Assembly (NCBI RefSeq): GCF_007741535.1
Contig: NZ_CP036525.1
Location: 3,100,001 to 3,164,000, forward strand
Reading direction: 5' to 3'
Source: Rubripirellula lacrimiformis
Lineage (GTDB): Bacteria > Planctomycetota > Planctomycetia > Pirellulales > Pirellulaceae
Length of the DNA: 64,000 bases
In this document: positions 1 through 64,000 of the stretch, piece after piece
How positions within the stretch are numbered: position 1 is the stretch's first letter
How the letters are laid out: every line of letters begins with the position of its first letter
Made by a program: the position numbers and the translations under genes
The notes under the pieces: generated by a model
Databases searched by the model: none
Seen by the model: only the letters and a program-made list of their open reading frames with translations
What the model was told of the DNA's origin: nothing

Positions 1-182
1 GCCCCGCGTACCAGCGTCGGCGACGCATCCGATGCGGTCGATCGCTGAAAGTGAACTGCTGCCAAGCGTCTGGTGATCACCGAAACCAGGCGAGCGAGTT
101 GCCCGGTAGTCCGGTTTCGCAAGGTTCCCGGTGCGCAGTTGGCAGGTCTTTCGTTCTGATCTCTCCAACGGATGCATGTCCC

Positions 183-1697
183 ATGTCAAAATTTTCCACC
201 TTGTTGTCGCAGCGACGCGGGTCCAAACGTCGTCGACTGTCTGCTGAACCGTTGGAAGCTCGACGGCTACTAGCCGCCAGTATGGGCTGGGATGGTCCGG
301 GGTTGGGCAGCGCGGAACTGACCTACCACATCGCCAATTCGCCTGATTCACTGACACAGGCGGAAACCAACGCGGCGATCGAAACGGCACTCGACGCGTG
401 GGCCAGCGTGGCTGACATCACGTTCACGCCTACCGATCAATCTGGATTGCGAGACTCGATCGACCTGTCGTTTACCAGGATCGACGGCGTCGGCGGCACG
501 CTTGCCCAGGCCTATTTTCCTGACGATGTCAATTCCGATCGTATCGCCGGTGATGTTCAATTCGATCTCGCCGACGCTTGGGAAGTTGGTAATTCGCTTG
601 GGAACCAAGCATTCGACTTGGTCTACGTTGCCGTGCACGAGATCGGTCACTCGCTAGGCCTGGATCACACGGCGGCGATGGGCAGCGTTCTGGCGCCCTT
701 TGTCTCGCCGAGCCAGTCGTTCAACGGATTGGATTCCAGCGACGCGGTCGCGATCGGAGATCTGTACGCGGTGGCCGATGTCGTGACCGGTTCGGAATCG
801 CCGGTCGACGAGGTTCCCAGTGATGAATCCCCCGTCGACGAAACGCCGACGCCTGAAACGAACACCGACACAAGCGACAGCGATGACGATCGGTTCCCTC
901 GAAATCGTTGGCGTCGCGGTGGTGGCTGGCATCGATGGGGAGGAAGACTGGATGCCGAAACACCTGAATACAACTATGTCCATCCGACGGATGTCAACAG
1001 CGACGGCAATACGTCTGCACTGGATGCGTTGGCCGTGATCAATTCGATGCAGCAAAATTCTGCGGATGTAGCCATCGTGGATTTCGATCAGGCGACCGAA
1101 CCAATCGACGACGCCGCGATTGTCGTTGACGAAGTTGACGGCGACGAAACGATCGATGACGGTGGCTTGGTGGATGACACCAATGGTGACCCGTTTTGCG
1201 ACACCGGTGTCCGACATCGTTCACACCGCTACGACGTGGGTCTGTTCGGCAATGACGCCGAGTCGCTGGTCACGCGTTTCGATACGGATGGCGACGCGGC
1301 GCTTTCGGAAGACGAAGTGCCCAATCGGTTGTGGGCAAAGCTGGCTGATTTCGAAGCCGACACAAATGCCGATGGCTTCGTATCACTTGCCGAACTTGAA
1401 CTTGCGGTGACAGCGGCTGCCCAGGAATCGTTCAATGAAAAGGATGCTGACAGCGATGGGCTGTTGGTGGAAACGGAGGTGTCGGATCGATTTTGGGCGA
1501 AGGTTTCACCTGCGGACACCGACGGTGATGATGGCGTTTCGTTCGATGAGTTCAGTGCCTTCATTTCGGAAGGCCTGGCCCATGACAGCGGTAACGATCC
1601 AGTCGATTTTGGACGTCACGGCCACCATGGTCGCGGCCACCACCGGTCTGCGGATGCCGTGTTTACCGCGTTTGGACGATTGGCCGGTCGCCGATAG
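183..1697 (+). CDS. Secreted matrixin-like metalloprotease with dockerin and EF-hand repeats
   Basis: Predicted exported zinc endopeptidase of 504 residues. The frame is open further upstream, but the ATG at 183 places a basic N-terminus directly before the planctomycetal sorting motif (EPLEARRLLAA, about residues 23-33), so I chose it. The zinc site HEIGHSLGLDH (about 152-162) matches the matrixin/metzincin HExxHxxGxxH pattern, and the Met at about 166 may be the Met-turn. A Pro/Glu/Thr-rich linker leads to a dockerin-like half (DVNSDGNTSALDAL, about 270). The C-terminal 130 residues hold four EF-hand-like Asp-rich loops such as DTDGDAALSEDE and DTDGDDGVSFDE, so calcium binding is likely. 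It ends in a His/Gly/Arg-rich tail. The protease fold is well supported; the substrate is unknown. Confidence 0.85.
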   Translation: MSKFSTLLSQRRGSKRRRLSAEPLEARRLLAASMGWDGPGLGSAELTYHIANSPDSLTQAETNAAIETALDAWASVADITFTPTDQSGLRDSIDLSFTRIDGVGGTLAQAYFPDDVNSDRIAGDVQFDLADAWEVGNSLGNQAFDLVYVAVHEIGHSLGLDHTAAMGSVLAPFVSPSQSFNGLDSSDAVAIGDLYAVADVVTGSESPVDEVPSDESPVDETPTPETNTDTSDSDDDRFPRNRWRRGGGWHRWGGRLDAETPEYNYVHPTDVNSDGNTSALDALAVINSMQQNSADVAIVDFDQATEPIDDAAIVVDEVDGDETIDDGGLVDDTNGDPFCDTGVRHRSHRYDVGLFGNDAESLVTRFDTDGDAALSEDEVPNRLWAKLADFEADTNADGFVSLAELELAVTAAAQESFNEKDADSDGLLVETEVSDRFWAKVSPADTDGDDGVSFDEFSAFISEGLAHDSGNDPVDFGRHGHHGRGHHRSADAVFTAFGRLAGRR

Positions 1698-1836
1698 CTT
1701 GTCGTCACGCCCGGTGCCCAGTCGCCTACGCGCGAGTACGAGTGAAAGGAGGCTGTGCTGAATCCAGCGTCGCCTGCAAATCGGCGTTGGAACGCTGAAT
1801 CGCAAGCTCGTCCGCTGGTTTGCCGATGTTGCGAGT

Positions 1837-2049
1837 CTACTGCGGGTTGACGACGCTGGCGTCGCTGAGTGTTCGCATCTCTTTCTTGATCGGTTCTACA
1901 AAACTGTCGGCGATGAAGTGGTCGGGGTTCACCGGTTGAATCACTTTCTGAGGGATCGTTTCCGCCATTGGGCCGCAGCCAAGGCAGAGGGAAACAATGC
2001 CGGGTAGCCCGAGCCAAGCCGGAAGGCTCCGTAAGCAATTGAATGCCAT
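1837..2049 (-). CDS. Small putative lipoprotein
   Basis: A 70-residue protein of unknown function. The ATG at 2049 gives a short N-terminus, a hydrophobic stretch (about residues 9-24) and a lipobox-like LCLGC, so a lipid-anchored periplasmic product is plausible. The mature part is short and polar (IPQKVIQPVNPDHF and onward) with no domain I recognise. The same frame is open to 2253, but that extension runs through a repeat-like hairpin region and reads as non-coding. It is convergent with the protease gene, about 140 bp away. A real but species-restricted gene seems more likely than chance. Confidence 0.5.
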   Translation of the reverse strand: MAFNCLRSLPAWLGLPGIVSLCLGCGPMAETIPQKVIQPVNPDHFIADSFVEPIKKEMRTLSDASVVNPQ

Positions 2050-2489
2050 CTTTTCTACTCCGGAAGCTGTCGATGATTGAAGTTTTGCATTCCCCCTGTT
2101 CCGTGTGCTCTGCAAACAGGTCTCTCTGATGCCGAGTCGTTCGCATCGAGCGATGAAAAAGTGTCCGACCATTTTGCCGGCCAGCCTCCCCTCGGGTGCT
2201 TCGCACAGTAGGGGGCGGACACTTTTCTTCCGCGTTAGCAACGCACGATCCATCAGTGTCGTTTCTTTCTTCCCCCCTCTCTCTCACTCTCTCCCCCGCA
2301 AACTGCTGCGCGGCGGGGGCGAGATGACTTGAATCGCGACACTGATTGATCGCTCGTTGCTTCACAGCGCACGATCCATCCTTGTTGGCACTGCAGTCGT
2401 GGGATTCGCCAAGATCCCTAACCGTCGGGTTGTCGTGACGGAATCGTCACCTCGTCCACCACGACCGACATTTCCCGTGCGTTGCTCCG
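2050..2489. other. Gene-free interval with hairpin and dispersed repeat
   Basis: About 440 bp with no convincing gene. It holds an inverted repeat (2157-2226), a pyrimidine-rich run of C and CT units around 2268-2295, and a copy of a sequence (about 2371-2419) that recurs near 51271. The phrase GCACGATCCATC also occurs twice inside this interval (about 2245 and 2369). Confidence 0.5.
2157..2226. repeat. Inverted repeat, 11-bp arms
   Basis: AAAAGTGTCCG at 2157-2167 pairs perfectly with CGGACACTTTT at 2216-2226 across a 48-base loop. The A and T ends of the arms mean that transcripts in either direction would carry a U-run after a stem, so it could end transcription both ways. The loop is long for a classical terminator, so a small palindromic repeat element is equally possible. 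Confidence 0.5.
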
Positions 2490-2957
2490 TCACTGCGCTG
2501 TCGTGGGTTGAACGGTTGGTTTCCGGCACCCATCGACGGTGTAGGTGTCGAATTCTCGTAGCAGCCACAATGCAACACATGCGGACAACATCGGAATGGC
2601 GGCGAAGAACAGCAAGTGCGGGTAAGTCCACGGATCGATGTAAGCACTCCACGAACTGAACGTTGAAATTGCATGCAGAACGAGGATGATTCCGTAGGTC
2701 CATGTCCGAAATGCTCCCACTAAAAACGCGATTAGAATGACCGATTGCACACCGCCCACGCCATAAGCGAGCATCTCACTGAGTTCGGAAATTCCGTAGA
2801 ACTTTTTAAAAACCGCCGCCGCGTGTTCTGGGTTGATGAATTTATCGATGGTCCACATCGCAAAAACGCTGAAAATCCCAACTCGAATCAGTAGCAGGCT
2901 GCACGCTAGCCGAGTTCGAAGGCGATCATCTAACGGTTGCGGTTGAAGGTCAGACAT
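2490..2957 (-). CDS. Small integral membrane protein, DoxX-like
   Basis: 155 residues from the ATG at 2957; an upstream start at 3008 would add 17 residues rich in Pro and Lys. Four hydrophobic helices are visible (around LLLIRVGIFSVFAMW, the Gly-rich GVGGVQSVILIAFLVGAF, YGIILVLHAISTF, and LLFFAAIPMLSACVALWLL). A four-helix layout of this size, with a loop like FINPEHAAAVFKKFYG after helix 1, resembles DoxX/DoxD-type membrane proteins, but no catalytic motif confirms that. It lies directly downstream of the PQQ-propeller gene on the same strand. The start is preceded by an A-run rather than a clear Shine-Dalgarno. Confidence 0.7.
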   Translation of the reverse strand: MSDLQPQPLDDRLRTRLACSLLLIRVGIFSVFAMWTIDKFINPEHAAAVFKKFYGISELSEMLAYGVGGVQSVILIAFLVGAFRTWTYGIILVLHAISTFSSWSAYIDPWTYPHLLFFAAIPMLSACVALWLLREFDTYTVDGCRKPTVQPTTAQ

Positions 2958-3079
2958 TTTTTTTGGGGGGTTTGGTCGTTTGGGCGGAAGCGGAAGACTT
3001 GCAATCACTATTCCTCATTGCGATGTCGTTACGACGCTTGGTCCCGCCGACGCGGAATGGCAGTCCAGATGGTGCAGAG

Positions 3080-4345
3080 TCATTTTCGTTCGATGCAGTA
3101 GAGCGATTGATTGCTCCGCAGATACAGCTTGCCATCGCTGACCGCTGGTGATGCGTTGAAGTCGGTTTCATCGCTGGCGAACTTGTTTTGCGTTTCCGGC
3201 GAGAACGATTCACCGGGCGAAAACACGATCGTGCCACTTCGCCGAGTCACGACATAGATATGTTTGCCAATCAAGATCGGCGATGCGTACACAGGCCGGC
3301 CATTCTCTAGATTGCTGACTCGCGCACGGTAAATCACCTCGCCGTCCTTCGCCGACGTGCAATAGGCGATGCCGCGGTCGTCAATCCAGTAAAGACGCCC
3401 GTCATGCAGCAGCGGTGTTGCGACATAAGAACTGGATGGGTTGGTCCATCGAACATGGGTGTCGGTAACATCTTTTTCTTGCCCGGTTCCACCGCCCGCG
3501 TTGACCGCGATGCTTCCCGACGCCCGGTAGCCGCCAAAGCTGTAGATCGTGTTGCCGTCGACAATCACTGACGGCGATACGTTGCCTGTCATGGGCGAAC
3601 TGGCGTACCAGTTCAGTTTTCCAGTATCCGGATTCAGTGCCCAGATTTCTTCGGGCACGCTGATGACCAACTCTACTTTCGCATTGTCTAGTCTGACGAT
3701 ACGCGGGGTTCCGTAGGTCAATTCAAGCATGTCAGCATCGGTGCGCCACAGTTCTTTGCCGGTTGTCTTTTCCAGACAAAGGATCGCTTTGGCTTCTTCG
3801 GCTGCGTTGACGAATAGCTTGTCTTGGTAGAGCACGGGACTGGATGCCGATCCCCACTGGCGGTTGCTGCTGCCTTTGCCAACATCGAAGCTCCACATCT
3901 TGGTGCCTGCGAGTGAAATGCAGTGGACGCCGCCTTTGCCGAGGAAGACGTACACGTTCTGGCCGTCGCTGACGGGCGTGTTGCTGGCGTAGCCATGTTC
4001 CGTGATGTAGCCCTGGTATCCGTCTTCGCGATAGTTGATCGGGAAATCGACCGACCATTGCTGGTTGCCGGTGCTTTTGTCGAAGCTGATGACTTGGCGT
4101 TTGGCTTCATCGCCGGAGACGTAGCAGGTCACGATGACTTGATCGCCCACGACGATCGGACTGGACGATCCGCTGCCAGGCAAGTCCTGCTTCCAAGCGA
4201 GATTCTCCGAGTCGCTCCAGGTGATGGGAACCACGTCCGCAGACTTCGCCGTGCCGCCCGGCCCTAGAAACTCGGGCCAATCGTCGGCGAATAGTTCAAC
4301 GGTCGCGATGAAAAAGCAAGTGGCAGCGATCAGACAGCGGAGCAT
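3080..4345 (-). CDS. Secreted PQQ-type beta-propeller protein
   Basis: 421 residues with a clear signal peptide (MLRCLIAATCFFIATVELFA) followed by DDWPEFLGPGG, the usual opening of planctomycete PQQ-like/BamB-like propellers. Repeated blades carry the W-docking pattern, for example KSTGNQQWSVDFP, KTTGKELWRTDAD and PDTGKLNWYASS. The protein probably acts outside the inner membrane. The fold matches both quinoprotein-dehydrogenase propellers and BamB scaffolds. No Ca/PQQ active-site signature or cytochrome partner is visible, so an enzymatic role cannot be claimed. It belongs to a minus-strand run with the EF-hand gene upstream and the DoxX-like gene downstream. Confidence 0.85.
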   Translation of the reverse strand: MLRCLIAATCFFIATVELFADDWPEFLGPGGTAKSADVVPITWSDSENLAWKQDLPGSGSSSPIVVGDQVIVTCYVSGDEAKRQVISFDKSTGNQQWSVDFPINYREDGYQGYITEHGYASNTPVSDGQNVYVFLGKGGVHCISLAGTKMWSFDVGKGSSNRQWGSASSPVLYQDKLFVNAAEEAKAILCLEKTTGKELWRTDADMLELTYGTPRIVRLDNAKVELVISVPEEIWALNPDTGKLNWYASSPMTGNVSPSVIVDGNTIYSFGGYRASGSIAVNAGGGTGQEKDVTDTHVRWTNPSSSYVATPLLHDGRLYWIDDRGIAYCTSAKDGEVIYRARVSNLENGRPVYASPILIGKHIYVVTRRSGTIVFSPGESFSPETQNKFASDETDFNASPAVSDGKLYLRSNQSLYCIERK

Positions 4346-4490
4346 GGGATTCCCGTTTCCTTGGAAGGCGAGTGACAGATCATTTCATCCCACCGGTAGC
4401 GGAAGTCGTCAAGACTTTCGAGGCCCCCGGCAACCAAAACGAAACTCATGACGAGTTCCGCACGAACAAGGTTTCTAGCAGGCGCATGCG

Positions 4491-4754
4491 TCACTGCGGG
4501 CGCTGGGGAGGACCTCCGCGATCCGGTCGACCTCCGCGAGGCGGATTCTGCATCGCGGCGGTTAGCTCTGCACGGGTAACGCTACCATCGTTGTTCGCGT
4601 CCGCTTGCTGAAACAGCTGGAGAATCATTTCGGGCGGCGGGCCTCCCCGCATGCCTGCGGGTGGGCCACCGCGACCGGGTGGCTGAGCAAACAGGAAACC
4701 GGGAACCATGATGATTCCGGAAAAGATGACGCACTGAACCGTAGGGCGAATCAT
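4491..4754 (-). CDS. Small secreted EF-hand protein, Gly/Pro/Arg-rich
   Basis: 87 residues from the ATG at 4754, chosen because it starts a signal peptide (about residues 1-23, ending FLFAQ). The mature part opens with PPGRGGPPAGMRGGPPPEM. It then has one canonical EF-hand loop, DANNDGSVTRAEL, and a Gly/Pro/Arg tail. Such one-hand proteins with GGPP linkers are common in planctomycetes; calcium binding is plausible but the role is unknown. It is read toward the PQQ-propeller gene with 145 bp between them. Confidence 0.75.
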   Translation of the reverse strand: MIRPTVQCVIFSGIIMVPGFLFAQPPGRGGPPAGMRGGPPPEMILQLFQQADANNDGSVTRAELTAAMQNPPRGGRPDRGGPPQRPQ

Positions 4755-5092
4755 TCTGCTTTGCCTCGGATTTTGTGTTTTGCGGGGCGTTTCAAATGCT
4801 GCCTTCCGCAAGGATTTTGCCTGACGGGATTGAATGCGTCTTCACCACCCAAAGTGGGCCAAACATTTTTGCGCAATTCTTAGTTGCCAGGTATTCGGTG
4901 CCCCGGCCTTGCACACCTCAGCGGGCCGGCGACGGGCGGGCTCCACGGGGCCTGCTTCACGGGGCGGGCTCCACGGGGCCGGTTTCAATGGACCGGCTTC
5001 AATGGACCGGCTTCACGGGGCCTCAAGATCGCCCCAAAGATTCTGCGTGACATTTTCGAACCTTTTTGGCCCTTTTCGAGTGGTGGTGACGC
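4755..5092. other. Divergent intergenic region carrying a minisatellite
   Basis: 338 bp between the minus-strand EF-hand gene and the plus-strand CotH gene, so it should hold both promoters. I could not assign -35/-10 boxes with confidence. The middle is occupied by a 14-bp tandem repeat (4940-5022). Confidence 0.5.
4940..5022. repeat. 14-bp tandem repeat, about 5.9 copies
   Basis: Consecutive units are GCTCCACGGGGCCT, GCTTCACGGGGCGG, GCTCCACGGGGCCG, GTTTCAATGGACCG, GCTTCAATGGACCG and a final partial GCTTCACGGGGCC. Two sub-types (CACGGGG and CAATGGA) alternate in blocks. A 14-bp period does not preserve a reading frame, so the array is not a peptide repeat. Confidence 0.9.
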
Positions 5093-8000
5093 ATGGATTA
5101 CCACAACCGTTGCTTTCGCAAATCAAAAACCGAGGTCATCGTGATAAATAGCTGGTTCTCCGCAGAACAACGACGAAAAAACAGCCGTGCAAGTCAGTCT
5201 CGCCGTCGTCTGCGTGTGGAGTTGTTCGAGCAACGGATGATGTTGCACGGTGGTGCGGTGGATGGTCTCGACACGACGACCGACACGGATCAGATGTTGA
5301 TGGCCGCGGACATGGCCGTTGGTTCGATGAACTCGTTGTCCGCAATCACACTGGGGGCCGAAGGAGAAGAAATTGCCGTCGAGCAGTCCCCTTGGACTCA
5401 CGCGGTGGTCGCCGATGACGCAGCGGCGTTCTTCGACGACAGCTTCGTCCATGAAGTTTCGATCACCTTCGATAACATCGATTGGTACGATGTGCTGGTG
5501 GATTCGCACACCAACGACTCTGCCGATCCCTACTTCGCCGCCGACGTGACCATCGACGGCATCACGATGGAAAACGTAGGCGTGCGTTTCAAAGGCAATT
5601 CATCGTTCACCGGTACCGGCATCAAGAAGTCGCTGAAAATTGACTTCGACGAATTCGATGAAACCAACGATAGCCTGACCTACCTCGGCTTGAAAAAGCT
5701 AAACCTGAACAACAACTACAACGACCCGACCATGCTGCGGGAAAAGTTGCTGTATGACTTCGCATCCAACTTCGTGGAAGGTGCCAGTCGAGCGGTCCAT
5801 ACCAACGTCACGATCAATGGCGAATTGTATGGTATCTATACCGCCGTCGAACAAGTCGACAAAACGTACGTGCAAACCCGGTTCGGCAGCGACGAAGACG
5901 GCAACCTGTTCAAAGGTGCCGCATCCGATGATGCCGGCGATGATCCAAATGCCGATTTCGGATCTGACTTGACGTATTTGGGCGATGATCCACTCGCCTA
6001 CGAAGCCAACTATCAACTGAAGACGAACGAGACGGCGAACGACTATTCTGACTTAGTTGAACTCATTGACGTCCTGAACAACACGTCCGCCGAAGAGTTG
6101 GCGGACGCCATCGAACCGCTGTTGGATGTCGATGACGCGTTAGCATCGATTGCGATCAACAATCTGTTTGCGAACATCGACTCGTACAACGGTTCGGCGC
6201 ACAATTACTATTTGTACGATCGTGATGACACCGGGCAATTCACGCACATCCTGTGGGACGCGAATGAATCCTTTGGGCGGTTCAGTCTATTCGTCACGCC
6301 GGGCGAAGACTTGCAGGAGCTCGATCCGTTCTGGCTACCGGTCGCCACGACGATGGGTGGACCGGGCGGTGGTGGGCCTCCCGTTGGTGGGCCTCCCGTT
6401 GGTGGGCCTCCCGTCGATGGGCCTGGCGTCGGTGGGCCTGGCGATGTTGCAGCAGACGCAGAGGAGTCACGCCCATTGATGGAAAACCTGTGGGCCGTCG
6501 CTGAATACAGTGACGACTACCTGCGTGATTTGGCCGAGATGCTTCGTGAAGGATTTGATGTCACGACCGCGACCGCTCGCATCAACGAATTGGCAAATGT
6601 GATTCGCGACGACGTGACGGCGGATCCGAACAAGCAGTACACGACGGCACAGTTTGAACAAAACCTGACCGGTGACATCGTTTCGGGAATGGGGACGATC
6701 TACGGTTTAACTTCGTTCATCGAAACGCGTGCGCTATACCTCGATGCCGAGTTAGACTCGTATGCTTCGACGTCCGATCTGCGACTCAACGAATTGATGA
6801 CCGTCAACGTGGCGACGGTTCAGGACGAATCGGGTGATTTTGATCCCTGGGTCGAGATCTATAATTTTGGTCCAGGTTTGGTGGATGTGTCGGGGCTGTA
6901 CCTCACTGACGACGCGGGTGATCTGACGAAGTGGTCGATCCCCTCGGGAAGCGTGGACGATGGCCAGTTTCTGACGCTTTGGATTGACGGCGAAACCAGC
7001 GAAGGAACCAACCACGCCAATTTCGCGCTCGATGCGTCAGGCGGAATTCTGCAATTGACCGACGGTGTGACTGTGATTGATACGGTTTCTTACGCCGCGA
7101 TGTCCGACGATACATCGTTGGCTCGGGTGCCCGATGGCGAGGGAGATTTTGAAACGACCGACCAACCCACGTTTGGCATCGAGAATCTTGCCAGCGTTGT
7201 CGTTGTTGTTCCCGTCGAACCGGTGGTGCTGTACATCAACGAGTTCATGGCGGACAACGACTCTGTGATCGAAGATCCTGACGAAGCAGGGGCGTTCGAG
7301 GATTGGGTCGAAATCTTCAATCCGGGCACCCAAGCAATCGACTTGAGCGGCATGTCGATGACGGACGATTTGACGGATCCCACTCAGTGGCAATTCGCTG
7401 ACGGAAGCACGATCGCGGCAGGCGGCTACTTGATCGTGTGGGCCGATGGGGACACCGATCAAGGTGACAACCACGCGACCTTTAAACTATCCTCCGGTGG
7501 GGAAGAAATCGGGCTGTTCCATATCGACGGCACCACGCTGATCGACTCGGTCGTATTCGGCGAACAAGTGACGGATGTTTCCTACGGGCGATTCCCCGAT
7601 GGCAGCGAAACGTTCGTTGCCATGACAACACCTACGCCAATTGCAACCAACGTCAACGCCAACTCCAACGTCGGCCCGGTCGCGGATGCTGCGGGTCCCT
7701 ACAGCGGACTGGTTGATGACACGATTACGCTGACAGCAGCCGGATCGAGCGATTCGGATGGATTCATTACCAGCTACGCATGGGACTTGGACAATGATGG
7801 CCAGTACGATGACGCGACCGGTGTCACCGCAACGTTTTTAGCCGCCTCAGTCGGATCCTTTACTGTTGGCGTGCAAGTCACCGACGATCGCGATGCCGTT
7901 AGCGTTGATACAGCGACGGTGACGGTTTCTGCGGTACCGGTTGCAGCCGGGATCGTTGTCCTCGAATCGGGTGGGACGACGGTGGTAACCGAAGCGGGGA

Positions 8001-9109
8001 CCAGTGATGTGGTTGGTGTGTCGCTGTCGCGCCAACCGACATCCAATGTCACGATCGCAATCGCAAACGGTGACTCGGGTGAAATTTCGGTTAGCACCCA
8101 TTCGCTGACCTTCACGCCTGATAACTGGGATGTCACGCAGGAGTTCACGGTGACAGGGGTTGCCGATGGGACGGTTGACGGCGACCAGCTGGCCAACTTG
8201 ACTTTGGCAGTCTCCAGCGCGGACAGCGCCTATGACTCGCTTGCCGCGGTAGAGGTTGCGGTTACCAATCAGGATACGGATAGCACGCCGCAGATTCATG
8301 CTCGAATCATTTCGCCGGACTTTCTGATCCGAACTCACGTGGTCAATGCAAGTGATGTCCAGACAGCGATTCTGGCGGTGGCACACGCCAGCGGTACGAT
8401 CACCGTTACGCCGATCGGTTCTGCATCCGTCGGTGAAACCATCCTGATTTTGGATGGTAGCTTGACGCAGATTGGTCAGTTTGTGGACGGTTCCTTTGAA
8501 GCGACGGTTACCGCCGGCGGATCCTACGCCATTATTTTTGAGGCACAAACCAGTGACCGATTGTATTCCGTTAGTTCCACGGCCGGCAGTGATGGGTTCA
8601 CCCCCACAGCCCCGACAAACTTTTTGCAGCCGACCGATACCAACGGCGATAGCGAAACCAGTGCGCTGGATATCTTGCTGGTCATCAACCAGCTTGGCAA
8701 TCAGCCGGTAGCGGAAGGCGAGTTGGCGGCAGGTCCGTCGTTGATGGATGTCAATGGCGACGCCAGGGTTTCTGCCCTGGATGCGTTGGTCATCATCAAC
8801 GAGCTGAGCCGTCGTCTGATCGTCGAGTCCGAGGGTGATTTTGAACCCGAATCCGTGATCCCGTTCGCCCAGTGGCTGAGCACCGATCCGGGGCCGAATT
8901 CTGGCTCGATCGAAACGGTCGTTCCTGACGACGCAACGATCGAAAAGCTTGGCGTCGTAACGTCGGCAAGCGATTCCGATTCATCCTTTCGATTGGTGGA
9001 CGAGGCCATGCTGGAAATTTTGGATGACGGTACCGATCCGAACGCGGATGATTGGCAGGATCTCACTTACCAATTGGCTGACGACGGCCTCGATTTGGAT
9101 TGGATCTAG
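5093..9109 (+). CDS. Giant secreted CotH/lamin-tail/PKD/dockerin protein
   Basis: 1338 residues. A basic N-terminus and VELFEQRMML (about 42-51) resemble the planctomycetal LEPRxLL sorting motif. A CotH spore-coat-kinase-like domain follows (about 115-470; GVRFKGNSSF, KSLKIDFDEF, LNLNNNYNDPTMLREKL, YGIYTAVEQVD). It is interrupted near 421-450 by a GGPPV repeat. Next come two lamin-tail domains (about 560-835; LNELM...WVEIYNFG and INEFMADN...WVEIFNPG), a PKD-like domain (about 860-945; SSDSDGFITSYAWDLDNDG), a Calx-beta-like stretch, and dockerin-like repeats (about 1180-1245; DTNGDSETSALDIL, DVNGDARVSALDAL). CotH proteins phosphorylate extracellular proteins in Bacillus; activity here is inferred. 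A GTG at 5141 with GAGG just upstream is a credible alternative start. Confidence 0.85.
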   Translation: MDYHNRCFRKSKTEVIVINSWFSAEQRRKNSRASQSRRRLRVELFEQRMMLHGGAVDGLDTTTDTDQMLMAADMAVGSMNSLSAITLGAEGEEIAVEQSPWTHAVVADDAAAFFDDSFVHEVSITFDNIDWYDVLVDSHTNDSADPYFAADVTIDGITMENVGVRFKGNSSFTGTGIKKSLKIDFDEFDETNDSLTYLGLKKLNLNNNYNDPTMLREKLLYDFASNFVEGASRAVHTNVTINGELYGIYTAVEQVDKTYVQTRFGSDEDGNLFKGAASDDAGDDPNADFGSDLTYLGDDPLAYEANYQLKTNETANDYSDLVELIDVLNNTSAEELADAIEPLLDVDDALASIAINNLFANIDSYNGSAHNYYLYDRDDTGQFTHILWDANESFGRFSLFVTPGEDLQELDPFWLPVATTMGGPGGGGPPVGGPPVGGPPVDGPGVGGPGDVAADAEESRPLMENLWAVAEYSDDYLRDLAEMLREGFDVTTATARINELANVIRDDVTADPNKQYTTAQFEQNLTGDIVSGMGTIYGLTSFIETRALYLDAELDSYASTSDLRLNELMTVNVATVQDESGDFDPWVEIYNFGPGLVDVSGLYLTDDAGDLTKWSIPSGSVDDGQFLTLWIDGETSEGTNHANFALDASGGILQLTDGVTVIDTVSYAAMSDDTSLARVPDGEGDFETTDQPTFGIENLASVVVVVPVEPVVLYINEFMADNDSVIEDPDEAGAFEDWVEIFNPGTQAIDLSGMSMTDDLTDPTQWQFADGSTIAAGGYLIVWADGDTDQGDNHATFKLSSGGEEIGLFHIDGTTLIDSVVFGEQVTDVSYGRFPDGSETFVAMTTPTPIATNVNANSNVGPVADAAGPYSGLVDDTITLTAAGSSDSDGFITSYAWDLDNDGQYDDATGVTATFLAASVGSFTVGVQVTDDRDAVSVDTATVTVSAVPVAAGIVVLESGGTTVVTEAGTSDVVGVSLSRQPTSNVTIAIANGDSGEISVSTHSLTFTPDNWDVTQEFTVTGVADGTVDGDQLANLTLAVSSADSAYDSLAAVEVAVTNQDTDSTPQIHARIISPDFLIRTHVVNASDVQTAILAVAHASGTITVTPIGSASVGETILILDGSLTQIGQFVDGSFEATVTAGGSYAIIFEAQTSDRLYSVSSTAGSDGFTPTAPTNFLQPTDTNGDSETSALDILLVINQLGNQPVAEGELAAGPSLMDVNGDARVSALDALVIINELSRRLIVESEGDFEPESVIPFAQWLSTDPGPNSGSIETVVPDDATIEKLGVVTSASDSDSSFRLVDEAMLEILDDGTDPNADDWQDLTYQLADDGLDLDWI
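6356..6445 (+). repeat. In-frame 15-bp repeat coding GGPPV
   Basis: Inside the CotH gene, units of GGTGGGCCTCCCGTT and variants recur in frame. They encode GGPPV several times and then decay to GGPPVDGPGVGGPG. The insert falls within the CotH region, probably a surface loop, and similar GGPP tracts occur in the neighbouring EF-hand protein. Confidence 0.8.
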
Positions 9110-9247
9110 CGGAGCGACCTGGGCCGTTTTTGAATCCTTTGGGCGTGTCCGGAATATCGAGACTCGTGATAGAATCATCGATCAAGACACCGCGTGTGCG
9201 TGTGTCAATTTATCGGCGTGTTCATCACCGGTTGGGATGTTTTAGCT

Positions 9248-9820
9248 GTGGATAGTGAAGTCACTCAGATTTTGCATCAGATTGAAAGCGGAGACCAACA
9301 GGCGGCTAGCCAGTTGTTGCCGCTTGTCTATGCGGAACTGCGTCGACTGGCTGCCCAGAAAATGCTCCACGAAAAGTCGGGCCATACGCTGCAGCCAACG
9401 GCGTTGGTGCACGAGGCTTTCCTGCGTCTGGTGGGCGGCCCGCGTTCGCAATCGTGGGATGGACGAGGGCACTTCTTTGCTGCGGCTGCGGAGTCCATGC
9501 GGCGGATTCTGATCGAGTCAGCCAGACGACGTAGCACGGAAAAACGAGGGGGAGATCGACGGCGAACCGAGCTGTGTGCGGATGACGTGATTTTGGATCC
9601 AGAGGACTCGGAAACTCTGCTTGCGCTGGACGAGGCACTGACCAAGCTTGAAAAAGAAGACGCGGATTTGGCACGTTTGGTCGAAATGCGATATTTTACA
9701 GGGCTAACGATTGATCAAACCGCTGAAATGTTGGATGTGTCTCCCCGCACCGTCAAACGCAATTGGGCCTACGCACGCGCATGGCTAAGACGAGAAATGG
9801 ACGCTGGCGATCTCCAGTAG
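9248..9820 (+). CDS. ECF-type RNA polymerase sigma factor
   Basis: 190 residues from the GTG at 9248; an upstream GTG at 9194 would add an unlikely Cys/aromatic leader. Region 2 begins VTQILHQIESGDQQ and continues LLPLVYAELRRLAAQKM, HTLQPTALVHEAFLRLV, a signature of the planctomycete/acidobacterial ECF subfamily (Sigma70_ECF, TIGR02999-like). Region 4 has the helix-turn-helix MRYFTGLTIDQTAEMLDVS followed by PRTVKRNWAYARAWLRRE. It redirects RNA polymerase to an unknown regulon. The Ser/Thr kinase gene begins 90 bp downstream on the same strand. No anti-sigma factor is adjacent, and control by the kinase is the usual inference for this pairing. Confidence 0.92.
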   Translation: MDSEVTQILHQIESGDQQAASQLLPLVYAELRRLAAQKMLHEKSGHTLQPTALVHEAFLRLVGGPRSQSWDGRGHFFAAAAESMRRILIESARRRSTEKRGGDRRRTELCADDVILDPEDSETLLALDEALTKLEKEDADLARLVEMRYFTGLTIDQTAEMLDVSPRTVKRNWAYARAWLRREMDAGDLQ

Positions 9821-9910
9821 CCCGTCCACCGCGCACCGAAGGAACCCGCAGATCGCTTGCCTGATGTCAGTGACAAGCCGCTTTGCATTCGACACCGTCG
9901 TGATAGCCCT

Positions 9911-12211
9911 ATGAACTCATCTTCCGAACGGACCATCTTCTTTGACGCGTTAGAAATGGACGATCTTAATCAGCGGGATCGTTACCTCGACAAAGTTTGC
10001 GGCGACAACCAAGACCTTCGTGACAGTGTCGATGCTTTGTTGGCAGCCAGCCTGCAACCGGATCACCCGCTGGATCGGCCTCCGGTTTCGGTTCCCCCGA
10101 CATCGCAAGTGGAGGCCAATGGTGAATTGATTGGCCAGATGGTTGGTTCGTATCGGTTGATGGAACAGATTGGCGAGGGTGGTTTCGGTCTCGTCTTTGT
10201 GGCTCAACAAGAACATCCTGTCCGTCGTAGCGTCGCGCTGAAAATCGTGAAGCCGGGGACCGGATCCAAGGAAGTGATTGCGAGGTTCGAGGCCGAGCGG
10301 CAAGCCGTCGCGATGATGGATCACCCCAACATTGCACGTGTCTTCGACGTTGGCGTCACCACCGATGGGCGACCGTACTTTGTCATGGAATTGGTCCGCG
10401 GAGTCTCGATCACGCAATTCGCCGATGCCCATCGAATGACGATTCGCGATCGTTTGGAATTGTTCGTCGATGTTTGCTCGGCGGTCCATCACGCACATCA
10501 AAAAGGTGTCATCCACCGTGACATCAAGCCGTCCAATGTGATGGTGACGTTGCACGACGACAAGCCTGTCGTGAAGGTGATCGATTTCGGTGTGGCTAAG
10601 GCGATCGGGCAAACTCTGACTGACAAAACGATCTACACACGATTCTTTTCGATGATCGGCACTCCGCTTTACATGAGTCCCGAGCAGGCAGAGATGAGCG
10701 GTTTAGACGTGGACACACGCAGTGATATCTATTCGCTCGGCGTGATGCTTTACGAATTGCTTGCGGGTGCGACACCGTTTGATCGCGATCGGTTTGATTC
10801 GGCTGGTCTGGATGAAATGCGGCGAATTATCCGCGAGGAGGAACCGCCACGGCCTAGCAAGCGGCTATCGACGCTGGGCGCAAAAGTTTCGACCGTATCG
10901 ACATCGCGGCGGATCGAACCACGTCGGCTTTCGTCGTCACTACGCGGCGACCTGGATTGGATTGCGATGAAGGCGTTGGAGAAAAATCGTAACCGACGCT
11001 ACGATTCGGCTGCATCGATGGCGGCGGACGTGACTCGGTACTTGGAACAACAACCGATCCAGGCGCGTCCACCCAGCCTGCCCTATCAACTATGGAAGTT
11101 TGCCCGCCGTCACCGCGTGGTGCTGGTGACCGGAACGGTGGTGCTGATGTCGATGATTCTGGGCACCGCGGCAAGCCTCTGGCAGATGGATCGTGCGATT
11201 AGCGAAAGGGATCAGAAGGAGCAGGCGCTGCGTGAAATCGAAGCGTTTTCCAGCAACGTCACGCAGGCGCATTCGTTGATCGCGGCTGCGGAAACACATG
11301 CCGATTCAGCCCAGTGGCGCTTGGCCAGGGCCGATTTTGACGCTGCCGTACAACAGCAACCCAGTTACTACCTTCCGTGGATCAGTCGGGCTCAGTTCTT
11401 CACTCGGGTGCGGTTGTGGAACGAGGCGAGTGATGACTACGCGAAAGCCATCAATTTGGGCGCGCCAACCAATACACCGCAGTGGTGGGGAACGGGCGCT
11501 CTGCTGGCTTGGACTGGTCACGATGACGCACTGCATGAATTGACCCAACAGTTTGAACGTCAGTTAGAATCAAACCAAACCATTCAAGGCTGGACTCACT
11601 TGCGAACCGGTTTGGCGGTCGACCATCAACTGAGTCTCGATTCGTACCGCGCGATTGCAGAGTTCGCCGAATCACAACTAGCTGAGATGGAAGACTCTGG
11701 ATCGCGGACATCTCCGCATCGGTTCCCACCGCCACCACGGCGTCCGGATAGGAGGCACGAATCGGGGGATGGACCACCGATGCACCGTCGGCAGGGTCAA
11801 CAATTGATGGTGGAAATCCCGCCGAGGGCTGTATGCGAATACGTCACGGGGATGGCTCACCTGCGAGCCCAGCAGTTCGACCTTGCGATCGATCGGCTGC
11901 AGGAATGTGCACAGGATGATCAGTGGCCTGCGGTTGGCTTGGTGCACGCACCCCTTGCGCTAGCCTACAACGCGATGGGGCAAAAGGAGAAAGCACTGGC
12001 GTCGCTAGAACGTTCCAAGGTGGCGGTTGACCAAATGGCGGATGAGTTGCTTCTAGTCGATGGTCCGATGCGGCCGACGCCGTGGTTTGACTTCATCGAA
12101 CTGTTGCAGATCCACCGTAGTGTGGCGGAAGCATTGACCGGACAGACGCCAGCCGATCCGGAACAGTTGGCACAAATCCGACGCCAAGCGATTGATCAGC
12201 TAGAGCAGTGA
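9911..12211 (+). CDS. Membrane Ser/Thr protein kinase with TPR-like C-terminus
   Basis: 766 residues from the ATG at 9911, preferred over an in-frame TTG at 9857. A cytosolic N-terminal extension precedes a complete Hanks-type kinase: Gly-rich loop IGEGGFGLVF (about 85), catalytic lysine in VALKIVKPG, catalytic loop HRDIKPSN (about 201), DFGVAK (about 224) and APE-like region GTPLYMSPEQAEM. One transmembrane helix (VVLVTGTVVLMSMILGTAAS, about 402-425) places about 340 residues outside the membrane, with TPR-like helices (AQWRLARADFDAAVQQQPSYYLPW; MAHLRAQQFDLAIDRLQECA). All catalytic residues look intact. It follows the ECF sigma gene and probably forms a signalling unit with it. Confidence 0.92.
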   Translation: MNSSSERTIFFDALEMDDLNQRDRYLDKVCGDNQDLRDSVDALLAASLQPDHPLDRPPVSVPPTSQVEANGELIGQMVGSYRLMEQIGEGGFGLVFVAQQEHPVRRSVALKIVKPGTGSKEVIARFEAERQAVAMMDHPNIARVFDVGVTTDGRPYFVMELVRGVSITQFADAHRMTIRDRLELFVDVCSAVHHAHQKGVIHRDIKPSNVMVTLHDDKPVVKVIDFGVAKAIGQTLTDKTIYTRFFSMIGTPLYMSPEQAEMSGLDVDTRSDIYSLGVMLYELLAGATPFDRDRFDSAGLDEMRRIIREEEPPRPSKRLSTLGAKVSTVSTSRRIEPRRLSSSLRGDLDWIAMKALEKNRNRRYDSAASMAADVTRYLEQQPIQARPPSLPYQLWKFARRHRVVLVTGTVVLMSMILGTAASLWQMDRAISERDQKEQALREIEAFSSNVTQAHSLIAAAETHADSAQWRLARADFDAAVQQQPSYYLPWISRAQFFTRVRLWNEASDDYAKAINLGAPTNTPQWWGTGALLAWTGHDDALHELTQQFERQLESNQTIQGWTHLRTGLAVDHQLSLDSYRAIAEFAESQLAEMEDSGSRTSPHRFPPPPRRPDRRHESGDGPPMHRRQGQQLMVEIPPRAVCEYVTGMAHLRAQQFDLAIDRLQECAQDDQWPAVGLVHAPLALAYNAMGQKEKALASLERSKVAVDQMADELLLVDGPMRPTPWFDFIELLQIHRSVAEALTGQTPADPEQLAQIRRQAIDQLEQ

Positions 12212-12586
12212 GTTCGCCGTTGTTTCAGGACGCCATGAATCGTTCGGATTGGGGAATTCAGCCGACGCAGCCGCGTTGATGTCCGTTGTCGGATGGGAGA
12301 TGGTCCGACGAACCGACCGTGGGTGGGTGATGACAAAGATTCCCAACACTGGCATGATGACCGCGTTGGCGGGGCCGGATGGTGGATCAAATTTACTGGT
12401 CGCCGGTAAGTCAGCCCCAAGCTGGTATAAATCTGGCACTGCCGGGCTGGTGCCCGCTGGCGACAAATTCGTCGTTTGATCCCCCAACGAATCGATGAAT
12501 TCCCACTTTTCTCCGTCGAATTCCACGACAACGCCAAAGTCGCGACAACGCCAAAGTGTTGGACTGAACATTATGAGCGAGCCTGC
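12212..12586. other. Intergenic region with a 14-bp direct repeat
   Basis: 375 bp upstream of the efflux operon with no convincing gene; a 76-codon plus-strand frame at 12249-12479 has no recognisable features. GACAACGCCAAAGT occurs at 12527-12540 and again at 12544-12557, about 30 bp before the adaptor start. That position suits a regulator site, but no family is recognisable. Confidence 0.45.
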
Positions 12587-14317
12587 ATGAGCACTTTTCA
12601 ACGAATCCAGATTTCCGGTATCAGTTTGATTCTGATCGGAATCGCCGGTTGTGGCCCCAAGACAGAAGTGGTCGTGGAGAAACGGCCGCGACCCGTTGTC
12701 GCCGAATTGCTTCGCAAACAGCCTCCGCCGAATGCGGCGTTGATCACCGCTTCGGCTGGCGCCTGGAAGACAGAGCAGATCGGATTCGAGGTCGGTGGCC
12801 GAGTCGAGTTCGTGGTGGAACAGAACGCCTCGATCCAGGGCCGAATTTACGACGCTGACGACCAGTTGATTTTCGCGGGGGATCCGATCGCCCGTCTGGA
12901 AAGTGAACGGTTTCGATTGGCGGTCGCTAGAGCCAAGGCCGACGTCGAGACGGCCGAGCAGAACGTGCTGGCGGCCAGAACGGATCTGGAACAGACCATA
13001 CCCGCTCAGATCGCGTCGGCAGTGGCGAAGCGAACGGCCGCGGAATCCGAGTATTCGCGCAGCAAGCAACTGGTCGCCCGAAACGCTGGGTCCCAAAGCG
13101 ATTTGGATCAAAGCAAAGCTAATTTCGACAGTGCGTTTGCGGAGGTCCAGCGGTTGGAGGCGACCTTGGAGGCTCAGAAGGCACAAATTGGTTCGCTAGA
13201 AAGCGTGTTGGAACAGGCAAAGCAGGGTCAGCGGGACGCCGAGCGAAATCTAGAGGACTGTACGCTGTACTCGTCCTTCACCGGTCAAATCGCCGACGTA
13301 TCGGTTGTTCCGGGCAGCATTGTGCAAGCGGGAGCCCCCGTCGTGTCGCTGCAGACAATGGACCCGATCAAGGTGGAATTAGAGGTATCGGCTGACGTAT
13401 CACGCCGTTTGAATCGCACAGACGTTTACCCGGTCTATGTCACCATGCCGGATGGCCAGATCGACGTGCACCAGGGATATCTGTACCAAGTCGATCCCGT
13501 CGGCGATCCGCTGACCCGAACTTACACGGTGATCTTGCTGGTCATCAACAAGCAATTGTCGTCAAACGAGCAGACCGGGATCGCGACGACTCCAAACATT
13601 TGGCGTCTGGATTTGCCATTCCTGCCGGGGGCTGGTGAGGGAAGATTGTTTGTCGACGAGAAGGCGATCTTGCGGGACGATCAAGGCGCGTACCTATGGC
13701 AGATTACCAACTCCACCAGCCAAGGTCGGTCGCCACGCGATCATGTTTACGAGGTTCGCAAAATTCGTATCACGCCGCTGGATTTCAAATCGCCCTACTT
13801 TGCGGGTTTGGTTTTCCAGGAAGTGATTGTCAACGATGAAGCATTCGATCCCCACATGAATCTAGTCATCGGTGAATTGACGGTTACCGAGGGAACCCCC
13901 GAGGAATGGAACGGCACCCGGGTGCTGGTGGATTCGGGGAACCGTTGGATGCTTCGGCCAGGCGATTTGGTCAAAGTTGACTTGTCCAACACAGACAAAA
14001 CCGAAGGCTACTATGTTCCCCTGGACGCCATCGCGCGCCGAAACGACGAGGCGGCCATCTTTGTGTTGCAAGGTTCGGGAAACAATTCAAAGGCTGTCCG
14101 CATTCCGGTTCGTTTGGTTTCCAGCGATCTGGGCGAAGTGACGTCCAGTCTTTGCCGAATCGAAGCGATGGGAAATGAATCGCTGGAAGGCATGCTGTGC
14201 ATCACCAAAGGCACGCACTATCTGGTCGATGGCGAACCGGTCAACGCCGTCGCGTCGGCCTCCGATGATCAGGGCGTGTCTGACGACGCAGCCTCGGCGG
14301 GAGAACTTAGCGAATGA
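12587..14317 (+). CDS. RND efflux periplasmic adaptor (HlyD/AcrA family)
   Basis: 576 residues from the ATG at 12587, which creates a lipoprotein signal (IQISGISLILIGIAGCGPK, Cys at about 22). Conserved order: a lipoyl-like half (GFEVGGRVEFVVEQNASIQ, GDPIARLES), a long alpha hairpin rich in Ala/Glu/Gln (about 100-220; QLVARNAGSQSDLDQ), the second lipoyl half (DCTLYSSFTGQIADVSVVPGSIV), then the beta-barrel and membrane-proximal domains. It is longer than AcrA (about 400 residues), with extra sequence in the barrel region. Its stop overlaps the permease start by ATGA, indicating translational coupling. It bridges the permease to an outer-membrane channel; no channel gene is present here. Substrate unknown. 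Confidence 0.9.
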   Translation: MSTFQRIQISGISLILIGIAGCGPKTEVVVEKRPRPVVAELLRKQPPPNAALITASAGAWKTEQIGFEVGGRVEFVVEQNASIQGRIYDADDQLIFAGDPIARLESERFRLAVARAKADVETAEQNVLAARTDLEQTIPAQIASAVAKRTAAESEYSRSKQLVARNAGSQSDLDQSKANFDSAFAEVQRLEATLEAQKAQIGSLESVLEQAKQGQRDAERNLEDCTLYSSFTGQIADVSVVPGSIVQAGAPVVSLQTMDPIKVELEVSADVSRRLNRTDVYPVYVTMPDGQIDVHQGYLYQVDPVGDPLTRTYTVILLVINKQLSSNEQTGIATTPNIWRLDLPFLPGAGEGRLFVDEKAILRDDQGAYLWQITNSTSQGRSPRDHVYEVRKIRITPLDFKSPYFAGLVFQEVIVNDEAFDPHMNLVIGELTVTEGTPEEWNGTRVLVDSGNRWMLRPGDLVKVDLSNTDKTEGYYVPLDAIARRNDEAAIFVLQGSGNNSKAVRIPVRLVSSDLGEVTSSLCRIEAMGNESLEGMLCITKGTHYLVDGEPVNAVASASDDQGVSDDAASAGELSE

Positions 14318-17300
14318 ATCTTGCCGAAATCGCGATGAAATATCGCACCGTGGTTTTCACGTTCGTCGCCATGTTGACGGCTTGGGGAACCTACACCTTC
14401 ACCACGATGCCGCGTCGCGAAGATCCGGCTTTTACGATCCGAACCTGTGTCGTATCGACCAGTTGGCCGGGAACCCCGGCAATCAAGGTCGAAGAACTGG
14501 TGACGGACAAGATCGAAGACGAACTCGATTCGATCGAAGAAGTCGACTATCTGAAATCCGAGACCACCACGGGCCAGTCGGTCATCTATGTGAACTTGGA
14601 GGACAATGTTCCGCCCAGCCAGGTCCAACAGGTGTGGGACAAGGTTCGCGCGCGAATCGACAAAACGCCCATGCCGGACGAAAATGTGCGGCCGATCGTT
14701 AACGACGAATTTGGTGATACGTCGATCATGGTGTTGGGCGTCTACCAAACACCATTAGAAGGCGAAGATTCGGTCGATGAACAGAACCGATACAGCAGTC
14801 GAGAATTGGAAGTTTATGCCGACAGGGTTCGCGACGCCCTGCGGGTGTTGCCCGGTGTCGCCAAGGTTGAAAAGTACGGTGTCCAAAACGAAGCGATCTA
14901 CATCGAAACCGATCTTGGCACATGGTCGCAATTGGAACTGACCAGCAGCCAACTGAAACGTTTGGTCGCCGACCGAAACATCGTCCTGCCAGGCGGCGAC
15001 TTCAGCACACCCGACGGGAAATTCAACGTCAAACCCAGTGGCGAATTCGATGCGATGAGCGAAATCGAATCGGTCAGCGTCGCGGGAGTCAAAAGTGGGG
15101 ACTCCTACAACCGGGTCAGCATTACTGATATTGGATTGACCGTCCGGCGCGATGCAGTCGACCCGCCGCAAGTGATTTGCCGTTTCACTGAACCACGCGG
15201 CACGTTCCCCGCTGTGATGGTGGGCATGACGATGAAGTCGGGCGAAAATATCGTTCAGATTTGCGACGCTGCCACGGAACGTATCAACCGTCTGATCAAC
15301 GTCGATCAGGCGCTTCCACGCGACATCACGGTTCGTCCGATTTCGAAGTTGTCCGACAACGTGACCAAGAAGATCAACGAGGTGATCGTCAACGTCGTCG
15401 AAGCGATCATCATCGTGGTGATTGTGGTGTTTCTGTTTGTGGGCCTGCGAACATCGATGGTGATGGCTGCAAACATTCCCTTTGTTGTGCTCGGGTCGAT
15501 CGCCCTGATCCGTTTGTTCGGAGTCGAACTGGAACAGATTTCGTTGGCGTCAATCATCATTGCATTGGGACTGCTGGTCGATAACGCAGTCCAGGTTTGC
15601 GATCAGACCCGTGTCAACATCCTTAGCGGGATGACACCTCGGGACGCGGCCGTTCAGGGAGCAAAGTCGTTGGCGATGCCGATGTTGGTGGGGACACTGA
15701 CAACCGTCGCAGCGTTTTTGCCGATGTTGATCGCATTGACCGGTGGCGGTGCGGAATATGTGTACAGTTTGCCTGTGACGCTGTCGACGACGTTGTTGTT
15801 GAGCTGGTTTTATGCAATGACCGTCTGTGTCCTGCTATCAGCGATCTTTATCCGGGCCCCCAAGAATCCGCTGCTGCCAAATGCACCGCTGCCGTGGCTG
15901 AACTATCAAGCCGATCGATACTTTTCGGCCTGGATGGCAAAGCGACGACGAAACAAAGACGGTAACCAACAAGGTCAAGCCGTTCAGGACAGCGATACGG
16001 CGGGCGAATCGTTGAAGGTTGCGACTGCCGAATCGCCCACGGGCGGCAATGTGTTTCTGGCTATCTATGGGTTGACGGCCCGGATCGCGCTGAAATTTAA
16101 ATGGATCACCGTGCTGACATCGGTCGTGATGCTAGTGGCCACGTTGCAGTTGCCGGTTAGCAGCGAGTTTTTTCCGGTGGATCGACGAGATCAGTTCTAC
16201 GTTCAGGTGACGTTGCCCGAAACGTCTACGGTCGAGCAAACGAATCTAGTCGTTGCACAGGCCGAACAAATCTTAAAGAAGCTGAGTCCGTTCACTGACA
16301 GCGAAGGCAACGCCATCGAGCGGTTGCGAGCGATGCGCAGCATGACGGCCCAGGGCGGTGCACGCTGGTCGCTAGGCGTTAATCCACCCGCACCGGAAAC
16401 GAATACGGCAGAGATTCTGATTCGGACGACCGCGGGTGAACTGACCGAAGGAATGATCACCGATTTTCGGGATGCGGTGGAAGCGGGCAACCCCGAACTG
16501 GGGATCGAGCCGATTGCCGGTGCCCGAATCACAACGAAGCGAATTCAGATGGGGCCGCCTGCGAACCCCGTTGAAATTCGTGTTTCCGGTGAGGGATTTG
16601 CGGACATCCCCGAACTGCGTCGGATCGTTGAAGAGATCAAGCAGATGCTGCGGGATGATCCCGATACTTGGGACGTGGCGGATTCATGGGGCGTCGATGG
16701 GTTTCAGTTGAACGTCGACGTGGACGAAGAAAAGGCCAGTCTGTCGGGTGTCACCAGCGCCAATGTTGCCGACACCCTGAACGCCTATTTCACGGGTCTT
16801 CAATTGACGACGTTCCGCGAAGGCGACCACTTGGTGCCCGTCTATTTTCGTCTGCGACCGGAAGATCGCGAAGACCTTTCAGGGATCGATAATGCCTTTG
16901 TGGAAGGGACCAACGGCAAGCTGCCGCTCGGGTCCATCGCCAAAGTGGTTCAAACTTGGCAGCCCGGCAAGATCGAGCGTCGTGACCAGAATCGAACCGT
17001 CGAGGTATCGTCGGAAGTTCGCGATGGTGCGTCCGGGAATGATGTGGTCCAACGCATCTTTAACTCCGACCAGATGAAGGATCTTCGAAAGCGACTGCCG
17101 GTCGGATACAAAGTCGAAATCGGCGGTGCCTTAGAAGAAAGTCAGGATGCAGGGGTACAGATGATGACGTCGTTCCTGATTTCGATCCTGTTGATCGTGC
17201 TAATCCTGGTCATCCAGTACAACGGTTGGTCCAAGACATTGGTGATTTTGACGACGCTGCCATTGGCGATGATCGGAGCCTGGTTTGGGCTCTGGCTGAC

Positions 17301-17769
17301 GGACAATCCCTTAGGATTTATGCCCCAACTTGGATTGCTGTCGCTGTTCGGAATCGTGTTGAACACCGGAATCATTTTCATGGAGTTCGCGGATATCTTG
17401 ATCGCAGAGAAGCGAGACGAACTGCAACGCAACCATCAATCCGATGGGCCTATCGTCGGACTTTCGAAGGTCGAATTTCGCGAGTGTTTGATTGCCGCAG
17501 GGAAACAGCGAATGCTGCCGATCTTTTTGACCACGGCAACGACAATCGGCGGGTTGTTGCCGTTGGCTTTGACCGGTGGGCCGCTGTGGATTGGCATGGC
17601 GTGGTTGATGATCTTTGGGTTGATCGTGGCCACCCTGTTGACGCTCTACATCGTTCCCGCACTCTATGCCATCATCGTCGAGACGTTCGGAATCCGTCCG
17701 GTGCCGGCAGTGGATGGTGATGACGTCAGTGGCCCGGTGATCGCGGACGGCGGAGCAGCAGCGGTATGA
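14314..17769 (+). CDS. RND efflux permease (AcrB-like)
   Basis: 1151 residues, the usual size of an inner-membrane trimeric RND pump. Twelve transmembrane helices are in the expected pattern: TM1 near VVFTFVAMLTAWGTYTF, a TM2-6 block at about 370-520, TM7 near ITVLTSVVMLVATLQLPV, and the TM8-12 block at about 950-1130. Two large periplasmic loops lie between (TSWPGTPAIKVEELVTDKIE in the first). The TM4 proton-relay segment reads LGLLVDNAVQVCDQ, with one Asp followed by Asn where drug-exporting pumps usually have two Asp. It starts 4 bp inside the adaptor gene. Polyspecific efflux is likely; the exact substrate cannot be read from sequence. Confidence 0.93.
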   Translation: MNLAEIAMKYRTVVFTFVAMLTAWGTYTFTTMPRREDPAFTIRTCVVSTSWPGTPAIKVEELVTDKIEDELDSIEEVDYLKSETTTGQSVIYVNLEDNVPPSQVQQVWDKVRARIDKTPMPDENVRPIVNDEFGDTSIMVLGVYQTPLEGEDSVDEQNRYSSRELEVYADRVRDALRVLPGVAKVEKYGVQNEAIYIETDLGTWSQLELTSSQLKRLVADRNIVLPGGDFSTPDGKFNVKPSGEFDAMSEIESVSVAGVKSGDSYNRVSITDIGLTVRRDAVDPPQVICRFTEPRGTFPAVMVGMTMKSGENIVQICDAATERINRLINVDQALPRDITVRPISKLSDNVTKKINEVIVNVVEAIIIVVIVVFLFVGLRTSMVMAANIPFVVLGSIALIRLFGVELEQISLASIIIALGLLVDNAVQVCDQTRVNILSGMTPRDAAVQGAKSLAMPMLVGTLTTVAAFLPMLIALTGGGAEYVYSLPVTLSTTLLLSWFYAMTVCVLLSAIFIRAPKNPLLPNAPLPWLNYQADRYFSAWMAKRRRNKDGNQQGQAVQDSDTAGESLKVATAESPTGGNVFLAIYGLTARIALKFKWITVLTSVVMLVATLQLPVSSEFFPVDRRDQFYVQVTLPETSTVEQTNLVVAQAEQILKKLSPFTDSEGNAIERLRAMRSMTAQGGARWSLGVNPPAPETNTAEILIRTTAGELTEGMITDFRDAVEAGNPELGIEPIAGARITTKRIQMGPPANPVEIRVSGEGFADIPELRRIVEEIKQMLRDDPDTWDVADSWGVDGFQLNVDVDEEKASLSGVTSANVADTLNAYFTGLQLTTFREGDHLVPVYFRLRPEDREDLSGIDNAFVEGTNGKLPLGSIAKVVQTWQPGKIERRDQNRTVEVSSEVRDGASGNDVVQRIFNSDQMKDLRKRLPVGYKVEIGGALEESQDAGVQMMTSFLISILLIVLILVIQYNGWSKTLVILTTLPLAMIGAWFGLWLTDNPLGFMPQLGLLSLFGIVLNTGIIFMEFADILIAEKRDELQRNHQSDGPIVGLSKVEFRECLIAAGKQRMLPIFLTTATTIGGLLPLALTGGPLWIGMAWLMIFGLIVATLLTLYIVPALYAIIVETFGIRPVPAVDGDDVSGPVIADGGAAAV

Positions 17770-17788
17770 ACTGGACAGCTGAATTGGC

Positions 17789-18499
17789 ATGAGTAAGTCG
17801 AATAGAAGCCGAATAGATCCAGACGAATCGCAAGCCGACGCGGATGCCAATTCAGGTGGTGTCAAACAGGTTTGGCTGTTCGTATGTCTTAGCGGAATCT
17901 TTTTGGTGTACCCCCACCTATCGTTGGCGGGTATCGATCAGGTCATGCTGAACATCTTTTTTTCAGGATCGATCCTGTTGTCGCTGCTGATGAAAAATTC
18001 GCTGTCGCGTCTGGTGCGATTGGCATATTTGGCCATCGGTTCAGCTGCGATCGTTTCGACTTGGTTGGCGCTAGCCGGGCTGAGCGTCGATTTGGCGATG
18101 TCCGTTCTGTACAGTCTGTTCTTTGGAAGCAGCGTGCTGCTGCACTTCCATCGGCTGCTGACAGAGAAAGAGGTTGATGCTGATACGCTGCTAGGTGCTG
18201 CGTCCAGTTACATCTTGTTGGGGCTGTTTTTCGCCGCCGTTTTCGCGGTGGTTGTGATTGCTGATCCCGACGCGTTCTCGCTGCAGCAAAGCGATGCCAA
18301 TCCGGTATACCGGCTGATCTACTTTAGTTTCACCACCCTGACGACTGTCGGCTACGGAGACATCACTCCGAGATCCGAGGTCGCACAGATGCTGGCTGTC
18401 TACGAATCGATCATCGGCCAACTGTACTTGGCTGGCGTGGTGGGAGTGTTAGTTGGAACTCTGGTGTCCAACAAGCAGTCCAAAAATTCAGGTCACTGA
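17789..18499 (+). CDS. Potassium-channel-like membrane protein
   Basis: 236 residues with about six hydrophobic helices and a pore loop LIYFSFTTLTTVGYGDITPRS (about 177-197) that contains the K+ selectivity signature TVGYGD. A last helix (YLAGVVGVLVGTLV) ends the protein. The fourth helix lacks the regularly spaced arginines of a voltage sensor, so voltage gating is doubtful. It starts 19 bp after the permease stop on the same strand, so it is probably co-transcribed with the efflux genes. A functional link to them is only positional. Confidence 0.85.
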   Translation: MSKSNRSRIDPDESQADADANSGGVKQVWLFVCLSGIFLVYPHLSLAGIDQVMLNIFFSGSILLSLLMKNSLSRLVRLAYLAIGSAAIVSTWLALAGLSVDLAMSVLYSLFFGSSVLLHFHRLLTEKEVDADTLLGAASSYILLGLFFAAVFAVVVIADPDAFSLQQSDANPVYRLIYFSFTTLTTVGYGDITPRSEVAQMLAVYESIIGQLYLAGVVGVLVGTLVSNKQSKNSGH

Positions 18500-18572
18500 A
18501 ATCGAACGCTTCCTTGGCGGCGGGACTTGACCGTCCAGCGGGGAAGGCTTTCACGCAAAACCCGCTTCGGTT

Positions 18573-18603
18573 CCGAGAGGCTCGGCTCTGCCCGACGGCA
18601 GAG
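18573..18603. terminator. Hairpins between convergent genes
   Basis: Two adjacent stems lie between the ends of the channel gene (+) and pgm (-): CCGAG-AGG-CTCGG and CTCTGCC-CGAC-GGCAGAG (18586-18603). No strong U-run follows on either strand, so factor-independent termination is uncertain, but the position between converging stops fits a shared end signal. Confidence 0.4.
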
Positions 18604-18648
18604 TAAAAACAGAGGTCCACTGCATCGTGGATCCGCGCCGATTCTAGC

Positions 18649-20292
18649 TCAACTAGTCAACGCATCGGAAACAATTTGTTTCGCTTCGGTTTGAATCCGT
18701 TCAAGGTGTTCGGGGCCTTGGAAGCTTTCTGCATAGATTTTGTAGATATCTTCGGTTCCCGATGGTCTTGCTGCGAACCAGCCATTTTGGGTGACCACTT
18801 TCAGCCCGCCAATGGCTGCGTTGTTTCCGGGTGCGTTGGTGAGGCGGGACTCGATCGGGTCGCCCGCCAGTTCGGTCGACCGCACTGATTCGGGGCTCAG
18901 CGCCTTCAATGCATTTTTCTGTTCGGGGGTGGCCGGGGCATCAATTCGGGCATACACCGGGTTACCGAATTTTTCCACGAGCGCTTGGTAGTGCTGTCCA
19001 GGATCCATTCCCGTCTTGGCCAGAATTTCAGCTGCCAACAGGTCCAAGATGATCCCGTCCTTGTCCGTGGTCCAAGTGGTGCCATCCTTCCGCAAGAAAG
19101 AGGCCCCCGCGCTCTCTTCGCCGCCAAATCCTAGCGATCCGTCCGATAGTCCGTCGACGAACCACTTGAAACCAACTGGCACTTCGCAAAGCGTGCGACC
19201 GAGACTTTCAGCAACGCGGTCGATCATGGAACTGGAAACCAATGTCTTGCCAACCGCGACGTCTTTGTTCCAGCCGGATCGATTTTGGAACAGGTAATCA
19301 ATGGCGACAGCCAGGTAGTGATTCGGATTCATCAGTCCCACCGACTTGGTCACGATGCCGTGACGGTCGTAGTCCGGATCATTGCCGAACGCGATGTCAA
19401 AGCGGTCCTTCAGGTCGATCAAGCCAGCCATCGCGTAGGGTGACGAACAATCCATTCGAACTTTGCCGTCCCGGTCTACACGCATGAACGCAAAGGTGGG
19501 ATCGACGCGTCGGTTGACGATTTCGATGTCCAGTCCGTATCGCTTTGCGATCGGTTCCCAATAGGCGATGCCGGCACCGCCCATCGGATCGACTCCGATT
19601 TTTAGTTCTGCTTTGCGAATCGCGTCCATGTCGACGACGTTCTGCAGGTCGTCCACATACGGCGTGATGTAGTCATGTTTTTGGACGAACTGTGACGCCA
19701 TCGCAGACGCTAGCCCGATTCGTTGGACGTCCGCCAACTGATTGCGAAGAATCTCGTTGGCGCGGTCTTGGATCACGGTGGTGGTTTCCGAATCGGCGGG
19801 ACCACCGTTGGTCGCGTTGTACTTGAATCCACCGTCCGATGGTGGATTGTGCGACGGCGTGATGACCACACCGTCGGCAAGGTCACTGCTGCGACCGCGG
19901 TTGTGCCCCAGAATCGCGTGCGAGATGACGGGAGTCGGCGTGTAGCCGCGGTCGGCATCGATCATCGTGGTGACACCGTTGGCCGCAAACACCTCAATTG
20001 CGGACACAAAGGCTGGCTCGGACAACGCATGGGTATCCATGCCCAGGAACAATGGTCCAGTGATTCCCTGGGCCTTGCGGTATTCGCAGATCGCATGGGA
20101 GATTGCCAGGATGTGATCTTCGTTGAATCGGCCGGTCGTCGAAGTGCCGCGATGTCCCGAAGTTCCAAATTCGACCGATTGCGCGGGATTCGTCGGATCA
20201 GGCTTCAGTGAGTAGTAAGACGAGATTAGCCGAGGAATGTTTTCCAGAAGTTCAATGGGAACCGGTTGTCCAGCAAATTGATTCAGCGTCAT
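18649..20292 (-). CDS. pgm: Alpha-D-glucose phosphate-specific phosphoglucomutase
   Basis: 547 residues, the length of the E. coli-type Pgm. It interconverts glucose 1-phosphate and glucose 6-phosphate, linking glycolysis to glycogen, trehalose and sugar-nucleotide synthesis in the cytoplasm. Motifs: [10 protein letters not shown] near the N-terminus, the phosphoserine loop [11 protein letters not shown] (Ser about 147), the metal loop [10 protein letters not shown] (about 305), the sugar-specificity region GFKWFVDGL with GGEESAG, and the C-terminal phosphate loop [16 protein letters not shown]. All active-site elements look intact. It is monocistronic by position. Confidence 0.96.
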
Positions 20293-20872
20293 GATCTTGT
20301 CTTATTTTCTTGGTCAAAATGTGTTTCTATCGTTGGCCCGATGCTAGTCAGCGGCGCGGAATCATCCTGCGTTGCCTGCAAGAACCAAACGCCGCGCAGT
20401 CCAACGGGCGAGCCATGGAATGGATTGTATCGTCAATCCGTTCGCTGTTGGACCGATAGAACCGCCAATAGATTCCCCCACTCAGGGACGCGGCAGCCGG
20501 GACGCGGCACCCAGACGCACTGCACCCATACGCAAGGCAGGTTTCGCTGTTAGTCGACCAGCAAGCGTTGACTGCGATGGCTGAATGGACACCGGCGATG
20601 AACGCGAAAGGAGCCACACGGGGCCGAGAATCAAATCTGCACTGCCGCCGGGACGCTCGAAGACCACCACGTGTTGTGGGACCGCGCATCCATCGTCGCC
20701 CGTGTGATCAATCGAATTCTTCGTCACTGATCACGGTTGGTTCCTGCGACGCAGTCACCCGAACTGCTTTGCGTCGACTCGGTGTGGAGTCGACTTGTTG
20801 ATTTTGCAAAGGATCGGAATCCTTTGTCGCTCAGACTGGCGCGGTCGTGTCGGACGCGAATCACCGTTGGCG
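20293..20872. other. 580-bp gene-free interval
   Basis: Lies between the 5' end of pgm and the 3' end of the peroxidase gene. Frames of 70-113 codons exist on both strands but overlap one another and show no signal peptide, domain or biased composition. It should contain the pgm promoter near 20300. I see no strong hairpin or repeat. Confidence 0.4.
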
Positions 20873-23356
20873 TTACTGCAGTCGGTCCACACCGGCGGCA
20901 AAGACGTGGTCAACTAAATCCGATCGAAGCGGATTTTGGTCCCGGTGGCGGCGTTGTCCACCTTGATCGCGTTCGCGGTCGTTTGGACGCTGGTCATCAT
21001 CTTCGGTGGTCTCTGCGATGCTGGGGAAATGGATGTTGCGTAGATGCACATCGCCACTCGTGATGGCCACTTCTTGGACCGTCGTGGTTGGGCCATCCTC
21101 GGTATCCGAGATCAAGTGGATCTCGTATTGGCCGGTACGCAGACCATCTTGCACGTCGAAGCTGTAACGGCCTTCGGAATCGGTCGTTGTTTCTGCGATG
21201 ATTTCTCCGTCGCTGACCAGCTGGACCACTTGATCGGGAATACCGACCGGATCGCGTCCGCGGTCACGGTCCCCTTTGGTTTTCGAATCGCTGGCTGTAC
21301 CAACGCCCGACCTTGCCGTGATCGACGTCACTGCATCGGTCGCGACGGGGTTGGCCGTTACAACGCCTGCTGTCACAACGCCAGAAATCGACGAATCGAA
21401 AAAGAAGACGTCCTTTTGTAGATTGGTCAGATCGGTGTTCCGCTGGACGATATCGGCCAAACTGGTTTGTTCGATCTGTCGGAGATCGGATCCCGAGAAC
21501 GCGTTCTGGTACCAGAATCGATCAGCATCACGAAGTCGTTCGAATTGGTCTGCGATGATCGTCTGGAACGTCTCACCAACGCTTGACTCGTCGGCGTGAT
21601 CTTCGACCAGTCCGCCGACCCACAGGTCGATGTCATCAACCGTTCCGTACAATTGTTCTAGTTTCGTCTGCATTTGGGGATCAGACGTCATGTCGGCGAA
21701 GCTTTCGACCGGATCCAGGCCATAGGCGACCCGCGTCGTGTTGTAGTCCGCCAACCCGTGGTCTCGCCCGCGTTGGATGTTCAAGCTGACCAGGTCGAAC
21801 CCGCCAGAACCAGGCGCACCAAACAGAAAGTTGCGGACGCTATCGACCACTTCGATGTCTAGTTCGGACGATGGATCGGACGCCAGATATTTGATGATCG
21901 AATCGATCCCGTTTTCGGCGACGGCTTCTGGATTGCTAAACGCATAGCTAAGCGGAATTTCATCCGCAATCTCGTTGCCATCGTTATCCAAGAATTCAAC
22001 ATCGTCACCCAACAGGCTATGCCCAAAGCGGAACGCGGCCGTCGAAAACTCATTCGCAATCGTAGGGTCGACGGTCGAATCGTACCCCTCGTAACGGCTG
22101 ATCGTATCTTCGCCCAAGAACGCTGGCAGCCACTCGTTGTACGTGATGGCCTGAATCTCGGCGACCACGATTGCTCTGGCCTGCTGATAGATTTCTTCGT
22201 CGGTGAATGTCGAATCCGAGGCTGCGATTTCTTCGGCCAACCGGTTGTGTTCACGGACGAACAGGGTCTGGATAGCGGTCAGTTCGATATTTTCGTTCGC
22301 GCGAACATCGCCCGCAGCGAACAGTTCATTGTCCGGGAAGATGCCTGCATCGTTGTCCATCGAAAGCGTACCGTCGGGGAACGTTTCCGCATTGTTGTAG
22401 GGAAATAGGTCGCCGTCGCTGGTCTTTAGCTGCCCGCCGGATAGGGTTCGAAGCGCCGTTGCTGTGGCGTCATCGGATCCGTAGACGGCCGACCCATCCA
22501 GCCACGTCGTGATCGTATTGATCTGTTCTCGCGGTGTTTCGGTTCCGGTTTCGGTATCGTAGGCAGACCGGGTTAGCGAAATGGTTTGGGTTCCGGTTCC
22601 CAACGGATCAAAGTAGGAATCGCCCGTGGGCACTTCGATGTCAAACGATTCGCCGCCCGACGGAGTACGGGTGATGTCATGGTCGATGAACTGGCCCCAG
22701 ACGTAAACAAACGCTGACATGTCGCGATCGCTGATGGTGCCGTCATCGGTTGCAAGCACGTTACTGATTTCACGGGCACTCGGTCGATCAGCGCCGGCGG
22801 GTTCCGAAATGCCATCGGCATAATCGTTTTCGGCGACGCGCAGCAGTTGCGTGTCGGCGGTGCCAAGTTCGGGAATCTGGAGGTTGTTGTCGCTGCCATC
22901 GATCGACCGATATTCAACCGAAAGATCATCGGTCGGATTCTCTGGGGTGGGACTCTGTGTCGGTGACCCTGCCCTGCCCCGTTCACGACTCAATCGGTTG
23001 ATGATCATCAAGGCGTCCAGCGCGCTATCGCGGCCATCGTTGTTGACGTCGGTCATCCGCCCCGAATCGCGTTGTTGCCGACCGCCTCCGTCAACGACAT
23101 CGCTGGCCGATTGCCGGTTCATCTGATTGATGACCGTCAACGCGTCCATGGCGGAAACGATCCCGTCTTCGTTCACGTCCTCGGGGATTTGTTCGTTGTG
23201 GAAGATGTTCGCGGCTAGCAATTGCCGTGCTTCCAAGGTTTCCGTCCGTAGCCGCCGTCGTGTTTTGCTGCGTGTTCGTTGTTGGTTTGACGGCGTTGCC
23301 TTGCGTTTGCCCGATGGATGACGGCCATTCCTGCGGTTCGCCCAGAAGAGTGCCAT
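20873..23356 (-). CDS. Secreted animal-type haem peroxidase with dockerin
   Basis: 827 residues from the ATG at 23356; the frame is open to 23470, but this start gives a short basic leader before the sorting motif ETLEARQLLAA. A dockerin-like pair follows (DVNEDGIVSAMDALTVINQM; DVNNDGRDSALDALMIINRL). The central part is an animal (An)-peroxidase domain: GQFIDHDITRTP with the distal His, the proximal FVREHNRLAEEI, WLPAFLGEDTI, FRFGHSLL, and LNIQRGRDHGLADYN. A C-terminal SdrD-B/carboxypeptidase-regulatory-like beta domain (about 740-800; TTDSEGRYSFDVQDGL) ends the protein. Expected chemistry is H2O2-dependent oxidation, possibly of halide. Dockerin-peroxidase fusions suggest surface or matrix attachment. 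Confidence 0.9.
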   Translation of the reverse strand: MALFWANRRNGRHPSGKRKATPSNQQRTRSKTRRRLRTETLEARQLLAANIFHNEQIPEDVNEDGIVSAMDALTVINQMNRQSASDVVDGGGRQQRDSGRMTDVNNDGRDSALDALMIINRLSRERGRAGSPTQSPTPENPTDDLSVEYRSIDGSDNNLQIPELGTADTQLLRVAENDYADGISEPAGADRPSAREISNVLATDDGTISDRDMSAFVYVWGQFIDHDITRTPSGGESFDIEVPTGDSYFDPLGTGTQTISLTRSAYDTETGTETPREQINTITTWLDGSAVYGSDDATATALRTLSGGQLKTSDGDLFPYNNAETFPDGTLSMDNDAGIFPDNELFAAGDVRANENIELTAIQTLFVREHNRLAEEIAASDSTFTDEEIYQQARAIVVAEIQAITYNEWLPAFLGEDTISRYEGYDSTVDPTIANEFSTAAFRFGHSLLGDDVEFLDNDGNEIADEIPLSYAFSNPEAVAENGIDSIIKYLASDPSSELDIEVVDSVRNFLFGAPGSGGFDLVSLNIQRGRDHGLADYNTTRVAYGLDPVESFADMTSDPQMQTKLEQLYGTVDDIDLWVGGLVEDHADESSVGETFQTIIADQFERLRDADRFWYQNAFSGSDLRQIEQTSLADIVQRNTDLTNLQKDVFFFDSSISGVVTAGVVTANPVATDAVTSITARSGVGTASDSKTKGDRDRGRDPVGIPDQVVQLVSDGEIIAETTTDSEGRYSFDVQDGLRTGQYEIHLISDTEDGPTTTVQEVAITSGDVHLRNIHFPSIAETTEDDDQRPNDRERDQGGQRRHRDQNPLRSDLVDHVFAAGVDRLQ

Positions 23357-23686
23357 GGTTTTGCCTGCGGTAGAAAAGAGTGAGAGGAGAGATGCCACCG
23401 AGCGCGGCAGGATGACTCTGCCAAACTCGGGATCCACTCTTACAGGCAACAAACGTATCGTGAATGTCACGGTTGGACTCGCAGAAAGTCCAAATCAACC
23501 ATCGTGAACCGAGGTTCCAGACCGTCTGGCGACGCTGACGCAGACAGCCAGGAGTCGTTCGATTGGTTCGACGTTTTGATGTTGTCGGCAGGCTGGTTTT
23601 GTTGCTGGGGATGGTCTGGGGATTCGATAACCGGGGCTATCGCCCAGCGGCTCATTTTGGAAATTGGAAACTGGGGGGCTAACCGA
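23357..23686. other. Intergenic region upstream of the peroxidase gene
   Basis: 330 bp between the peroxidase start and the DUF1579 stop, both minus-strand genes. The minus-strand leader of the peroxidase gene has a C/T-rich tract. No gene, clear hairpin or repeat is seen. Confidence 0.35.
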
Positions 23687-24277
23687 TCATTGCTGCTTAT
23701 CAGCTTGGGTGACTGGTTTGGGGGCACCGGCGGCGTTGGCTTTGGTGTATTCCATTTCAAAGACTTTGAACATCGCGTCGCCCGCTTGCATGTGCATCGT
23801 GACGGTATGAGTGCCGTCGTCGCGATACTTGGTGGCAAGGACGTGTTTGGATGGATTTCCATCGGGGCCCGGCGCCGTTCCTTCGTAAGTGATCGTCTTG
23901 CTTTCGCTGTCATAGGTGCCGATCAGGTCCATCTTCGTGGCACCCATCGAATCGATCCATGTCCCGACGTACTTCTTTGCATCTGCGTCGTAGCTGTACA
24001 TGCCATGCCCCTGGAAGTTCAGCCCCATCAAGTTGGCTTGAAAGTTCGAAAGCATCCAGAAGCCACCCAGCATGCGGTTGGTTTCTCTGCCCGTCGATAT
24101 GGTTGGTTCCCCACCCCCTTCCCAAGTCTTGATCTGGACATCCCAGCTACCGATGTCCGCCTTGAAGACATCGAATTCGGGTCCAGGTTGCGGGAGCTGA
24201 GGGGCTTGGCCGGATGACGAACTCGTGATGCAAAACGCGATCGCCAACAGGACCGTCATTGAGATTCTATTTTTCAT
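23687..24277 (-). CDS. DUF1579 family secreted protein
   Basis: 196 residues with a signal peptide (MKNRISMTVLLAIAFCITSSSS). The body matches the DUF1579 pattern as I know it: an N-terminal LxxxxGxWDVxIKTW block, a middle ETNRMLGGFWMLSNF, YDADAKKYVGTWIDSMG, and TYDSESKTITYEG. These proteins form a lipocalin-like barrel and have no established role. It ends with a Lys/Gln tail. It is divergently transcribed from the DUF3472 gene with about 166 bp between start codons, which should hold both promoters. Confidence 0.85.
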   Translation of the reverse strand: MKNRISMTVLLAIAFCITSSSSGQAPQLPQPGPEFDVFKADIGSWDVQIKTWEGGGEPTISTGRETNRMLGGFWMLSNFQANLMGLNFQGHGMYSYDADAKKYVGTWIDSMGATKMDLIGTYDSESKTITYEGTAPGPDGNPSKHVLATKYRDDGTHTVTMHMQAGDAMFKVFEMEYTKANAAGAPKPVTQADKQQ

Positions 24278-24443
24278 TGGATGGCTTCCGGAAATGGTGA
24301 TTCAATCAGGGGGATGTACGGAACCGATGGGATGCCCCAATGGGGTGCGATCCCGGATTCTGGCACATATCGTATCATGGGCGACATCGACGACGCACTG
24401 CGAACTTCGATATTGCGACCCGGATCACTCAGGATGCCTGTCC

Positions 24444-26198
24444 ATGAATCACATCATCAAGCGAGCGTGCCTGCTGGTTCGCGTCTTTTTTTTCGCCGTC
24501 GCATCGGCGACCGCTGCGATTGCCTTCGCCGCGGAAACGCAGCCTTCGAGCGGTGTTGGTCAGCTGGGGCAGGCGACATCCTGGGTCTCGGTTCCCGGTT
24601 CGCCAGACCTGTTCTTTCAGGCCCAGCGATCCCGTGACGGCCGGTTAATACTAACGCCCAACGAAGCTTTTTTTCCAAAGCTAGGGCTTTCGGCAACCGG
24701 CATCGGAACGGTGCCGGACCAGAACAACCTCAATGGCAGCAAAACTTTCGCCACGATCCAAGGTTGGGATGCCGGCGATGTTGCCGAGTGGGGGCTGCTG
24801 CTTGCGAAGCCGGGAACGGTATCAGTGCAAGTCTTTTTGTCGTCTCAAGATTCGAAAGATCGATTCCGCATGAGTCTTGCTGGGACGGAACAGACGCTGA
24901 AACCAAACGGCTCGTTCGGCGAACCAGTGTCAGCGGAAACGATGACGTTTACCGTTCCCAAAGCCGGCCAACACGTTCTTCGATTGGCATGTGACAAGGG
25001 ATCGGCGGGCAGTCGTCTGCACTGGATCGACGTTTCCGGTGACGCCGTGGTCGGCGGGGCGGTGCTGCGGAAGCGATGGCGACCGGCAGCGGCGCACACC
25101 AAATTCTCCAGTTCGCAGATCGACAGACCGGTGCGGATGTGGGTGATGGAGATGGATGCCGTCCCGGGGGAACTTGGTTTCTATGCGCCGATCACGACGC
25201 CGTTCGGGTACTACGGACCAACTTGGCAGGCCGATGGTACCGTCAACACAAGTTTCAATTTTTCGTTGTGGTCATTCAAGCGTGGCCAGCCGCAGCCTGC
25301 GGTCCAGCAGCTGTCTCATCTGCTTGCGATCGGTAATCGTCACGCAACTTTTGGTGGCTTTGATCACGAAGGCACCGGCGTCAAAATTCGCGATTGGGAA
25401 CCCCTGGCCGGTCGCCAGGGCCAGCGGCAGGTGTTTGCGCTAAGAGTCCAGCCGGGCGATCGCTACGATACGTACTTCAGCTACTTTTATCAGGCGGACA
25501 CCCAGCGTTGGCGTCTGTTCGGTGTCGGCAACAAGTTCAACGCTGGCAAGCCGATCGATTCGCTTGTCGTTGGCAGTTTCGTTGAGGTTCCTGGGCCGCC
25601 TCACGTTCAACGGACCGGACCCTACCAGCGAGTGATGCGTTACCGCGGATGGGTGATGGATCAGGCCGGTAACTGGCATCCGCTGGATCGAATGTCAAAC
25701 GGCAATGCGGATCGCAAGACCGGCCTGACGCATACTGATCGTGGCTTGACGGATGACGGTTGGTTTTATCTTCAAACGGGCGGATGGACGTATCGCAAAG
25801 CGGCAACCGATCGGTACGTTCAAGTTGACCAGCAGCCCCAACGCCAGATGCCAAGCTACCTCAGCAACGAAGATGTCGCCTATCTGAAAGGCGTGCCGTC
25901 CACGATCACCGCGACCATCGTTGAGCGCGTGGCCCATCACTTGCGAGGGACTTTTCGTGTTCGCAACGTTGGTAAGAATGCGTCGGTCAGGATGTTTTGG
26001 GGGCCAACGGAAGGGCTGACCTTCGCTGATCGCTGGCAGAACGAAACGTTGCTGACATCGCCGCGCGAAGGTGACAACACGTTTGTCATTGATGCGGTTG
26101 ATGGAGAGGAAACCGTTCGCGTTCGCATGTTACTTACCAACGACGAAGGTCAGTTCTGGACTACCCAAACGATTGCCGCCGCACCGAATCGCAACTGA
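24444..26198 (+). CDS. Secreted DUF3472/DUF5077 protein
   Basis: 584 residues from the ATG at 24444, picked because it begins a signal peptide (CLLVRVFFFAVASATAAIAFAA). The N-terminal 130 residues resemble DUF5077, a carbohydrate-binding-like beta domain (VAEWGLLLAKPGTVSVQVFL, LHWIDVSG). The core matches DUF3472 (MWVMEMDAVPGELGFYAPI, TPFGYYGPTWQADG, FNFSLWSFKRGQ, GTGVKIRDWEPLAGR). The C-terminus holds a small Ig-like domain. Such proteins are frequent in planctomycetes and may bind or process polysaccharides; no catalytic residues are known to me. The gene converges on the sulfatase gene. Confidence 0.85.
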   Translation: MNHIIKRACLLVRVFFFAVASATAAIAFAAETQPSSGVGQLGQATSWVSVPGSPDLFFQAQRSRDGRLILTPNEAFFPKLGLSATGIGTVPDQNNLNGSKTFATIQGWDAGDVAEWGLLLAKPGTVSVQVFLSSQDSKDRFRMSLAGTEQTLKPNGSFGEPVSAETMTFTVPKAGQHVLRLACDKGSAGSRLHWIDVSGDAVVGGAVLRKRWRPAAAHTKFSSSQIDRPVRMWVMEMDAVPGELGFYAPITTPFGYYGPTWQADGTVNTSFNFSLWSFKRGQPQPAVQQLSHLLAIGNRHATFGGFDHEGTGVKIRDWEPLAGRQGQRQVFALRVQPGDRYDTYFSYFYQADTQRWRLFGVGNKFNAGKPIDSLVVGSFVEVPGPPHVQRTGPYQRVMRYRGWVMDQAGNWHPLDRMSNGNADRKTGLTHTDRGLTDDGWFYLQTGGWTYRKAATDRYVQVDQQPQRQMPSYLSNEDVAYLKGVPSTITATIVERVAHHLRGTFRVRNVGKNASVRMFWGPTEGLTFADRWQNETLLTSPREGDNTFVIDAVDGEETVRVRMLLTNDEGQFWTTQTIAAAPNRN

Positions 26199-26291
26199 GC
26201 CCGCGATTGGCAATCCAGTCCATGTCTTCGGTAGTGGGACTAGCCAGATTTCCTTATCGATGGGGGGATTTCGGTGAATCGCACGATGGAC

Positions 26292-29291
26292 TTAGTCTGT
26301 GCCGTTGATCTTCAAGTCCGAAAAGACGGCGTGCGTATTGACGACACGCAAACCCACTGTGCCGGATGCGTAGGTGTCGTCGGTGACCGATAGGCAATGA
26401 CGCCCGTTGTGGGCGACGGTGATCTGGTCACCGATCATCTGGACACGAAGGTTCTGGTGCTTCGCGACATCGATGGGCGATCTCGCTCGAGCGATTTCGG
26501 TCCATGAGGTTCCGTTGGTCTTTCCAACCACGACCAAACCGGTCGCTGGAATGATGCCCGCAAAGTAGCCTCGCTGTGCATCGAACCCGACGGACGGGCC
26601 AGTACATCGAAACAGGATTCCAGCATCGCGTGCATCCGCGTTGCCATTGAAATCGATGGTAGCGTCGGCGATGAAGTCATCCGGGCATGGGGAATCGAGG
26701 ACGATCTTTTCGCCGCTGGGGTAATGATTCACAGGGGCCCCAGTGACCACCCCCAGGTGCAGCCCATCGTCTTTTCGATCGACGGATTGGTGGTGAGCAT
26801 AATACGACCAATCGGAATCGGTATCCTGATCGCCGAACAGGCGGATGGGCAACGTTGCTTGACGCACATGTTCACCCGACGGGCGTTGCGTTGGCTTGCC
26901 AGCGCGGATCGGTTTGCCCAGCAACGGAAAACCTTTTTTGCCAACTGACATCGGTTGCACATAGATGGCACGACGCCAACCCGGTTTGCGATCTCGTTTG
27001 GCGTGGAAGATATGCCACCACTGTTTGCCGTCGATGGACTTCACAAAGCAAGAATGCCCCACGCCGAACACATCGTGTGTGCCTTGGAAAACGGGCCTGG
27101 GCCGTTTGTGCCAGGCGTCTGGATCCAAGGGGTCTTCGCCCGTCAATTCCAGAATCCCAAGCTTGTATGTCGGCAACCACGACGCACCGCAGGAGTACGT
27201 CACGAAGGTCTTGCCCTTCGCCTGGAACACTTGCGGGGCTTCGTTCAATCCGCGTCCCGCGTCGCCGTTCTCGGTCAGTTCCCACGGATGGTCGCTATTG
27301 TTGGTTAATCGGATTCGCGGACCAGCAAGCTTAGTGGGGGATTCCATTGGGGCGATGTACAGGTACTGTTGGTCTGATCCCGGGACGTCCCAACCTGACC
27401 AAATTGCAAATCGCTTGTCTTTGATTGTCAGTACCGTCATGTCGATGGCCCAAGTGTTGGGCGACATGCCATCGTCGCCGTCGCCGGTTGCCAGTGGTCC
27501 GTGCAGTGTGTATTGGCCCAATGGATCCTCGGTCAGTGACTCTAGGACGTAGGCCAAATGGTTGGCGTTGTCGCCATCCGAAGCCGCGAAATAGACATAC
27601 CAACGACCGTCCATGAAATGCAGTTCGGGGGCCCACACCTGCGCTGAAACAGGCCCCAATTGGGGCGCTGTCCATACCGTGTGTGGTTTTCCTAGCGACG
27701 TCAGCCGATCGCTACTGTGGATCGAGATCGCTTGATTGCCATGGGAAGTGCACCACAGGTATCGAGGTTGGTTTGGATCGCGAATCACCCATGGGTCGGC
27801 GCCTTCACCGATTGGGTTGATGAACAGGTCCGGTGAAATCGATCCGACGTCTTGTGGATCTTGCAGGCGGGGATCGCCGGCATCTGCGGGCATCGCCGCG
27901 TTCCAGGCGATCAACGATTGATGCAGACGTTGGGCGACCTGTGGTCGTTGGTCCGCCAGATTCTTGACTTCGGACGGATCGGCCACCAATTCGTAGAGTT
28001 GTGGTTCGCTATCGTCGTAGTTGACTAAGTATTTCCACTTCCCGTCACGAACGGCCAAGTCTGGGTTGTCCGCTTCGCTGGTTCCTGGACGGTCGGGTGG
28101 TCGACGCCAAAAAATCGGATCATTGCGGCTCTGTGTGGTTTTGCCCAGCAAGGTTTCGGACAAATCTTCGCCGTCAAAGACAACCGATTCGGGGACTGGT
28201 GTCCCGGTGATGGAATACAGGGATCGATTCACATCCATCGCGCACAACACGGATTGATCGTTGGTCGTGCCCGCAACTTCATCCGCCAATAAGCCCGGTC
28301 CCCATACGATCAGCGGTGATCGTACGCCGCCTTCGTACAACCATGTCTTGGCGCCACGCAGCGGATCCGAAGAACCGGCCCCCTCTTCGTGTCCATTGTC
28401 GGACATCACAAGAATCAATGTATTGTCACGCAACTTTTCGTCGTTTCGAATTCGATCGAACAGCTTCGCCAGTTGTTGGTCCATGGCGTCCAGCACCGCG
28501 AAATACAACGCTCGTTTGGAACCATCGGTTTCATCCCGCAGAACTTCGGGTGGAAAGAATGGCGAATGGACATCGTCGGGCCAAACGTTGACGAAAAACG
28601 GCTTGTTTTGGCCGGCCGCTTCGTTGATGAACCCGATCGCGTCGTCGACGAAGGTGGCGGTGACCACGGATCGGTCTTGCCATTGGATCGGCCCCCGTCC
28701 TAGGTCTCCTGATCCAAGGTCGTGTTTTTGCGGTGGCTTGCCATCGAAGGCATCTTTCAGGGGCAAGACTCGTGGTCCCAGTCCTTCGAAATTCGTCAAG
28801 CTTCGATCGAATCCGTACTCGGTGATCAGGGGTGCTTCGCCCACATCACGCTGGCCGCCCATGTGCCATTTTCCAAAGTGACCGGTCGCGTATCCGGATT
28901 GTTGAAGGCGGCCGGCCAACATCGGCGCCTTCAAGTCCAACCACTGTGCCATTCCCCGTTCACGATTCAGTTTTCGGGACGCTAGATACGAACTGATCTT
29001 CCAACGTTGCGGATACTGTCCGGTCGACAGGGCGACTCGCGATGGCGAACAGATGGGCGAGTTGACGTAAAAGTTTGAAAAACGCAATCCTTCCGCGGCC
29101 AACGCATCCACATTCTCGGTGGTCGTGCGGGTTCCGCCGAAACACGACAGATCCGACCAACCCATGTCGTCGATAAACACCGTGACGACATTCGGGCGTT
29201 TGTCGGCAAAAGAAACATTGGTTGCCGCAGTGAAGCACAAGCCCACCAGCAAAGCCAAAAGCAAGCTAGGGGCAGCAGTGATTCGACTCAT
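26292..29291 (-). CDS. Secreted sulfatase fused to GH43-like and C-terminal beta modules
   Basis: 999 residues, about twice a normal sulfatase. The signal peptide ends near residue 29. Sulfatase domain (about 32-480): metal residues in VFIDDMGWSD, the formylglycine site CSPSRVALSTGQ (Cys about 81), KWHMGG, and MSDNGHEEG. From about 495 a five-bladed GH43-like module begins, with candidate catalytic residues in GADPWVIRDP, AIDMTVLTI and NEAPQVFQAKG. Residues about 800-999 form a concanavalin-like module (DARDAGILFRCTG; GLRVVNTHAVFSDLKING). It could desulfate and cleave the same glycan, for example algal sulfated polysaccharide; that is inference. FGE-type maturation of the Cys would be needed. 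No frameshift is seen at the domain joints. Confidence 0.88.
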   Translation of the reverse strand: MSRITAAPSLLLALLVGLCFTAATNVSFADKRPNVVTVFIDDMGWSDLSCFGGTRTTTENVDALAAEGLRFSNFYVNSPICSPSRVALSTGQYPQRWKISSYLASRKLNRERGMAQWLDLKAPMLAGRLQQSGYATGHFGKWHMGGQRDVGEAPLITEYGFDRSLTNFEGLGPRVLPLKDAFDGKPPQKHDLGSGDLGRGPIQWQDRSVVTATFVDDAIGFINEAAGQNKPFFVNVWPDDVHSPFFPPEVLRDETDGSKRALYFAVLDAMDQQLAKLFDRIRNDEKLRDNTLILVMSDNGHEEGAGSSDPLRGAKTWLYEGGVRSPLIVWGPGLLADEVAGTTNDQSVLCAMDVNRSLYSITGTPVPESVVFDGEDLSETLLGKTTQSRNDPIFWRRPPDRPGTSEADNPDLAVRDGKWKYLVNYDDSEPQLYELVADPSEVKNLADQRPQVAQRLHQSLIAWNAAMPADAGDPRLQDPQDVGSISPDLFINPIGEGADPWVIRDPNQPRYLWCTSHGNQAISIHSSDRLTSLGKPHTVWTAPQLGPVSAQVWAPELHFMDGRWYVYFAASDGDNANHLAYVLESLTEDPLGQYTLHGPLATGDGDDGMSPNTWAIDMTVLTIKDKRFAIWSGWDVPGSDQQYLYIAPMESPTKLAGPRIRLTNNSDHPWELTENGDAGRGLNEAPQVFQAKGKTFVTYSCGASWLPTYKLGILELTGEDPLDPDAWHKRPRPVFQGTHDVFGVGHSCFVKSIDGKQWWHIFHAKRDRKPGWRRAIYVQPMSVGKKGFPLLGKPIRAGKPTQRPSGEHVRQATLPIRLFGDQDTDSDWSYYAHHQSVDRKDDGLHLGVVTGAPVNHYPSGEKIVLDSPCPDDFIADATIDFNGNADARDAGILFRCTGPSVGFDAQRGYFAGIIPATGLVVVGKTNGTSWTEIARARSPIDVAKHQNLRVQMIGDQITVAHNGRHCLSVTDDTYASGTVGLRVVNTHAVFSDLKINGTD

Positions 29292-29827
29292 TTTGGGAAT
29301 CCTGATCCGATGAATGGTGTCGCAGTCGGCTTAGTCGCAGACTGCGATGATGGAGGGCCATCGATCAATCTAGACGATGGCTTTCAGATCACAATGAGAG
29401 TCGCGTTCCGGTCTCTGAGATAGCTTGTCGTCTAGGCCGGAAAACCGGGTGGCTCGGCGGGGGCAAAGTGTGACGGCGGCTGAAGCAGCCAATGGCCCTG
29501 CGGTCGTGCCCGCAGTCCCCATGCCATCGGTTCGGGATTGCAGGCGCTGCGAGTCGTCCGATCCCATCGTGGACGCCAGCGACCATTGACGCCAGTTCAG
29601 GCCGCGAGGGGTTCCTTCACACGAAATTCATGTTCGGTGTCGGCCGTCGCCAGGCTCGCATTTTTCGGCTGCCGAGGTTGGGCGCCGTGACGTCGACCTG
29701 TTGCACCCGATGTGGATCAAGGGGATGATGTTTCGCTAGACTGGAATCATCGCAAAACCTTTTCGTGATCCGATGGAACCTGCGACGCATTGCCAAGGTG
29801 CGACGAGAGGTTGAGTTCGGCCAAACT
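29292..29827. other. Divergent promoter region before the GAK-type operon
   Basis: 536 bp between the sulfatase start (-) and the first Nudix start (+). It should carry promoters for both. Short frames here are incompatible with one another and lack coding features. I could not assign a -10/-35 pair or an operator. Confidence 0.4.
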
Positions 29828-30313
29828 ATGAATGATCAGATCGCGGATTTTTGTCCGCAGAAACGCAACGCTGTTCGGGCCGTGATCCTGCGAGACAACA
29901 TGTTGCTGGTGCAACGAAAGGTCAACCGCGGCGGCAATGTTCGCCTCACCTTGCCCGGTGGTGGTTCGAAAACTGGCGAAACGTTGCAGCAAAGTTTGCA
30001 TCGAGAATGCAAAGAAGAAATCGGCGCTGATATCGAAGTGCATCGTCTGATGCATGTGGCCGACTATTTTAAGAAACGCCGCACGAATCCGCCCACGGTG
30101 CGGCACCAAATTGAATTTGTGTTTCGTTGTTCGGTCTCCGATACGTACATCGCATCCAATGGGATTCGGCCTGACAAGAATCAGCAAGATGTTCTGTGGT
30201 TGGACCTCGATAGCCAAATGGTGGATCTGCTGTGGCCCGATTCTTGGCAACGGATTTTGCAGGACGATTTTGCCAAGGCTCCCGTTTACCTTGGTTTGAT
30301 TGATTCACGCTGA
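29828..30313 (+). CDS. Nudix hydrolase (first gene of GAK-type operon)
   Basis: 161 residues from the ATG at 29828; a GTG at 29765 would add 21 residues without domain support. The complete Nudix box GGSKTGETLQQSLHRECKEE-IG fits Gx5Ex7REUxEExGU, preceded by VRAVILRDNMLLVQRK and LTLPGG. Nudix enzymes split nucleoside-diphosphate-linked compounds, with Mg2+ bound by the Glu residues. No specificity motif tells the substrate. Its TGA shares one base with the ATG of the next gene (TGATG), so the two are probably translationally coupled. Confidence 0.88.
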   Translation: MNDQIADFCPQKRNAVRAVILRDNMLLVQRKVNRGGNVRLTLPGGGSKTGETLQQSLHRECKEEIGADIEVHRLMHVADYFKKRRTNPPTVRHQIEFVFRCSVSDTYIASNGIRPDKNQQDVLWLDLDSQMVDLLWPDSWQRILQDDFAKAPVYLGLIDSR

Positions 30314-31935
30314 TGCGTCTTTCCCAACCTATCCGCGACAACTTGCAATTCCTGCTGGCAGAGACCAGCACGCAATTGAATAGCCTTGTCGACTTGCTGG
30401 CCAATCCATCGGCCGATCTGACTCAGCGTATGCTCGATCGCCGCGGCTACTCGTACAATCTGAAGATGCGCATTCATGATGCTTGTGCCAATGAACTTCG
30501 CATGACGGATTCGGCAGCGGATCTGGAAACCTATTCCCTACGCGCCGCCGAATCGATCGCAACACAGCTTGATCGTCTAACCGCACTGATCAACGACTGC
30601 GCACGGCAATTGAGCGGTCGGAAACGACGGGGGATTCTAAGGACGCTTTCATCGACCGGATTGTTGGAAGATGTCCAGAAAGGAATCGAATTGATCCGGT
30701 TTGGGATCGAAGAGGATGGTACCAAGACGGCGCTAAAGGTCAGTGATCTGGCGAATTTAATGTCGACCAAGCATTCGTCTTTCTTCGAAGGCCAGTCACG
30801 CGAACTGGAAAGCATCGAACATCCGGATCGTGTTCTGTGCGCTTTCTTCATTGCGACGCAGTTGAACGAGATGAGTGCGGTGTTGCGGGAAGTGAGCGAG
30901 TCGTTGGTGGGAGCCCGGTTGGGGCGTCCGTTGCAGATGGATCGATATCGATTGCTGCAGACGGCGTGTGATGACCTGGGCATCGACGAAGCCACCGTCG
31001 CCAAGGCTGCTGAAACCAATTCCGGTACGAACATTTCGCGGATCGGTTGCGGAACTGGCGAAGGCTTTGACGCCATCATCAAGGATGGAGCCAAGGGGAA
31101 GTTGAAAGAGGAACAGCGGAGTGTCAAAAACTGGCACGAGATCTACCCGGGCTTGGCTCCGCAGATATTGTCGTTCCGAAAGCGCGGCCAGAACGCGTCG
31201 TTGGCGATCGAACACCTACCGGGTGTGACTTTCGATCAGATGCTGATCTCTGGCACTAGCGAACAATTGCGGTCGAACCTGCAACACCTTGCCAAGACCC
31301 TGAGATCGGTTTGGCGAGAAACAAAGTCGGACGAACAGGTGCCGTCGTTCCACATGGCACAACTGCGAAAGCGATTGGATAGCGTCCTGGAAATTCACCC
31401 CGAATTCGGGCGTGGCGGAGGGCGCATCGGACGGACAAAGATTCACTCGCTGTTGGATTTGATCGAAATGGCAGAAGAAAAAGAGGTTTCGATCACTCCA
31501 CCGTTTTCGGTCTACATCCACGGCGATTTCAATCTGGACAACATCATTTTTGATCCTGCCACCGAGCGGATCAATTTTATCGATCTGCATCGATCGCGAT
31601 ATTCCGATTACACACAGGACGTATCCGTGTTCATGGTGTCGGGGTACCGGTTGCAGGCGTTGGACAAACAAACGCGTCGCCGAGTCGCGGACGTGGCAGA
31701 GTACGTCCATGCCAAGGCACAGAAGTTCGCACGCCAGCAAGGAGATCGAACCTTTGAAATGCGACTGGCCTATGGGTTGGCCAGATCGTTCATCACGTCG
31801 ACGCGGTTCATCTTGGACAAGTCACTGGCCAAGGCGATGTGTCAGCGCGGCTGCTATATCCTGCAGCGGACGATCGACCAACCAGTCGAATCCGCGGCCG
31901 ATTTTCGATTGCCGATACGTGAGCTTTTCTCGTGA
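30313..31935 (+). CDS. PhoU-like helical domain fused to APH-type kinase
   Basis: 540 residues. The first 230 are almost entirely helical with two PhoU-like repeats (ETYSLRAAESIATQLDRL; IATQLNEMSAVLREVSESL), a fold tied to phosphate signalling. From about 235 the chain changes to an aminoglycoside-phosphotransferase/choline-kinase-like fold: SRIGCGTGEGFDAIIKDG as N-lobe, SLAIEHLPGVTFDQML hinge, catalytic loop IHGDFNLDNIIFD (about 402-414) and metal-binding INFIDLHRSRYSDY. Asp and Asn of the catalytic loop are intact, so small-molecule kinase activity is expected. The combination is unusual. The gene overlaps its downstream neighbour by GTGA. Confidence 0.8.
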   Translation: MRLSQPIRDNLQFLLAETSTQLNSLVDLLANPSADLTQRMLDRRGYSYNLKMRIHDACANELRMTDSAADLETYSLRAAESIATQLDRLTALINDCARQLSGRKRRGILRTLSSTGLLEDVQKGIELIRFGIEEDGTKTALKVSDLANLMSTKHSSFFEGQSRELESIEHPDRVLCAFFIATQLNEMSAVLREVSESLVGARLGRPLQMDRYRLLQTACDDLGIDEATVAKAAETNSGTNISRIGCGTGEGFDAIIKDGAKGKLKEEQRSVKNWHEIYPGLAPQILSFRKRGQNASLAIEHLPGVTFDQMLISGTSEQLRSNLQHLAKTLRSVWRETKSDEQVPSFHMAQLRKRLDSVLEIHPEFGRGGGRIGRTKIHSLLDLIEMAEEKEVSITPPFSVYIHGDFNLDNIIFDPATERINFIDLHRSRYSDYTQDVSVFMVSGYRLQALDKQTRRRVADVAEYVHAKAQKFARQQGDRTFEMRLAYGLARSFITSTRFILDKSLAKAMCQRGCYILQRTIDQPVESAADFRLPIRELFS

Positions 31936-32834
31936 ATGAACTACGAATCGGCGTTGTCGGTATTCCGGGAAAATGGTCAACCGAGGTGTTGGCCGACGCA
32001 TTGCAGAAACGTACCGGATTCCGGCTAGTCGTCAGCATGGCGGATGTTTGCGCGGATCTGGCATCCGGTAAGTTGATGGCCGGCGGTGTCGATTTGTGTG
32101 GTTTGGATGGACTGATCGTGAAAAAGATCAGTCAGCAGTATTCGCCTGCGACTCTCGATCGGATCGAACTGTTGCGACTGGCCGAGTATGCCGGGGTTCG
32201 CGTTTTTTCGCGTACCGAGACCATCATCCGAATGATCGACCGACTCGGTTGCACCATGACCCTGCGCGGTGGCGGCATCCCTATGCCGGAAACCGTTGTG
32301 ACCGAAAGCCGAGTCGAGGCGATGCAGGCGATCCGCCGCTTCGGTACCGCCGTTCTGAAACCGCTGTATTCGACGAAAGCACGCGGGATGGAATTGATTG
32401 ATGGATCCTTGGCCGATTCGGATTTGTTGGATTCGATCGATCGTTTCCAAGCAACCAATCCGATGATGTATATCCAGCAGAAAGTGGACCTGCCTGGCCA
32501 AGATCTCGGGATGGTCTTTTTGGGCGGAAAGTATTTGGGTACCTACGCGCGTGTCAGCCAAGGTCAAGCTTGGAACACAACGATTCAAAGTGGTGGTCGA
32601 TACGCCGCCCACGATCCGCCCACCAGCACCATTGAATTGGCGACGAGAGCCCAAGCACTTTTTGGGATGGATTTTACAACGGTGGACGTGGCAGATACCA
32701 AGGATGGCCCGATCGTTTTTGAAGTGTCGGCTTTTGGAGGATTCCGCGGTGTTCACGAGGGGATGCAGATGGATGCATCGGGCCTGTACGCTGACTACGT
32801 GATCGGAGAGTTCAACGCATGCAAAGATTGCTAG
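31932..32834 (+). CDS. ATP-grasp enzyme, GAK-system type
   Basis: 300 residues from a GTG at 31932 that overlaps the previous stop by 4 bp. It shows a RimK-like ATP-grasp order: an N-terminal Rossmann part (IGVVGIPGKWSTEVLADAL), the central GIPMPETVVTES, the lysine/Gly loop AVLKPLYSTKARGMELI, MYIQQKVDLPGQDLGMVFLG, and the C-terminal metal site VFEVSAFGGFRGV. In RimK the last motif is usually ExN; here it reads ExS. Such enzymes join a carboxylate to an amine or thiol via an acyl phosphate. Followed by an HprK-related kinase and later an amphi-Trp protein, it fits the grasp enzyme of the GAK system (TIGR04356-like, from memory). Confidence 0.85.
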   Translation: MNELRIGVVGIPGKWSTEVLADALQKRTGFRLVVSMADVCADLASGKLMAGGVDLCGLDGLIVKKISQQYSPATLDRIELLRLAEYAGVRVFSRTETIIRMIDRLGCTMTLRGGGIPMPETVVTESRVEAMQAIRRFGTAVLKPLYSTKARGMELIDGSLADSDLLDSIDRFQATNPMMYIQQKVDLPGQDLGMVFLGGKYLGTYARVSQGQAWNTTIQSGGRYAAHDPPTSTIELATRAQALFGMDFTTVDVADTKDGPIVFEVSAFGGFRGVHEGMQMDASGLYADYVIGEFNACKDC

Positions 32835-33985
32835 AGATCGCGGACCGGATGATGGACGGTGCCGTCATGGACCAACCGTCCGTCGTCTTGGATCTAGATG
32901 GTTTTCGTTTAGAAGTCCGATCCAATTCGCGACAATTGCTTGATCGATTGCGTGATTACTTTGCCCACGCAGTGGTAGTCGGCGGAGGCGAAGTGGTGCT
33001 TTATGCTATCGAGGGTCCATCAACGGACTTGGGTTTTGCGTACCAGCATTGGCGCCGCGAACCCGGAAAGTCTGGGCGTAAAGATGCGTATCTGGACTTG
33101 GTTTCAGCGGATTCGGTCGGGCCAGAGACAACGGGAGATGGCAATTCGAATCGCAGACCTTCGATCGGCCGTTTGGTGTTGAAGGTGCGGACGGGAATGC
33201 TGTTTTTGCAGAGTGATTCCCACCGGATCGTCCGTGGCGGTTGTGTGCTGAACGACAATCAGGTCATCAATTTTGTCAATTGCCAATTGATGAATCGGCT
33301 ACAACTCCGCGGCGCGGTGATCTGCCACGCATCGGCGATTGTGCTTGGGCAGCGGGCTCTGGCGATCGCAGGCTTTTCGGGCGGTGGAAAATCGTCGTTG
33401 ATGCTTCGAATGTTGACGGAACCGGGAACGAAGTTTTTGACCAACGATCGGTTGTTCCTAGAGCCGGATTCCAGCGGTGGTGTATGCGCCATCGGAGTGC
33501 CGAAATTGCCTCGCATCAATCCCGGCACGATCCTTAGTCTCCCCACGCTAAGCCCCATCCTGGATCAGGCCCAACGTGATCAGTTCGCAGCGCTGCCGGC
33601 GGATCAATTATGGGACCTGGAACAAAAGTACGACGTCGACATCACGGGGCTGTTCGGTGCGGACCGAATTGCGTCCCGATCGCCTATGACGGATCTGTTG
33701 GTACTCAATTGGCGTCGGGATTCGCAGTCCGATTGTCAGATCCAGCGGGTCGATCTGCATCAGCGTCCCGAATTGCTAGAGGCGATTATCAAGTCGCCGG
33801 GGCCGTTCTATTCGGATCGCGACGGTGTTTTCCAAACCGATGACAAAAGGATCGACTTGGATCCCTATATCGATCTGCTCGATCGCGTCAACGTTTGGGA
33901 AGCGAGCGGCAGAGTTGATTTTGCATTGGCAGCTGACAAATTTCGATCGATTCTGGAAGCAGATCTGTGCACAAAGACCTCCTGA
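32819..33985 (+). CDS. HprK-related kinase B, GAK-system type
   Basis: 388 residues, starting 16 bp inside the ATP-grasp gene. The N-terminal 180 residues are mixed alpha/beta with no clear motif (LDGFRLEVRSNSRQLLDRL). The C-terminal part is HprK-like: a P-loop AGFSGGGKSSLMLRML (about 187-202) followed by KFLTNDRLFLE, where HPr kinases place a catalytic Asp, then GVPKLPRINPGTIL. HPr kinase phosphorylates a serine on a carrier protein; this relative probably phosphorylates a different, unknown acceptor. Known family name HprK-related kinase B (TIGR04355) is from memory. It overlaps the next gene by 19 bp, so tight co-expression is expected. Confidence 0.85.
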   Translation: MQRLLEIADRMMDGAVMDQPSVVLDLDGFRLEVRSNSRQLLDRLRDYFAHAVVVGGGEVVLYAIEGPSTDLGFAYQHWRREPGKSGRKDAYLDLVSADSVGPETTGDGNSNRRPSIGRLVLKVRTGMLFLQSDSHRIVRGGCVLNDNQVINFVNCQLMNRLQLRGAVICHASAIVLGQRALAIAGFSGGGKSSLMLRMLTEPGTKFLTNDRLFLEPDSSGGVCAIGVPKLPRINPGTILSLPTLSPILDQAQRDQFAALPADQLWDLEQKYDVDITGLFGADRIASRSPMTDLLVLNWRRDSQSDCQIQRVDLHQRPELLEAIIKSPGPFYSDRDGVFQTDDKRIDLDPYIDLLDRVNVWEASGRVDFALAADKFRSILEADLCTKTS

Positions 33986-34959
33986 TCCTATTCCATCCGG
34001 ATCCGCCGGACCAGGATTCAGTGGAACCGTCATCGGTAGATCCCGCTGATTCGAGTAAACGCAACGCGCAGCGGTTCGGTGTCTGGATGGCTCGTCAGGA
34101 ACTGGTGCCGCAACAGGTGATTTGCGATGCTCGTTTGTCGTCGCGAACGATTGCCGAAAAGTCTAGCAAGTCCGTCGGTTTGGACGCGCAGATTGTTCGC
34201 GAAGAAGCAATGTTCGCACAGGGTGACGAAGGGGCACCACGCGGCGTTCTGTCAAAATTAGATTCCGACACTCAGTGCGCTCTGCTGGTGATGCCAAGGG
34301 CTACCGCGATCGATTTGGCTGGCTACGTGTGCGGGAGCGATGCTGGTTCGATACAAGAATCGATCGGGTCAGGCACGGATGTTTTGCTGCACCTGATGTT
34401 GGGCAATGGTTGGGGCGAAGCGGTGGCAGGTGGTGGTGATTGGGTACAAGCCGTCGATGCGGTGACGCTTCCGAAAAAATTTCCCTTTCCTGGGGTGGAT
34501 GGTCCGCAGCGGCGGGCGCGGCCCGCGTACTACTATCGTCAATCGGCCGTGATCCCGTTTCGCGTTCGTGATGGGAAACCCGAGGTGCTGGTTGTTTCGA
34601 CTAGCAAACGAAAGCGATGGGGGGTTCCGAAAGGTATCCATGAGCCTGGCAGAACGGCGCAGGAATCCGCAGCGAACGAAGCCTTCGAAGAAGCCGGTGT
34701 GCGAGGAAACGTGCTTGATTTCGAAATGGGGCACTACGTTTACGCCAAGTGGGGTGCCACCTGCGAAGTACATGTGTTTCCGATGCAGGTGACCGAAGTG
34801 CTGGATCCGAGCGAATGGGCGGAAAGCCATCGAGGCCGAGAATGGTTGTCCCCAGCTGCGGCGGCCGACCGAGTCCACCAAGACGAATTGAAGGCGATGA
34901 TCCGGCGCCTGCCTGAACGGATCGCCCGATCGATGGACGATGGGGACAACGATGGTTGA
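33967..34959 (+). CDS. Degenerate SixA-like domain fused to DIPP-type Nudix hydrolase
   Basis: 330 residues from a GTG at 33967. Residues 1-150 follow the layout of SixA phosphohistidine phosphatase: LLILFHPDPP where RHG is expected, RFGVWMARQELVPQQVICDARLSS, LVMPRATAIDLAGYVCG where a second His is usual. Both catalytic histidine positions appear replaced, so this half is probably a binding or structural domain. Residues about 190-325 are a Nudix domain (VIPFRVRDGKPEVLVVS, WGVPKGIHEPGRTAQESAA, NEAFEEAGVRG) closest in look to diphosphoinositol-polyphosphate phosphohydrolases. It overlaps the HprK-related gene by 19 bp and the next gene by 8 bp. Confidence 0.8.
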   Translation: MHKDLLILFHPDPPDQDSVEPSSVDPADSSKRNAQRFGVWMARQELVPQQVICDARLSSRTIAEKSSKSVGLDAQIVREEAMFAQGDEGAPRGVLSKLDSDTQCALLVMPRATAIDLAGYVCGSDAGSIQESIGSGTDVLLHLMLGNGWGEAVAGGGDWVQAVDAVTLPKKFPFPGVDGPQRRARPAYYYRQSAVIPFRVRDGKPEVLVVSTSKRKRWGVPKGIHEPGRTAQESAANEAFEEAGVRGNVLDFEMGHYVYAKWGATCEVHVFPMQVTEVLDPSEWAESHRGREWLSPAAAADRVHQDELKAMIRRLPERIARSMDDGDNDG

Positions 34960-35635
34960 TCGCATTTGCATCCTGATTCGGCATGGTGACTATCACCAGT
35001 TGGCGGACGCGCCGAGCGCGCACCAACCCTTTCGGTTGACCGATCTTGGGCGCCGGCAAGCGATGGACGCAGCGGAGCGAGTGCGCCAGATGGCTGATCA
35101 ACATGGTTGGTCGCTTGCCGCCGAAATCCATAGCTCGTCGCTGCTTCGTGCTTGGGAAACCGCTCAGATCGCAATGCAGGGATTGCCGGATTGTCAGCGA
35201 ATCGTCGAAACCGACCGCCTGGCAGAACGTTGCGTTGGAAACGTTGCCAACTTGAATAAATCAGAGATCGCGATCGCGGTGGATCAGGACCCGCGTCTTG
35301 ACCCGCTGCCGCCGAACTGGAAATCCGATAGTCACTTTCGCCTTCCGTTCCTGGGCGCTGAATCGCTGATGGAATCGGGCCGCCGAGTGGCGGATTACCT
35401 GAGCGAAACGATGGCCAGGGTGGTGACGCCTGGTGAGGCTATTCTGTTTTTTGGTCACGGTGCATCGCTGCGTCATGCGGCGCACCTGCTTGGCGTGCTT
35501 TCCTTCGAACGCATTTCCAAACTCAGCATGCACCACGCAGTGCCGATCGCATTTTCGGTTTCCAGCGACGGCCTATGGCAACAGGTTGCTGGGGATTGGA
35601 AACATCGTTCGACACAATCCCAGCGGATGGATTGA
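34952..35635 (+). CDS. Histidine phosphatase superfamily protein
   Basis: 227 residues from the ATG at 34952; another ATG at 34940 would add four residues. Catalytic RHG box ILIRHGDYHQ at the N-terminus, LTDLGRRQA, the arginine-bearing SSLLRAWETAQI, and the second catalytic histidine in LFFGHGASLRHAAHLLGV. All four catalytic pocket elements are present, so unlike the SixA-like half of its upstream neighbour this copy should be active. Substrates of the family range from phosphohistidine proteins to small phosphates. It lies 10 bp before the metallophosphoesterase gene. Confidence 0.88.
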   Translation: MVDRICILIRHGDYHQLADAPSAHQPFRLTDLGRRQAMDAAERVRQMADQHGWSLAAEIHSSSLLRAWETAQIAMQGLPDCQRIVETDRLAERCVGNVANLNKSEIAIAVDQDPRLDPLPPNWKSDSHFRLPFLGAESLMESGRRVADYLSETMARVVTPGEAILFFGHGASLRHAAHLLGVLSFERISKLSMHHAVPIAFSVSSDGLWQQVAGDWKHRSTQSQRMD

Positions 35636-35645
35636 GACTCGCAAT

Positions 35646-37016
35646 ATGTCAAGCAATTCCAAACACATCGACGCTGGTCCCCGCTATCAGGGGCAGAAAT
35701 GGATCGGGGTGGATCTGCCGAAAACCGTCTGTGACTGGTCCGTTGGTGGTGAACAATCCATCGTGACCGACGGAGACGATCACGGTGAATTCATCCGATT
35801 GCTGAGCAAGCTGAACAAACAGAATCGGTGGCGTTGGCCTAAACGCGAGCATCATTTCATTTCGGACTTGCACGCAGACCCCGACGCGTTTGCGGCATCG
35901 TTGGTCGCGTCGGGAAGCGTCAAGCAAACCGGACCCTGCTGTCGCGATTTCCGGTTGACCAAGGCGGGTGGCAACGCCACGTTTGTGATCGGAGGCGACT
36001 GTTTCGACAAAGGACCAAGCAATCTTGAACTGCTGCGTTGCGTACGTCAGATCAAAGACCAGGGTGCGCGAATGCGGATCCTTGCTGGAAATCATGACAT
36101 CCGATTGCTGTTCGGGATGCGAGTGGTCGGGGAACGGAAAGATGTGCGGAACGAGCATTTCTTCATTCGTTCGGGCCAGAAGATTATTCCGTTGATTCAA
36201 GAGGTTTGGGCGACCTACCTTTCCGATCGAAAGCTGAAATCCCTTCCCAATCTTTCGACCTGCCGATCACGGTTGTTTCCTCGGCAATCTTGGTTCGACG
36301 ATTTTCCGAAGATTTGTGAAGACGCCGTTGTTCCATCCCAAGTGGATCGCGAAATAAGCCGGATCGCAAAGAAGGCTGATCGTTTTGAAGCACTTTGCGG
36401 CCAACAAGGACTCGATCTTCGGCAGGTTTACGCGGCGACCCGGCAATGGAAGAAGTTGTTTCTGAAAAAGTCAGGAGAGTTCTACTGGTTCTATCGCAAT
36501 CTGCGTCTGTGTTACCAAAGTGGATCGTTGCTGTTTGTTCATGCCGGCGTCGACGATACCGTGGCAGAGATGCTGTGGAAGCACGGTGCTGGGCGGCTGA
36601 ACGATGATTTCCGTCTAGCGATGGCCGGGGATCCGTTTGATTCGTACTATGGTCCGCTTTGCAATTCAATTCGCACAAAGTATCGCGATGTGGATCGCCC
36701 CTTTACCGCCAAGGGGGCGAAGCACATGCATCGCGCCGGGATCACTGCAATCCTGCACGGGCATCGCAATCTGCATCATGGTCAACGACTATCGCTGCGT
36801 GAATCACAGATCAACTTCGAATGCGATACGAGCTTGGATAGCCATACACGGCGCGTGGAGAATGTGGGTGGGCGCGGTGCTTCGGTCACGATTGTTCAAC
36901 CGCGCGGCCGCATACTAGGGGTCAGTTCGGACTTTCCTCAGATCAAAGTCTTCGAGCCTGTTCGAACGCTCGCCACGCTGCGGGCCAACATCAAACACGA
37001 AGGAAGTAAACGATGA
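35646..37016 (+). CDS. PPP-like metallophosphoesterase
   Basis: 456 residues from the ATG at 35646; the longer open frame overlaps the phosphatase gene in another frame. Calcineurin-type motifs are complete: FISDLHADPDAF, VIGGDCFDKGPSN, ILAGNHDIRLLF, FVHAGVDD and ILHGHRNLHHG. The GDxxDKG plus GNHD pattern is typical of the PPP protein-phosphatase branch, but the chain is longer than bacterial PrpA/PrpB and has a helical insertion of about 150 residues (about 190-300). It may reverse a phosphorylation made by one of the operon kinases; this is inference. Its stop overlaps the start of the amphi-Trp gene by ATGA. Confidence 0.85.
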   Translation: MSSNSKHIDAGPRYQGQKWIGVDLPKTVCDWSVGGEQSIVTDGDDHGEFIRLLSKLNKQNRWRWPKREHHFISDLHADPDAFAASLVASGSVKQTGPCCRDFRLTKAGGNATFVIGGDCFDKGPSNLELLRCVRQIKDQGARMRILAGNHDIRLLFGMRVVGERKDVRNEHFFIRSGQKIIPLIQEVWATYLSDRKLKSLPNLSTCRSRLFPRQSWFDDFPKICEDAVVPSQVDREISRIAKKADRFEALCGQQGLDLRQVYAATRQWKKLFLKKSGEFYWFYRNLRLCYQSGSLLFVHAGVDDTVAEMLWKHGAGRLNDDFRLAMAGDPFDSYYGPLCNSIRTKYRDVDRPFTAKGAKHMHRAGITAILHGHRNLHHGQRLSLRESQINFECDTSLDSHTRRVENVGGRGASVTIVQPRGRILGVSSDFPQIKVFEPVRTLATLRANIKHEGSKR

Positions 37017-37282
37017 AACAGAGCACTCGATTTCGGCATGAATCGTTGCAAGATTCAGAGTCCGTGCAAACGTTGCTGGGCGCGTTGGTTGACGGAGTAT
37101 CCAAAGGCAAAATTGTCTTGGAAGACGAAGATGGCACGATGGTGATGAAACCCAAGGGGCTGGCGAACCTGAAGATTTCGGCATCTCAAGATGACAAGAA
37201 AAACCGACTGTACATACGGCTGACTTGGTACGAAGACACCGACCCGGTCCGCCAGAAAGACATCAAGATTTCAGCCAAGTGA
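37013..37282 (+). CDS. Amphi-Trp domain protein
   Basis: 89 residues, last gene of the operon, coupled to the phosphoesterase gene by an ATGA overlap. It has an N-terminal helix (TRFRHESLQDSESVQTLL), a short hairpin (KGKIVLEDEDG) and two amphipathic strands ending in LYIRLTWYE, the pattern named amphi-Trp. Known instances are small stand-alone proteins beside HprK-related kinases and ATP-grasp genes. It lacks enzymatic motifs and is a good candidate for the carrier or acceptor of modification, but no specific serine or lysine can be singled out. Confidence 0.85.
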   Translation: MKQSTRFRHESLQDSESVQTLLGALVDGVSKGKIVLEDEDGTMVMKPKGLANLKISASQDDKKNRLYIRLTWYEDTDPVRQKDIKISAK

Positions 37283-37365
37283 TCGCATCGGATCGGTCGT
37301 CGCTTGTTCGCCCGGCGAAGGTCAGCGATGGGGCTGAGAGGCGGTTTAGGCTTGCGCCCGAGCAC

Positions 37366-37413
37366 GAAAAAACGGCCTGCCACAGCACCTTTGTCGGGTG
37401 CTGCGACAGACCG
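37366..37413 (-). terminator. Rho-independent terminator after first DUF1559 gene
   Basis: On the minus strand a stem CAGCACC/GGTGCTG, extended by the outer GGTCTGTCG and TGGCAGGCC arms, is followed by a run of six T. It sits about 40 bp after the stop codon. The convergent GAK-type operon ends about 85 bp to its left, so it may also limit antisense reading into that operon. A nearly identical structure follows the second DUF1559 gene. Confidence 0.8.
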
Positions 37414-37450
37414 TATCGAAGTCCGGTTCGCCAAGTCGATCGAGTGAGAC

Positions 37451-38689
37451 CTAGAATGCCTCGTCGATGACTTCTTTCGAGTTGCGGGTACCGAGCGATC
37501 CCCACAATCCGTATGGACTTGCACTGCCGCCTGGCAGGAAAGGTCCACGAGTTTGCACCGGTTGGATCGTTTGGTCTCCCGAATCAATGCTTTCCGTAAT
37601 GAACCTCACCGCCCCATCACCCATCAAGACATGGCAACCACCTTGGTGGCGACTTCCCGCAGAGAAGAAGCCTTCGGAGTTGTCATTGCTACGTGAGCAG
37701 GTGATGCCATTGGGAGGCAGGATCGTTTGGAATCCGCTGTAGTTCATGCGTCCATCGGCCCAGCGGTTCGCACGTGCCTGAACCGTTACCGTCGGATTCG
37801 CAAACGAAGGTCGCAGCGGATCGATGTAAGCTGGATCGATGCAATCGGCCGGTGCGGCCTCGGAACCACCACCGAATGAAAGTGTCGTTCGCACAACGAC
37901 TTCCTTCAGGTCACGGCCACCGCTATCGCTGACGATTTCGCCCATCGCAATCGTATTGGATAGTCCGTCCAAGACATCGCGGAAAGCAAGTTGTTGTCGA
38001 GCCCAAAAGAAACCACGATTGGCGGCTCGTGATCGCTCGACAAGCCAGTTGTAGTTGGTTGGGCCGCGTCCGTTGAAGTTCGCGTGGGTCGGGTTGTTTT
38101 GGTTGCTGACGTATCCGCCTTCGTTTCGGCCGCCGTTGTTGACCGTGTTCGAAGCGTCGCCAAAACAGGCAGCGTAGTTGATTCGTCCACCGCCGGGAGG
38201 CCCAAACGCGGGGTCGCTGGGGCAACGAAGGCCGGGCAACTCGGTCGCCCAGGGCTTGTAGTCAAATCGCCAAGGACACGGGCCCATCGGAGGCCAAGTG
38301 TTATTGATCCCAGCCGGGTTGCCGCCGCTAACGGTCTCCGTGCTGGGGTTCGAAATGGCTTCCCACATCCCTTGCTGTTCCATGAACGGCAAGATCCCGA
38401 CGGCATAGCTGAGATACCAGCGGTTGCTGTTGTTGCTGGCGTCAGTGACCGATCGGGTGGTCCCCATCATCGTCATCGGCGACTTGTTGAACGCTGAATG
38501 GTAGTTGTGCATTGCCAAGCCGATTTGCTTGAAGTTGTTGCCGCACGACATCCGTCTAGCGGCTTCACGCGCTGCCTGAACCGCGGGCAGCAATAGCCCG
38601 ACCAGGACACCAATGATGGCGATTACCACCAATAGCTCCACAAGCGTAAACCCACCATGACTGTGGCTTCGCGTTGTTTGAACCGTCAT
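37451..38689 (-). CDS. DUF1559 pseudopilin-like protein (copy A)
   Basis: 412 residues. A prepilin-type N-terminus [20 protein letters not shown] gives a peptidase cleavage site before Phe and a single hydrophobic helix. The following [17 protein letters not shown] is the hallmark of planctomycete DUF1559 proteins, as is the C-terminal [17 protein letters not shown]. These occur in many copies per genome and probably assemble into or associate with type IV pilus-like or secretion structures. Function is undetermined. It is nearly the same as the protein encoded at 39446-40687, so recent duplication is likely. It has its own terminator and a 5' region with paired palindromes. Confidence 0.92.
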   Translation of the reverse strand: MTVQTTRSHSHGGFTLVELLVVIAIIGVLVGLLLPAVQAAREAARRMSCGNNFKQIGLAMHNYHSAFNKSPMTMMGTTRSVTDASNNSNRWYLSYAVGILPFMEQQGMWEAISNPSTETVSGGNPAGINNTWPPMGPCPWRFDYKPWATELPGLRCPSDPAFGPPGGGRINYAACFGDASNTVNNGGRNEGGYVSNQNNPTHANFNGRGPTNYNWLVERSRAANRGFFWARQQLAFRDVLDGLSNTIAMGEIVSDSGGRDLKEVVVRTTLSFGGGSEAAPADCIDPAYIDPLRPSFANPTVTVQARANRWADGRMNYSGFQTILPPNGITCSRSNDNSEGFFSAGSRHQGGCHVLMGDGAVRFITESIDSGDQTIQPVQTRGPFLPGGSASPYGLWGSLGTRNSKEVIDEAF

Positions 38690-38725
38690 TTGAAGAGAGC
38701 CTCGAAAAGTAAAGAAAAGTCAAAT

Positions 38726-38739
38726 GTCGCAATTCCGAC
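38726..38739 (-). promoter_or_regulatory. Operator-like palindrome upstream of copy A
   Basis: GTCGCAATTCCGAC, an imperfect palindrome with GTCG/CGAC arms, lies 37 bp before the start codon. A weaker relative (TTGCGGAAATCCGATAG) follows about 20 bp further upstream. The same arrangement precedes copy B, which supports function. A regulator cannot be named. Confidence 0.45.
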
Positions 38740-39010
38740 AAAACTTGCGGAAATCCGATAGTCCTGAAGCTATCCCCCGCGGCGGTGTGGGTCAAGGCGA
38801 TTCGAAACATCGTTAGTCCATATTCAGTGGCGTTTCATGCTCCGTAAGCGCCGAAATTTCTAAACTTGGGAAAATCGCCGGTCTTCATTGAGAGTTTTGG
38901 GGTTGGCGGAGCGATCCGGTCGTTGGTTCGCGTTGGCGGCGCAAACGTCCCTGGGGGGGGCGGAATCGGCATCGTGGCTACCGGCAATCGCCAAACCCTT
39001 TTGGGAAGTT

Positions 39011-39092
39011 GCGAACGTTCACCCAGCGCTCGTTTACCCAGCGCTCGTTTACCCAGCGATCGTTCACTCGGCAATCGTTCACCCTGCAATCG
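39011..39092. repeat. 15-bp tandem repeat, about 5.4 copies
   Basis: Units are GCGAACGTTCACCCA, GCGCTCGTTTACCCA (twice), GCGATCGTTCACTCG, GCAATCGTTCACCCT and a partial unit. The period keeps frame and would read as pentapeptide repeats on either strand, but no start, signal or domain supports a gene. Confidence 0.85.
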
Positions 39093-39359
39093 AGGATCAG
39101 TCCATGGATCAAGCAGGGGGGCGGGCAAAGTGGCGGTCGGATCAACCGATGACTTCCGTGATGCAATGGCAAGCGGCGCGGTTGCCAGATAGCAGGGCGA
39201 ATCGGCTGTCCATTTGGCTGGCTTGCGATGGACGCCAGGGTGCCTGTCCGCCGAAAGTGAATTCGGCTCAGCTCCATTGGTTCTAAACCGGTGGCGCCGG
39301 CGAGAAATGGAGGAAATGGGAGGCTCGCGTTTGCGTCCCATCGCCGCAGCGACATGCAC

Positions 39360-39408
39360 AAAAAAACGGCCTGCCACAACACCTTTTTCGGGGTGCTGCG
39401 ACAGACCG
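39360..39408 (-). terminator. Rho-independent terminator after second DUF1559 gene
   Basis: Minus-strand stem CAGCACCC/GGTGTTG with longer GGTCTGTCG/TGGCAGGCC arms, followed by a run of at least six T. It differs from the copy A terminator by only a few bases, so it was duplicated with the gene. Confidence 0.8.
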
Positions 39409-39445
39409 TATCGAAGTCTGGTTCGCAAAGTCGATCGAGTGAGAC

Positions 39446-40687
39446 CTAGAATGCCTCGTCGATGACTTCTTTCGAGTTACGGGTACCGAGCGATCCCCAC
39501 AAACCGTATGGACTTGCACTGCCGCCTGGCAGGAACGGTCCACGAGTTTGCACCGGTTGGATCGTTTGGTCTCCGGTGTCGATGCTGTCCGTGATGAACT
39601 TCACCGCTCCGTCACCCATCAAGACATGGCAACCACCTTGGTGGCGACTTCCAGCGGAGAAGAATCCTTCGGAGTTGTCATTGCTGCGTGTGCAGGTGAT
39701 GCCGTTGGGAGGCAGGATCGTTTGGAATCCGCTGTAGTTCATGCGTCCATCGGCCCAGCGGTTTGCACGCGACTGGATGGTTGCCGTCGAACTTGCGAAC
39801 TGTGGTCGCAAAGGATCAATGAAAGTTGGGTCCTTGCAGTCGGCTGGGGAAGCTTCGGATCCGCCACCAAACTGAAGCGATGTTCGCAGAACAACTTCCT
39901 TCAATTCGCGGCCACCACTGTCGCTGACGATTTCGCCCATGGCGATTGTGTTGGACAGACCGTCCAAGACGTCGCGGAAACCCAACTGTTGGCGAGCCCA
40001 GAAGAAACCACGGTTGGCTGCACGTGATCGCTCGACAAGCCAGTTGTAGTTGGTTGGACCGCGACCGGAGAAGTCGGCGTGGGTCGCGTTGTTCTGATTG
40101 CTGACGTTGCCGCCTTCGTTTCGGCCACCGTTGTTGACCGTGTTCGACGCGTCGCCAAAGCAAGCGGCGTAGTTGATTCGTCCGCCACCGGGAGGTCCGA
40201 ATGCTGGGTCACTGGGGCAGCGATAGCCGGGCAACTCGGTCGCCCAAGGCTTGTATTCGAAGATCCAAGGGCAGGGGCCCATCGGAGGCCAGACGCCGGC
40301 TGTGGCTGGAGGGTTGCCGCCGCTGACGGTTTCCATGCTGGGGTTCGAAATCGCTTCCCACATGCCTTGTTGCTCCAGGAACGGCAGAATGCCGACGGAA
40401 TAACTGAGGTACCAGCGGTTGCTGTCATTGGAGGAATTCGTGAATGTCTTTGTGGTTCCTCCCATCGTGATCGGCGTCTTGTTGAAAGCCGAGTGGTAGT
40501 TGTGCAGCGCCAAGCCGATTTGCTTGAAGTTGTTGCTGCACGACATGCGTCTTGCGGCTTCACGGGCGGCCTGAACGGCGGGCAACAATAGCCCCACCAG
40601 CACGCCGATGATGGCGATCACCACCAAAAGCTCGACAAGGGTAAAACCACCACGCTTGCGATGGTTGTGGACTGCATGAACGGTCAT
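39446..40687 (-). CDS. DUF1559 pseudopilin-like protein (copy B)
   Basis: 413 residues from the ATG at 40687; five further codons are open upstream. It has the same prepilin segment [20 protein letters not shown] and the [17 protein letters not shown] block as copy A, and the two agree almost residue for residue along their length, including the C-terminal [11 protein letters not shown]. Differences cluster in the short leader and in the regions around residues 60-130 and 290-310. Starts of the two copies are 1998 bp apart. Role in pilus-like or secretion structures is inferred from the N-terminus. Confidence 0.92.
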
Positions 40688-40893
40688 AGACGAAAGCCTC
40701 AAAAAAGAAAAAGAAAGTAGGTCGTCGGTAATCCGACAAAAATGTCGTATTTCCGACTGCCTGAGGCTACCCCCTCACACAAGGATGGTCAAGGGGATAA
40801 AAGGCGACATTGCGGTAGATGCAACGGAGTCTTCGAGAACGCATCGGGTAATTTTCGAAATTCCGAGAAAATCACCGGTCCTTATTGAGATAT
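40688..40893. promoter_or_regulatory. Copy B 5' region with two GTCGnnnnnCCGAC palindromes
   Basis: Two 14-bp sites, GTCGGTAATCCGAC (40724-40737) and GTCGTATTTCCGAC (40744-40757), stand 20 bp apart, about two helical turns, upstream of the start. The more distant part (about 40850-40893; AAAATCACCGGTCCTTATTGAG) resembles the matching part of copy A. The layout suits cooperative binding of a dimeric regulator. Confidence 0.5.
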
Positions 40894-42744
40894 TCATGGT
40901 TGATCGCCAGCCTGCAATCGTCGGATCGCTGCGGCTGCCAAAGCATCGCTAGGGTCAATCCGAAGTGCCTCTGCATAGTGTTTCAGTGCTAGCGAGATTT
41001 CGCCTCGCTGTTCCATCAATTCCGCCAATGTGCGATCCACTTCGACGAGATTGGGATCCAGTTGCTTGGCAATCTGCAGTTGCTCGATCGCTTGCTCCGT
41101 GCGATTGGTCATCAGATAGGCACCGGCCAGGTTGTAGCGGGGCACCGGGCTATCCGGTTCGCGCTGGATCGACCGAGTCAGCCACTGGATACTGATTTCG
41201 AAATCACCGGCCTGGGCAGCCGCCACCCCCATATTGGCAAGGGCATTGGCATCCAGACTCTGTTTTTGGTGGATCGGAGCGTTTGCCAGGACCAGCCCGA
41301 TCGCGGTTGCGGCCAACGCGGTCCATCGCTTGGGCTGGGGCCAGGTGCCGATGTGGCGAATTTGTGCCAGACCTGCTGCAGCGATCGGCAGCATCAGCGG
41401 GACCAACGGCAGACGGTACCGGCCCAGGATAAAGAACATTGCCACCGCCGCGACCATGGACGCGATCAGCATCGCCAACAGGCCAATCTTTTCCCGTCGC
41501 CAGGGGATCGTGAAAAGTCCAAAAATCGCAAGCGGGAACAGGGTTCCAAAGTGCCAGAATGTCCCCAGCACGCGCAGCGGGGCGGATGTCGCTTGATGCA
41601 ACGAATAACTTTCGACATCCGGGACTTCGTAGGCGTTGATCACCATCGCAGTCTTCAGCAGCATCAGCTTGATCCACCGACCAGGCGACTGGCGAATGTC
41701 GGCCCAGGCCTTGGCGAACCAGAATCGTGACACCTGACGCGGAGTCAATTCGTGGCCGGTTGCTTGTTCGGCAAGGTTTTCGGCATCGGCGCGTTCGTAT
41801 TCAGGCGTTTCGTGCCCGGGGATCAACGCCACGTAGATACCGTTGGCGCTGGACGAATTGCCGATATAGAAGTTGGGGCCGGATTGGAATGTCGTCGGCG
41901 ACCATTCGCCACCTAGCGACGCGTTGCGAGCGGCGACCGGCAGCAAGACCAGGCTGAGCCCGACCAGGTAAGAAAGCAGCACGGGCCATGTTTTAGGCGG
42001 CCCGCTATCGGCCGCTGTGTGATCGGTTGGATTGTCGGAATTGCCAAGCCAGCCCTCGGACCTAGGCAACGCAAACAGGATCCAGAGCGGGAACAGTGGG
42101 ATCCAAAGCAGCGAGTTTTCCCGCGTCAAAACCAGCAGGCCCAAGACAACGCCTAGCAGCAAACTGGTGCCGAGCCGCGGTCGGCGCTGAAGATTGGACG
42201 CCAAAAACAGCAGCAGAGTCAGCAGGAATGCCGCCAAGCCCGCCTTTTGGATCAGCAAACAGTAGTAGATCGCCGGTGAATAGATCGCATAACCAAATGC
42301 CGCAATCCACCCGGATCGACGTCCAAACCAATTGCGAGTCGCCACGCCAATGAATGCGATGCTGGCGACATCCAGCAGGCATTGCGTGATCTGAAAACTG
42401 GCGACCGAAGCCCCCAGCACGACACTGACGATCGCTAAGAAATAGGGGTACAGCGGTGCTTGGTAAAAGGTTTGTTGCCCATACCAATCACCAGCAGCGA
42501 TCTGCTGTGACCACTGGACGTACCCCAGTGCATCGCCAAGCAATTGCCCGGCGGTAGGCAGCTGGGACGCTTCGACAAAATGCCACAATCGAAGCCCAAA
42601 CCCAAGCACGCATGCGACCGCGATCCCCGCCCACCAGATCGCGGATAGGTTCCGCGTGGAGCGTCCGGTAGCAAAAACGACGCTATCGGGAGGCGTGTCC
42701 TCCGGTCCACCGTTTGATCGTCCTTTGGCGGACCGTTTCGACAT
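40894..42744 (-). CDS. GT39-like membrane glycosyltransferase with TPR tail
   Basis: 616 residues. The N-terminal 460 residues contain about ten hydrophobic helices. After the first helix there is a periplasmic loop with an acidic residue (LGDALGYVQWSQQIAAGDWYG, then FYQAPLYPYFLAI), the pattern of PMT/ArnT-type (GT-C fold) enzymes that use lipid-linked sugar donors. The final 120 residues are TPRs (NMGVAAAQAGDFEISIQWLT; YNLAGAYLMTNRTEQAIEQL; LALKHYAEALRIDPSDALAA). The acceptor is unknown; TPRs may bind a protein partner. A small lipoprotein gene lies 15 bp upstream on the same strand and may be co-transcribed. Confidence 0.85.
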   Translation of the reverse strand: MSKRSAKGRSNGGPEDTPPDSVVFATGRSTRNLSAIWWAGIAVACVLGFGLRLWHFVEASQLPTAGQLLGDALGYVQWSQQIAAGDWYGQQTFYQAPLYPYFLAIVSVVLGASVASFQITQCLLDVASIAFIGVATRNWFGRRSGWIAAFGYAIYSPAIYYCLLIQKAGLAAFLLTLLLFLASNLQRRPRLGTSLLLGVVLGLLVLTRENSLLWIPLFPLWILFALPRSEGWLGNSDNPTDHTAADSGPPKTWPVLLSYLVGLSLVLLPVAARNASLGGEWSPTTFQSGPNFYIGNSSSANGIYVALIPGHETPEYERADAENLAEQATGHELTPRQVSRFWFAKAWADIRQSPGRWIKLMLLKTAMVINAYEVPDVESYSLHQATSAPLRVLGTFWHFGTLFPLAIFGLFTIPWRREKIGLLAMLIASMVAAVAMFFILGRYRLPLVPLMLPIAAAGLAQIRHIGTWPQPKRWTALAATAIGLVLANAPIHQKQSLDANALANMGVAAAQAGDFEISIQWLTRSIQREPDSPVPRYNLAGAYLMTNRTEQAIEQLQIAKQLDPNLVEVDRTLAELMEQRGEISLALKHYAEALRIDPSDALAAAAIRRLQAGDQP

Positions 42745-42759
42745 CGGGGTGACCGAAGA

Positions 42760-42930
42760 CTAGCGTTCGATCGGTTCAGTGGCGTCCATTTCAGCTTCGT
42801 AATCAGCCATTTCTTGTTCCGACATGGCTGCGTTTTCGACAACAGCGGGTTCGCTGGACGAGCAACCGGTCAGAAAACAAGGCGCTGCAGCAGCCATCAA
42901 AACAAAGAAGCAAACGTGAGCAAGTTTCAT
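42760..42930 (-). CDS. 56-residue lipoprotein
   Basis: A short gene from the ATG at 42930 to TAG at 42760. The product starts MKLAHVCFFVLMAAAAPC and continues to a lipobox FLTGC (Cys about 23), giving a well-formed lipoprotein signal. The mature part is only about 34 residues and very acidic (SSSEPAVVENAAMSEQ, then EMADYEAEMDATEPIER). It overlaps no larger real gene, sits 15 bp before the GT39-like gene, and its lipobox is too good for chance. Function unknown. Confidence 0.75.
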   Translation of the reverse strand: MKLAHVCFFVLMAAAAPCFLTGCSSSEPAVVENAAMSEQEMADYEAEMDATEPIER

Positions 42931-43710
42931 CGATAAAGCCTTTGGATTGGTTCAAATCAGAACCCGGAAGGATGCCATGGCGAGGGAACAATGTACGCCA
43001 AGGTTGTTCGACTTCAAGCTTAACACAATCGCAACCGATCGCCACCATCACCGATCGCAGCGATACGTTCCGCACCCACGAACCTCCCTTGCGCGTTGTC
43101 CGCAGAGTCCGCAACGTTCGATTTCAGGATGCAGCGTTTTTAAGAATCGGGGCCGAGTTGACGGATCGGAATCGGCCGTCGATCTGGTCGCAGAACATGG
43201 ATCAGGTTGAAGCGAGCTGAACGGCGGTTGGCATATTACTCAATACTTATACGGTCTGTCTCATTTTTCATTCTCGTGCATTTTGTAGAATATTGGTCGA
43301 TGGATGACACGTTCGATCGTTTCCCCTTGGATTTCGTGCAGGCTGGATGGCATGACGGATGCCTTGGTTTGCATGACTGCGAATCGGGAAACCTCCGCTG
43401 CGGGTTCACGGTTGCCAGTTGAATGACGACGTCTTTGCGTGTCTGACACTTCCGGGATGATCCGTCCCGCGAAATTGGCCCTCCGGCATCCCGTTCAGCC
43501 GGCGGTCTGTGTGTGCAGTTTCCTCGGGTGTGCCGATTCGATCGAAGTGCGACTGGCCGTGCGACACACCGTGCAAATGGCCGTTTGCCCACAGGCGACA
43601 TCCGGCCGGAATCGGTGACCCATCGCTGCTGGTCAAGTGTTGCTGGTGGGTCGATTCGGACCTGACCGGTCGCACATTTCCCCTTTCCTCTCTTCAAACC
43701 GCTGGTTGCT
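42931..43710. other. 780-bp gene-free interval
   Basis: The longest non-coding stretch, between the start of the lipoprotein gene (-) and the GH2 gene (+), so it should contain two divergent promoters. An AT-rich patch lies at about 43240-43300. Frames of 60-163 codons on both strands overlap each other and carry no signal or domain. I see no repeat or structured RNA that I can name. Confidence 0.4.
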
Positions 43711-46053
43711 ATGACCTCGATCCACAAATTTGTCGGTTGCCTCTCGTTGATATTCGCAGTGACTTTGGTCGGTGCTTCGATGGGGGCGGCCCAAGAGATC
43801 GTGGATCAGTGGCGATACTCTCTTCGACGGCCCGCCGACGGTTGGCAGAAGCCCGCGTTTGACGACACGCAGTGGACGCAGGGCAGCGGTGGTTTCGGTA
43901 CTCGCGATACACCGAACGCTCGCGTCGGAACGGTTTGGGCAACCAACACCATTTGGCTGCGCAAGTCACTGAATCTTCCAGTCATTCCTGCCAAGCCGGC
44001 GCTGTTGATTCATCATGACGAGGACGTCGACGTTTTCATCAACGGCGTGAACGTCCTTTCGGTCAAAGGGTTCACGACGGACTATGCGGTAATCCCGATC
44101 CCGGAACCCAAGCAAGCGGCGCTAAAGATTGGAACCAACGTGATGGCCGTTCGCTGTCGCCAAACCAGCGGTGGCCAATTCATTGATGTGCATCTGGTCG
44201 ATGCGGACCAGGTGCCAAAGTTGGAACCGGCGAAAAGAAATACGACTCCCTTTCAATCCGAACTGATCACGACGTGGGGCCAAGACGTCACGGCCGAAAA
44301 CGCGTGGACCGAATATCCGCGTCCACAGTTCCAGCGCAGCCAATGGGTCAATTTGAACGGTGAATGGGACTATGCCGTCACGCCCGAAACACAGACCGAC
44401 CAACCGGCCCAGTGGAATGGCAAGATTCTGGTTCCGTACTGCTTGGAATCCAAGCTCGGCGGAGTCGAGCGTCTGCTGGATGCCTCGGAAGCCTTGTGGT
44501 ACCGCCGCACCTTTGACGCCAAGCCCAAAACGGGGCGGCGGACGCTGCTGAACTTCGAAGCCGTCGACTATCGATGTGAAGTCTTCGTCAATGAACAGTC
44601 GGTGGGCAAACATCAGGGCGGCAACACGCCGTTTTGGTTCGACATCACCGATTCGCTAACCGACGGAAAGAACCAACTGCTGGTTCGGGTGGAGGATGAA
44701 ACCGAAAAGTTCCAGCTATGCGGAAAGCAAACTCTGAACGCACGAGGGATCTGGTACACGCAGGTGTCGGGAATCTGGCAAACCGTGTGGTTGGAAGAAG
44801 TCGCCGATCAGCACATCGACCAGTGGAAGATCGCAACCGACGCCATGGCTGGCAGCATCACCGTGGATGCCACGGTGAAAGGTGGCGGTAAGCTTCACGT
44901 CATCGTGACCGACGGTGACCGGGTCGTGGCCGAAGGCACCAGTGCGGGACGAAAGACGGCGGGACAAACGACGGCTGCCGGGACGACGGATGCCGGGACT
45001 CATTCCGAAACCATCGAATTGACTGTGACCGATGCGAAGCTTTGGTCACCTTCATCGCCCCACCTGTATGGCATCGAAGCGAAGCTGCTGGACGCGAAAG
45101 GCCAAGTGGTCGACACGGTCCAATCGTATGCCGGTATTCGAACGGTTGGCAAAGTCAAGGATGCCGATGGTCAGTGGCGCTTCACGTTGAATGGCGAGGT
45201 CATCTTTCATTGGGGGCCGCTGGATCAGGGATGGTGGCCGGACGGATTGTTGACCCCGCCTTCGGACGAAGCGATGTTGTTCGACATCCAGTGGCTCAAA
45301 GATGCGGGTTTCAACATGATTCGCAAACACATCAAGGTCGAACCGCGACGCTACTACTATCACTGTGATCGACTCGGCATGATGGTTTGGCAGGACCATG
45401 TCAGCGGTGGGCCAAAACCGAAGTGGACGCGGTTGGCACCGAACCCCGAAGATGCGACTTGGCCGGACCAGGAACATGATCAATTCATGCTGGAACTGGA
45501 TCGAATGATTCAGACATTGGAAAGTCATCCGTCGATCGTTTGTTGGGTGCCGTTCAACGAAGCCTGGGGACAGCATCGGACGGTGGAAACAGGCCAGTGG
45601 ACTCTCAAGCGAGATCCATCGCGTCTGGTCAACATCGCCAGCGGAGGAAACTTTTGGCCGATTGGTGACATTGTCGATGCCCACAAGTACCCGCACCCGG
45701 AGTTCCCGTTCCAACAAGGGGAAGGCGGCCGATTCGACGGATTCATCAAAGTGATGGGCGAATTTGGCGGTCATGGATTCCCCGTCACCGGACACCTGTG
45801 GGATGCCAACCGGCGTAACTGGGGGTACGGCGATTTGCCGAAGTCGTTGGATGAGTACAAGGATCGATACACCACATCGATCCAGATGCTGGACCAGCTT
45901 CAACAGCAAGGCATCGCGGCTGGCGTCTACACCCAGACGACGGATGTCGAGGGCGAGATCAATGGACTGATGACTTACGATCGCAAGGTCATCAAAATCC
46001 CCGCCAAACAGCTCGCCGAGCTGCACAAGCAGTTGTTCAACCAAGCCGAGTGA
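43711..46053 (+). CDS. Secreted glycoside hydrolase family 2 enzyme
   Basis: 780 residues with a signal peptide (about 1-27, ending ASMGAAQ). An extra N-terminal jelly-roll-like domain (about 30-170; DGWQKPAFDDTQWTQGSGG) comes before the GH2 sugar-binding domain (YPRPQFQRSQWVNLNGEWDY; LWYRRTFDAKPK), an Ig-like domain, and the TIM barrel. The barrel carries acid/base Glu in VPFNEAWGQH (about 616) and a candidate nucleophile in MGEFGGHGFPV (about 684). GH2 enzymes act on beta-galactosides, glucuronides or mannosides; the specificity is not readable. Catalytic elements are intact. Confidence 0.9.
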   Translation: MTSIHKFVGCLSLIFAVTLVGASMGAAQEIVDQWRYSLRRPADGWQKPAFDDTQWTQGSGGFGTRDTPNARVGTVWATNTIWLRKSLNLPVIPAKPALLIHHDEDVDVFINGVNVLSVKGFTTDYAVIPIPEPKQAALKIGTNVMAVRCRQTSGGQFIDVHLVDADQVPKLEPAKRNTTPFQSELITTWGQDVTAENAWTEYPRPQFQRSQWVNLNGEWDYAVTPETQTDQPAQWNGKILVPYCLESKLGGVERLLDASEALWYRRTFDAKPKTGRRTLLNFEAVDYRCEVFVNEQSVGKHQGGNTPFWFDITDSLTDGKNQLLVRVEDETEKFQLCGKQTLNARGIWYTQVSGIWQTVWLEEVADQHIDQWKIATDAMAGSITVDATVKGGGKLHVIVTDGDRVVAEGTSAGRKTAGQTTAAGTTDAGTHSETIELTVTDAKLWSPSSPHLYGIEAKLLDAKGQVVDTVQSYAGIRTVGKVKDADGQWRFTLNGEVIFHWGPLDQGWWPDGLLTPPSDEAMLFDIQWLKDAGFNMIRKHIKVEPRRYYYHCDRLGMMVWQDHVSGGPKPKWTRLAPNPEDATWPDQEHDQFMLELDRMIQTLESHPSIVCWVPFNEAWGQHRTVETGQWTLKRDPSRLVNIASGGNFWPIGDIVDAHKYPHPEFPFQQGEGGRFDGFIKVMGEFGGHGFPVTGHLWDANRRNWGYGDLPKSLDEYKDRYTTSIQMLDQLQQQGIAAGVYTQTTDVEGEINGLMTYDRKVIKIPAKQLAELHKQLFNQAE

Positions 46054-46062
46054 AAGACCGCA

Positions 46063-46100
46063 GCCTCCGGTCGGCCAAGGCCGCCGGCAGGAGGCTTTCG
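46063..46100 (+). terminator. Hairpin after the GH2 gene
   Basis: GCCTCC (46063-46068) pairs with GGAGGC (46090-46095), with GGCC-AA-GGCC inside, followed by TTTCG. It sits 10 bp after the stop. The T-run is short, so termination efficiency is uncertain. Confidence 0.5.
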
Positions 46101-46302
46101 CCACTTCGTGGCTGGGATGCTCGGACTTCTAGCTGGTGTCTGGGTGGGAAGGTTTAACGATTGCGGAGGGTCTGACGAGAAATCCTGTTGAGTGCGTTGA
46201 TTGGGTGGTGGGGTGTCGATGGATAAAAGGACGTAGCGGAGGCGCGCCGATAGGCGTGCTTTCGTTTTCGAACCGGTTCCACGATCCGCACGACCGAGAA
46301 CG

Positions 46303-48216
46303 ATGGCACGACTGGCAACGATCCTGGTCCTCGCGATGACATGCCTGCCGGTCTGGTGCGCGCAGGCACAGGATGACTTGTTGGCATCCCCGTCGGACGA
46401 TCTGCTGGGCAGCGATGACTTGCTGGGCGGCGATGACTTGCTTGGCGGCGGAGACGACTTGCTGGGCGGAGACGATCTGCTGGGCAGTGGGGACGGCATG
46501 CAGGGCGGTGATGATCCGCTTCGCGGGCTAGGACCGGATGCTAAATCCGAAAAGCCTGACGCCGCGAAGGAAGATCCACACGAAGCGCTATGGGCCGAAG
46601 ACCGCTATCCATCGGCCGAATCTTGTCGCAAGTGTCACCCCGGGCAATACGAACAATGGCGCGCCAGCGGTCATGCCTACGCCGCCGTTTCGCCGATGTT
46701 CCAACGTTTCGAACAAGCGATGACGGAATACACCCAGGGTACCGTGGGATCGTTCTGTGTCCGCTGTCACTTGCCCGTCGGCACACAGTTGAAGGTGTCG
46801 CGAGCGGCAAGCTTGTTGGACGCACCGCAGGTGGTCCGCGAAGGCGTCACCTGTATCGCCTGCCATCGCGTGCGCGAACATTATGGTCGCAGCAACGGTG
46901 ATCGGCGAATCGAACCCGGTGACATTCACGCCCCGGTCGGTGGTACGACCAACGGTGACGGTGTGGCATCGGCGATCCAGCAATCGGACAAATTGAAACT
47001 GAAATACCATTCGGGGCAAACCGGCCCCGGACAAGACATCCACGCGTCCAGCTACTTCTTTGAACCGTTGACCAACAGCGACGTCTGTGTGTCCTGCCAT
47101 CAGGTGGCGGTGCATCCCGGGATTTGGCTGGAGGTCGTGCATGCTCAGTACCGTCATGGACCTGCAGCGGCTAAGGGCATCACGTGCCAACAATGCCACA
47201 TGGGCGCCGTGCCCGGCAAACCGGTCGGGTACGACTATGGCCATGTCGCGGAGATCAGCGGCAAGCCATTCGGGGAAGTGAAAAAGCTGTCGAACCATAT
47301 GATGTGGGGGCCCGGTTATTCGATCGCCCACCCAGGAATCTTTCCGCACCATCCGGACAACAAAAAATTCAGTCCACGCGACTGGCTGGCCTTTGACTAT
47401 CGGGCCGGATGGGGAACCGACGACTTCGAGCGTTCGGTGGCTGCACACCATCACTTTCCGGCACCATGGGACACCAGCGACGACCGCCGCGATGGCCGGA
47501 AAATTGTCGATGCTAACTTGTCCAAAGCACAAGAGAAACGCGGCGCCGCGGTGATGACGATGGAATCCGCCTTGAAGGTTGACGGGCCGAAATTCCATGA
47601 CCAACCGCGGGCCAATCGCGGCATGACGGTCAGCTATCGGGTCAGCAATGTCAGTGAAGGGCACAACCTGCCGACCGGATCATTGGGCGCGCAGCCGCAA
47701 CTATGGCTGAACGCTGTGTTGATCGATCCGGATGGCCGACGAGTTTGGGAAAGTGGCTACTTGGATCGCAACGCTGACTTGGCCGACATGAACTCGGTCG
47801 AGGTGGCCAAGCATCGGATTCCACGCGACAAAGACTTGTTCAATCTGCAAACCAAATTCCTGATCAACAACGTGCGTGGCACCGATCGTGAAGCCGCACT
47901 GCCGTTGAACTTTAGCATTGACCAGTTGGTGTTCTTGCGTCCTGGTGCGGTGCCCGTCAGCGTCCTGAACCACCCGCCATTGATTCGGATGGAAGCGCAC
48001 TCGATTGCTCCGCTGGATCATCGGACTGCCAAGTATCACATCCCCGCATCGGCTTTGCGGAGACCCGGCACCTACCGTTTAAGCGTTCGGATGCGTAACC
48101 GTACCGAGCCGATGTATTTCATGCGTCAAATCAATTCGACACCCGAGATGATTCGACGGATGAACGAGAACATGCTTGATCTTTGCCAAAGCAGTCACAC
48201 TTTTATCGTTCGATAG
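46303..48216 (+). CDS. Pentahaem c-type cytochrome with DDLLG repeats
   Basis: 637 residues with a signal peptide (about 1-22). Residues about 24-63 are six imperfect DDLLGG/DDLLGS units forming an acidic, flexible tether. Five CxxCH haem sites follow: CRKCH (about 108), CVRCH (152), CIACH (184), CVSCH (262) and CQQCH (about 296), in the layout of cytochrome c554/multihaem families (the tract ESCRKCHPGQYEQWRASGHA is typical). The C-terminal 240 residues are beta-rich with RANRGMTVSYRVSNVSEGHNLPTG, a domain often found next to such haem regions. The product should carry electrons in the periplasm or on the cell surface. Its last bases are followed closely by the outer-membrane protein gene. 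Confidence 0.88.
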   Translation: MARLATILVLAMTCLPVWCAQAQDDLLASPSDDLLGSDDLLGGDDLLGGGDDLLGGDDLLGSGDGMQGGDDPLRGLGPDAKSEKPDAAKEDPHEALWAEDRYPSAESCRKCHPGQYEQWRASGHAYAAVSPMFQRFEQAMTEYTQGTVGSFCVRCHLPVGTQLKVSRAASLLDAPQVVREGVTCIACHRVREHYGRSNGDRRIEPGDIHAPVGGTTNGDGVASAIQQSDKLKLKYHSGQTGPGQDIHASSYFFEPLTNSDVCVSCHQVAVHPGIWLEVVHAQYRHGPAAAKGITCQQCHMGAVPGKPVGYDYGHVAEISGKPFGEVKKLSNHMMWGPGYSIAHPGIFPHHPDNKKFSPRDWLAFDYRAGWGTDDFERSVAAHHHFPAPWDTSDDRRDGRKIVDANLSKAQEKRGAAVMTMESALKVDGPKFHDQPRANRGMTVSYRVSNVSEGHNLPTGSLGAQPQLWLNAVLIDPDGRRVWESGYLDRNADLADMNSVEVAKHRIPRDKDLFNLQTKFLINNVRGTDREAALPLNFSIDQLVFLRPGAVPVSVLNHPPLIRMEAHSIAPLDHRTAKYHIPASALRRPGTYRLSVRMRNRTEPMYFMRQINSTPEMIRRMNENMLDLCQSSHTFIVR

Positions 48217-48299
48217 TTGCGACACTTGTGAAACCTTCGATCACATCTAACGATCCACTTCCCCGCACGCCTGTGCTTGTTCACAGGGCGTCTGTGCCG

Positions 48300-50207
48300 A
48301 TGCATCGATTGGCTGCGGCGGAACCACGACGTAGGACTCGCCGAATTCGGCGTGCCATACTTCGCTGCTGGATCAGTGGGCTAGCGATCGCATCGGTCTT
48401 TGGACTGCCAGGGGCGCCAGCCGGCGGCGCCGACGTGCCCAGGCCGACCCGATTGCCCGCGGTTGCACGGTCGATCACGCTCCCGTCGTCGGATGCCGCC
48501 GACCTAACGAAACCGTCTGCTGTTTCATCGATCGAAAATGCAGGGCGACCGATCCGGATGCCCTTACCGTCCGGACCGGCTGTCCAAAAATCGGTGCAAG
48601 TGGGACCTTCGGGGATCACGTTGCTGGTCCAACCAGCGACAGCATCACTGACGATGCCGGCCGCGACGGCGGAACCGGAATTATCGGCAACGTCATTTGA
48701 CCCCATCGAATTTCGTCGATCGGTCGAAGCCACCCTATCGTCGGCGATGTTGGATGCTGCGGGATCTTTGCCCGCGGCCGACAAGTCGGATGCGGTCCTC
48801 AGCAGCAGCGACCTATCGCTGCCGATTGGTCGTCAACTGGAAACGCCGTACTACAACGACTTCTCTGCCACGCCGATTCCGTCCGCGTCGATGACTTGCG
48901 ATTCCGGCGGAGAACAATGGATCTACGATGGCAAACACGATGTTCCGACCCAGCATCCGTGGATCGAATGGGGACGGATCTTCTATGGCGACGGGATCAC
49001 CCCGCGCGGTCGAGATTGGTTCGGCCATACCAATTTGGCTCATCCCAAGTTCTACATGTACGGAGACTTTCGCACGGGCGTTGCGGCCGGTCGGAATGCG
49101 GGCGGGCGGACGGACAACTTGGCCAATCGGTTGAATCTGGACTTGGATTTGCAGCTAACCGATACCGAACGGTTCCATGCTTTCGTCGGACCCTTGGATA
49201 GCGGTGGAGCGTTTACGCGATGGGAGCGAGTCGCTGGCGATTTTCGTTTTCAAGACGAAATCGACTTCACGCCCGTAACCGGATACTTCGAAGGCGATGT
49301 GGGTGCGATGCTTGGCGGTGCGGTGGGCGAATCGTCTCCGTTCGAACTGCCGGTCACGATGGGGTTGGTGCCGTTGCTGTTTCAAAATGGCATCTGGATG
49401 GAAGACGCCGTGACGGGTGCTGCGTTTGCAATCCCCGCCTGGCATAGCCGGTTGTTGAATTGGTCCAACGCTGACGCAACCTTCTTTGCCGTCTTTGATC
49501 AGTTGAATAGCACCGCATTCGGTGCGGACGAACATGCGGCTCAAGCTTTCGGCACGGCGTGGTTCATCGATGCCTACGGCGGGTACATCGAAACCGGCTA
49601 TGCCTATGTTCGCGACCGGAACAACGACGCCCGCAGCTACCACAACATGACCGCCAGCTTCACGCGGCGTTACTTGGATCGAATCAGCAACAGTGTCCGA
49701 GTGATCGTGAACACGGGGCAGGATTTGAACCAGCGAGATCGCACCGCTGATGGTGCGTTATTGTTGGTCGAAAACAGTTGGATTACGTCGACGCCATTGA
49801 CGGTGGTTCCCTACGCCAACCTGTTTGTTGGCTGGGATCGACCGCAATCGGTCGCCAGGGCCGGTGCGTCCGGCGGCATCCTACGAAACACCGGTATCAA
49901 CTTTGACACCGACGGTTTGAATGGCTTTGCCACCCTGGATCCAACCGCCAGCGATACCGCAGGCGGCAGTTTGGGTGTGGACTTGATCGGCGACGATCTG
50001 GATCGTCAATTGCTGTTAGAAGTCAGCTACATCACGCCACACGGGAACAAGAATGCCAATGTTCCCGATGACCAATTTGCGACCGGAACGCGTTACCAGT
50101 TTCCCGTTTCGAATCGCACGTTGCTGCGTTTTGATGCAATGTATGGGTGGCGACGCGGTTTAGACGACGTTTACGGAACGCGGATGGAGTATCGTTGGAA
50201 GTTCTAA
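48300..50207 (+). CDS. Putative outer-membrane beta-barrel protein
   Basis: 635 residues from the ATG at 48300; the frame stays open to 48183, inside the cytochrome gene, and GTG at 48228 is another option. A basic N-terminus and hydrophobic helix (CWISGLAIASVFGLPGAPAGG) form a long signal. About 170 low-complexity Ala/Ser/Pro residues precede a barrel-like region of alternating polar and hydrophobic strands (FYMYGDFRTGVAAGRN, LDLDLQLTDTERFHAF) that ends in a terminal Phe (RMEYRWKF), the outer-membrane insertion signal. It may form a porin-cytochrome pair with the upstream gene; this is inferred from adjacency only. No family is recognised with certainty. Confidence 0.7.
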   Translation: MHRLAAAEPRRRTRRIRRAILRCWISGLAIASVFGLPGAPAGGADVPRPTRLPAVARSITLPSSDAADLTKPSAVSSIENAGRPIRMPLPSGPAVQKSVQVGPSGITLLVQPATASLTMPAATAEPELSATSFDPIEFRRSVEATLSSAMLDAAGSLPAADKSDAVLSSSDLSLPIGRQLETPYYNDFSATPIPSASMTCDSGGEQWIYDGKHDVPTQHPWIEWGRIFYGDGITPRGRDWFGHTNLAHPKFYMYGDFRTGVAAGRNAGGRTDNLANRLNLDLDLQLTDTERFHAFVGPLDSGGAFTRWERVAGDFRFQDEIDFTPVTGYFEGDVGAMLGGAVGESSPFELPVTMGLVPLLFQNGIWMEDAVTGAAFAIPAWHSRLLNWSNADATFFAVFDQLNSTAFGADEHAAQAFGTAWFIDAYGGYIETGYAYVRDRNNDARSYHNMTASFTRRYLDRISNSVRVIVNTGQDLNQRDRTADGALLLVENSWITSTPLTVVPYANLFVGWDRPQSVARAGASGGILRNTGINFDTDGLNGFATLDPTASDTAGGSLGVDLIGDDLDRQLLLEVSYITPHGNKNANVPDDQFATGTRYQFPVSNRTLLRFDAMYGWRRGLDDVYGTRMEYRWKF

Positions 50208-50241
50208 TCTTGCCATTCCGCGAAGTTTCGACGAACTGATC

Positions 50242-51123
<882 letters not shown>

Positions 51124-51189
51124 TCAGTGGATAGCAGGTCGCCAATGTTTCCGATCAAGGTACCGTTGGGAAAAGGCACATCGAGCGCC

Positions 51190-51263
51190 GTTTGTAGTAC
51201 CGCATTCATGCGGAATCGTTGATGGTTGTGCAGTGGATTCCGGCTGAAGGCGGTACTACGAAC
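51190..51263. repeat. 28-bp inverted repeat, REP/MITE-like
   Basis: Left arm 51190-51217 begins GTTTGTAGTACCGC and ends GCGGAATC; right arm 51236-51263 is GATTCCGG..GGCGGTACTACGAAC. They pair at about 24 of 28 positions across an 18-base loop. It encodes nothing and has no transposase nearby, as expected for REP- or MITE-like palindromes. Confidence 0.75.
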
Positions 51264-51270
51264 GCAGCGG

Positions 51271-51320
51271 ATGATCCATCCTTGTCGGGACTGCGGTATT
51301 GGGATTCAGCAGAGCTCCCT
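51271..51320. repeat. Dispersed repeat, second copy near 2371
   Basis: GATCCATCCTTGT, ACTGC and TGGGATTC blocks line up in the same order and spacing with 2371-2419. About four of five bases agree over roughly 49 bp by eye. The two loci are otherwise unrelated. Confidence 0.6.
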
Positions 51321-51454
51321 TCGGCCCGCCAAGCTGACGGTCAGGAATTCTGGCGAGTCGCCCGACGATGCAGGTTCGGCCGTTGCCAGGGCGGACTCGT
51401 TGCCTCGTCAACCAAGACAGATATGTCCCGTACTCTGTTTTCTGCGTCGCCAAC

Positions 51455-53035
51455 TTACAGCGGAAAATCGTCTTCGGCGGCGGCGTCGGCGTACAGCGGC
51501 ATGTGGCGATAGTAGACTTCTAAGATCATCGTGGCGAACGCGGTTTGCATTAGACGACCGCCCTCTTCCATGCCGTGAACTTTGCTCTTGATGTACCAGC
51601 TGCCCTTGGCACCTGAATTTTGGGCCTGGCTGCTGACCAACCAATCACGCAGTTCGACGTTGTACTTGTCCCATTCGGGACCACCATAGTGACGCAACAC
51701 TTGGGCGGCGTAGTAGTTGAAATAGAGGTCGTCTTTCTTGACGCCAAATTTCAACAGGTTTTGGACGCCTTCGGTAATCCCCGGATGCGTTTTGTCCCAT
51801 CCGGTGTACATCCGACACAGCAGGCCGATCGCTGTGGTGCCTGAACGAATTTTGGTTGACGGTTTGTCGTATCCGTACATCGAACCATTGTTCGACTGGA
51901 CCCGGTCCAGGAACATCACGGACCCTTGTATCGTGGCCGGTGGAATCGAAAGGTGCCCCATGTAACCGCTTTTCAGCGCCATGACTTGCCAGCCGACCAC
52001 GGATGTATCACCACCGCGGGCTTCCTGTGGACGATAGCGCCAGCCGCCATCACGGCACTGGGCCGCGACGATGAAATTGATCGCACCTTGGGCCGGACCG
52101 AACAATTGTGGATCTTCGGTCATCGCATAGGCTTCGCACAGTGCGATCGCGGCGAGTCCATGCGAGTACATGTCGCCACCGCTGCGAAGGTCCAGCACAG
52201 GCAGACCACCCGCGTTGCCAGGTTTTCCGGACTGCACCAAGAAACGCAGCCCGGCGCCGACCACTTCTTTGAAGTCGCCTTGGATGTGTGTTTGTCCGGC
52301 ACCCATGAAAGGCAGGAGCGCCATCGCAGTGGCGCCCGAAACTGCTCGAGCACGCGGGGCGTCGCCCGGATTACCGCAGGCGCCGTTGCAGACTAGGTTG
52401 TGCGCAAAGGTCCAACCGCCGTTTGGCATTTGATGTCGTGAAAACCATTTCAGTGCTTCGGTGACCGCGGCCTCGCTGGACTCGCTGCCGCCGTAGTCCC
52501 GAAGCAGTTTCTTTCGCATGTCTTCCGAACGACTACCCAGTGGTTGGCTGGTCATCGACGCGAGCGATTGAAGACTGGTCATCGAAGGCGCCATTTCGGC
52601 GGCAAAGTCGGCCATGTCCATGACGACTGCCGACATCGCAACGGGAGCCACTTCGATCGGCTCGGTCATCTCCATCGGTTCGGTCAGTTCAGCGATCGGA
52701 TCGGTCATCTCTTGCATCTCGGCAACTTCGCCGGGATCGATGTCTTCGATCGTGAACTCTTCGATCTCGGGCCCCTCTTCCGAGGTTGCGCTGGCGGTCA
52801 AAACGTTGACGATTTTGATCGGGTCGGCGATCGTCACCAATCCCAACACCAGCAGGATCAAGACGTGCAACATCATGCTGACCAGCCATGCCGGTGCCGC
52901 ACGAAGAAATCCGAATCGCCGCTCCGGCAATTCGTATTCCTCCTCCATCGCCTGTTCGTACTCGACGCCCGCCAAAGGAACATCCGCGATCGGTTGTGCG
53001 GTGGGAATCGAGTCGGGATTCAAGTCTGTTGCCAT
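51455..53035 (-). CDS. Membrane-anchored alpha/alpha-toroid protein (squalene-cyclase-like)
   Basis: 526 residues from the ATG at 53035. A cytosolic leader ends in FGFLRAAPAW, followed by one transmembrane helix (LVSMMLHVLILLVLGLVTIA, about 51-70). Next is an acidic Glu/Met/Pro-rich segment (about 85-140; EMQEMTDPIAELTEPMEM). Residues about 190-520 contain QW-like alpha/alpha repeats (ALKWFSRHQMPNGGWTF, FIVAAQCRDGGWRYRPQ), the prenyltransferase/squalene-oxidase repeat fold. The DxDD motif of class II terpene cyclases is not visible, so a cyclase reaction is unlikely. Such planctomycete proteins are common and undescribed. Confidence 0.8.
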   Translation of the reverse strand: MATDLNPDSIPTAQPIADVPLAGVEYEQAMEEEYELPERRFGFLRAAPAWLVSMMLHVLILLVLGLVTIADPIKIVNVLTASATSEEGPEIEEFTIEDIDPGEVAEMQEMTDPIAELTEPMEMTEPIEVAPVAMSAVVMDMADFAAEMAPSMTSLQSLASMTSQPLGSRSEDMRKKLLRDYGGSESSEAAVTEALKWFSRHQMPNGGWTFAHNLVCNGACGNPGDAPRARAVSGATAMALLPFMGAGQTHIQGDFKEVVGAGLRFLVQSGKPGNAGGLPVLDLRSGGDMYSHGLAAIALCEAYAMTEDPQLFGPAQGAINFIVAAQCRDGGWRYRPQEARGGDTSVVGWQVMALKSGYMGHLSIPPATIQGSVMFLDRVQSNNGSMYGYDKPSTKIRSGTTAIGLLCRMYTGWDKTHPGITEGVQNLLKFGVKKDDLYFNYYAAQVLRHYGGPEWDKYNVELRDWLVSSQAQNSGAKGSWYIKSKVHGMEEGGRLMQTAFATMILEVYYRHMPLYADAAAEDDFPL

Positions 53036-53475
53036 AGAAAAATTGGACTCGCGGCAATCCGAGATTGAAAAGACAAGTAGCCGCTGCCGATCCAATCGGT
53101 GTGCAGGGCCTAGGGTCTCATTATAGTCGCTGCTGACCCTGTCTTCGGCTGCCGATCTAGACATTGGATCGATGAAACTGCAACCACAACGGCAGAGTCA
53201 TCCTCCTAAACGGAACAACCGGCGAGATATACCCGCATAAAGTTGCCGGACGGCTGCGTTTTCGACAAAGCATCGCTCGGGAAGCGACCGCCCAAGGGGT
53301 GTCGCTGGTCCGGGCAACGCATCCGATCGGATGATCAACGCTGCAAAGAAAGCGAACGTCGCGCCGCGATTGGACGACGACGTAGTCCCGAAAACGAAGA
53401 CACGCCCCCCAGTGGAACACAGCCCCAAGCGGGTTAATTATTGATGCAACGGGGGGGCCGCAGTTTGGCCGACGA
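53036..53475. other. 440-bp gene-free interval
   Basis: Lies between the start of the toroid-protein gene (-) and the stop of the next minus-strand gene. Frames of 64-137 codons exist on both strands without recognisable features. No strong hairpin is seen. Confidence 0.35.
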
Positions 53476-54111
53476 TCAATCGCGTAAGTCAAAGCGTTTT
53501 TGTTGAACCGACATGATCGTGGCAAAGTAGTTTCTAAGTTTTGGCTGGACCCAATCGGTGGCTTGCACACGTTTCGATCCGTCGCTGGGGCCTACCCACC
53601 CCCCGTCGAGTGCGATGTCGATTTCGACGGGCTCGAATCGGTGGCCCGTCGGGTCCGTCAGTCGCAACTGGATGCAAGGAGATTTTGGGTCGTCTTCGGC
53701 CGGGCACATATCGGCAACCGAACCGGCGGTTTCCGTCGTCCAATCGAAATGGCGTTCGTCCAACAGTGCCCGTCGCAAATGGCCCAGCCCCGGCGTCGCC
53801 GTCAAATCGACCGTTTCGAAGTCGCTATTGCCACGCGAGATCAATTCCATGCGTTCCCCGATTTGCAGCGCCGTGATCACGTCCTGGCCCCAAAACCGGG
53901 TCGTCTCTTCCAGCTTTGTCTTGCGGGCTCGGATGCTGGCCCATGTGCCCAAGACCGCCAAAATTGCCACCAGCACACCGATCGCGATCCCGCGGCCGGT
54001 GATGACCGCACGGGGATCGTTGTATTTATCGGCGTGCGGATCGACCGGGGACTGGTCAACCGCCCCGTCCTCGTTGGGATTGCCTTGGGTCTCGATGGAT
54101 CGGTCGGTCAT
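53476..54111 (-). CDS. Single-pass membrane protein of unknown function
   Basis: 211 residues. An acidic N-terminal 40 residues precede one helix (GIAIGVLVAILAVLGTWASI, about 40-60), and the remainder is outside the cytoplasm: FWGQDVITALQIGERMELIS, LRRALLDERHFDWTT, and a C-terminal WVQPKLRNYFATIMSVQQ. I recognise no family. It is divergent from aroB, with only about 50 bp between starts, so the two promoters must overlap. Confidence 0.7.
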   Translation of the reverse strand: MTDRSIETQGNPNEDGAVDQSPVDPHADKYNDPRAVITGRGIAIGVLVAILAVLGTWASIRARKTKLEETTRFWGQDVITALQIGERMELISRGNSDFETVDLTATPGLGHLRRALLDERHFDWTTETAGSVADMCPAEDDPKSPCIQLRLTDPTGHRFEPVEIDIALDGGWVGPSDGSKRVQATDWVQPKLRNYFATIMSVQQKRFDLRD

Positions 54112-54164
54112 GAGTTAAGTTGTCTGGAGTTTCGAGGACATTCACCGAAGGTTGGGATACACGC

Positions 54165-55298
54165 ATGGTAACGCCGTCGCAAGGGTTTGAGGTCAGCAGC
54201 GTCAACGTGCCGCTAGGCGGCCGAAGCTATTCGATCCAGATTTCCAGTGGTGCCAGCGATGGGTTTGCCGCATCGATTCGCAGCGCACTGGGCGATGTGT
54301 CGCATGTATTGGTGATCGCTGACGAAGCAGTCGACCAGCCGTGGGCCGAATCGGTTTCGGCGGCTTTGGCTGCAAGTGGCGAAGAAGCGTCGCCCATTCG
54401 CGTCAGTCGCACGACCGTCGCATCGGGGGAACCGAGTAAATCGATCGCTGAAATGGATCGGCTGTTGCAATGGGTTTTGCAGAAAGGCGGCGACCGCCGC
54501 AGCGTGATCGTGGCGGTCGGGGGCGGTGTGATCGGCGATTTGGCCGGGTTCATCGCTGCGTCGTTCGCCCGTGGAATTCGCTTTGTCCAGGTCCCCACAA
54601 CGCTGTTGGCAATGGTTGACAGCAGTGTGGGTGGCAAAACGGGCATCAATTTGCCGGGTGCCAAGAACATGGTCGGTGCGTTTTGGCAGCCATCGCTGGT
54701 GCTGATCGATACCGACGTCCTGTCAACGCTGTCCCAGCGGAGCTACCTCAGTGGTTTGGCCGAGGTGATCAAGTACGGGGTGATCGACGACGCCGAATTT
54801 TTTGCCGAACTGGAAGATCAGGCAACCGCATTGGTGGCGCGAAAGCCCGCAGCGCTGCGTCACGCGATTTCGCGAAGTTGTCAGTCCAAGGCAAGCGTGG
54901 TGGGCGAAGACGAACGGGAAACCAGCGGCCGCCGTGCGATTTTGAATTACGGGCATACCTTTGCCCATGCGATCGAAGCGACGGCCGGGTACGGAAAGTT
55001 TTTGCATGGCGAAGCGGTGGCGATCGGGATGCAGATGGCAGCCCGCTTGGCCGTCGACCTGGGGATGTGCGACCCGTCGCTATTGGACCGCCAAACACGG
55101 CTGATTCAGGCCTGTTGTTTGCCGACGACTTGGGCGGACGCCGATCCGGATGCCATGTTGCCGGTGATGATGCGTGACAAAAAGGTCGCTCACGGAAAGC
55201 TGCGTTTCATCCTGCCGACCAAAATCGGGGCGGTCGAAATGGTCGGGGACGTGGACGAGGCGGCTGTTCGCGCAGCGATCGTGAAACTGAAAAGCTGA
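54165..55298 (+). CDS. aroB: 3-dehydroquinate synthase
   Basis: 378 residues from the ATG at 54165, with GAAGG about 12 bp upstream; an in-frame start at 54120 would cross the divergent promoter. Converts DAHP to 3-dehydroquinate in the shikimate pathway using NAD+ and a divalent metal. Hallmark motifs: GGGVIGDLAGFIAASFARG, FVQVPTTLLAMVDSSVGGKT, NLPGAKNMVGAFWQP, the metal-binding Glu/His residues in LAEVIKYGVI and YGHTFAHAIEA, and HGEAVAIGMQMA. All are intact. Other aromatic-pathway genes are not in the window. Confidence 0.96.
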   Translation: MVTPSQGFEVSSVNVPLGGRSYSIQISSGASDGFAASIRSALGDVSHVLVIADEAVDQPWAESVSAALAASGEEASPIRVSRTTVASGEPSKSIAEMDRLLQWVLQKGGDRRSVIVAVGGGVIGDLAGFIAASFARGIRFVQVPTTLLAMVDSSVGGKTGINLPGAKNMVGAFWQPSLVLIDTDVLSTLSQRSYLSGLAEVIKYGVIDDAEFFAELEDQATALVARKPAALRHAISRSCQSKASVVGEDERETSGRRAILNYGHTFAHAIEATAGYGKFLHGEAVAIGMQMAARLAVDLGMCDPSLLDRQTRLIQACCLPTTWADADPDAMLPVMMRDKKVAHGKLRFILPTKIGAVEMVGDVDEAAVRAAIVKLKS

Positions 55299-55428
55299 AA
55301 AGTCGTCTACCCACGGTCGACGGCGACTTGATACCAAACGTCAGAGCAAATTCGTTTTTCCGCTCAAGTTCGCTTTGATTCGTGGGAACGGCCATTCGCC
55401 GTTGATTGCCTTGTCTGGTTTCACCACC

Positions 55429-55842
55429 GTGCGTTTGCCCATCATGATCGTGGCACTTTCGGCGTTTTCGTGCGTCGGGTGTGTGCGGCGACGGATGACG
55501 GTCCGCACCAGTCCCCCTGGGGCCACGGTCTCGGTCGACAACCAAGTGATCGGGACCACGCCGGCGGCGACCCCGTTTGGTTTCTACGGAACGCGCGAAT
55601 TCCGCGTTGAAAAAGATGGGTTTCGCACGGAAACGATTCGCCGTCGTATCAACCCACCCTGGTATCAGTATCCTGGAATCGACTTTGTTGCCGAAACCTT
55701 GTGGCCTGGCGAACTTCGCGACGAACGAATCATCGATATCGAATTGGTGCCCAAGACGCTGGAACCGATCGACGATGTGGTAGGGCGGGCCGATTCGCTG
55801 CGAACTCAGTCTCGTCTCGGCGTGGTGACGGCGCCACCGTAG
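55429..55842 (+). CDS. PEGA-domain lipoprotein
   Basis: 137 residues if read from the GTG at 55429; alternatives are ATG 55444 and TTG 55375. The GTG gives a basic-hydrophobic leader RLPIMIVALSAFSCVGC with a lipobox Cys. Next is a PEGA-type beta domain (VRTSPPGATVSVDNQVIGTT, FGFYGTREFRVEKDGF), then INPPWYQYPGIDFVAETLWP. PEGA domains are surface-exposed beta folds often found in peptidoglycan-associated or sensor proteins. No enzymatic motif. It lies 130 bp after aroB and 40 bp before the YfhO-like gene, same strand. Confidence 0.8.
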   Translation: MRLPIMIVALSAFSCVGCVRRRMTVRTSPPGATVSVDNQVIGTTPAATPFGFYGTREFRVEKDGFRTETIRRRINPPWYQYPGIDFVAETLWPGELRDERIIDIELVPKTLEPIDDVVGRADSLRTQSRLGVVTAPP

Positions 55843-55882
55843 TGATAGGATGCGTTGATCTCTTAGCAAGCACTTTTCGCCC

Positions 55883-58351
55883 ATGCCAGCCAACCGAACC
55901 AGCGTCGTGACCGCACGAAGTTTGGATCGTTGGATTCGATGGCTTGCGGTTCCCATCGTGATTGCCATGATTTTGGCAACCGTGCTGTCGGGGCATGACC
56001 GATTGGCGTTCCGGGACGTCAGCCACTTTTACACGCCGCTGTACGAATACGTTGCACTGCGCTGCCAAACGCAGTGGTTGCCGCTTTGGAACCCGCTGGA
56101 CCAAACCGGCATCCCGCTGATCGGCGAAACCACCACCGCGGTCTTCTATCCGCTGCGGTATTTGCTGTTCGCGTTGCCGATTGCAGCATCGACAGCGATG
56201 GCTTGGTACGTCGCGATCCACTTGATGATCGCATCGGCGACGGCTCAATTTGCAGCCCGGTCGATGGGTGTCAATCGGCGATTCGCATTCCTGGCATCGA
56301 TCGCCTATCCGTTGTCCGGCAGCGTTTGGTTTCTGTACACCAACCCGCCCTATCTGGTTTCGGCCGCTTGGATGCCACTGGCCATTGCGACGTTATTGTC
56401 ACGACGCCTGCGACCGATAACGCGAGTCGTGGTGACCGCGTTGGCGCTAGCCATGATGATCCTAGCTGGCGATCCGCAGACCGCGTTGCACACCGTTTTG
56501 GTTGCCACCCCCGTCATGGCGGTCCGATGCTTTCGCGACGATGTCAATCGCTGGAAACTCTACCGAGTGGATGGATGTGTTTGGTTGCTGGCTCCGATCT
56601 TGGCGGCGATGTTGTCGGCGCCCCAGATCGCCGCGTCGGTGGCGTGGAGTCGACAGAGCAACCGTGCCCTGCCGCCTGCGGAAGTCAGTCGTTGGGCTCC
56701 GCCTGAGGTCGGCGGAAAGACACATCAGGCGTACCAGTTCTCGCTGCCGCCTTGGCATTTGACCGAATTGGTAACGCCCAATCCGTCCGGATCGCTGCTG
56801 CCAATCTATCGCCGGGTTAGTCAGTGGATTCCGGGGGATGGCCGGGTTTGGACGCCAACGATCTACATGGGATTGTTCGTGTTGTTGGCCATCATCGACC
56901 GCATCGGTCGATGGCGAACCGATGGGATCAATGCACCGCTTGCGATCCTGATGGTCTCGCTGGCTCTGTCCTGTGGCCACTTCGGGATCCTGTGGTGGGT
57001 CCAAGCGTCGACTGGCACGATGTCGCAGTTCGACAGCGCGGTGGGCGGACCATATTGGTGGCTGTATCAGTTCTTGCCAGGATACGACTCGTTCCGATAT
57101 CCAACGAAGTGGTTGGTCTTTGCATCGTTGGGCGGTTCGGTGATCGCGGCCCAGTGGGGCCAGCGGGTTCATCGCAACCGGCAATCCATGGCCAGCCAGA
57201 TTCCCGTGATCGCGATCGCCGCCGCGGCGATTCTGTTGGGGTGGGGATTGTGGTGGGCCTTTGGTCGCTGGACCGATTCGGCCGATGGGTTGCGGTCGAT
57301 CCAGTCTGCCGCTCTGCCTAGCGACTTGTTTTGGGGACCGTTGGATGTGGCAGGTGGTTTGGTCGAAATTCGACAATCGCTGATCCATTCCACGTTGGCA
57401 TTGACCGCGGTCATCGCCCTGATGATTGGCGCATCACGCGGTGCCCTTGGGCAGCGCCGATTTGCATTCGCGATGGGGGCGATCCTGATTGCCGATCTAT
57501 GGGGCGTTGCCGCTGGGATGACGTACCGTGTGGACGTCGCGGCGGAAGACGCGATCGTTGAAACTCTGTCGCAAAATGTGCCTGACGACGTGCATCGCTG
57601 GATGCGTACCAAGTCCGGCACCGGATGGCCCGACCACTGGCAACAGGAATCCAGTCCCGATCGGTTATTCGAAGTCGAAGCCAGTCAGCGATCGGCTTGG
57701 TTCGGACGATGGCATCTGGCCGGTGGCCATCGCATGTTCAACAACATGGTATCGATCGAAAGTCAATCGATGGCCGCGTTCTGGGACCGATTTCACGTCG
57801 AGACAGATGGGATGAACGCGGCCCAGATCGATCAATGGTGGGATGCGGCGCGTTCAACCATGGCAATCGACGCAGTCGTCCATTGCACTCAGTCGCAGTC
57901 CCCACGCGAAGCGGCGATCATTGGCGACCGCGTCCTGGTCGATATCCATCGGACCAAAATACACTCTGGTCTTAGCGCCCGCCGGGGCGAGGTCATGCTT
58001 CGCGACGATGCCAACGTGGTCCAAGTGAATCTCTCGGAACCTGCGGCGGTTGTCCGTCCCGTGCTGCAAGATGGATCCTGGATCGCACGGGCCCGCCGCA
58101 GAACCGCGACGGTCGCGTCGTCTAGCGATCCGGAATTGCAGACGGATGAACCGGAGTGGCAGGCGGTGGAAGTCACCGCCATGCGAGGATTGGTCCAGCA
58201 GGTGAACTTACCCGCCGGTGATTGGACGATCCAATTCAAGTACGCTCCCGCGTGGGTGACGCAGGCGATTCCGTTGGCTGCAGTCGGCTGGATCGCGATT
58301 GGAATCTTCGTGTGTCGCCGATCCGTTGTTGGGCGACACGCGCGTCGATAG
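55883..58351 (+). CDS. YfhO-like polytopic membrane protein
   Basis: 822 residues. About twelve hydrophobic helices; the first is followed by FRDVSHFYTPLYEY and LPLWNPLDQTGIPLIGETT, as in GT-C-type YfhO/DUF2142 relatives. Helices include LATLLSRRLRPITRVVVTAL and IAIAAAAILLGWGLWWAFG. A C-terminal non-membrane domain (about 560-800) ends with a last helix at QAIPLAAVGWIAIGIFV. YfhO-type proteins glycosylate lipoteichoic acid in Firmicutes; here the acceptor would differ and the activity is inferred. It stands alone before the converging ogt gene. Confidence 0.82.
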   Translation: MPANRTSVVTARSLDRWIRWLAVPIVIAMILATVLSGHDRLAFRDVSHFYTPLYEYVALRCQTQWLPLWNPLDQTGIPLIGETTTAVFYPLRYLLFALPIAASTAMAWYVAIHLMIASATAQFAARSMGVNRRFAFLASIAYPLSGSVWFLYTNPPYLVSAAWMPLAIATLLSRRLRPITRVVVTALALAMMILAGDPQTALHTVLVATPVMAVRCFRDDVNRWKLYRVDGCVWLLAPILAAMLSAPQIAASVAWSRQSNRALPPAEVSRWAPPEVGGKTHQAYQFSLPPWHLTELVTPNPSGSLLPIYRRVSQWIPGDGRVWTPTIYMGLFVLLAIIDRIGRWRTDGINAPLAILMVSLALSCGHFGILWWVQASTGTMSQFDSAVGGPYWWLYQFLPGYDSFRYPTKWLVFASLGGSVIAAQWGQRVHRNRQSMASQIPVIAIAAAAILLGWGLWWAFGRWTDSADGLRSIQSAALPSDLFWGPLDVAGGLVEIRQSLIHSTLALTAVIALMIGASRGALGQRRFAFAMGAILIADLWGVAAGMTYRVDVAAEDAIVETLSQNVPDDVHRWMRTKSGTGWPDHWQQESSPDRLFEVEASQRSAWFGRWHLAGGHRMFNNMVSIESQSMAAFWDRFHVETDGMNAAQIDQWWDAARSTMAIDAVVHCTQSQSPREAAIIGDRVLVDIHRTKIHSGLSARRGEVMLRDDANVVQVNLSEPAAVVRPVLQDGSWIARARRRTATVASSSDPELQTDEPEWQAVEVTAMRGLVQQVNLPAGDWTIQFKYAPAWVTQAIPLAAVGWIAIGIFVCRRSVVGRHARR

Positions 58352-58412
58352 CGGATGCGAGTCCCACGACGGTTGCTCGGCGGGTGGGCCGTTTCTGAAC
58401 CGAACTTATCGG

Positions 58413-58910
58413 CTAGACGTTCTGTTCCAGGTCTAGAAGCCGCTGTTTGGTTTCCAGGCCACCGGGGGCACTGAATCCGCGTAGGGATCCGTCGGCTGCG
58501 ATCACTCGGTGACAGGGAATCACCAACAGGATGCGATTGCGCGACATCGCGGCGCCGACGGCGCGACTGGCGCCTGGACGTTCTGCCAACTCTGCTAACT
58601 GTTTGTAGGTGACGGTCGTCCCGATCGGGATTTCGCGGCAACGACGGTACACCAGGTGCGTGAAATCCGTCCATCCTGTCGAATCGATTTTGATGTCGTC
58701 AAAAGATTCTGGCTGGCCGCGATAAAACGATTGCAGTCGATCGTTGAATTGACGTGCCGCAGATGGTGCCTCGTCGTGCGACGCGTAGGTTTCCGCTGGG
58801 GCGTTGGCGTTTGCGGGCTGTGTCCAATCCAACCGAAACAGACCCTGCGGAGTCCAGGTCGACCACATCGATCCCAGCGGTGTTTCGTGCTGCGTGATTT
58901 GAAACGTCAT
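58413..58910 (-). CDS. ogt: Methylated-DNA-protein-cysteine methyltransferase
   Basis: 165 residues, the normal size of Ogt/MGMT. Removes alkyl groups from O6 of guanine by transfer to its own Cys in a suicide reaction. The active site is VIPCHRVIAADG (Cys about 133), preceded by the DNA-binding helix-turn-helix with its arginine finger (RAVGAAMSRN) and GTTVTYKQLAELA, and followed by LRGFSAPGGLETKQRLLDLE. It lies 3 bp after mnmE, on the same strand, and is probably co-transcribed with it. Confidence 0.94.
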   Translation of the reverse strand: MTFQITQHETPLGSMWSTWTPQGLFRLDWTQPANANAPAETYASHDEAPSAARQFNDRLQSFYRGQPESFDDIKIDSTGWTDFTHLVYRRCREIPIGTTVTYKQLAELAERPGASRAVGAAMSRNRILLVIPCHRVIAADGSLRGFSAPGGLETKQRLLDLEQNV

Positions 58911-58913
58911 GAT

Positions 58914-60317
58914 TTATTTCCCGATGCAGAAACGCCCGAACACTCGATCCAATATATCGTCGGTGTAGACCGCACCGGTGACTTCGCCCAAGCACTGGGC
59001 GGCGGTTCGCATCTCTGCCGACACAAACTCGTGACCCTGGCTGTGACGAGTCAATTCGATTGCGGCAAGCACGGACGTATGGGCTTGATCAAGTGATTGA
59101 CCGCATCGTGCTGCGGTACCGACGACGGATCCGTGTTCCTCGCTGTCGCGGTCAAGCAGTCGCTGCAACACGGTCTGGACGAGCGTTTCGATTCCGTCAT
59201 CAGACAACGCGCTACAAGTTAGCAGCGCGTCCGATGAATCGGATGCTGGTTCCTGTTTTGGCTTCGAATCCGGGGCGGTCGGAAGACTGGAAATATCGCA
59301 CTTGGTCGCAACAAACAGGTCGATGACTCCGGTGCGGCCTGATGTGCCGGCTTGATGACGCAGTTGAGTGAGCGCCGTGTCAAAGTCGCTGCGGCTGCTG
59401 TCGATGCACCACAGTCGCACGTCTGCTTCGTCGGACGCGCGTCGAGCGTGATCTTGGGATTCACGGCTGATGTCATCGTTTCCGGTTTCGATCCCTGCGG
59501 TGTCGACCCAGCGAACCGGATGCCCACAAAGCGTGGTGTCCAACGTGACCACGTCACGAGTCGTTCCAGCGACATCGGCAACGATAGCGGTGTCCGATTC
59601 GGACAATCGGTTCAAGAGTCGGCTCTTCCCCGCGTTCGGTTCGCCTCGCAGAATGATGGTGGCGCGAGACGTCGTACCGCCTCGCTGCCGCATCGCTTCG
59701 GCGGTCAATCGCAGCGTCTCAGAAATCTCGGTCAACCGTTGGACCACCGTTTCATCGCTGACGAATTCGATGTCTTCGTCCACGAAGTCCAGGCCAGCTT
59801 CCACGTCGGCAATCAAATTCAACAGTGTCGACCGCATCTGTTCCAGCGGTTTGGACAGGTTCCCCGAAAGTTGGCGAAGCGCGTGGTCCAACGACCCGCG
59901 GCCCTCGGCATCGATGACTCCCAGGACGGCTTCGGCCTGTGTCAGGTCGAGTCTGCCGGCCAGGAAGGCCCGCATCGTGAACTCGCCCGGACGCGCCGCC
60001 CGGGCGCCGGCGTGGGCCGCCAGTTCGGTTAACCCCGTCAGCAGCGGCAGCGAACCAAAGGTATGCAGTTCCGCCGATGGTTGTCCGGTGTAACTGCGTG
60101 GGGTTGGCCAGACCATCACGTCCACGTCCACCATGCCCAAAGGAACGCCGAGGTCGACGGCCGCGGGATAGCGGCTCGGTCGAACTTGGTTTGCCGGCGA
60201 AATCCCCATTCGGTCCAGGATTTCTAGGACGCTGGTTCCCGACAAACGTACGATGCCTCGCGGCGCCGGAGACGTCGGTGAGGCAATCGCAACGATCGTT
60301 TCGTCAAAGTCCCACAC
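58914..60317 (-). CDS. mnmE: tRNA uridine-34 modification GTPase MnmE
   Basis: 467 residues. With MnmG it makes the 5-carboxymethylaminomethyl group on wobble uridine. The N-terminal formyl-THF-binding domain has DETIVAIASPTSPAPRGIVR and PGEFTMRAFLAGRLDLTQAEA. The G domain inserted in the helical part shows P-loop GEPNAGKSRL (about 225), VAGTTRDVV, DTAGIETG and TKCD. The C-terminal FCIGK, whose Cys is needed for modification, is present. MnmG is not in the window. Upstream by 5 bp is the DsbD-like gene, downstream by 3 bp is ogt. Confidence 0.96.
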   Translation of the reverse strand: MWDFDETIVAIASPTSPAPRGIVRLSGTSVLEILDRMGISPANQVRPSRYPAAVDLGVPLGMVDVDVMVWPTPRSYTGQPSAELHTFGSLPLLTGLTELAAHAGARAARPGEFTMRAFLAGRLDLTQAEAVLGVIDAEGRGSLDHALRQLSGNLSKPLEQMRSTLLNLIADVEAGLDFVDEDIEFVSDETVVQRLTEISETLRLTAEAMRQRGGTTSRATIILRGEPNAGKSRLLNRLSESDTAIVADVAGTTRDVVTLDTTLCGHPVRWVDTAGIETGNDDISRESQDHARRASDEADVRLWCIDSSRSDFDTALTQLRHQAGTSGRTGVIDLFVATKCDISSLPTAPDSKPKQEPASDSSDALLTCSALSDDGIETLVQTVLQRLLDRDSEEHGSVVGTAARCGQSLDQAHTSVLAAIELTRHSQGHEFVSAEMRTAAQCLGEVTGAVYTDDILDRVFGRFCIGK

Positions 60318-60322
60318 CCCGA

Positions 60323-62986
60323 TTAACGGCTGGTACTGGATTCGGCGGGCGATACAGCGGGCAGTTCTGCAACCTGCGACGATGCGTCGGGCGTTGGGTC
60401 AACACTGCCCCCAGCCTGTTCCAGAGCATCCAGGACGTTCTGTTGAGTCAACAGATCGCGAAGGATGATCGGTTGATCGGGCGACCGACCTGGATAGATC
60501 GCCAGCAACGGAATCGACCGGCTTTGCAGTTCTTCCAGTTTCTTCTGGATGCTTTCGTCAAAGTCGGTGTAGTCGGCGTACATCGCAACCGCGTCCAGTT
60601 CATCGACCAGTTTGCGAGTCGCTTCGGTATTGATCGCGAACTCGTAGTTATAGATGCAGTTGGTGCACCACTTGGCCGAGAAATCCAGCAGGACCGTCTT
60701 GCCCTCGGATTGCAATTGGACCAGCCGAGCTTCGTTGTAGTCTTCCCAAGCCAACACCTTCGGACCGGGCACCAGATATACGAACGACGCATAGCCGATC
60801 AGGGCGGCAGCGGCGACGCCGGTGACCCAGGCAGCCAAACGCTTGGGCAGTTCCGACCATCCGGGGACTTGGCCGATAATCCAACATCCGAACCAGACAC
60901 CGATCAGCGATACGAAGACGGGAAGCTTTTGGTAATCTTGGAACTGAGCAAAGAAGAACGCGACGGTTCCCAGGAACAGGAACGCCATGAACTCTTTGAA
61001 AGTCTCCATCCAGTTGCCCGGCTTGGGCAACCATGCGATCAATTTGGGCTGCATGCCGATCAACAGATAAGGCAGCGACATGCCCAAGCCAACGGTCATG
61101 AAGATTGCGATGGTTTGGATCGATGATAGCCCCAGAGTCAGGCCCAGGATGTAGCCGAGCATCGGACCGCTGCAGGGGGTCGCCAAGACGGTTGCAAAGA
61201 CGCCTTTGGAGAACGCACCGGTCAGTCCTTCGCGGCTTTGTAGATCTTGCGACGCTTTCGTCGACGCCATTCCTGGTGCAGGAATTTCCCAAACGCCCAG
61301 GTAGCTAAGTGCCAGAGCAAACAGACCAAGGGTCAGTCCTAGTTTGACTGGAAAGTAAGTGAATTGCTGTCCCCAGCCGAACTTGAACACCACTGCCAAC
61401 ATCGCCAACAAAGCGAAGACAAACAGGATGCCAGCTGCGTAGACCAGGTTCAGGATCAACACGCGGCGACGATCTTCGCCGGCTTGGGATACGAAGCCCA
61501 TGATCTTCAATCCGACCACGGGCAACACGCAGGGCATCACGTTTAGGATCACGCCGCCTAGGAATGCGAAGCCCAAAATGATCGGGAACGCCGTCGCGGC
61601 CTGCGGGGATGCGACGGTTGATCCGCCGTTTCCGCCTGACCCGCTGCCGCCATTGCCGCCGGATCCGCTGGTGGGACCGCTGCCGGATGACACGGAACCC
61701 AACGGAGCGATCGATGCTTTCTTGTCAGGTTGTGATTCGGTGGCAGATAGTTTGTCGACCCATTTGGTTTCGGCTGCGGCGTCCAATGCCGTCGCTGATT
61801 TGGCGGACGTCAAAGTGACGTCGCCGGTCGTGTCACTGCCAGTGGTTTCCGCGACGTTGATCTGTGTTGCGAACTGCAATGCCACCGGGCGATGACAACT
61901 GTTGTCCGTACACGCTTGGTAGGCAATCAATCCTTCGATCGATTGGGGGCCGGCAGCGGTTCCGGCCGGCACTTGGATGGGAAGCGACCAGCTAACCTGA
62001 CCGGCATAGTAATGAACCGGCGGAAGGCTGGGCACGATCGATTTGCTGATGACGGCTTTGCTGGTCGCCGGAGCACCAATTTTCAATCCGGATTTCTTCG
62101 TGACCACAAAGTTGGTGGACGATTCGGCGTCATCGGTGGCAAAGCGATAGACGTGAAATCCTTTGTCGGGCTTGGCGGTGAACGTTAGCGTTGCCGTTTC
62201 GCCAGCTGCCACTTGGGATGGTGAAACGGTCGCATGCCAGCGAACGACATATTCATTGTCACGAAACCAATCGGCATCCGCGATGGCCACTTCGGCAGCA
62301 GATCCTGCGACAGCATTGGTGGTCGATCCGGCAGCCTTGTCAGCCGCACCCGCAGCGACGGTTGAATCCGTCGTCTTTCGCTGTGCGGCACTGACTGGTC
62401 CGCCGTAGTCAACGATCAATTGTTCGCGGACAGGCAAACAACGTCCGTCGCTTGAATCGCAGACCAGCGCGTCGACTGCGATGGTGATCGATTGCTCGAA
62501 CCCGAACGGGACCTTGATCGGTGCGGTCCAGACAACGATGTCCTCGTGTTCTTCGACGGTCAATCCGTTGTAGACCGACGACACACTCTTGGACGGTGGG
62601 ACGTCGGGTTGGAAGTCGCCCACGATTTGAACGGCATCGGTGGCTTCGCCCGATTGTGGTTTGACGGTGAACTTGGTTCGGACCGGGCCACCTTTTTTCT
62701 GAGTCGTCGAATAGATGTGCCAGTGCGTGGCCAGTTCGGCCTCGATCTCTAGCACGCCTTCGCCCGAAGGGTCAGCGAAATAGGTGGCGTTCCAGACGAC
62801 CGGTTCGGCGCTGGGGTTGCTGGCACCGAATCCGCCTAGCGTAAAGTCGGGAAGCGCCCCGCCACCCACGCCGAAATCACTCTGGGCCGCTGCCTGGCCC
62901 CCGCATGCAACGATGCCGGAGAACAGAAAGACGGCGAAGAAAGCGGCCAGCCAGTCCTTGATGGTCGATTTATTTCTATCAGTCAT
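60323..62986 (-). CDS. DsbD/ScsB-like thiol:disulfide interchange protein
   Basis: 887 residues from the ATG at 62986, which opens the signal region; 9 more codons are open upstream. The N-terminal part has two DsbD-alpha-like domains (AELATHWHIYSTTQKKGG; FTAKPDKGFHVYRF) and a Gly/Ser linker (GSGGNGGSGSGG, about 438-460). The membrane core has about eight helices with the redox cysteines in MPCVLPVVGLKIMGFV (about 485) and LATPCSGPMLGYILG. The C-terminal thioredoxin domain ends with KWCTNCIYNYEF (Cys about 774/777). It moves electrons from the cytosolic thioredoxin pool to periplasmic partners. It heads the dsbD-like/mnmE/ogt run. Confidence 0.9.
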   Translation of the reverse strand: MTDRNKSTIKDWLAAFFAVFLFSGIVACGGQAAAQSDFGVGGGALPDFTLGGFGASNPSAEPVVWNATYFADPSGEGVLEIEAELATHWHIYSTTQKKGGPVRTKFTVKPQSGEATDAVQIVGDFQPDVPPSKSVSSVYNGLTVEEHEDIVVWTAPIKVPFGFEQSITIAVDALVCDSSDGRCLPVREQLIVDYGGPVSAAQRKTTDSTVAAGAADKAAGSTTNAVAGSAAEVAIADADWFRDNEYVVRWHATVSPSQVAAGETATLTFTAKPDKGFHVYRFATDDAESSTNFVVTKKSGLKIGAPATSKAVISKSIVPSLPPVHYYAGQVSWSLPIQVPAGTAAGPQSIEGLIAYQACTDNSCHRPVALQFATQINVAETTGSDTTGDVTLTSAKSATALDAAAETKWVDKLSATESQPDKKASIAPLGSVSSGSGPTSGSGGNGGSGSGGNGGSTVASPQAATAFPIILGFAFLGGVILNVMPCVLPVVGLKIMGFVSQAGEDRRRVLILNLVYAAGILFVFALLAMLAVVFKFGWGQQFTYFPVKLGLTLGLFALALSYLGVWEIPAPGMASTKASQDLQSREGLTGAFSKGVFATVLATPCSGPMLGYILGLTLGLSSIQTIAIFMTVGLGMSLPYLLIGMQPKLIAWLPKPGNWMETFKEFMAFLFLGTVAFFFAQFQDYQKLPVFVSLIGVWFGCWIIGQVPGWSELPKRLAAWVTGVAAAALIGYASFVYLVPGPKVLAWEDYNEARLVQLQSEGKTVLLDFSAKWCTNCIYNYEFAINTEATRKLVDELDAVAMYADYTDFDESIQKKLEELQSRSIPLLAIYPGRSPDQPIILRDLLTQQNVLDALEQAGGSVDPTPDASSQVAELPAVSPAESSTSR

Positions 62987-63202
62987 GATTCTTGTGGGTG
63001 TGTGTCGAGCCAATGAATTCTACTTGTCGCGGGAGCGTGCAGTCAACGAAGCCGTTTTGCGTTCACCGCTGCGATTGCCTGCGGAGCGAAATTGTTGTGG
63101 TTTCACCCGTTCAGTGGATCGCCGTTTGCTTCCTGTGACCCTGGGCAGGGAATCCGAAAAAGGATCCCCGCCATCCGAATGACGTGTTTGGAGTTTCACT
63201 TC

Positions 63203-64000
63203 TTAAGTTTGGGGGAACATGCGATCTCGCACCGCAAGTGTCGTCCAATCGTCGATTCGGCCAGCGATCTGGTCCGGCCCTGCCAAGAACACGCGTTTTT
63301 GGGACACGCACCAGATGACCCAGTTTGCCAGGCTGATCCAGGTCGTCGCAAAATGCAGCGTCTGAGCCAATGGGAGTGCATCTTGAGGATTCAATCCCAT
63401 GCCAAGCCAGTTCGGCGAATGATCGGTAACTTGCGTCGCTGAGTCGCCCCAAACGATCCGTTGTTGTAATACGTCTTTGCGGCCCCAATCCGCCAGAGCG
63501 GCTTGCCAAAGTTCGCGTTCTTCGGTCCGGTTTCGCGATGCCAGGAAGCTGCCCACCCAGCGAGCCAGGTCGGCGATAGGCGTGTCCACGCGGACGGCAT
63601 CGAAATCGATCAACCCCGTGGGCACGGGAACCTGTGTCCCGGCGGCCAGTTGCGACGCCAAAACGAGACCGGGTGGCGATGGCGACAAGGCCGGGACTGG
63701 GTTGGCGTTGGCGTTGAGGTTGCTGAACAGAATGTGTTCGCGGTGCACGTCTCGCAAGACGAACTGCGTCGGCACCGGGGTACGGGCAAATGCAGTCAAT
63801 TGAGCATCCATCTCAGCCGCAACGGAATTCCAGTGCTGGGCCAGTTCCCTGCAGGCCCGCCCGATCGATTCGCCAACCGGTACGGGCATCGCCGTGATGG
63901 CGACGCCAGCGTCTCGCAATGCCGCGGGCAATTCGTGACGCAGTTGGTTCAGACGCTGAATTCGGTTCTGGATCGCCGGTGCAGGCTGTTCCATTGAACC
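63203..64000 (-). CDS. APH-family phosphotransferase, 5' end outside window
   Basis: At least 265 residues; the frame is open to the window edge and an N-lobe is missing, so the gene probably begins beyond 64000 (an ATG at 63994 is too late). The C-lobe shows a catalytic segment FVLRDVHREHILFS, where the usual HGDxxxxN is replaced by a DVHREH form known in one branch of this family, and the metal site GLIDFDAVRVDTPIADLARW. It would phosphorylate a small hydroxyl compound or act as a pseudokinase. It reads toward the DsbD-like gene with about 216 bp between them. Confidence 0.75.
   Translation of the reverse strand, partial: GSMEQPAPAIQNRIQRLNQLRHELPAALRDAGVAITAMPVPVGESIGRACRELAQHWNSVAAEMDAQLTAFARTPVPTQFVLRDVHREHILFSNLNANANPVPALSPSPPGLVLASQLAAGTQVPVPTGLIDFDAVRVDTPIADLARWVGSFLASRNRTEERELWQAALADWGRKDVLQQRIVWGDSATQVTDHSPNWLGMGLNPQDALPLAQTLHFATTWISLANWVIWCVSQKRVFLAGPDQIAGRIDDWTTLAVRDRMFPQT

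What the first reader, a model, noticed from the sequence alone, without database searches (positions are those of the whole stretch)
29828..37282. Eight-gene GAK-type operon expanded with phosphate-handling enzymes
Seen: eight genes in one direction with six overlapping junctions, one 10-bp gap and almost no non-coding DNA, encoding Nudix, PhoU-like/APH-like kinase, ATP-grasp, HprK-related kinase, SixA-like/Nudix, histidine phosphatase, PPP-like phosphoesterase and amphi-Trp. Known (from memory): ATP-grasp, HprK-related kinase B and amphi-Trp genes were defined as a GAK system of unknown function, often with CofD-related and XXXCH genes, which are absent here. Inference: a modification cycle in which one product is built by ATP-grasp, phosphorylated by one or two kinases, and cleared by up to four hydrolases.
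Basis: partly seen in the sequence, partly recalled or inferred. Interest (0 to 1): 0.9.

Follow-up and report, generated by a model that had tools for sequence, protein, structure and literature searches.

The report
GAK operon linked to phosphate storage
This is a compact run of eight bacterial genes for kinases, a ligase and phosphate-removing enzymes of unknown purpose, and comparison with its relatives in other bacteria suggests that it helps cells manage stored phosphate, which gives this unexplained gene family a testable role.

Summary
Eight same-strand genes, six overlaps and one 10-bp gap lie at 29828-37282, and the three GAK marker families score far above their cut-offs. "Expanded" is misleading. 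Among 57 full-flank loci (window included), kinase P, ATP-grasp G, HprK-like K and amphi-Trp W occur in 57, phosphoesterase M in 55, His-phosphatase H in 54, SixA-Nudix S in 48, Nudix N in 35; 34 carry all eight. So P, H and M belong to the core, N and S are optional. A GAK CofD-like gene often lies divergently upstream, but the window genome lacks it.

New lead: the system looks phosphate/polyphosphate-linked. (1) P carries a PhoU fold. (2) CHAD, PPK, PPX, Pit, DUF47, PstS, PhoU or CYTH genes flank 16 of 96 GAK loci against 1 of 60 control regions (families picked post hoc). (3) Pho-box-like repeats precede the operon in some Pseudomonadota: 8 of 65 against 7 of 566; CTGTCAT was the best of 420 permuted motifs (shuffles). 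The window itself shows neither neighbour nor Pho box. Substrate and reaction are unknown; the build-and-clear cycle is plausible but unshown.

The parts
29828..30313 (+). N: Nudix hydrolase, 161 aa, canonical MutT-type Nudix box; optional part of the system
   Evidence: PF00293 59.1 bits; Nudix box largely conserved in 52 aligned sequences; present in 35 of 57 full-flank loci. A longer GTG start at 29765 is possible.
30313..31935 (+). P: PhoU-like helical domain fused to an APH/choline-kinase-like kinase, 540 aa; core
   Evidence: PF01636 34.0 and PF02958 31.1 bits; profile match to PhoU 1xwm E 9.1e-7 over profile positions 21-198; model pLDDT 77.7, pTM 0.49 matches PhoU 4q25 (TM 0.82 by target) and, weaker, choline kinase and APH; HGDFNxDN invariant and IDLHRS nearly so in A2; 57 of 57.
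31932..32834 (+). G: GAK ATP-grasp enzyme, RimK/MptN-like ligase, 300 aa; core
   Evidence: TIGR04356 437.8 bits, cut-off 300; next MptN 127.4 bits, below its cut-off of 350; 57 of 57.
32819..33985 (+). K: HprK-related kinase B, 388 aa; core
   Evidence: TIGR04355 307.6 bits, cut-off 200; invariant CHA, AGxSGxGKS and NDRL motifs in 34 aligned proteins.
33967..34959 (+). S: SixA-like N-terminal half (catalytic motif lost here) plus PKG-type Nudix C-terminal half, 330 aa; optional part
   Evidence: PF00293 38.0 bits over residues 192-309; SixA half by alignment: most relatives read RHG and GHNP, window, L031 and L032 do not; 48 of 57.
34940..35635 (+). H: histidine phosphatase (branch 1), RHG and GHG intact, 231 aa; core or near-core
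   Evidence: PF00300 70.2 bits; motifs conserved in 70 rows; 54 of 57.
35646..37016 (+). M: PPP/calcineurin-type metallophosphoesterase, 456 aa, metal motifs intact; core
   Evidence: PF00149 28.4 bits, cut-off 21.5 (with 71 extra residues upstream); conserved D.HaD, GGDC.DKG, LAGNHD, HAG and HGH; 55 of 57.
37013..37282 (+). W: amphi-Trp small protein, 89 aa; core
   Evidence: TIGR04354 61.8 bits; PF20068 29.8 bits; model of one helix plus four strands, pLDDT 86.3; FRHESLQ largely conserved.

Best explanation
The operon is a GAK system, and the GAK system is a phosphate-responsive module tied to polyphosphate or phosphate storage. Inferred working: PhoU-kinase P reads the phosphate state through its PhoU domain and phosphorylates a hydroxyl-bearing small molecule (its kinase half resembles choline kinase and APH). 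ATP-grasp G joins an amino acid to a carboxylate of that product. HprK-like K adds a second phosphate to the product or to the small protein W. Nudix, histidine-phosphatase and PPP-type enzymes (N, S, H, M) clear or reset it. The product or W would then tune polyphosphate build-up, breakdown or granule handling. Shown: gene content, intact motifs (except the SixA half of S), the PhoU fold, the conserved core P-G-K-(H)-M-W, phosphate/polyP neighbours in a minority of related loci, and Pho-box-like sites upstream in some Pseudomonadota. Inferred: that the function is phosphate storage, every substrate, and the order of steps.
For: PhoU domain in P: profile E 9.1e-7 to 1xwm, fold match TM 0.82 by target to 4q25. 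Neighbours: over 96 GAK loci with 951 kb of flank, loci with CHAD 11, PstS 6, Pit 4, DUF47 4, CYTH 4, PPK1 3, PPX 1, PPK2 1, PhoU 1; over 60 control regions (1,194 kb) from GAK-bearing genomes, CHAD 1 and the rest 0; any of these 16 of 96 against 1 of 60, Fisher p 0.002. All 11 CHAD and all 3 PPK1 loci, and representatives of the other families, were checked by Pfam. L102 holds Pit, DUF47, PPK1, PPX, SixA, CofD, the whole operon, CHAD and ParA in a row. CHAD domains bind polyP and are often found in polyP gene clusters (PMC6537752, passages seen). In R. rubra the genome's only CHAD gene is the one next to this operon. Pho-box-like repeats: at least 11 of 14 matches in 8 of 65 upstream regions against 7 of 566 controls (Fisher p 3e-5), best of 420 permuted motifs; 8 of 68 against a mean of 0.62 and a maximum of 4 in 200 dinucleotide shuffles. 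CTGTCAT as E. coli Pho box motif: PMC4415409 (passage). Four new loci: 2 hold polyP genes (CHAD+ParA in L220, PPK2 in L224).
Against: 80 of 96 GAK loci showed no such neighbour. The families were chosen after looking at GAK neighbourhoods and the seeds come from GAK loci, so the counts of 1 (PPX, PPK2, PhoU) are the seeds themselves and the contrast with the controls is post hoc; several PstS hits are weak (75-106 bits). CHAD alone: 11 of 96 against 1 of 60, Fisher p 0.02, and related loci are not independent. Control regions come from only eight genomes. The window has neither signal: its nearest checked flanking genes are a sulfatase/GH43 protein and a DUF1559 protein, the genome's one CHAD gene is about 230 kb from the window's left edge, and its best Pho-box score is 9 of 14. 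CHAD is not enriched genome-wide with GAK: 8 of 14 GAK genomes against 193 of 398 in all (counted by hand). 57 of 65 upstream regions score under 11; the three new upstream regions scored 8, 9 and 8; at K identity under 50% only 2 of 16 reach 11. No enzyme has been assayed.
Confidence: 0.5

Rival explanations
1. GAK is a cofactor-like biosynthetic pathway after the logic of F420: kinases make a phospho-hydroxy-acid, the CofD-like protein moves it onto an acceptor, and the MptN/CofF-like ATP-grasp enzyme adds an amino acid; the hydrolases are housekeeping.
For: G is closest to MptN (127 bits) among named relatives and also hits RimK, LysX and CofF. CofD_rel_GAK, over its cut-off in the two proteins checked, clusters with GAK in 31 loci, in 26 of them on the strand opposite to K, and is over cut-off in 9 of 26 GAK genomes searched. 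The F420 pathway itself is recalled.
Against: CofD has no match in the genomes of the window and of R. rubra, nor in 16 of 26 GAK genomes in all at E 1e-20, so it is not required. It does not explain PhoU, CHAD, PPK or the Pho-box-like sites.
Confidence: 0.2
2. The system makes and removes a pyrophosphate-bearing signal such as a dinucleoside polyphosphate or an analogue of inositol pyrophosphates.
For: The clearing set (two Nudix domains, histidine phosphatase, PPP-type enzyme) resembles enzymes that cut such bonds (recalled). In a Mariprofundus MAG (L086 = L141) an ApaH gene (NF001204 287.8 bits, cut-off 176) stands directly upstream of P with a 12-bp gap where N is missing; ApaH also lies near M in L137 and L138. 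S has a PKG-type Nudix box (likeness to DIPP/ApnA hydrolases recalled).
Against: The ATP-grasp match is to amide ligases; no inositol kinase turned up, though none was sought as such. ApaH occurs in 3 of 96 loci only, one of them the seed.
Confidence: 0.15
3. W is a ribosomal substrate: G ligates an amino acid to it and K phosphorylates it, as in modified-peptide systems.
For: W is small, present in 57 of 57 full-flank loci by a permissive search, and has a largely conserved FRHESLQ stretch.
Against: W is predicted as a compact helix plus four strands (pLDDT 86) and its C-terminus is not conserved, unlike known C-terminally ligated carriers (recalled).
Confidence: 0.08
4. A defence island or other conflict system.
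For: Sporadic spread (4 of 392 sampled Planctomycetota, the window's genome among them) and plasmid copies in Rhodobacterales.
Against: PADLOC: one weak hit for N (PDC-S07, 37.2 bits), none for the other seven. No relative confirmed in viral contigs. Catalytic cores of P and K are strongly conserved.
Confidence: 0.03

Closest known systems
GAK system (NCBIfam TIGR04354/04355/04356/04357)
   Same: All three marker families over cut-off; the CofD-like gene belongs to the same loci in many relatives.
   Different: The marker set omits P, H and M, which are as constant or nearly as constant as the markers, and the optional N and S; the window genome lacks the CofD-like gene.
PhoU / DUF47 phosphate regulators
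   Same: The N-terminal half of P has the PhoU fold.
   Different: Fused to an APH-like kinase; the phosphate-gene seeds found nothing in the 26 kb of window searched around the operon.
Polyphosphate gene clusters with CHAD, CYTH, PPK, PPX (PMC6537752, passages)
   Same: Phosphate/polyP genes flank 16 of 96 GAK loci; L102 is a full island.
   Different: None of the window's eight proteins matched a known polyP family in Pfam or NCBIfam; polyP genes are not adjacent in the window.
HPr kinase/phosphorylase and HprK-like peptide or serine kinases
   Same: P-loop and HprK-like motif order in K (comparison with HprK motifs recalled).
   Different: No Pfam family matched K at E 0.1 and no relevant solved structure was found by sequence; no HPr-like partner recognised.
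MptN / CofF / RimK amino-acid ligases
   Same: G matches MptN, RimK, LysX and CofF models.
   Different: All below their cut-offs; G has its own family.

Membership tests
GAK system | ATP-grasp of TIGR04356 over cut-off | tested here: met
   437.8 bits, cut-off 300
GAK system | HprK-related kinase B, TIGR04355 over cut-off | tested here: met
   307.6 bits, cut-off 200
GAK system | amphi-Trp protein, TIGR04354 over cut-off | tested here: met
   61.8 bits, cut-off 31
GAK system | GAK CofD-like protein (companion, not required) | tested here: not met
   No match in G000; matched in 10 of 26 GAK genomes at E 1e-20, 9 over cut-off
GAK system | XXXCH protein (companion) | tested here: inconclusive
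   0 of 8 genomes and no control rang
PhoU family | PhoU fold/profile in P | tested here: met
   Profile E 9.1e-7 to 1xwm, fold match to 4q25; the window protein alone does not reach PF01895
APH-like kinases | Catalytic HGDxNxDN motif and Pfam score | tested here: met
   PF01636 34.0 bits, cut-off 23.2; motif invariant in A2
SixA phosphohistidine phosphatases | Catalytic RHG motif in S | tested here: not met
   FHP in the window, SHP in L031 and L032; 65 of the 68 other rows keep R-H
Nudix hydrolases | Nudix domain over gathering score in N and S | tested here: met
   59.1 and 38.0 bits, cut-off 21.1
Pho regulon | Pho box upstream of the window operon | tested here: not met
   Best 9 of 14, E. 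coli-type motif; a Planctomycetota motif may differ
Pho regulon | Pho-box-like repeats upstream of related operons | tested here: met
   Enriched, in a minority of loci: 8 of 65 against 7 of 566; 8 of 68 against a mean of 0.62 shuffled
Polyphosphate enzymes | Activity on polyP | not testable with these tools
   Needs assays

The most novel reading that the evidence does not exclude
GAK is a bacterial phosphate-storage signalling system: a PhoU-controlled kinase, an HprK-like kinase and an amino-acid ligase make an undescribed phosphorylated, amino-acid-tagged signal, cleared by Nudix, histidine-phosphatase and PPP enzymes, that governs polyphosphate stores under PhoB control, a counterpart of eukaryotic inositol-pyrophosphate control of phosphate.
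Probability: 0.2. Interest if true: 0.92.

Novelty: new variant of a known kind. Interest (0 to 1): 0.72.

Why it matters
GAK families carry NCBI names but no function, and two searches of the held library for the family names and accessions found no paper about them. Redefining the core as P-G-K-(H)-M-W and tying it to PhoU, polyP genes and Pho-box-like promoters turns an orphan cassette into a concrete hypothesis: phosphate starvation should induce it, at least in the Pseudomonadota with Pho boxes, and its loss should change polyP. It occurs in many marine bacteria by record title (Thiodiazotropha and other symbionts, Magnetovibrio, Mariprofundus, Marinobacterium, Thalassospira, Rhodopirellula), for several of which phosphorus storage is known to matter (recalled).

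Tried and rejected
Defence: PADLOC gave only one weak hit, for N, and a viral-contig scan confirmed no relative. Rejected as a main reading.

Genome-wide CHAD enrichment with K: not seen (8 of 14 against 193 of 398). Only local clustering supports the link.

Class-level replication mostly returned loci already held: 6 of the 10 regions fetched have the contig lengths of earlier loci, so only 4 were treated as new.

Solved-structure searches for K and W by sequence found nothing useful.

One search kept 65 of 96 loci (K identity under 80% and 250 bp upstream needed); one search kept 68 of 99. One search separates 57 full-flank loci (at least 6.5 kb on each side of K, window included) from 41 truncated ones; L136 and L061 are both counted there, and without L136 the counts are P, G, K, W 56, M 54, H 53, S 47, N 34 of 56. 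In one search a gene counts if it lies within 9 kb of K, whatever the order. W there was called permissively (E 1e-3, no filters), so 57 of 57 may include a spurious hit (L143 is doubtful), and S in L068 may be a stand-alone SixA.
Full report
Observation. The trio scores far above the NCBIfam cut-offs: ATP-grasp 437.8 (300), HprK-related kinase B 307.6 (200), amphi-Trp 61.8 (31). Pfam supports Nudix in N and in the C-terminal half of S, APH in P, histidine phosphatase in H, metallophosphoesterase in M and amphi-Trp in W. I use the letters N P G K S H M W for the genes in order.

What the proteins are. P is a fusion: a profile of 29 P proteins matches solved PhoU (1xwm, E 9.1e-7, nearly full length) and, at the other end, aminoglycoside kinases. 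The AlphaFold model (mean pLDDT 77.7, pTM 0.49) gives PhoU 4q25 at TM 0.82 by target for the N-terminal half, and choline kinase and APH more weakly for the rest. The HGDFNxDN motif of P and the P-loop of K are invariant in the alignments of 29 and 34 proteins. H, M and N keep their metal or catalytic motifs. S is SixA plus Nudix in Pseudomonadota, but the window, R. rubra (L031) and R. sallentina (L032) have lost the SixA RHG, while 65 of the 68 other rows keep R-H. W is predicted as one helix and four strands (pLDDT 86.3) without a convincing fold match.

Do the eight travel together? A scan of one genome per species with the K alignment returned the 80 best loci, by record title mainly Alpha-, Gamma- and Zetaproteobacteria and two Rhodopirellula. 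In 57 loci with at least 6.5 kb on both sides of K (window and other fetched loci included), P, G, K and W are found within 9 kb in 57, M in 55, H in 54, S in 48, N in 35 and the CofD-like gene in 23; 34 of 57 hold all eight. That set leans towards close relatives. In an evenly drawn Pseudomonadota sample, 14 of 398 genomes have K over cut-off; among its 10 full-flank loci, P, G, K, M and W are in 10, H in 9, S in at most 5, and all eight genes in 2. Of 392 sampled Planctomycetota 4 carry K over cut-off, the window's genome among them; two others read H-M-W-W-P-G-K-CofD (L116) and M-W-W-P-G-K-CofD (L117, with H also detected), the third W-P-G-K-W (L115). So P, M and H belong to the core; N and S are optional; the window shows a common long form, not a special expansion.

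CofD-like gene. CofD_rel_GAK (TIGR04357, over cut-off in the two proteins checked) clusters with GAK in 31 loci, in 26 of them on the strand opposite to K, mostly just upstream of the operon. Of 26 GAK genomes searched, 10 have a match at E 1e-20, 9 over cut-off; in two of these (G633, G649) it lies elsewhere in the genome; the window genome and R. rubra have none.

Spread. Among 99 genomes of the window's kin, its own included, only its own has G over cut-off. In a tree of P+G+K+M from 58 loci the three Pirellulaceae form one clade (support 1.0) next to a group that is alphaproteobacterial by record title in 5 of 6 loci (0.979; joint clade 1.0), apart from the other two planctomycete loci in the tree. 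This suggests lateral gain; I did not test it against a species tree. Five Rhodobacterales plasmids carry K over 79-87% of its length; the three that I opened hold P-G-K-H-M-W, two of them with CofD and one of these also with N. No viral copy was confirmed.

Phosphate link 1: neighbours. With seeds taken from GAK loci, I searched 96 GAK loci (951 kb of flank) and 60 control regions (1,194 kb) from eight GAK-bearing genomes (controls fetched). GAK loci with: CHAD 11, ParA 9, PstS 6, CYTH 4, DUF47 4, Pit 4, PPK1 3, ApaH 3, PPX 1, PPK2 1, PhoU 1. Controls: CHAD 1, a weak ParA 1, the rest 0. All 11 CHAD and all 3 PPK1 loci and representatives of the others were checked by Pfam. Counting any of CHAD, CYTH, PPK1, PPX, PPK2, DUF47, Pit, PstS or PhoU by hand gives 16 of 96 loci against 1 of 60 (Fisher p 0.002; CHAD alone p 0.02). 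This is post hoc: the families were picked after seeing GAK neighbourhoods, each seed finds itself, and related loci are not independent. The clearest case is L102 (Thiotrichaceae): Pit, DUF47, PPK1, PPX, SixA, CofD, N-P-G-K-S-H-M-W, CHAD, ParA. In R. rubra and R. sallentina a CHAD gene stands just upstream of N, and in R. rubra it is the only CHAD gene of the genome. Two of four further loci also hold polyP genes. CHAD domains are polyP-binding modules that often sit in polyP gene clusters (PMC6537752, passages seen).

Phosphate link 2: promoters. The most conserved Pho box motif of E. coli is CTGTCAT (PMC4415409, passage). With two copies spaced by four bases, at least 11 of 14 matches occur in 8 of 65 dereplicated upstream regions against 7 of 566 upstream regions of other ORFs in the same loci (Fisher p 3e-5); of all 420 permutations of the seven letters the true one ranks first by count and by mean, with shifted versions of itself among the runners-up. 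Against 200 dinucleotide shuffles: 8 of 68 against a mean of 0.62 and a maximum of 4; between -130 and -18, 7 against 0.22 and a maximum of 2; the excess weakens with stricter dereplication (4 of 43, 2 of 16). Of the 18 regions with 10 or more matches, 13 have the site at -38 to -92. The 8 best come from Photobacterium (L080), Marinobacterium (L046), a Methylomonas MAG (L091), two Rhodobacterales plasmids (L214, L215), a Pseudomonadota MAG (L089) and two unnamed Pseudomonadota genomes (L145, L146).

Limits. The window has no adjacent polyP gene and no E. coli-type Pho box (9 of 14); its genome does have PPK1 and one CHAD gene about 230 kb from the window's left edge. CHAD is not enriched with GAK genome-wide. 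Most loci show neither signal. The phosphate reading is therefore an inference from relatives to the window.

Mechanism. The most economical reading is a phosphate-responsive modification cycle (see best explanation). F420-like biosynthesis, a pyrophosphate signal (supported by ApaH standing where N is missing in a Mariprofundus MAG) and modification of W remain open.

Literature. In the held library, searches for the GAK names returned no paper, and searches for the family accessions and short names only five unrelated papers that hold the string XXXCH. A wider search returned 110 papers, of which I saw the 15 listed, each there for 'ATP-grasp enzyme' alone. No paper held three of HPr kinase, ATP-grasp, PhoU and Nudix, and none held aminoglycoside phosphotransferase, PhoU and polyphosphate together. 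Listings (20 of 59 shown; 10 of 48 shown) had no title on this system. Subscription papers and preprints were not searched.

Noticed in passing
L086 5100-5978 (= L141 9729-10607); L137 5718-6539; L138 5733-6554: ApaH (Ap4A hydrolase) gene directly upstream of P, same strand with a 12-bp gap, where N is missing in a Mariprofundus MAG; ApaH near M on the other strand in two further loci.
   Followed up: partly
window 33967-34530 (S, N-terminal half); L031, L032: SixA domain of S has lost its catalytic RHG and GHN motifs in the three Pirellulaceae rows, while the Nudix half is kept: a likely pseudo-phosphatase fused to an active-looking Nudix.
   Followed up: partly
L213, L214, L215 (plasmids of Tritonibacter, Qingshengfaniella, Pseudooceanicola): GAK cassettes on Rhodobacterales plasmids, two of the three with the divergent CofD-like gene.
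   Followed up: partly
L043, L083, L097, L102, L104, L108, L110, L143, L144, L220: A CHAD gene paired with a ParA-like ATPase, side by side or overlapping, beside GAK loci; perhaps a polyP-granule positioning pair.
   Followed up: partly
L105 11335-13137, L074 3274-5085: CofD-like proteins of about 600 residues against about 400 elsewhere; in L074 the CofD domain starts at residue 210, so the extra stretch is N-terminal.
   Followed up: no
window 26292-29291 (-): One ORF joins a sulfatase domain, a GH43 domain and a 3-keto-disaccharide hydrolase domain.
   Followed up: no
window 37451-38689 and 39446-40702 (-): Two very similar proteins in tandem just downstream of the operon; the first is DUF1559 with a type IV pilin-like N-terminus, the second was judged by eye from its translation.
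   Followed up: no
L083 (record titled Halobacteria archaeon MAG): A bacterial-type GAK locus in a record labelled archaeal; probably a binning error.
   Followed up: no
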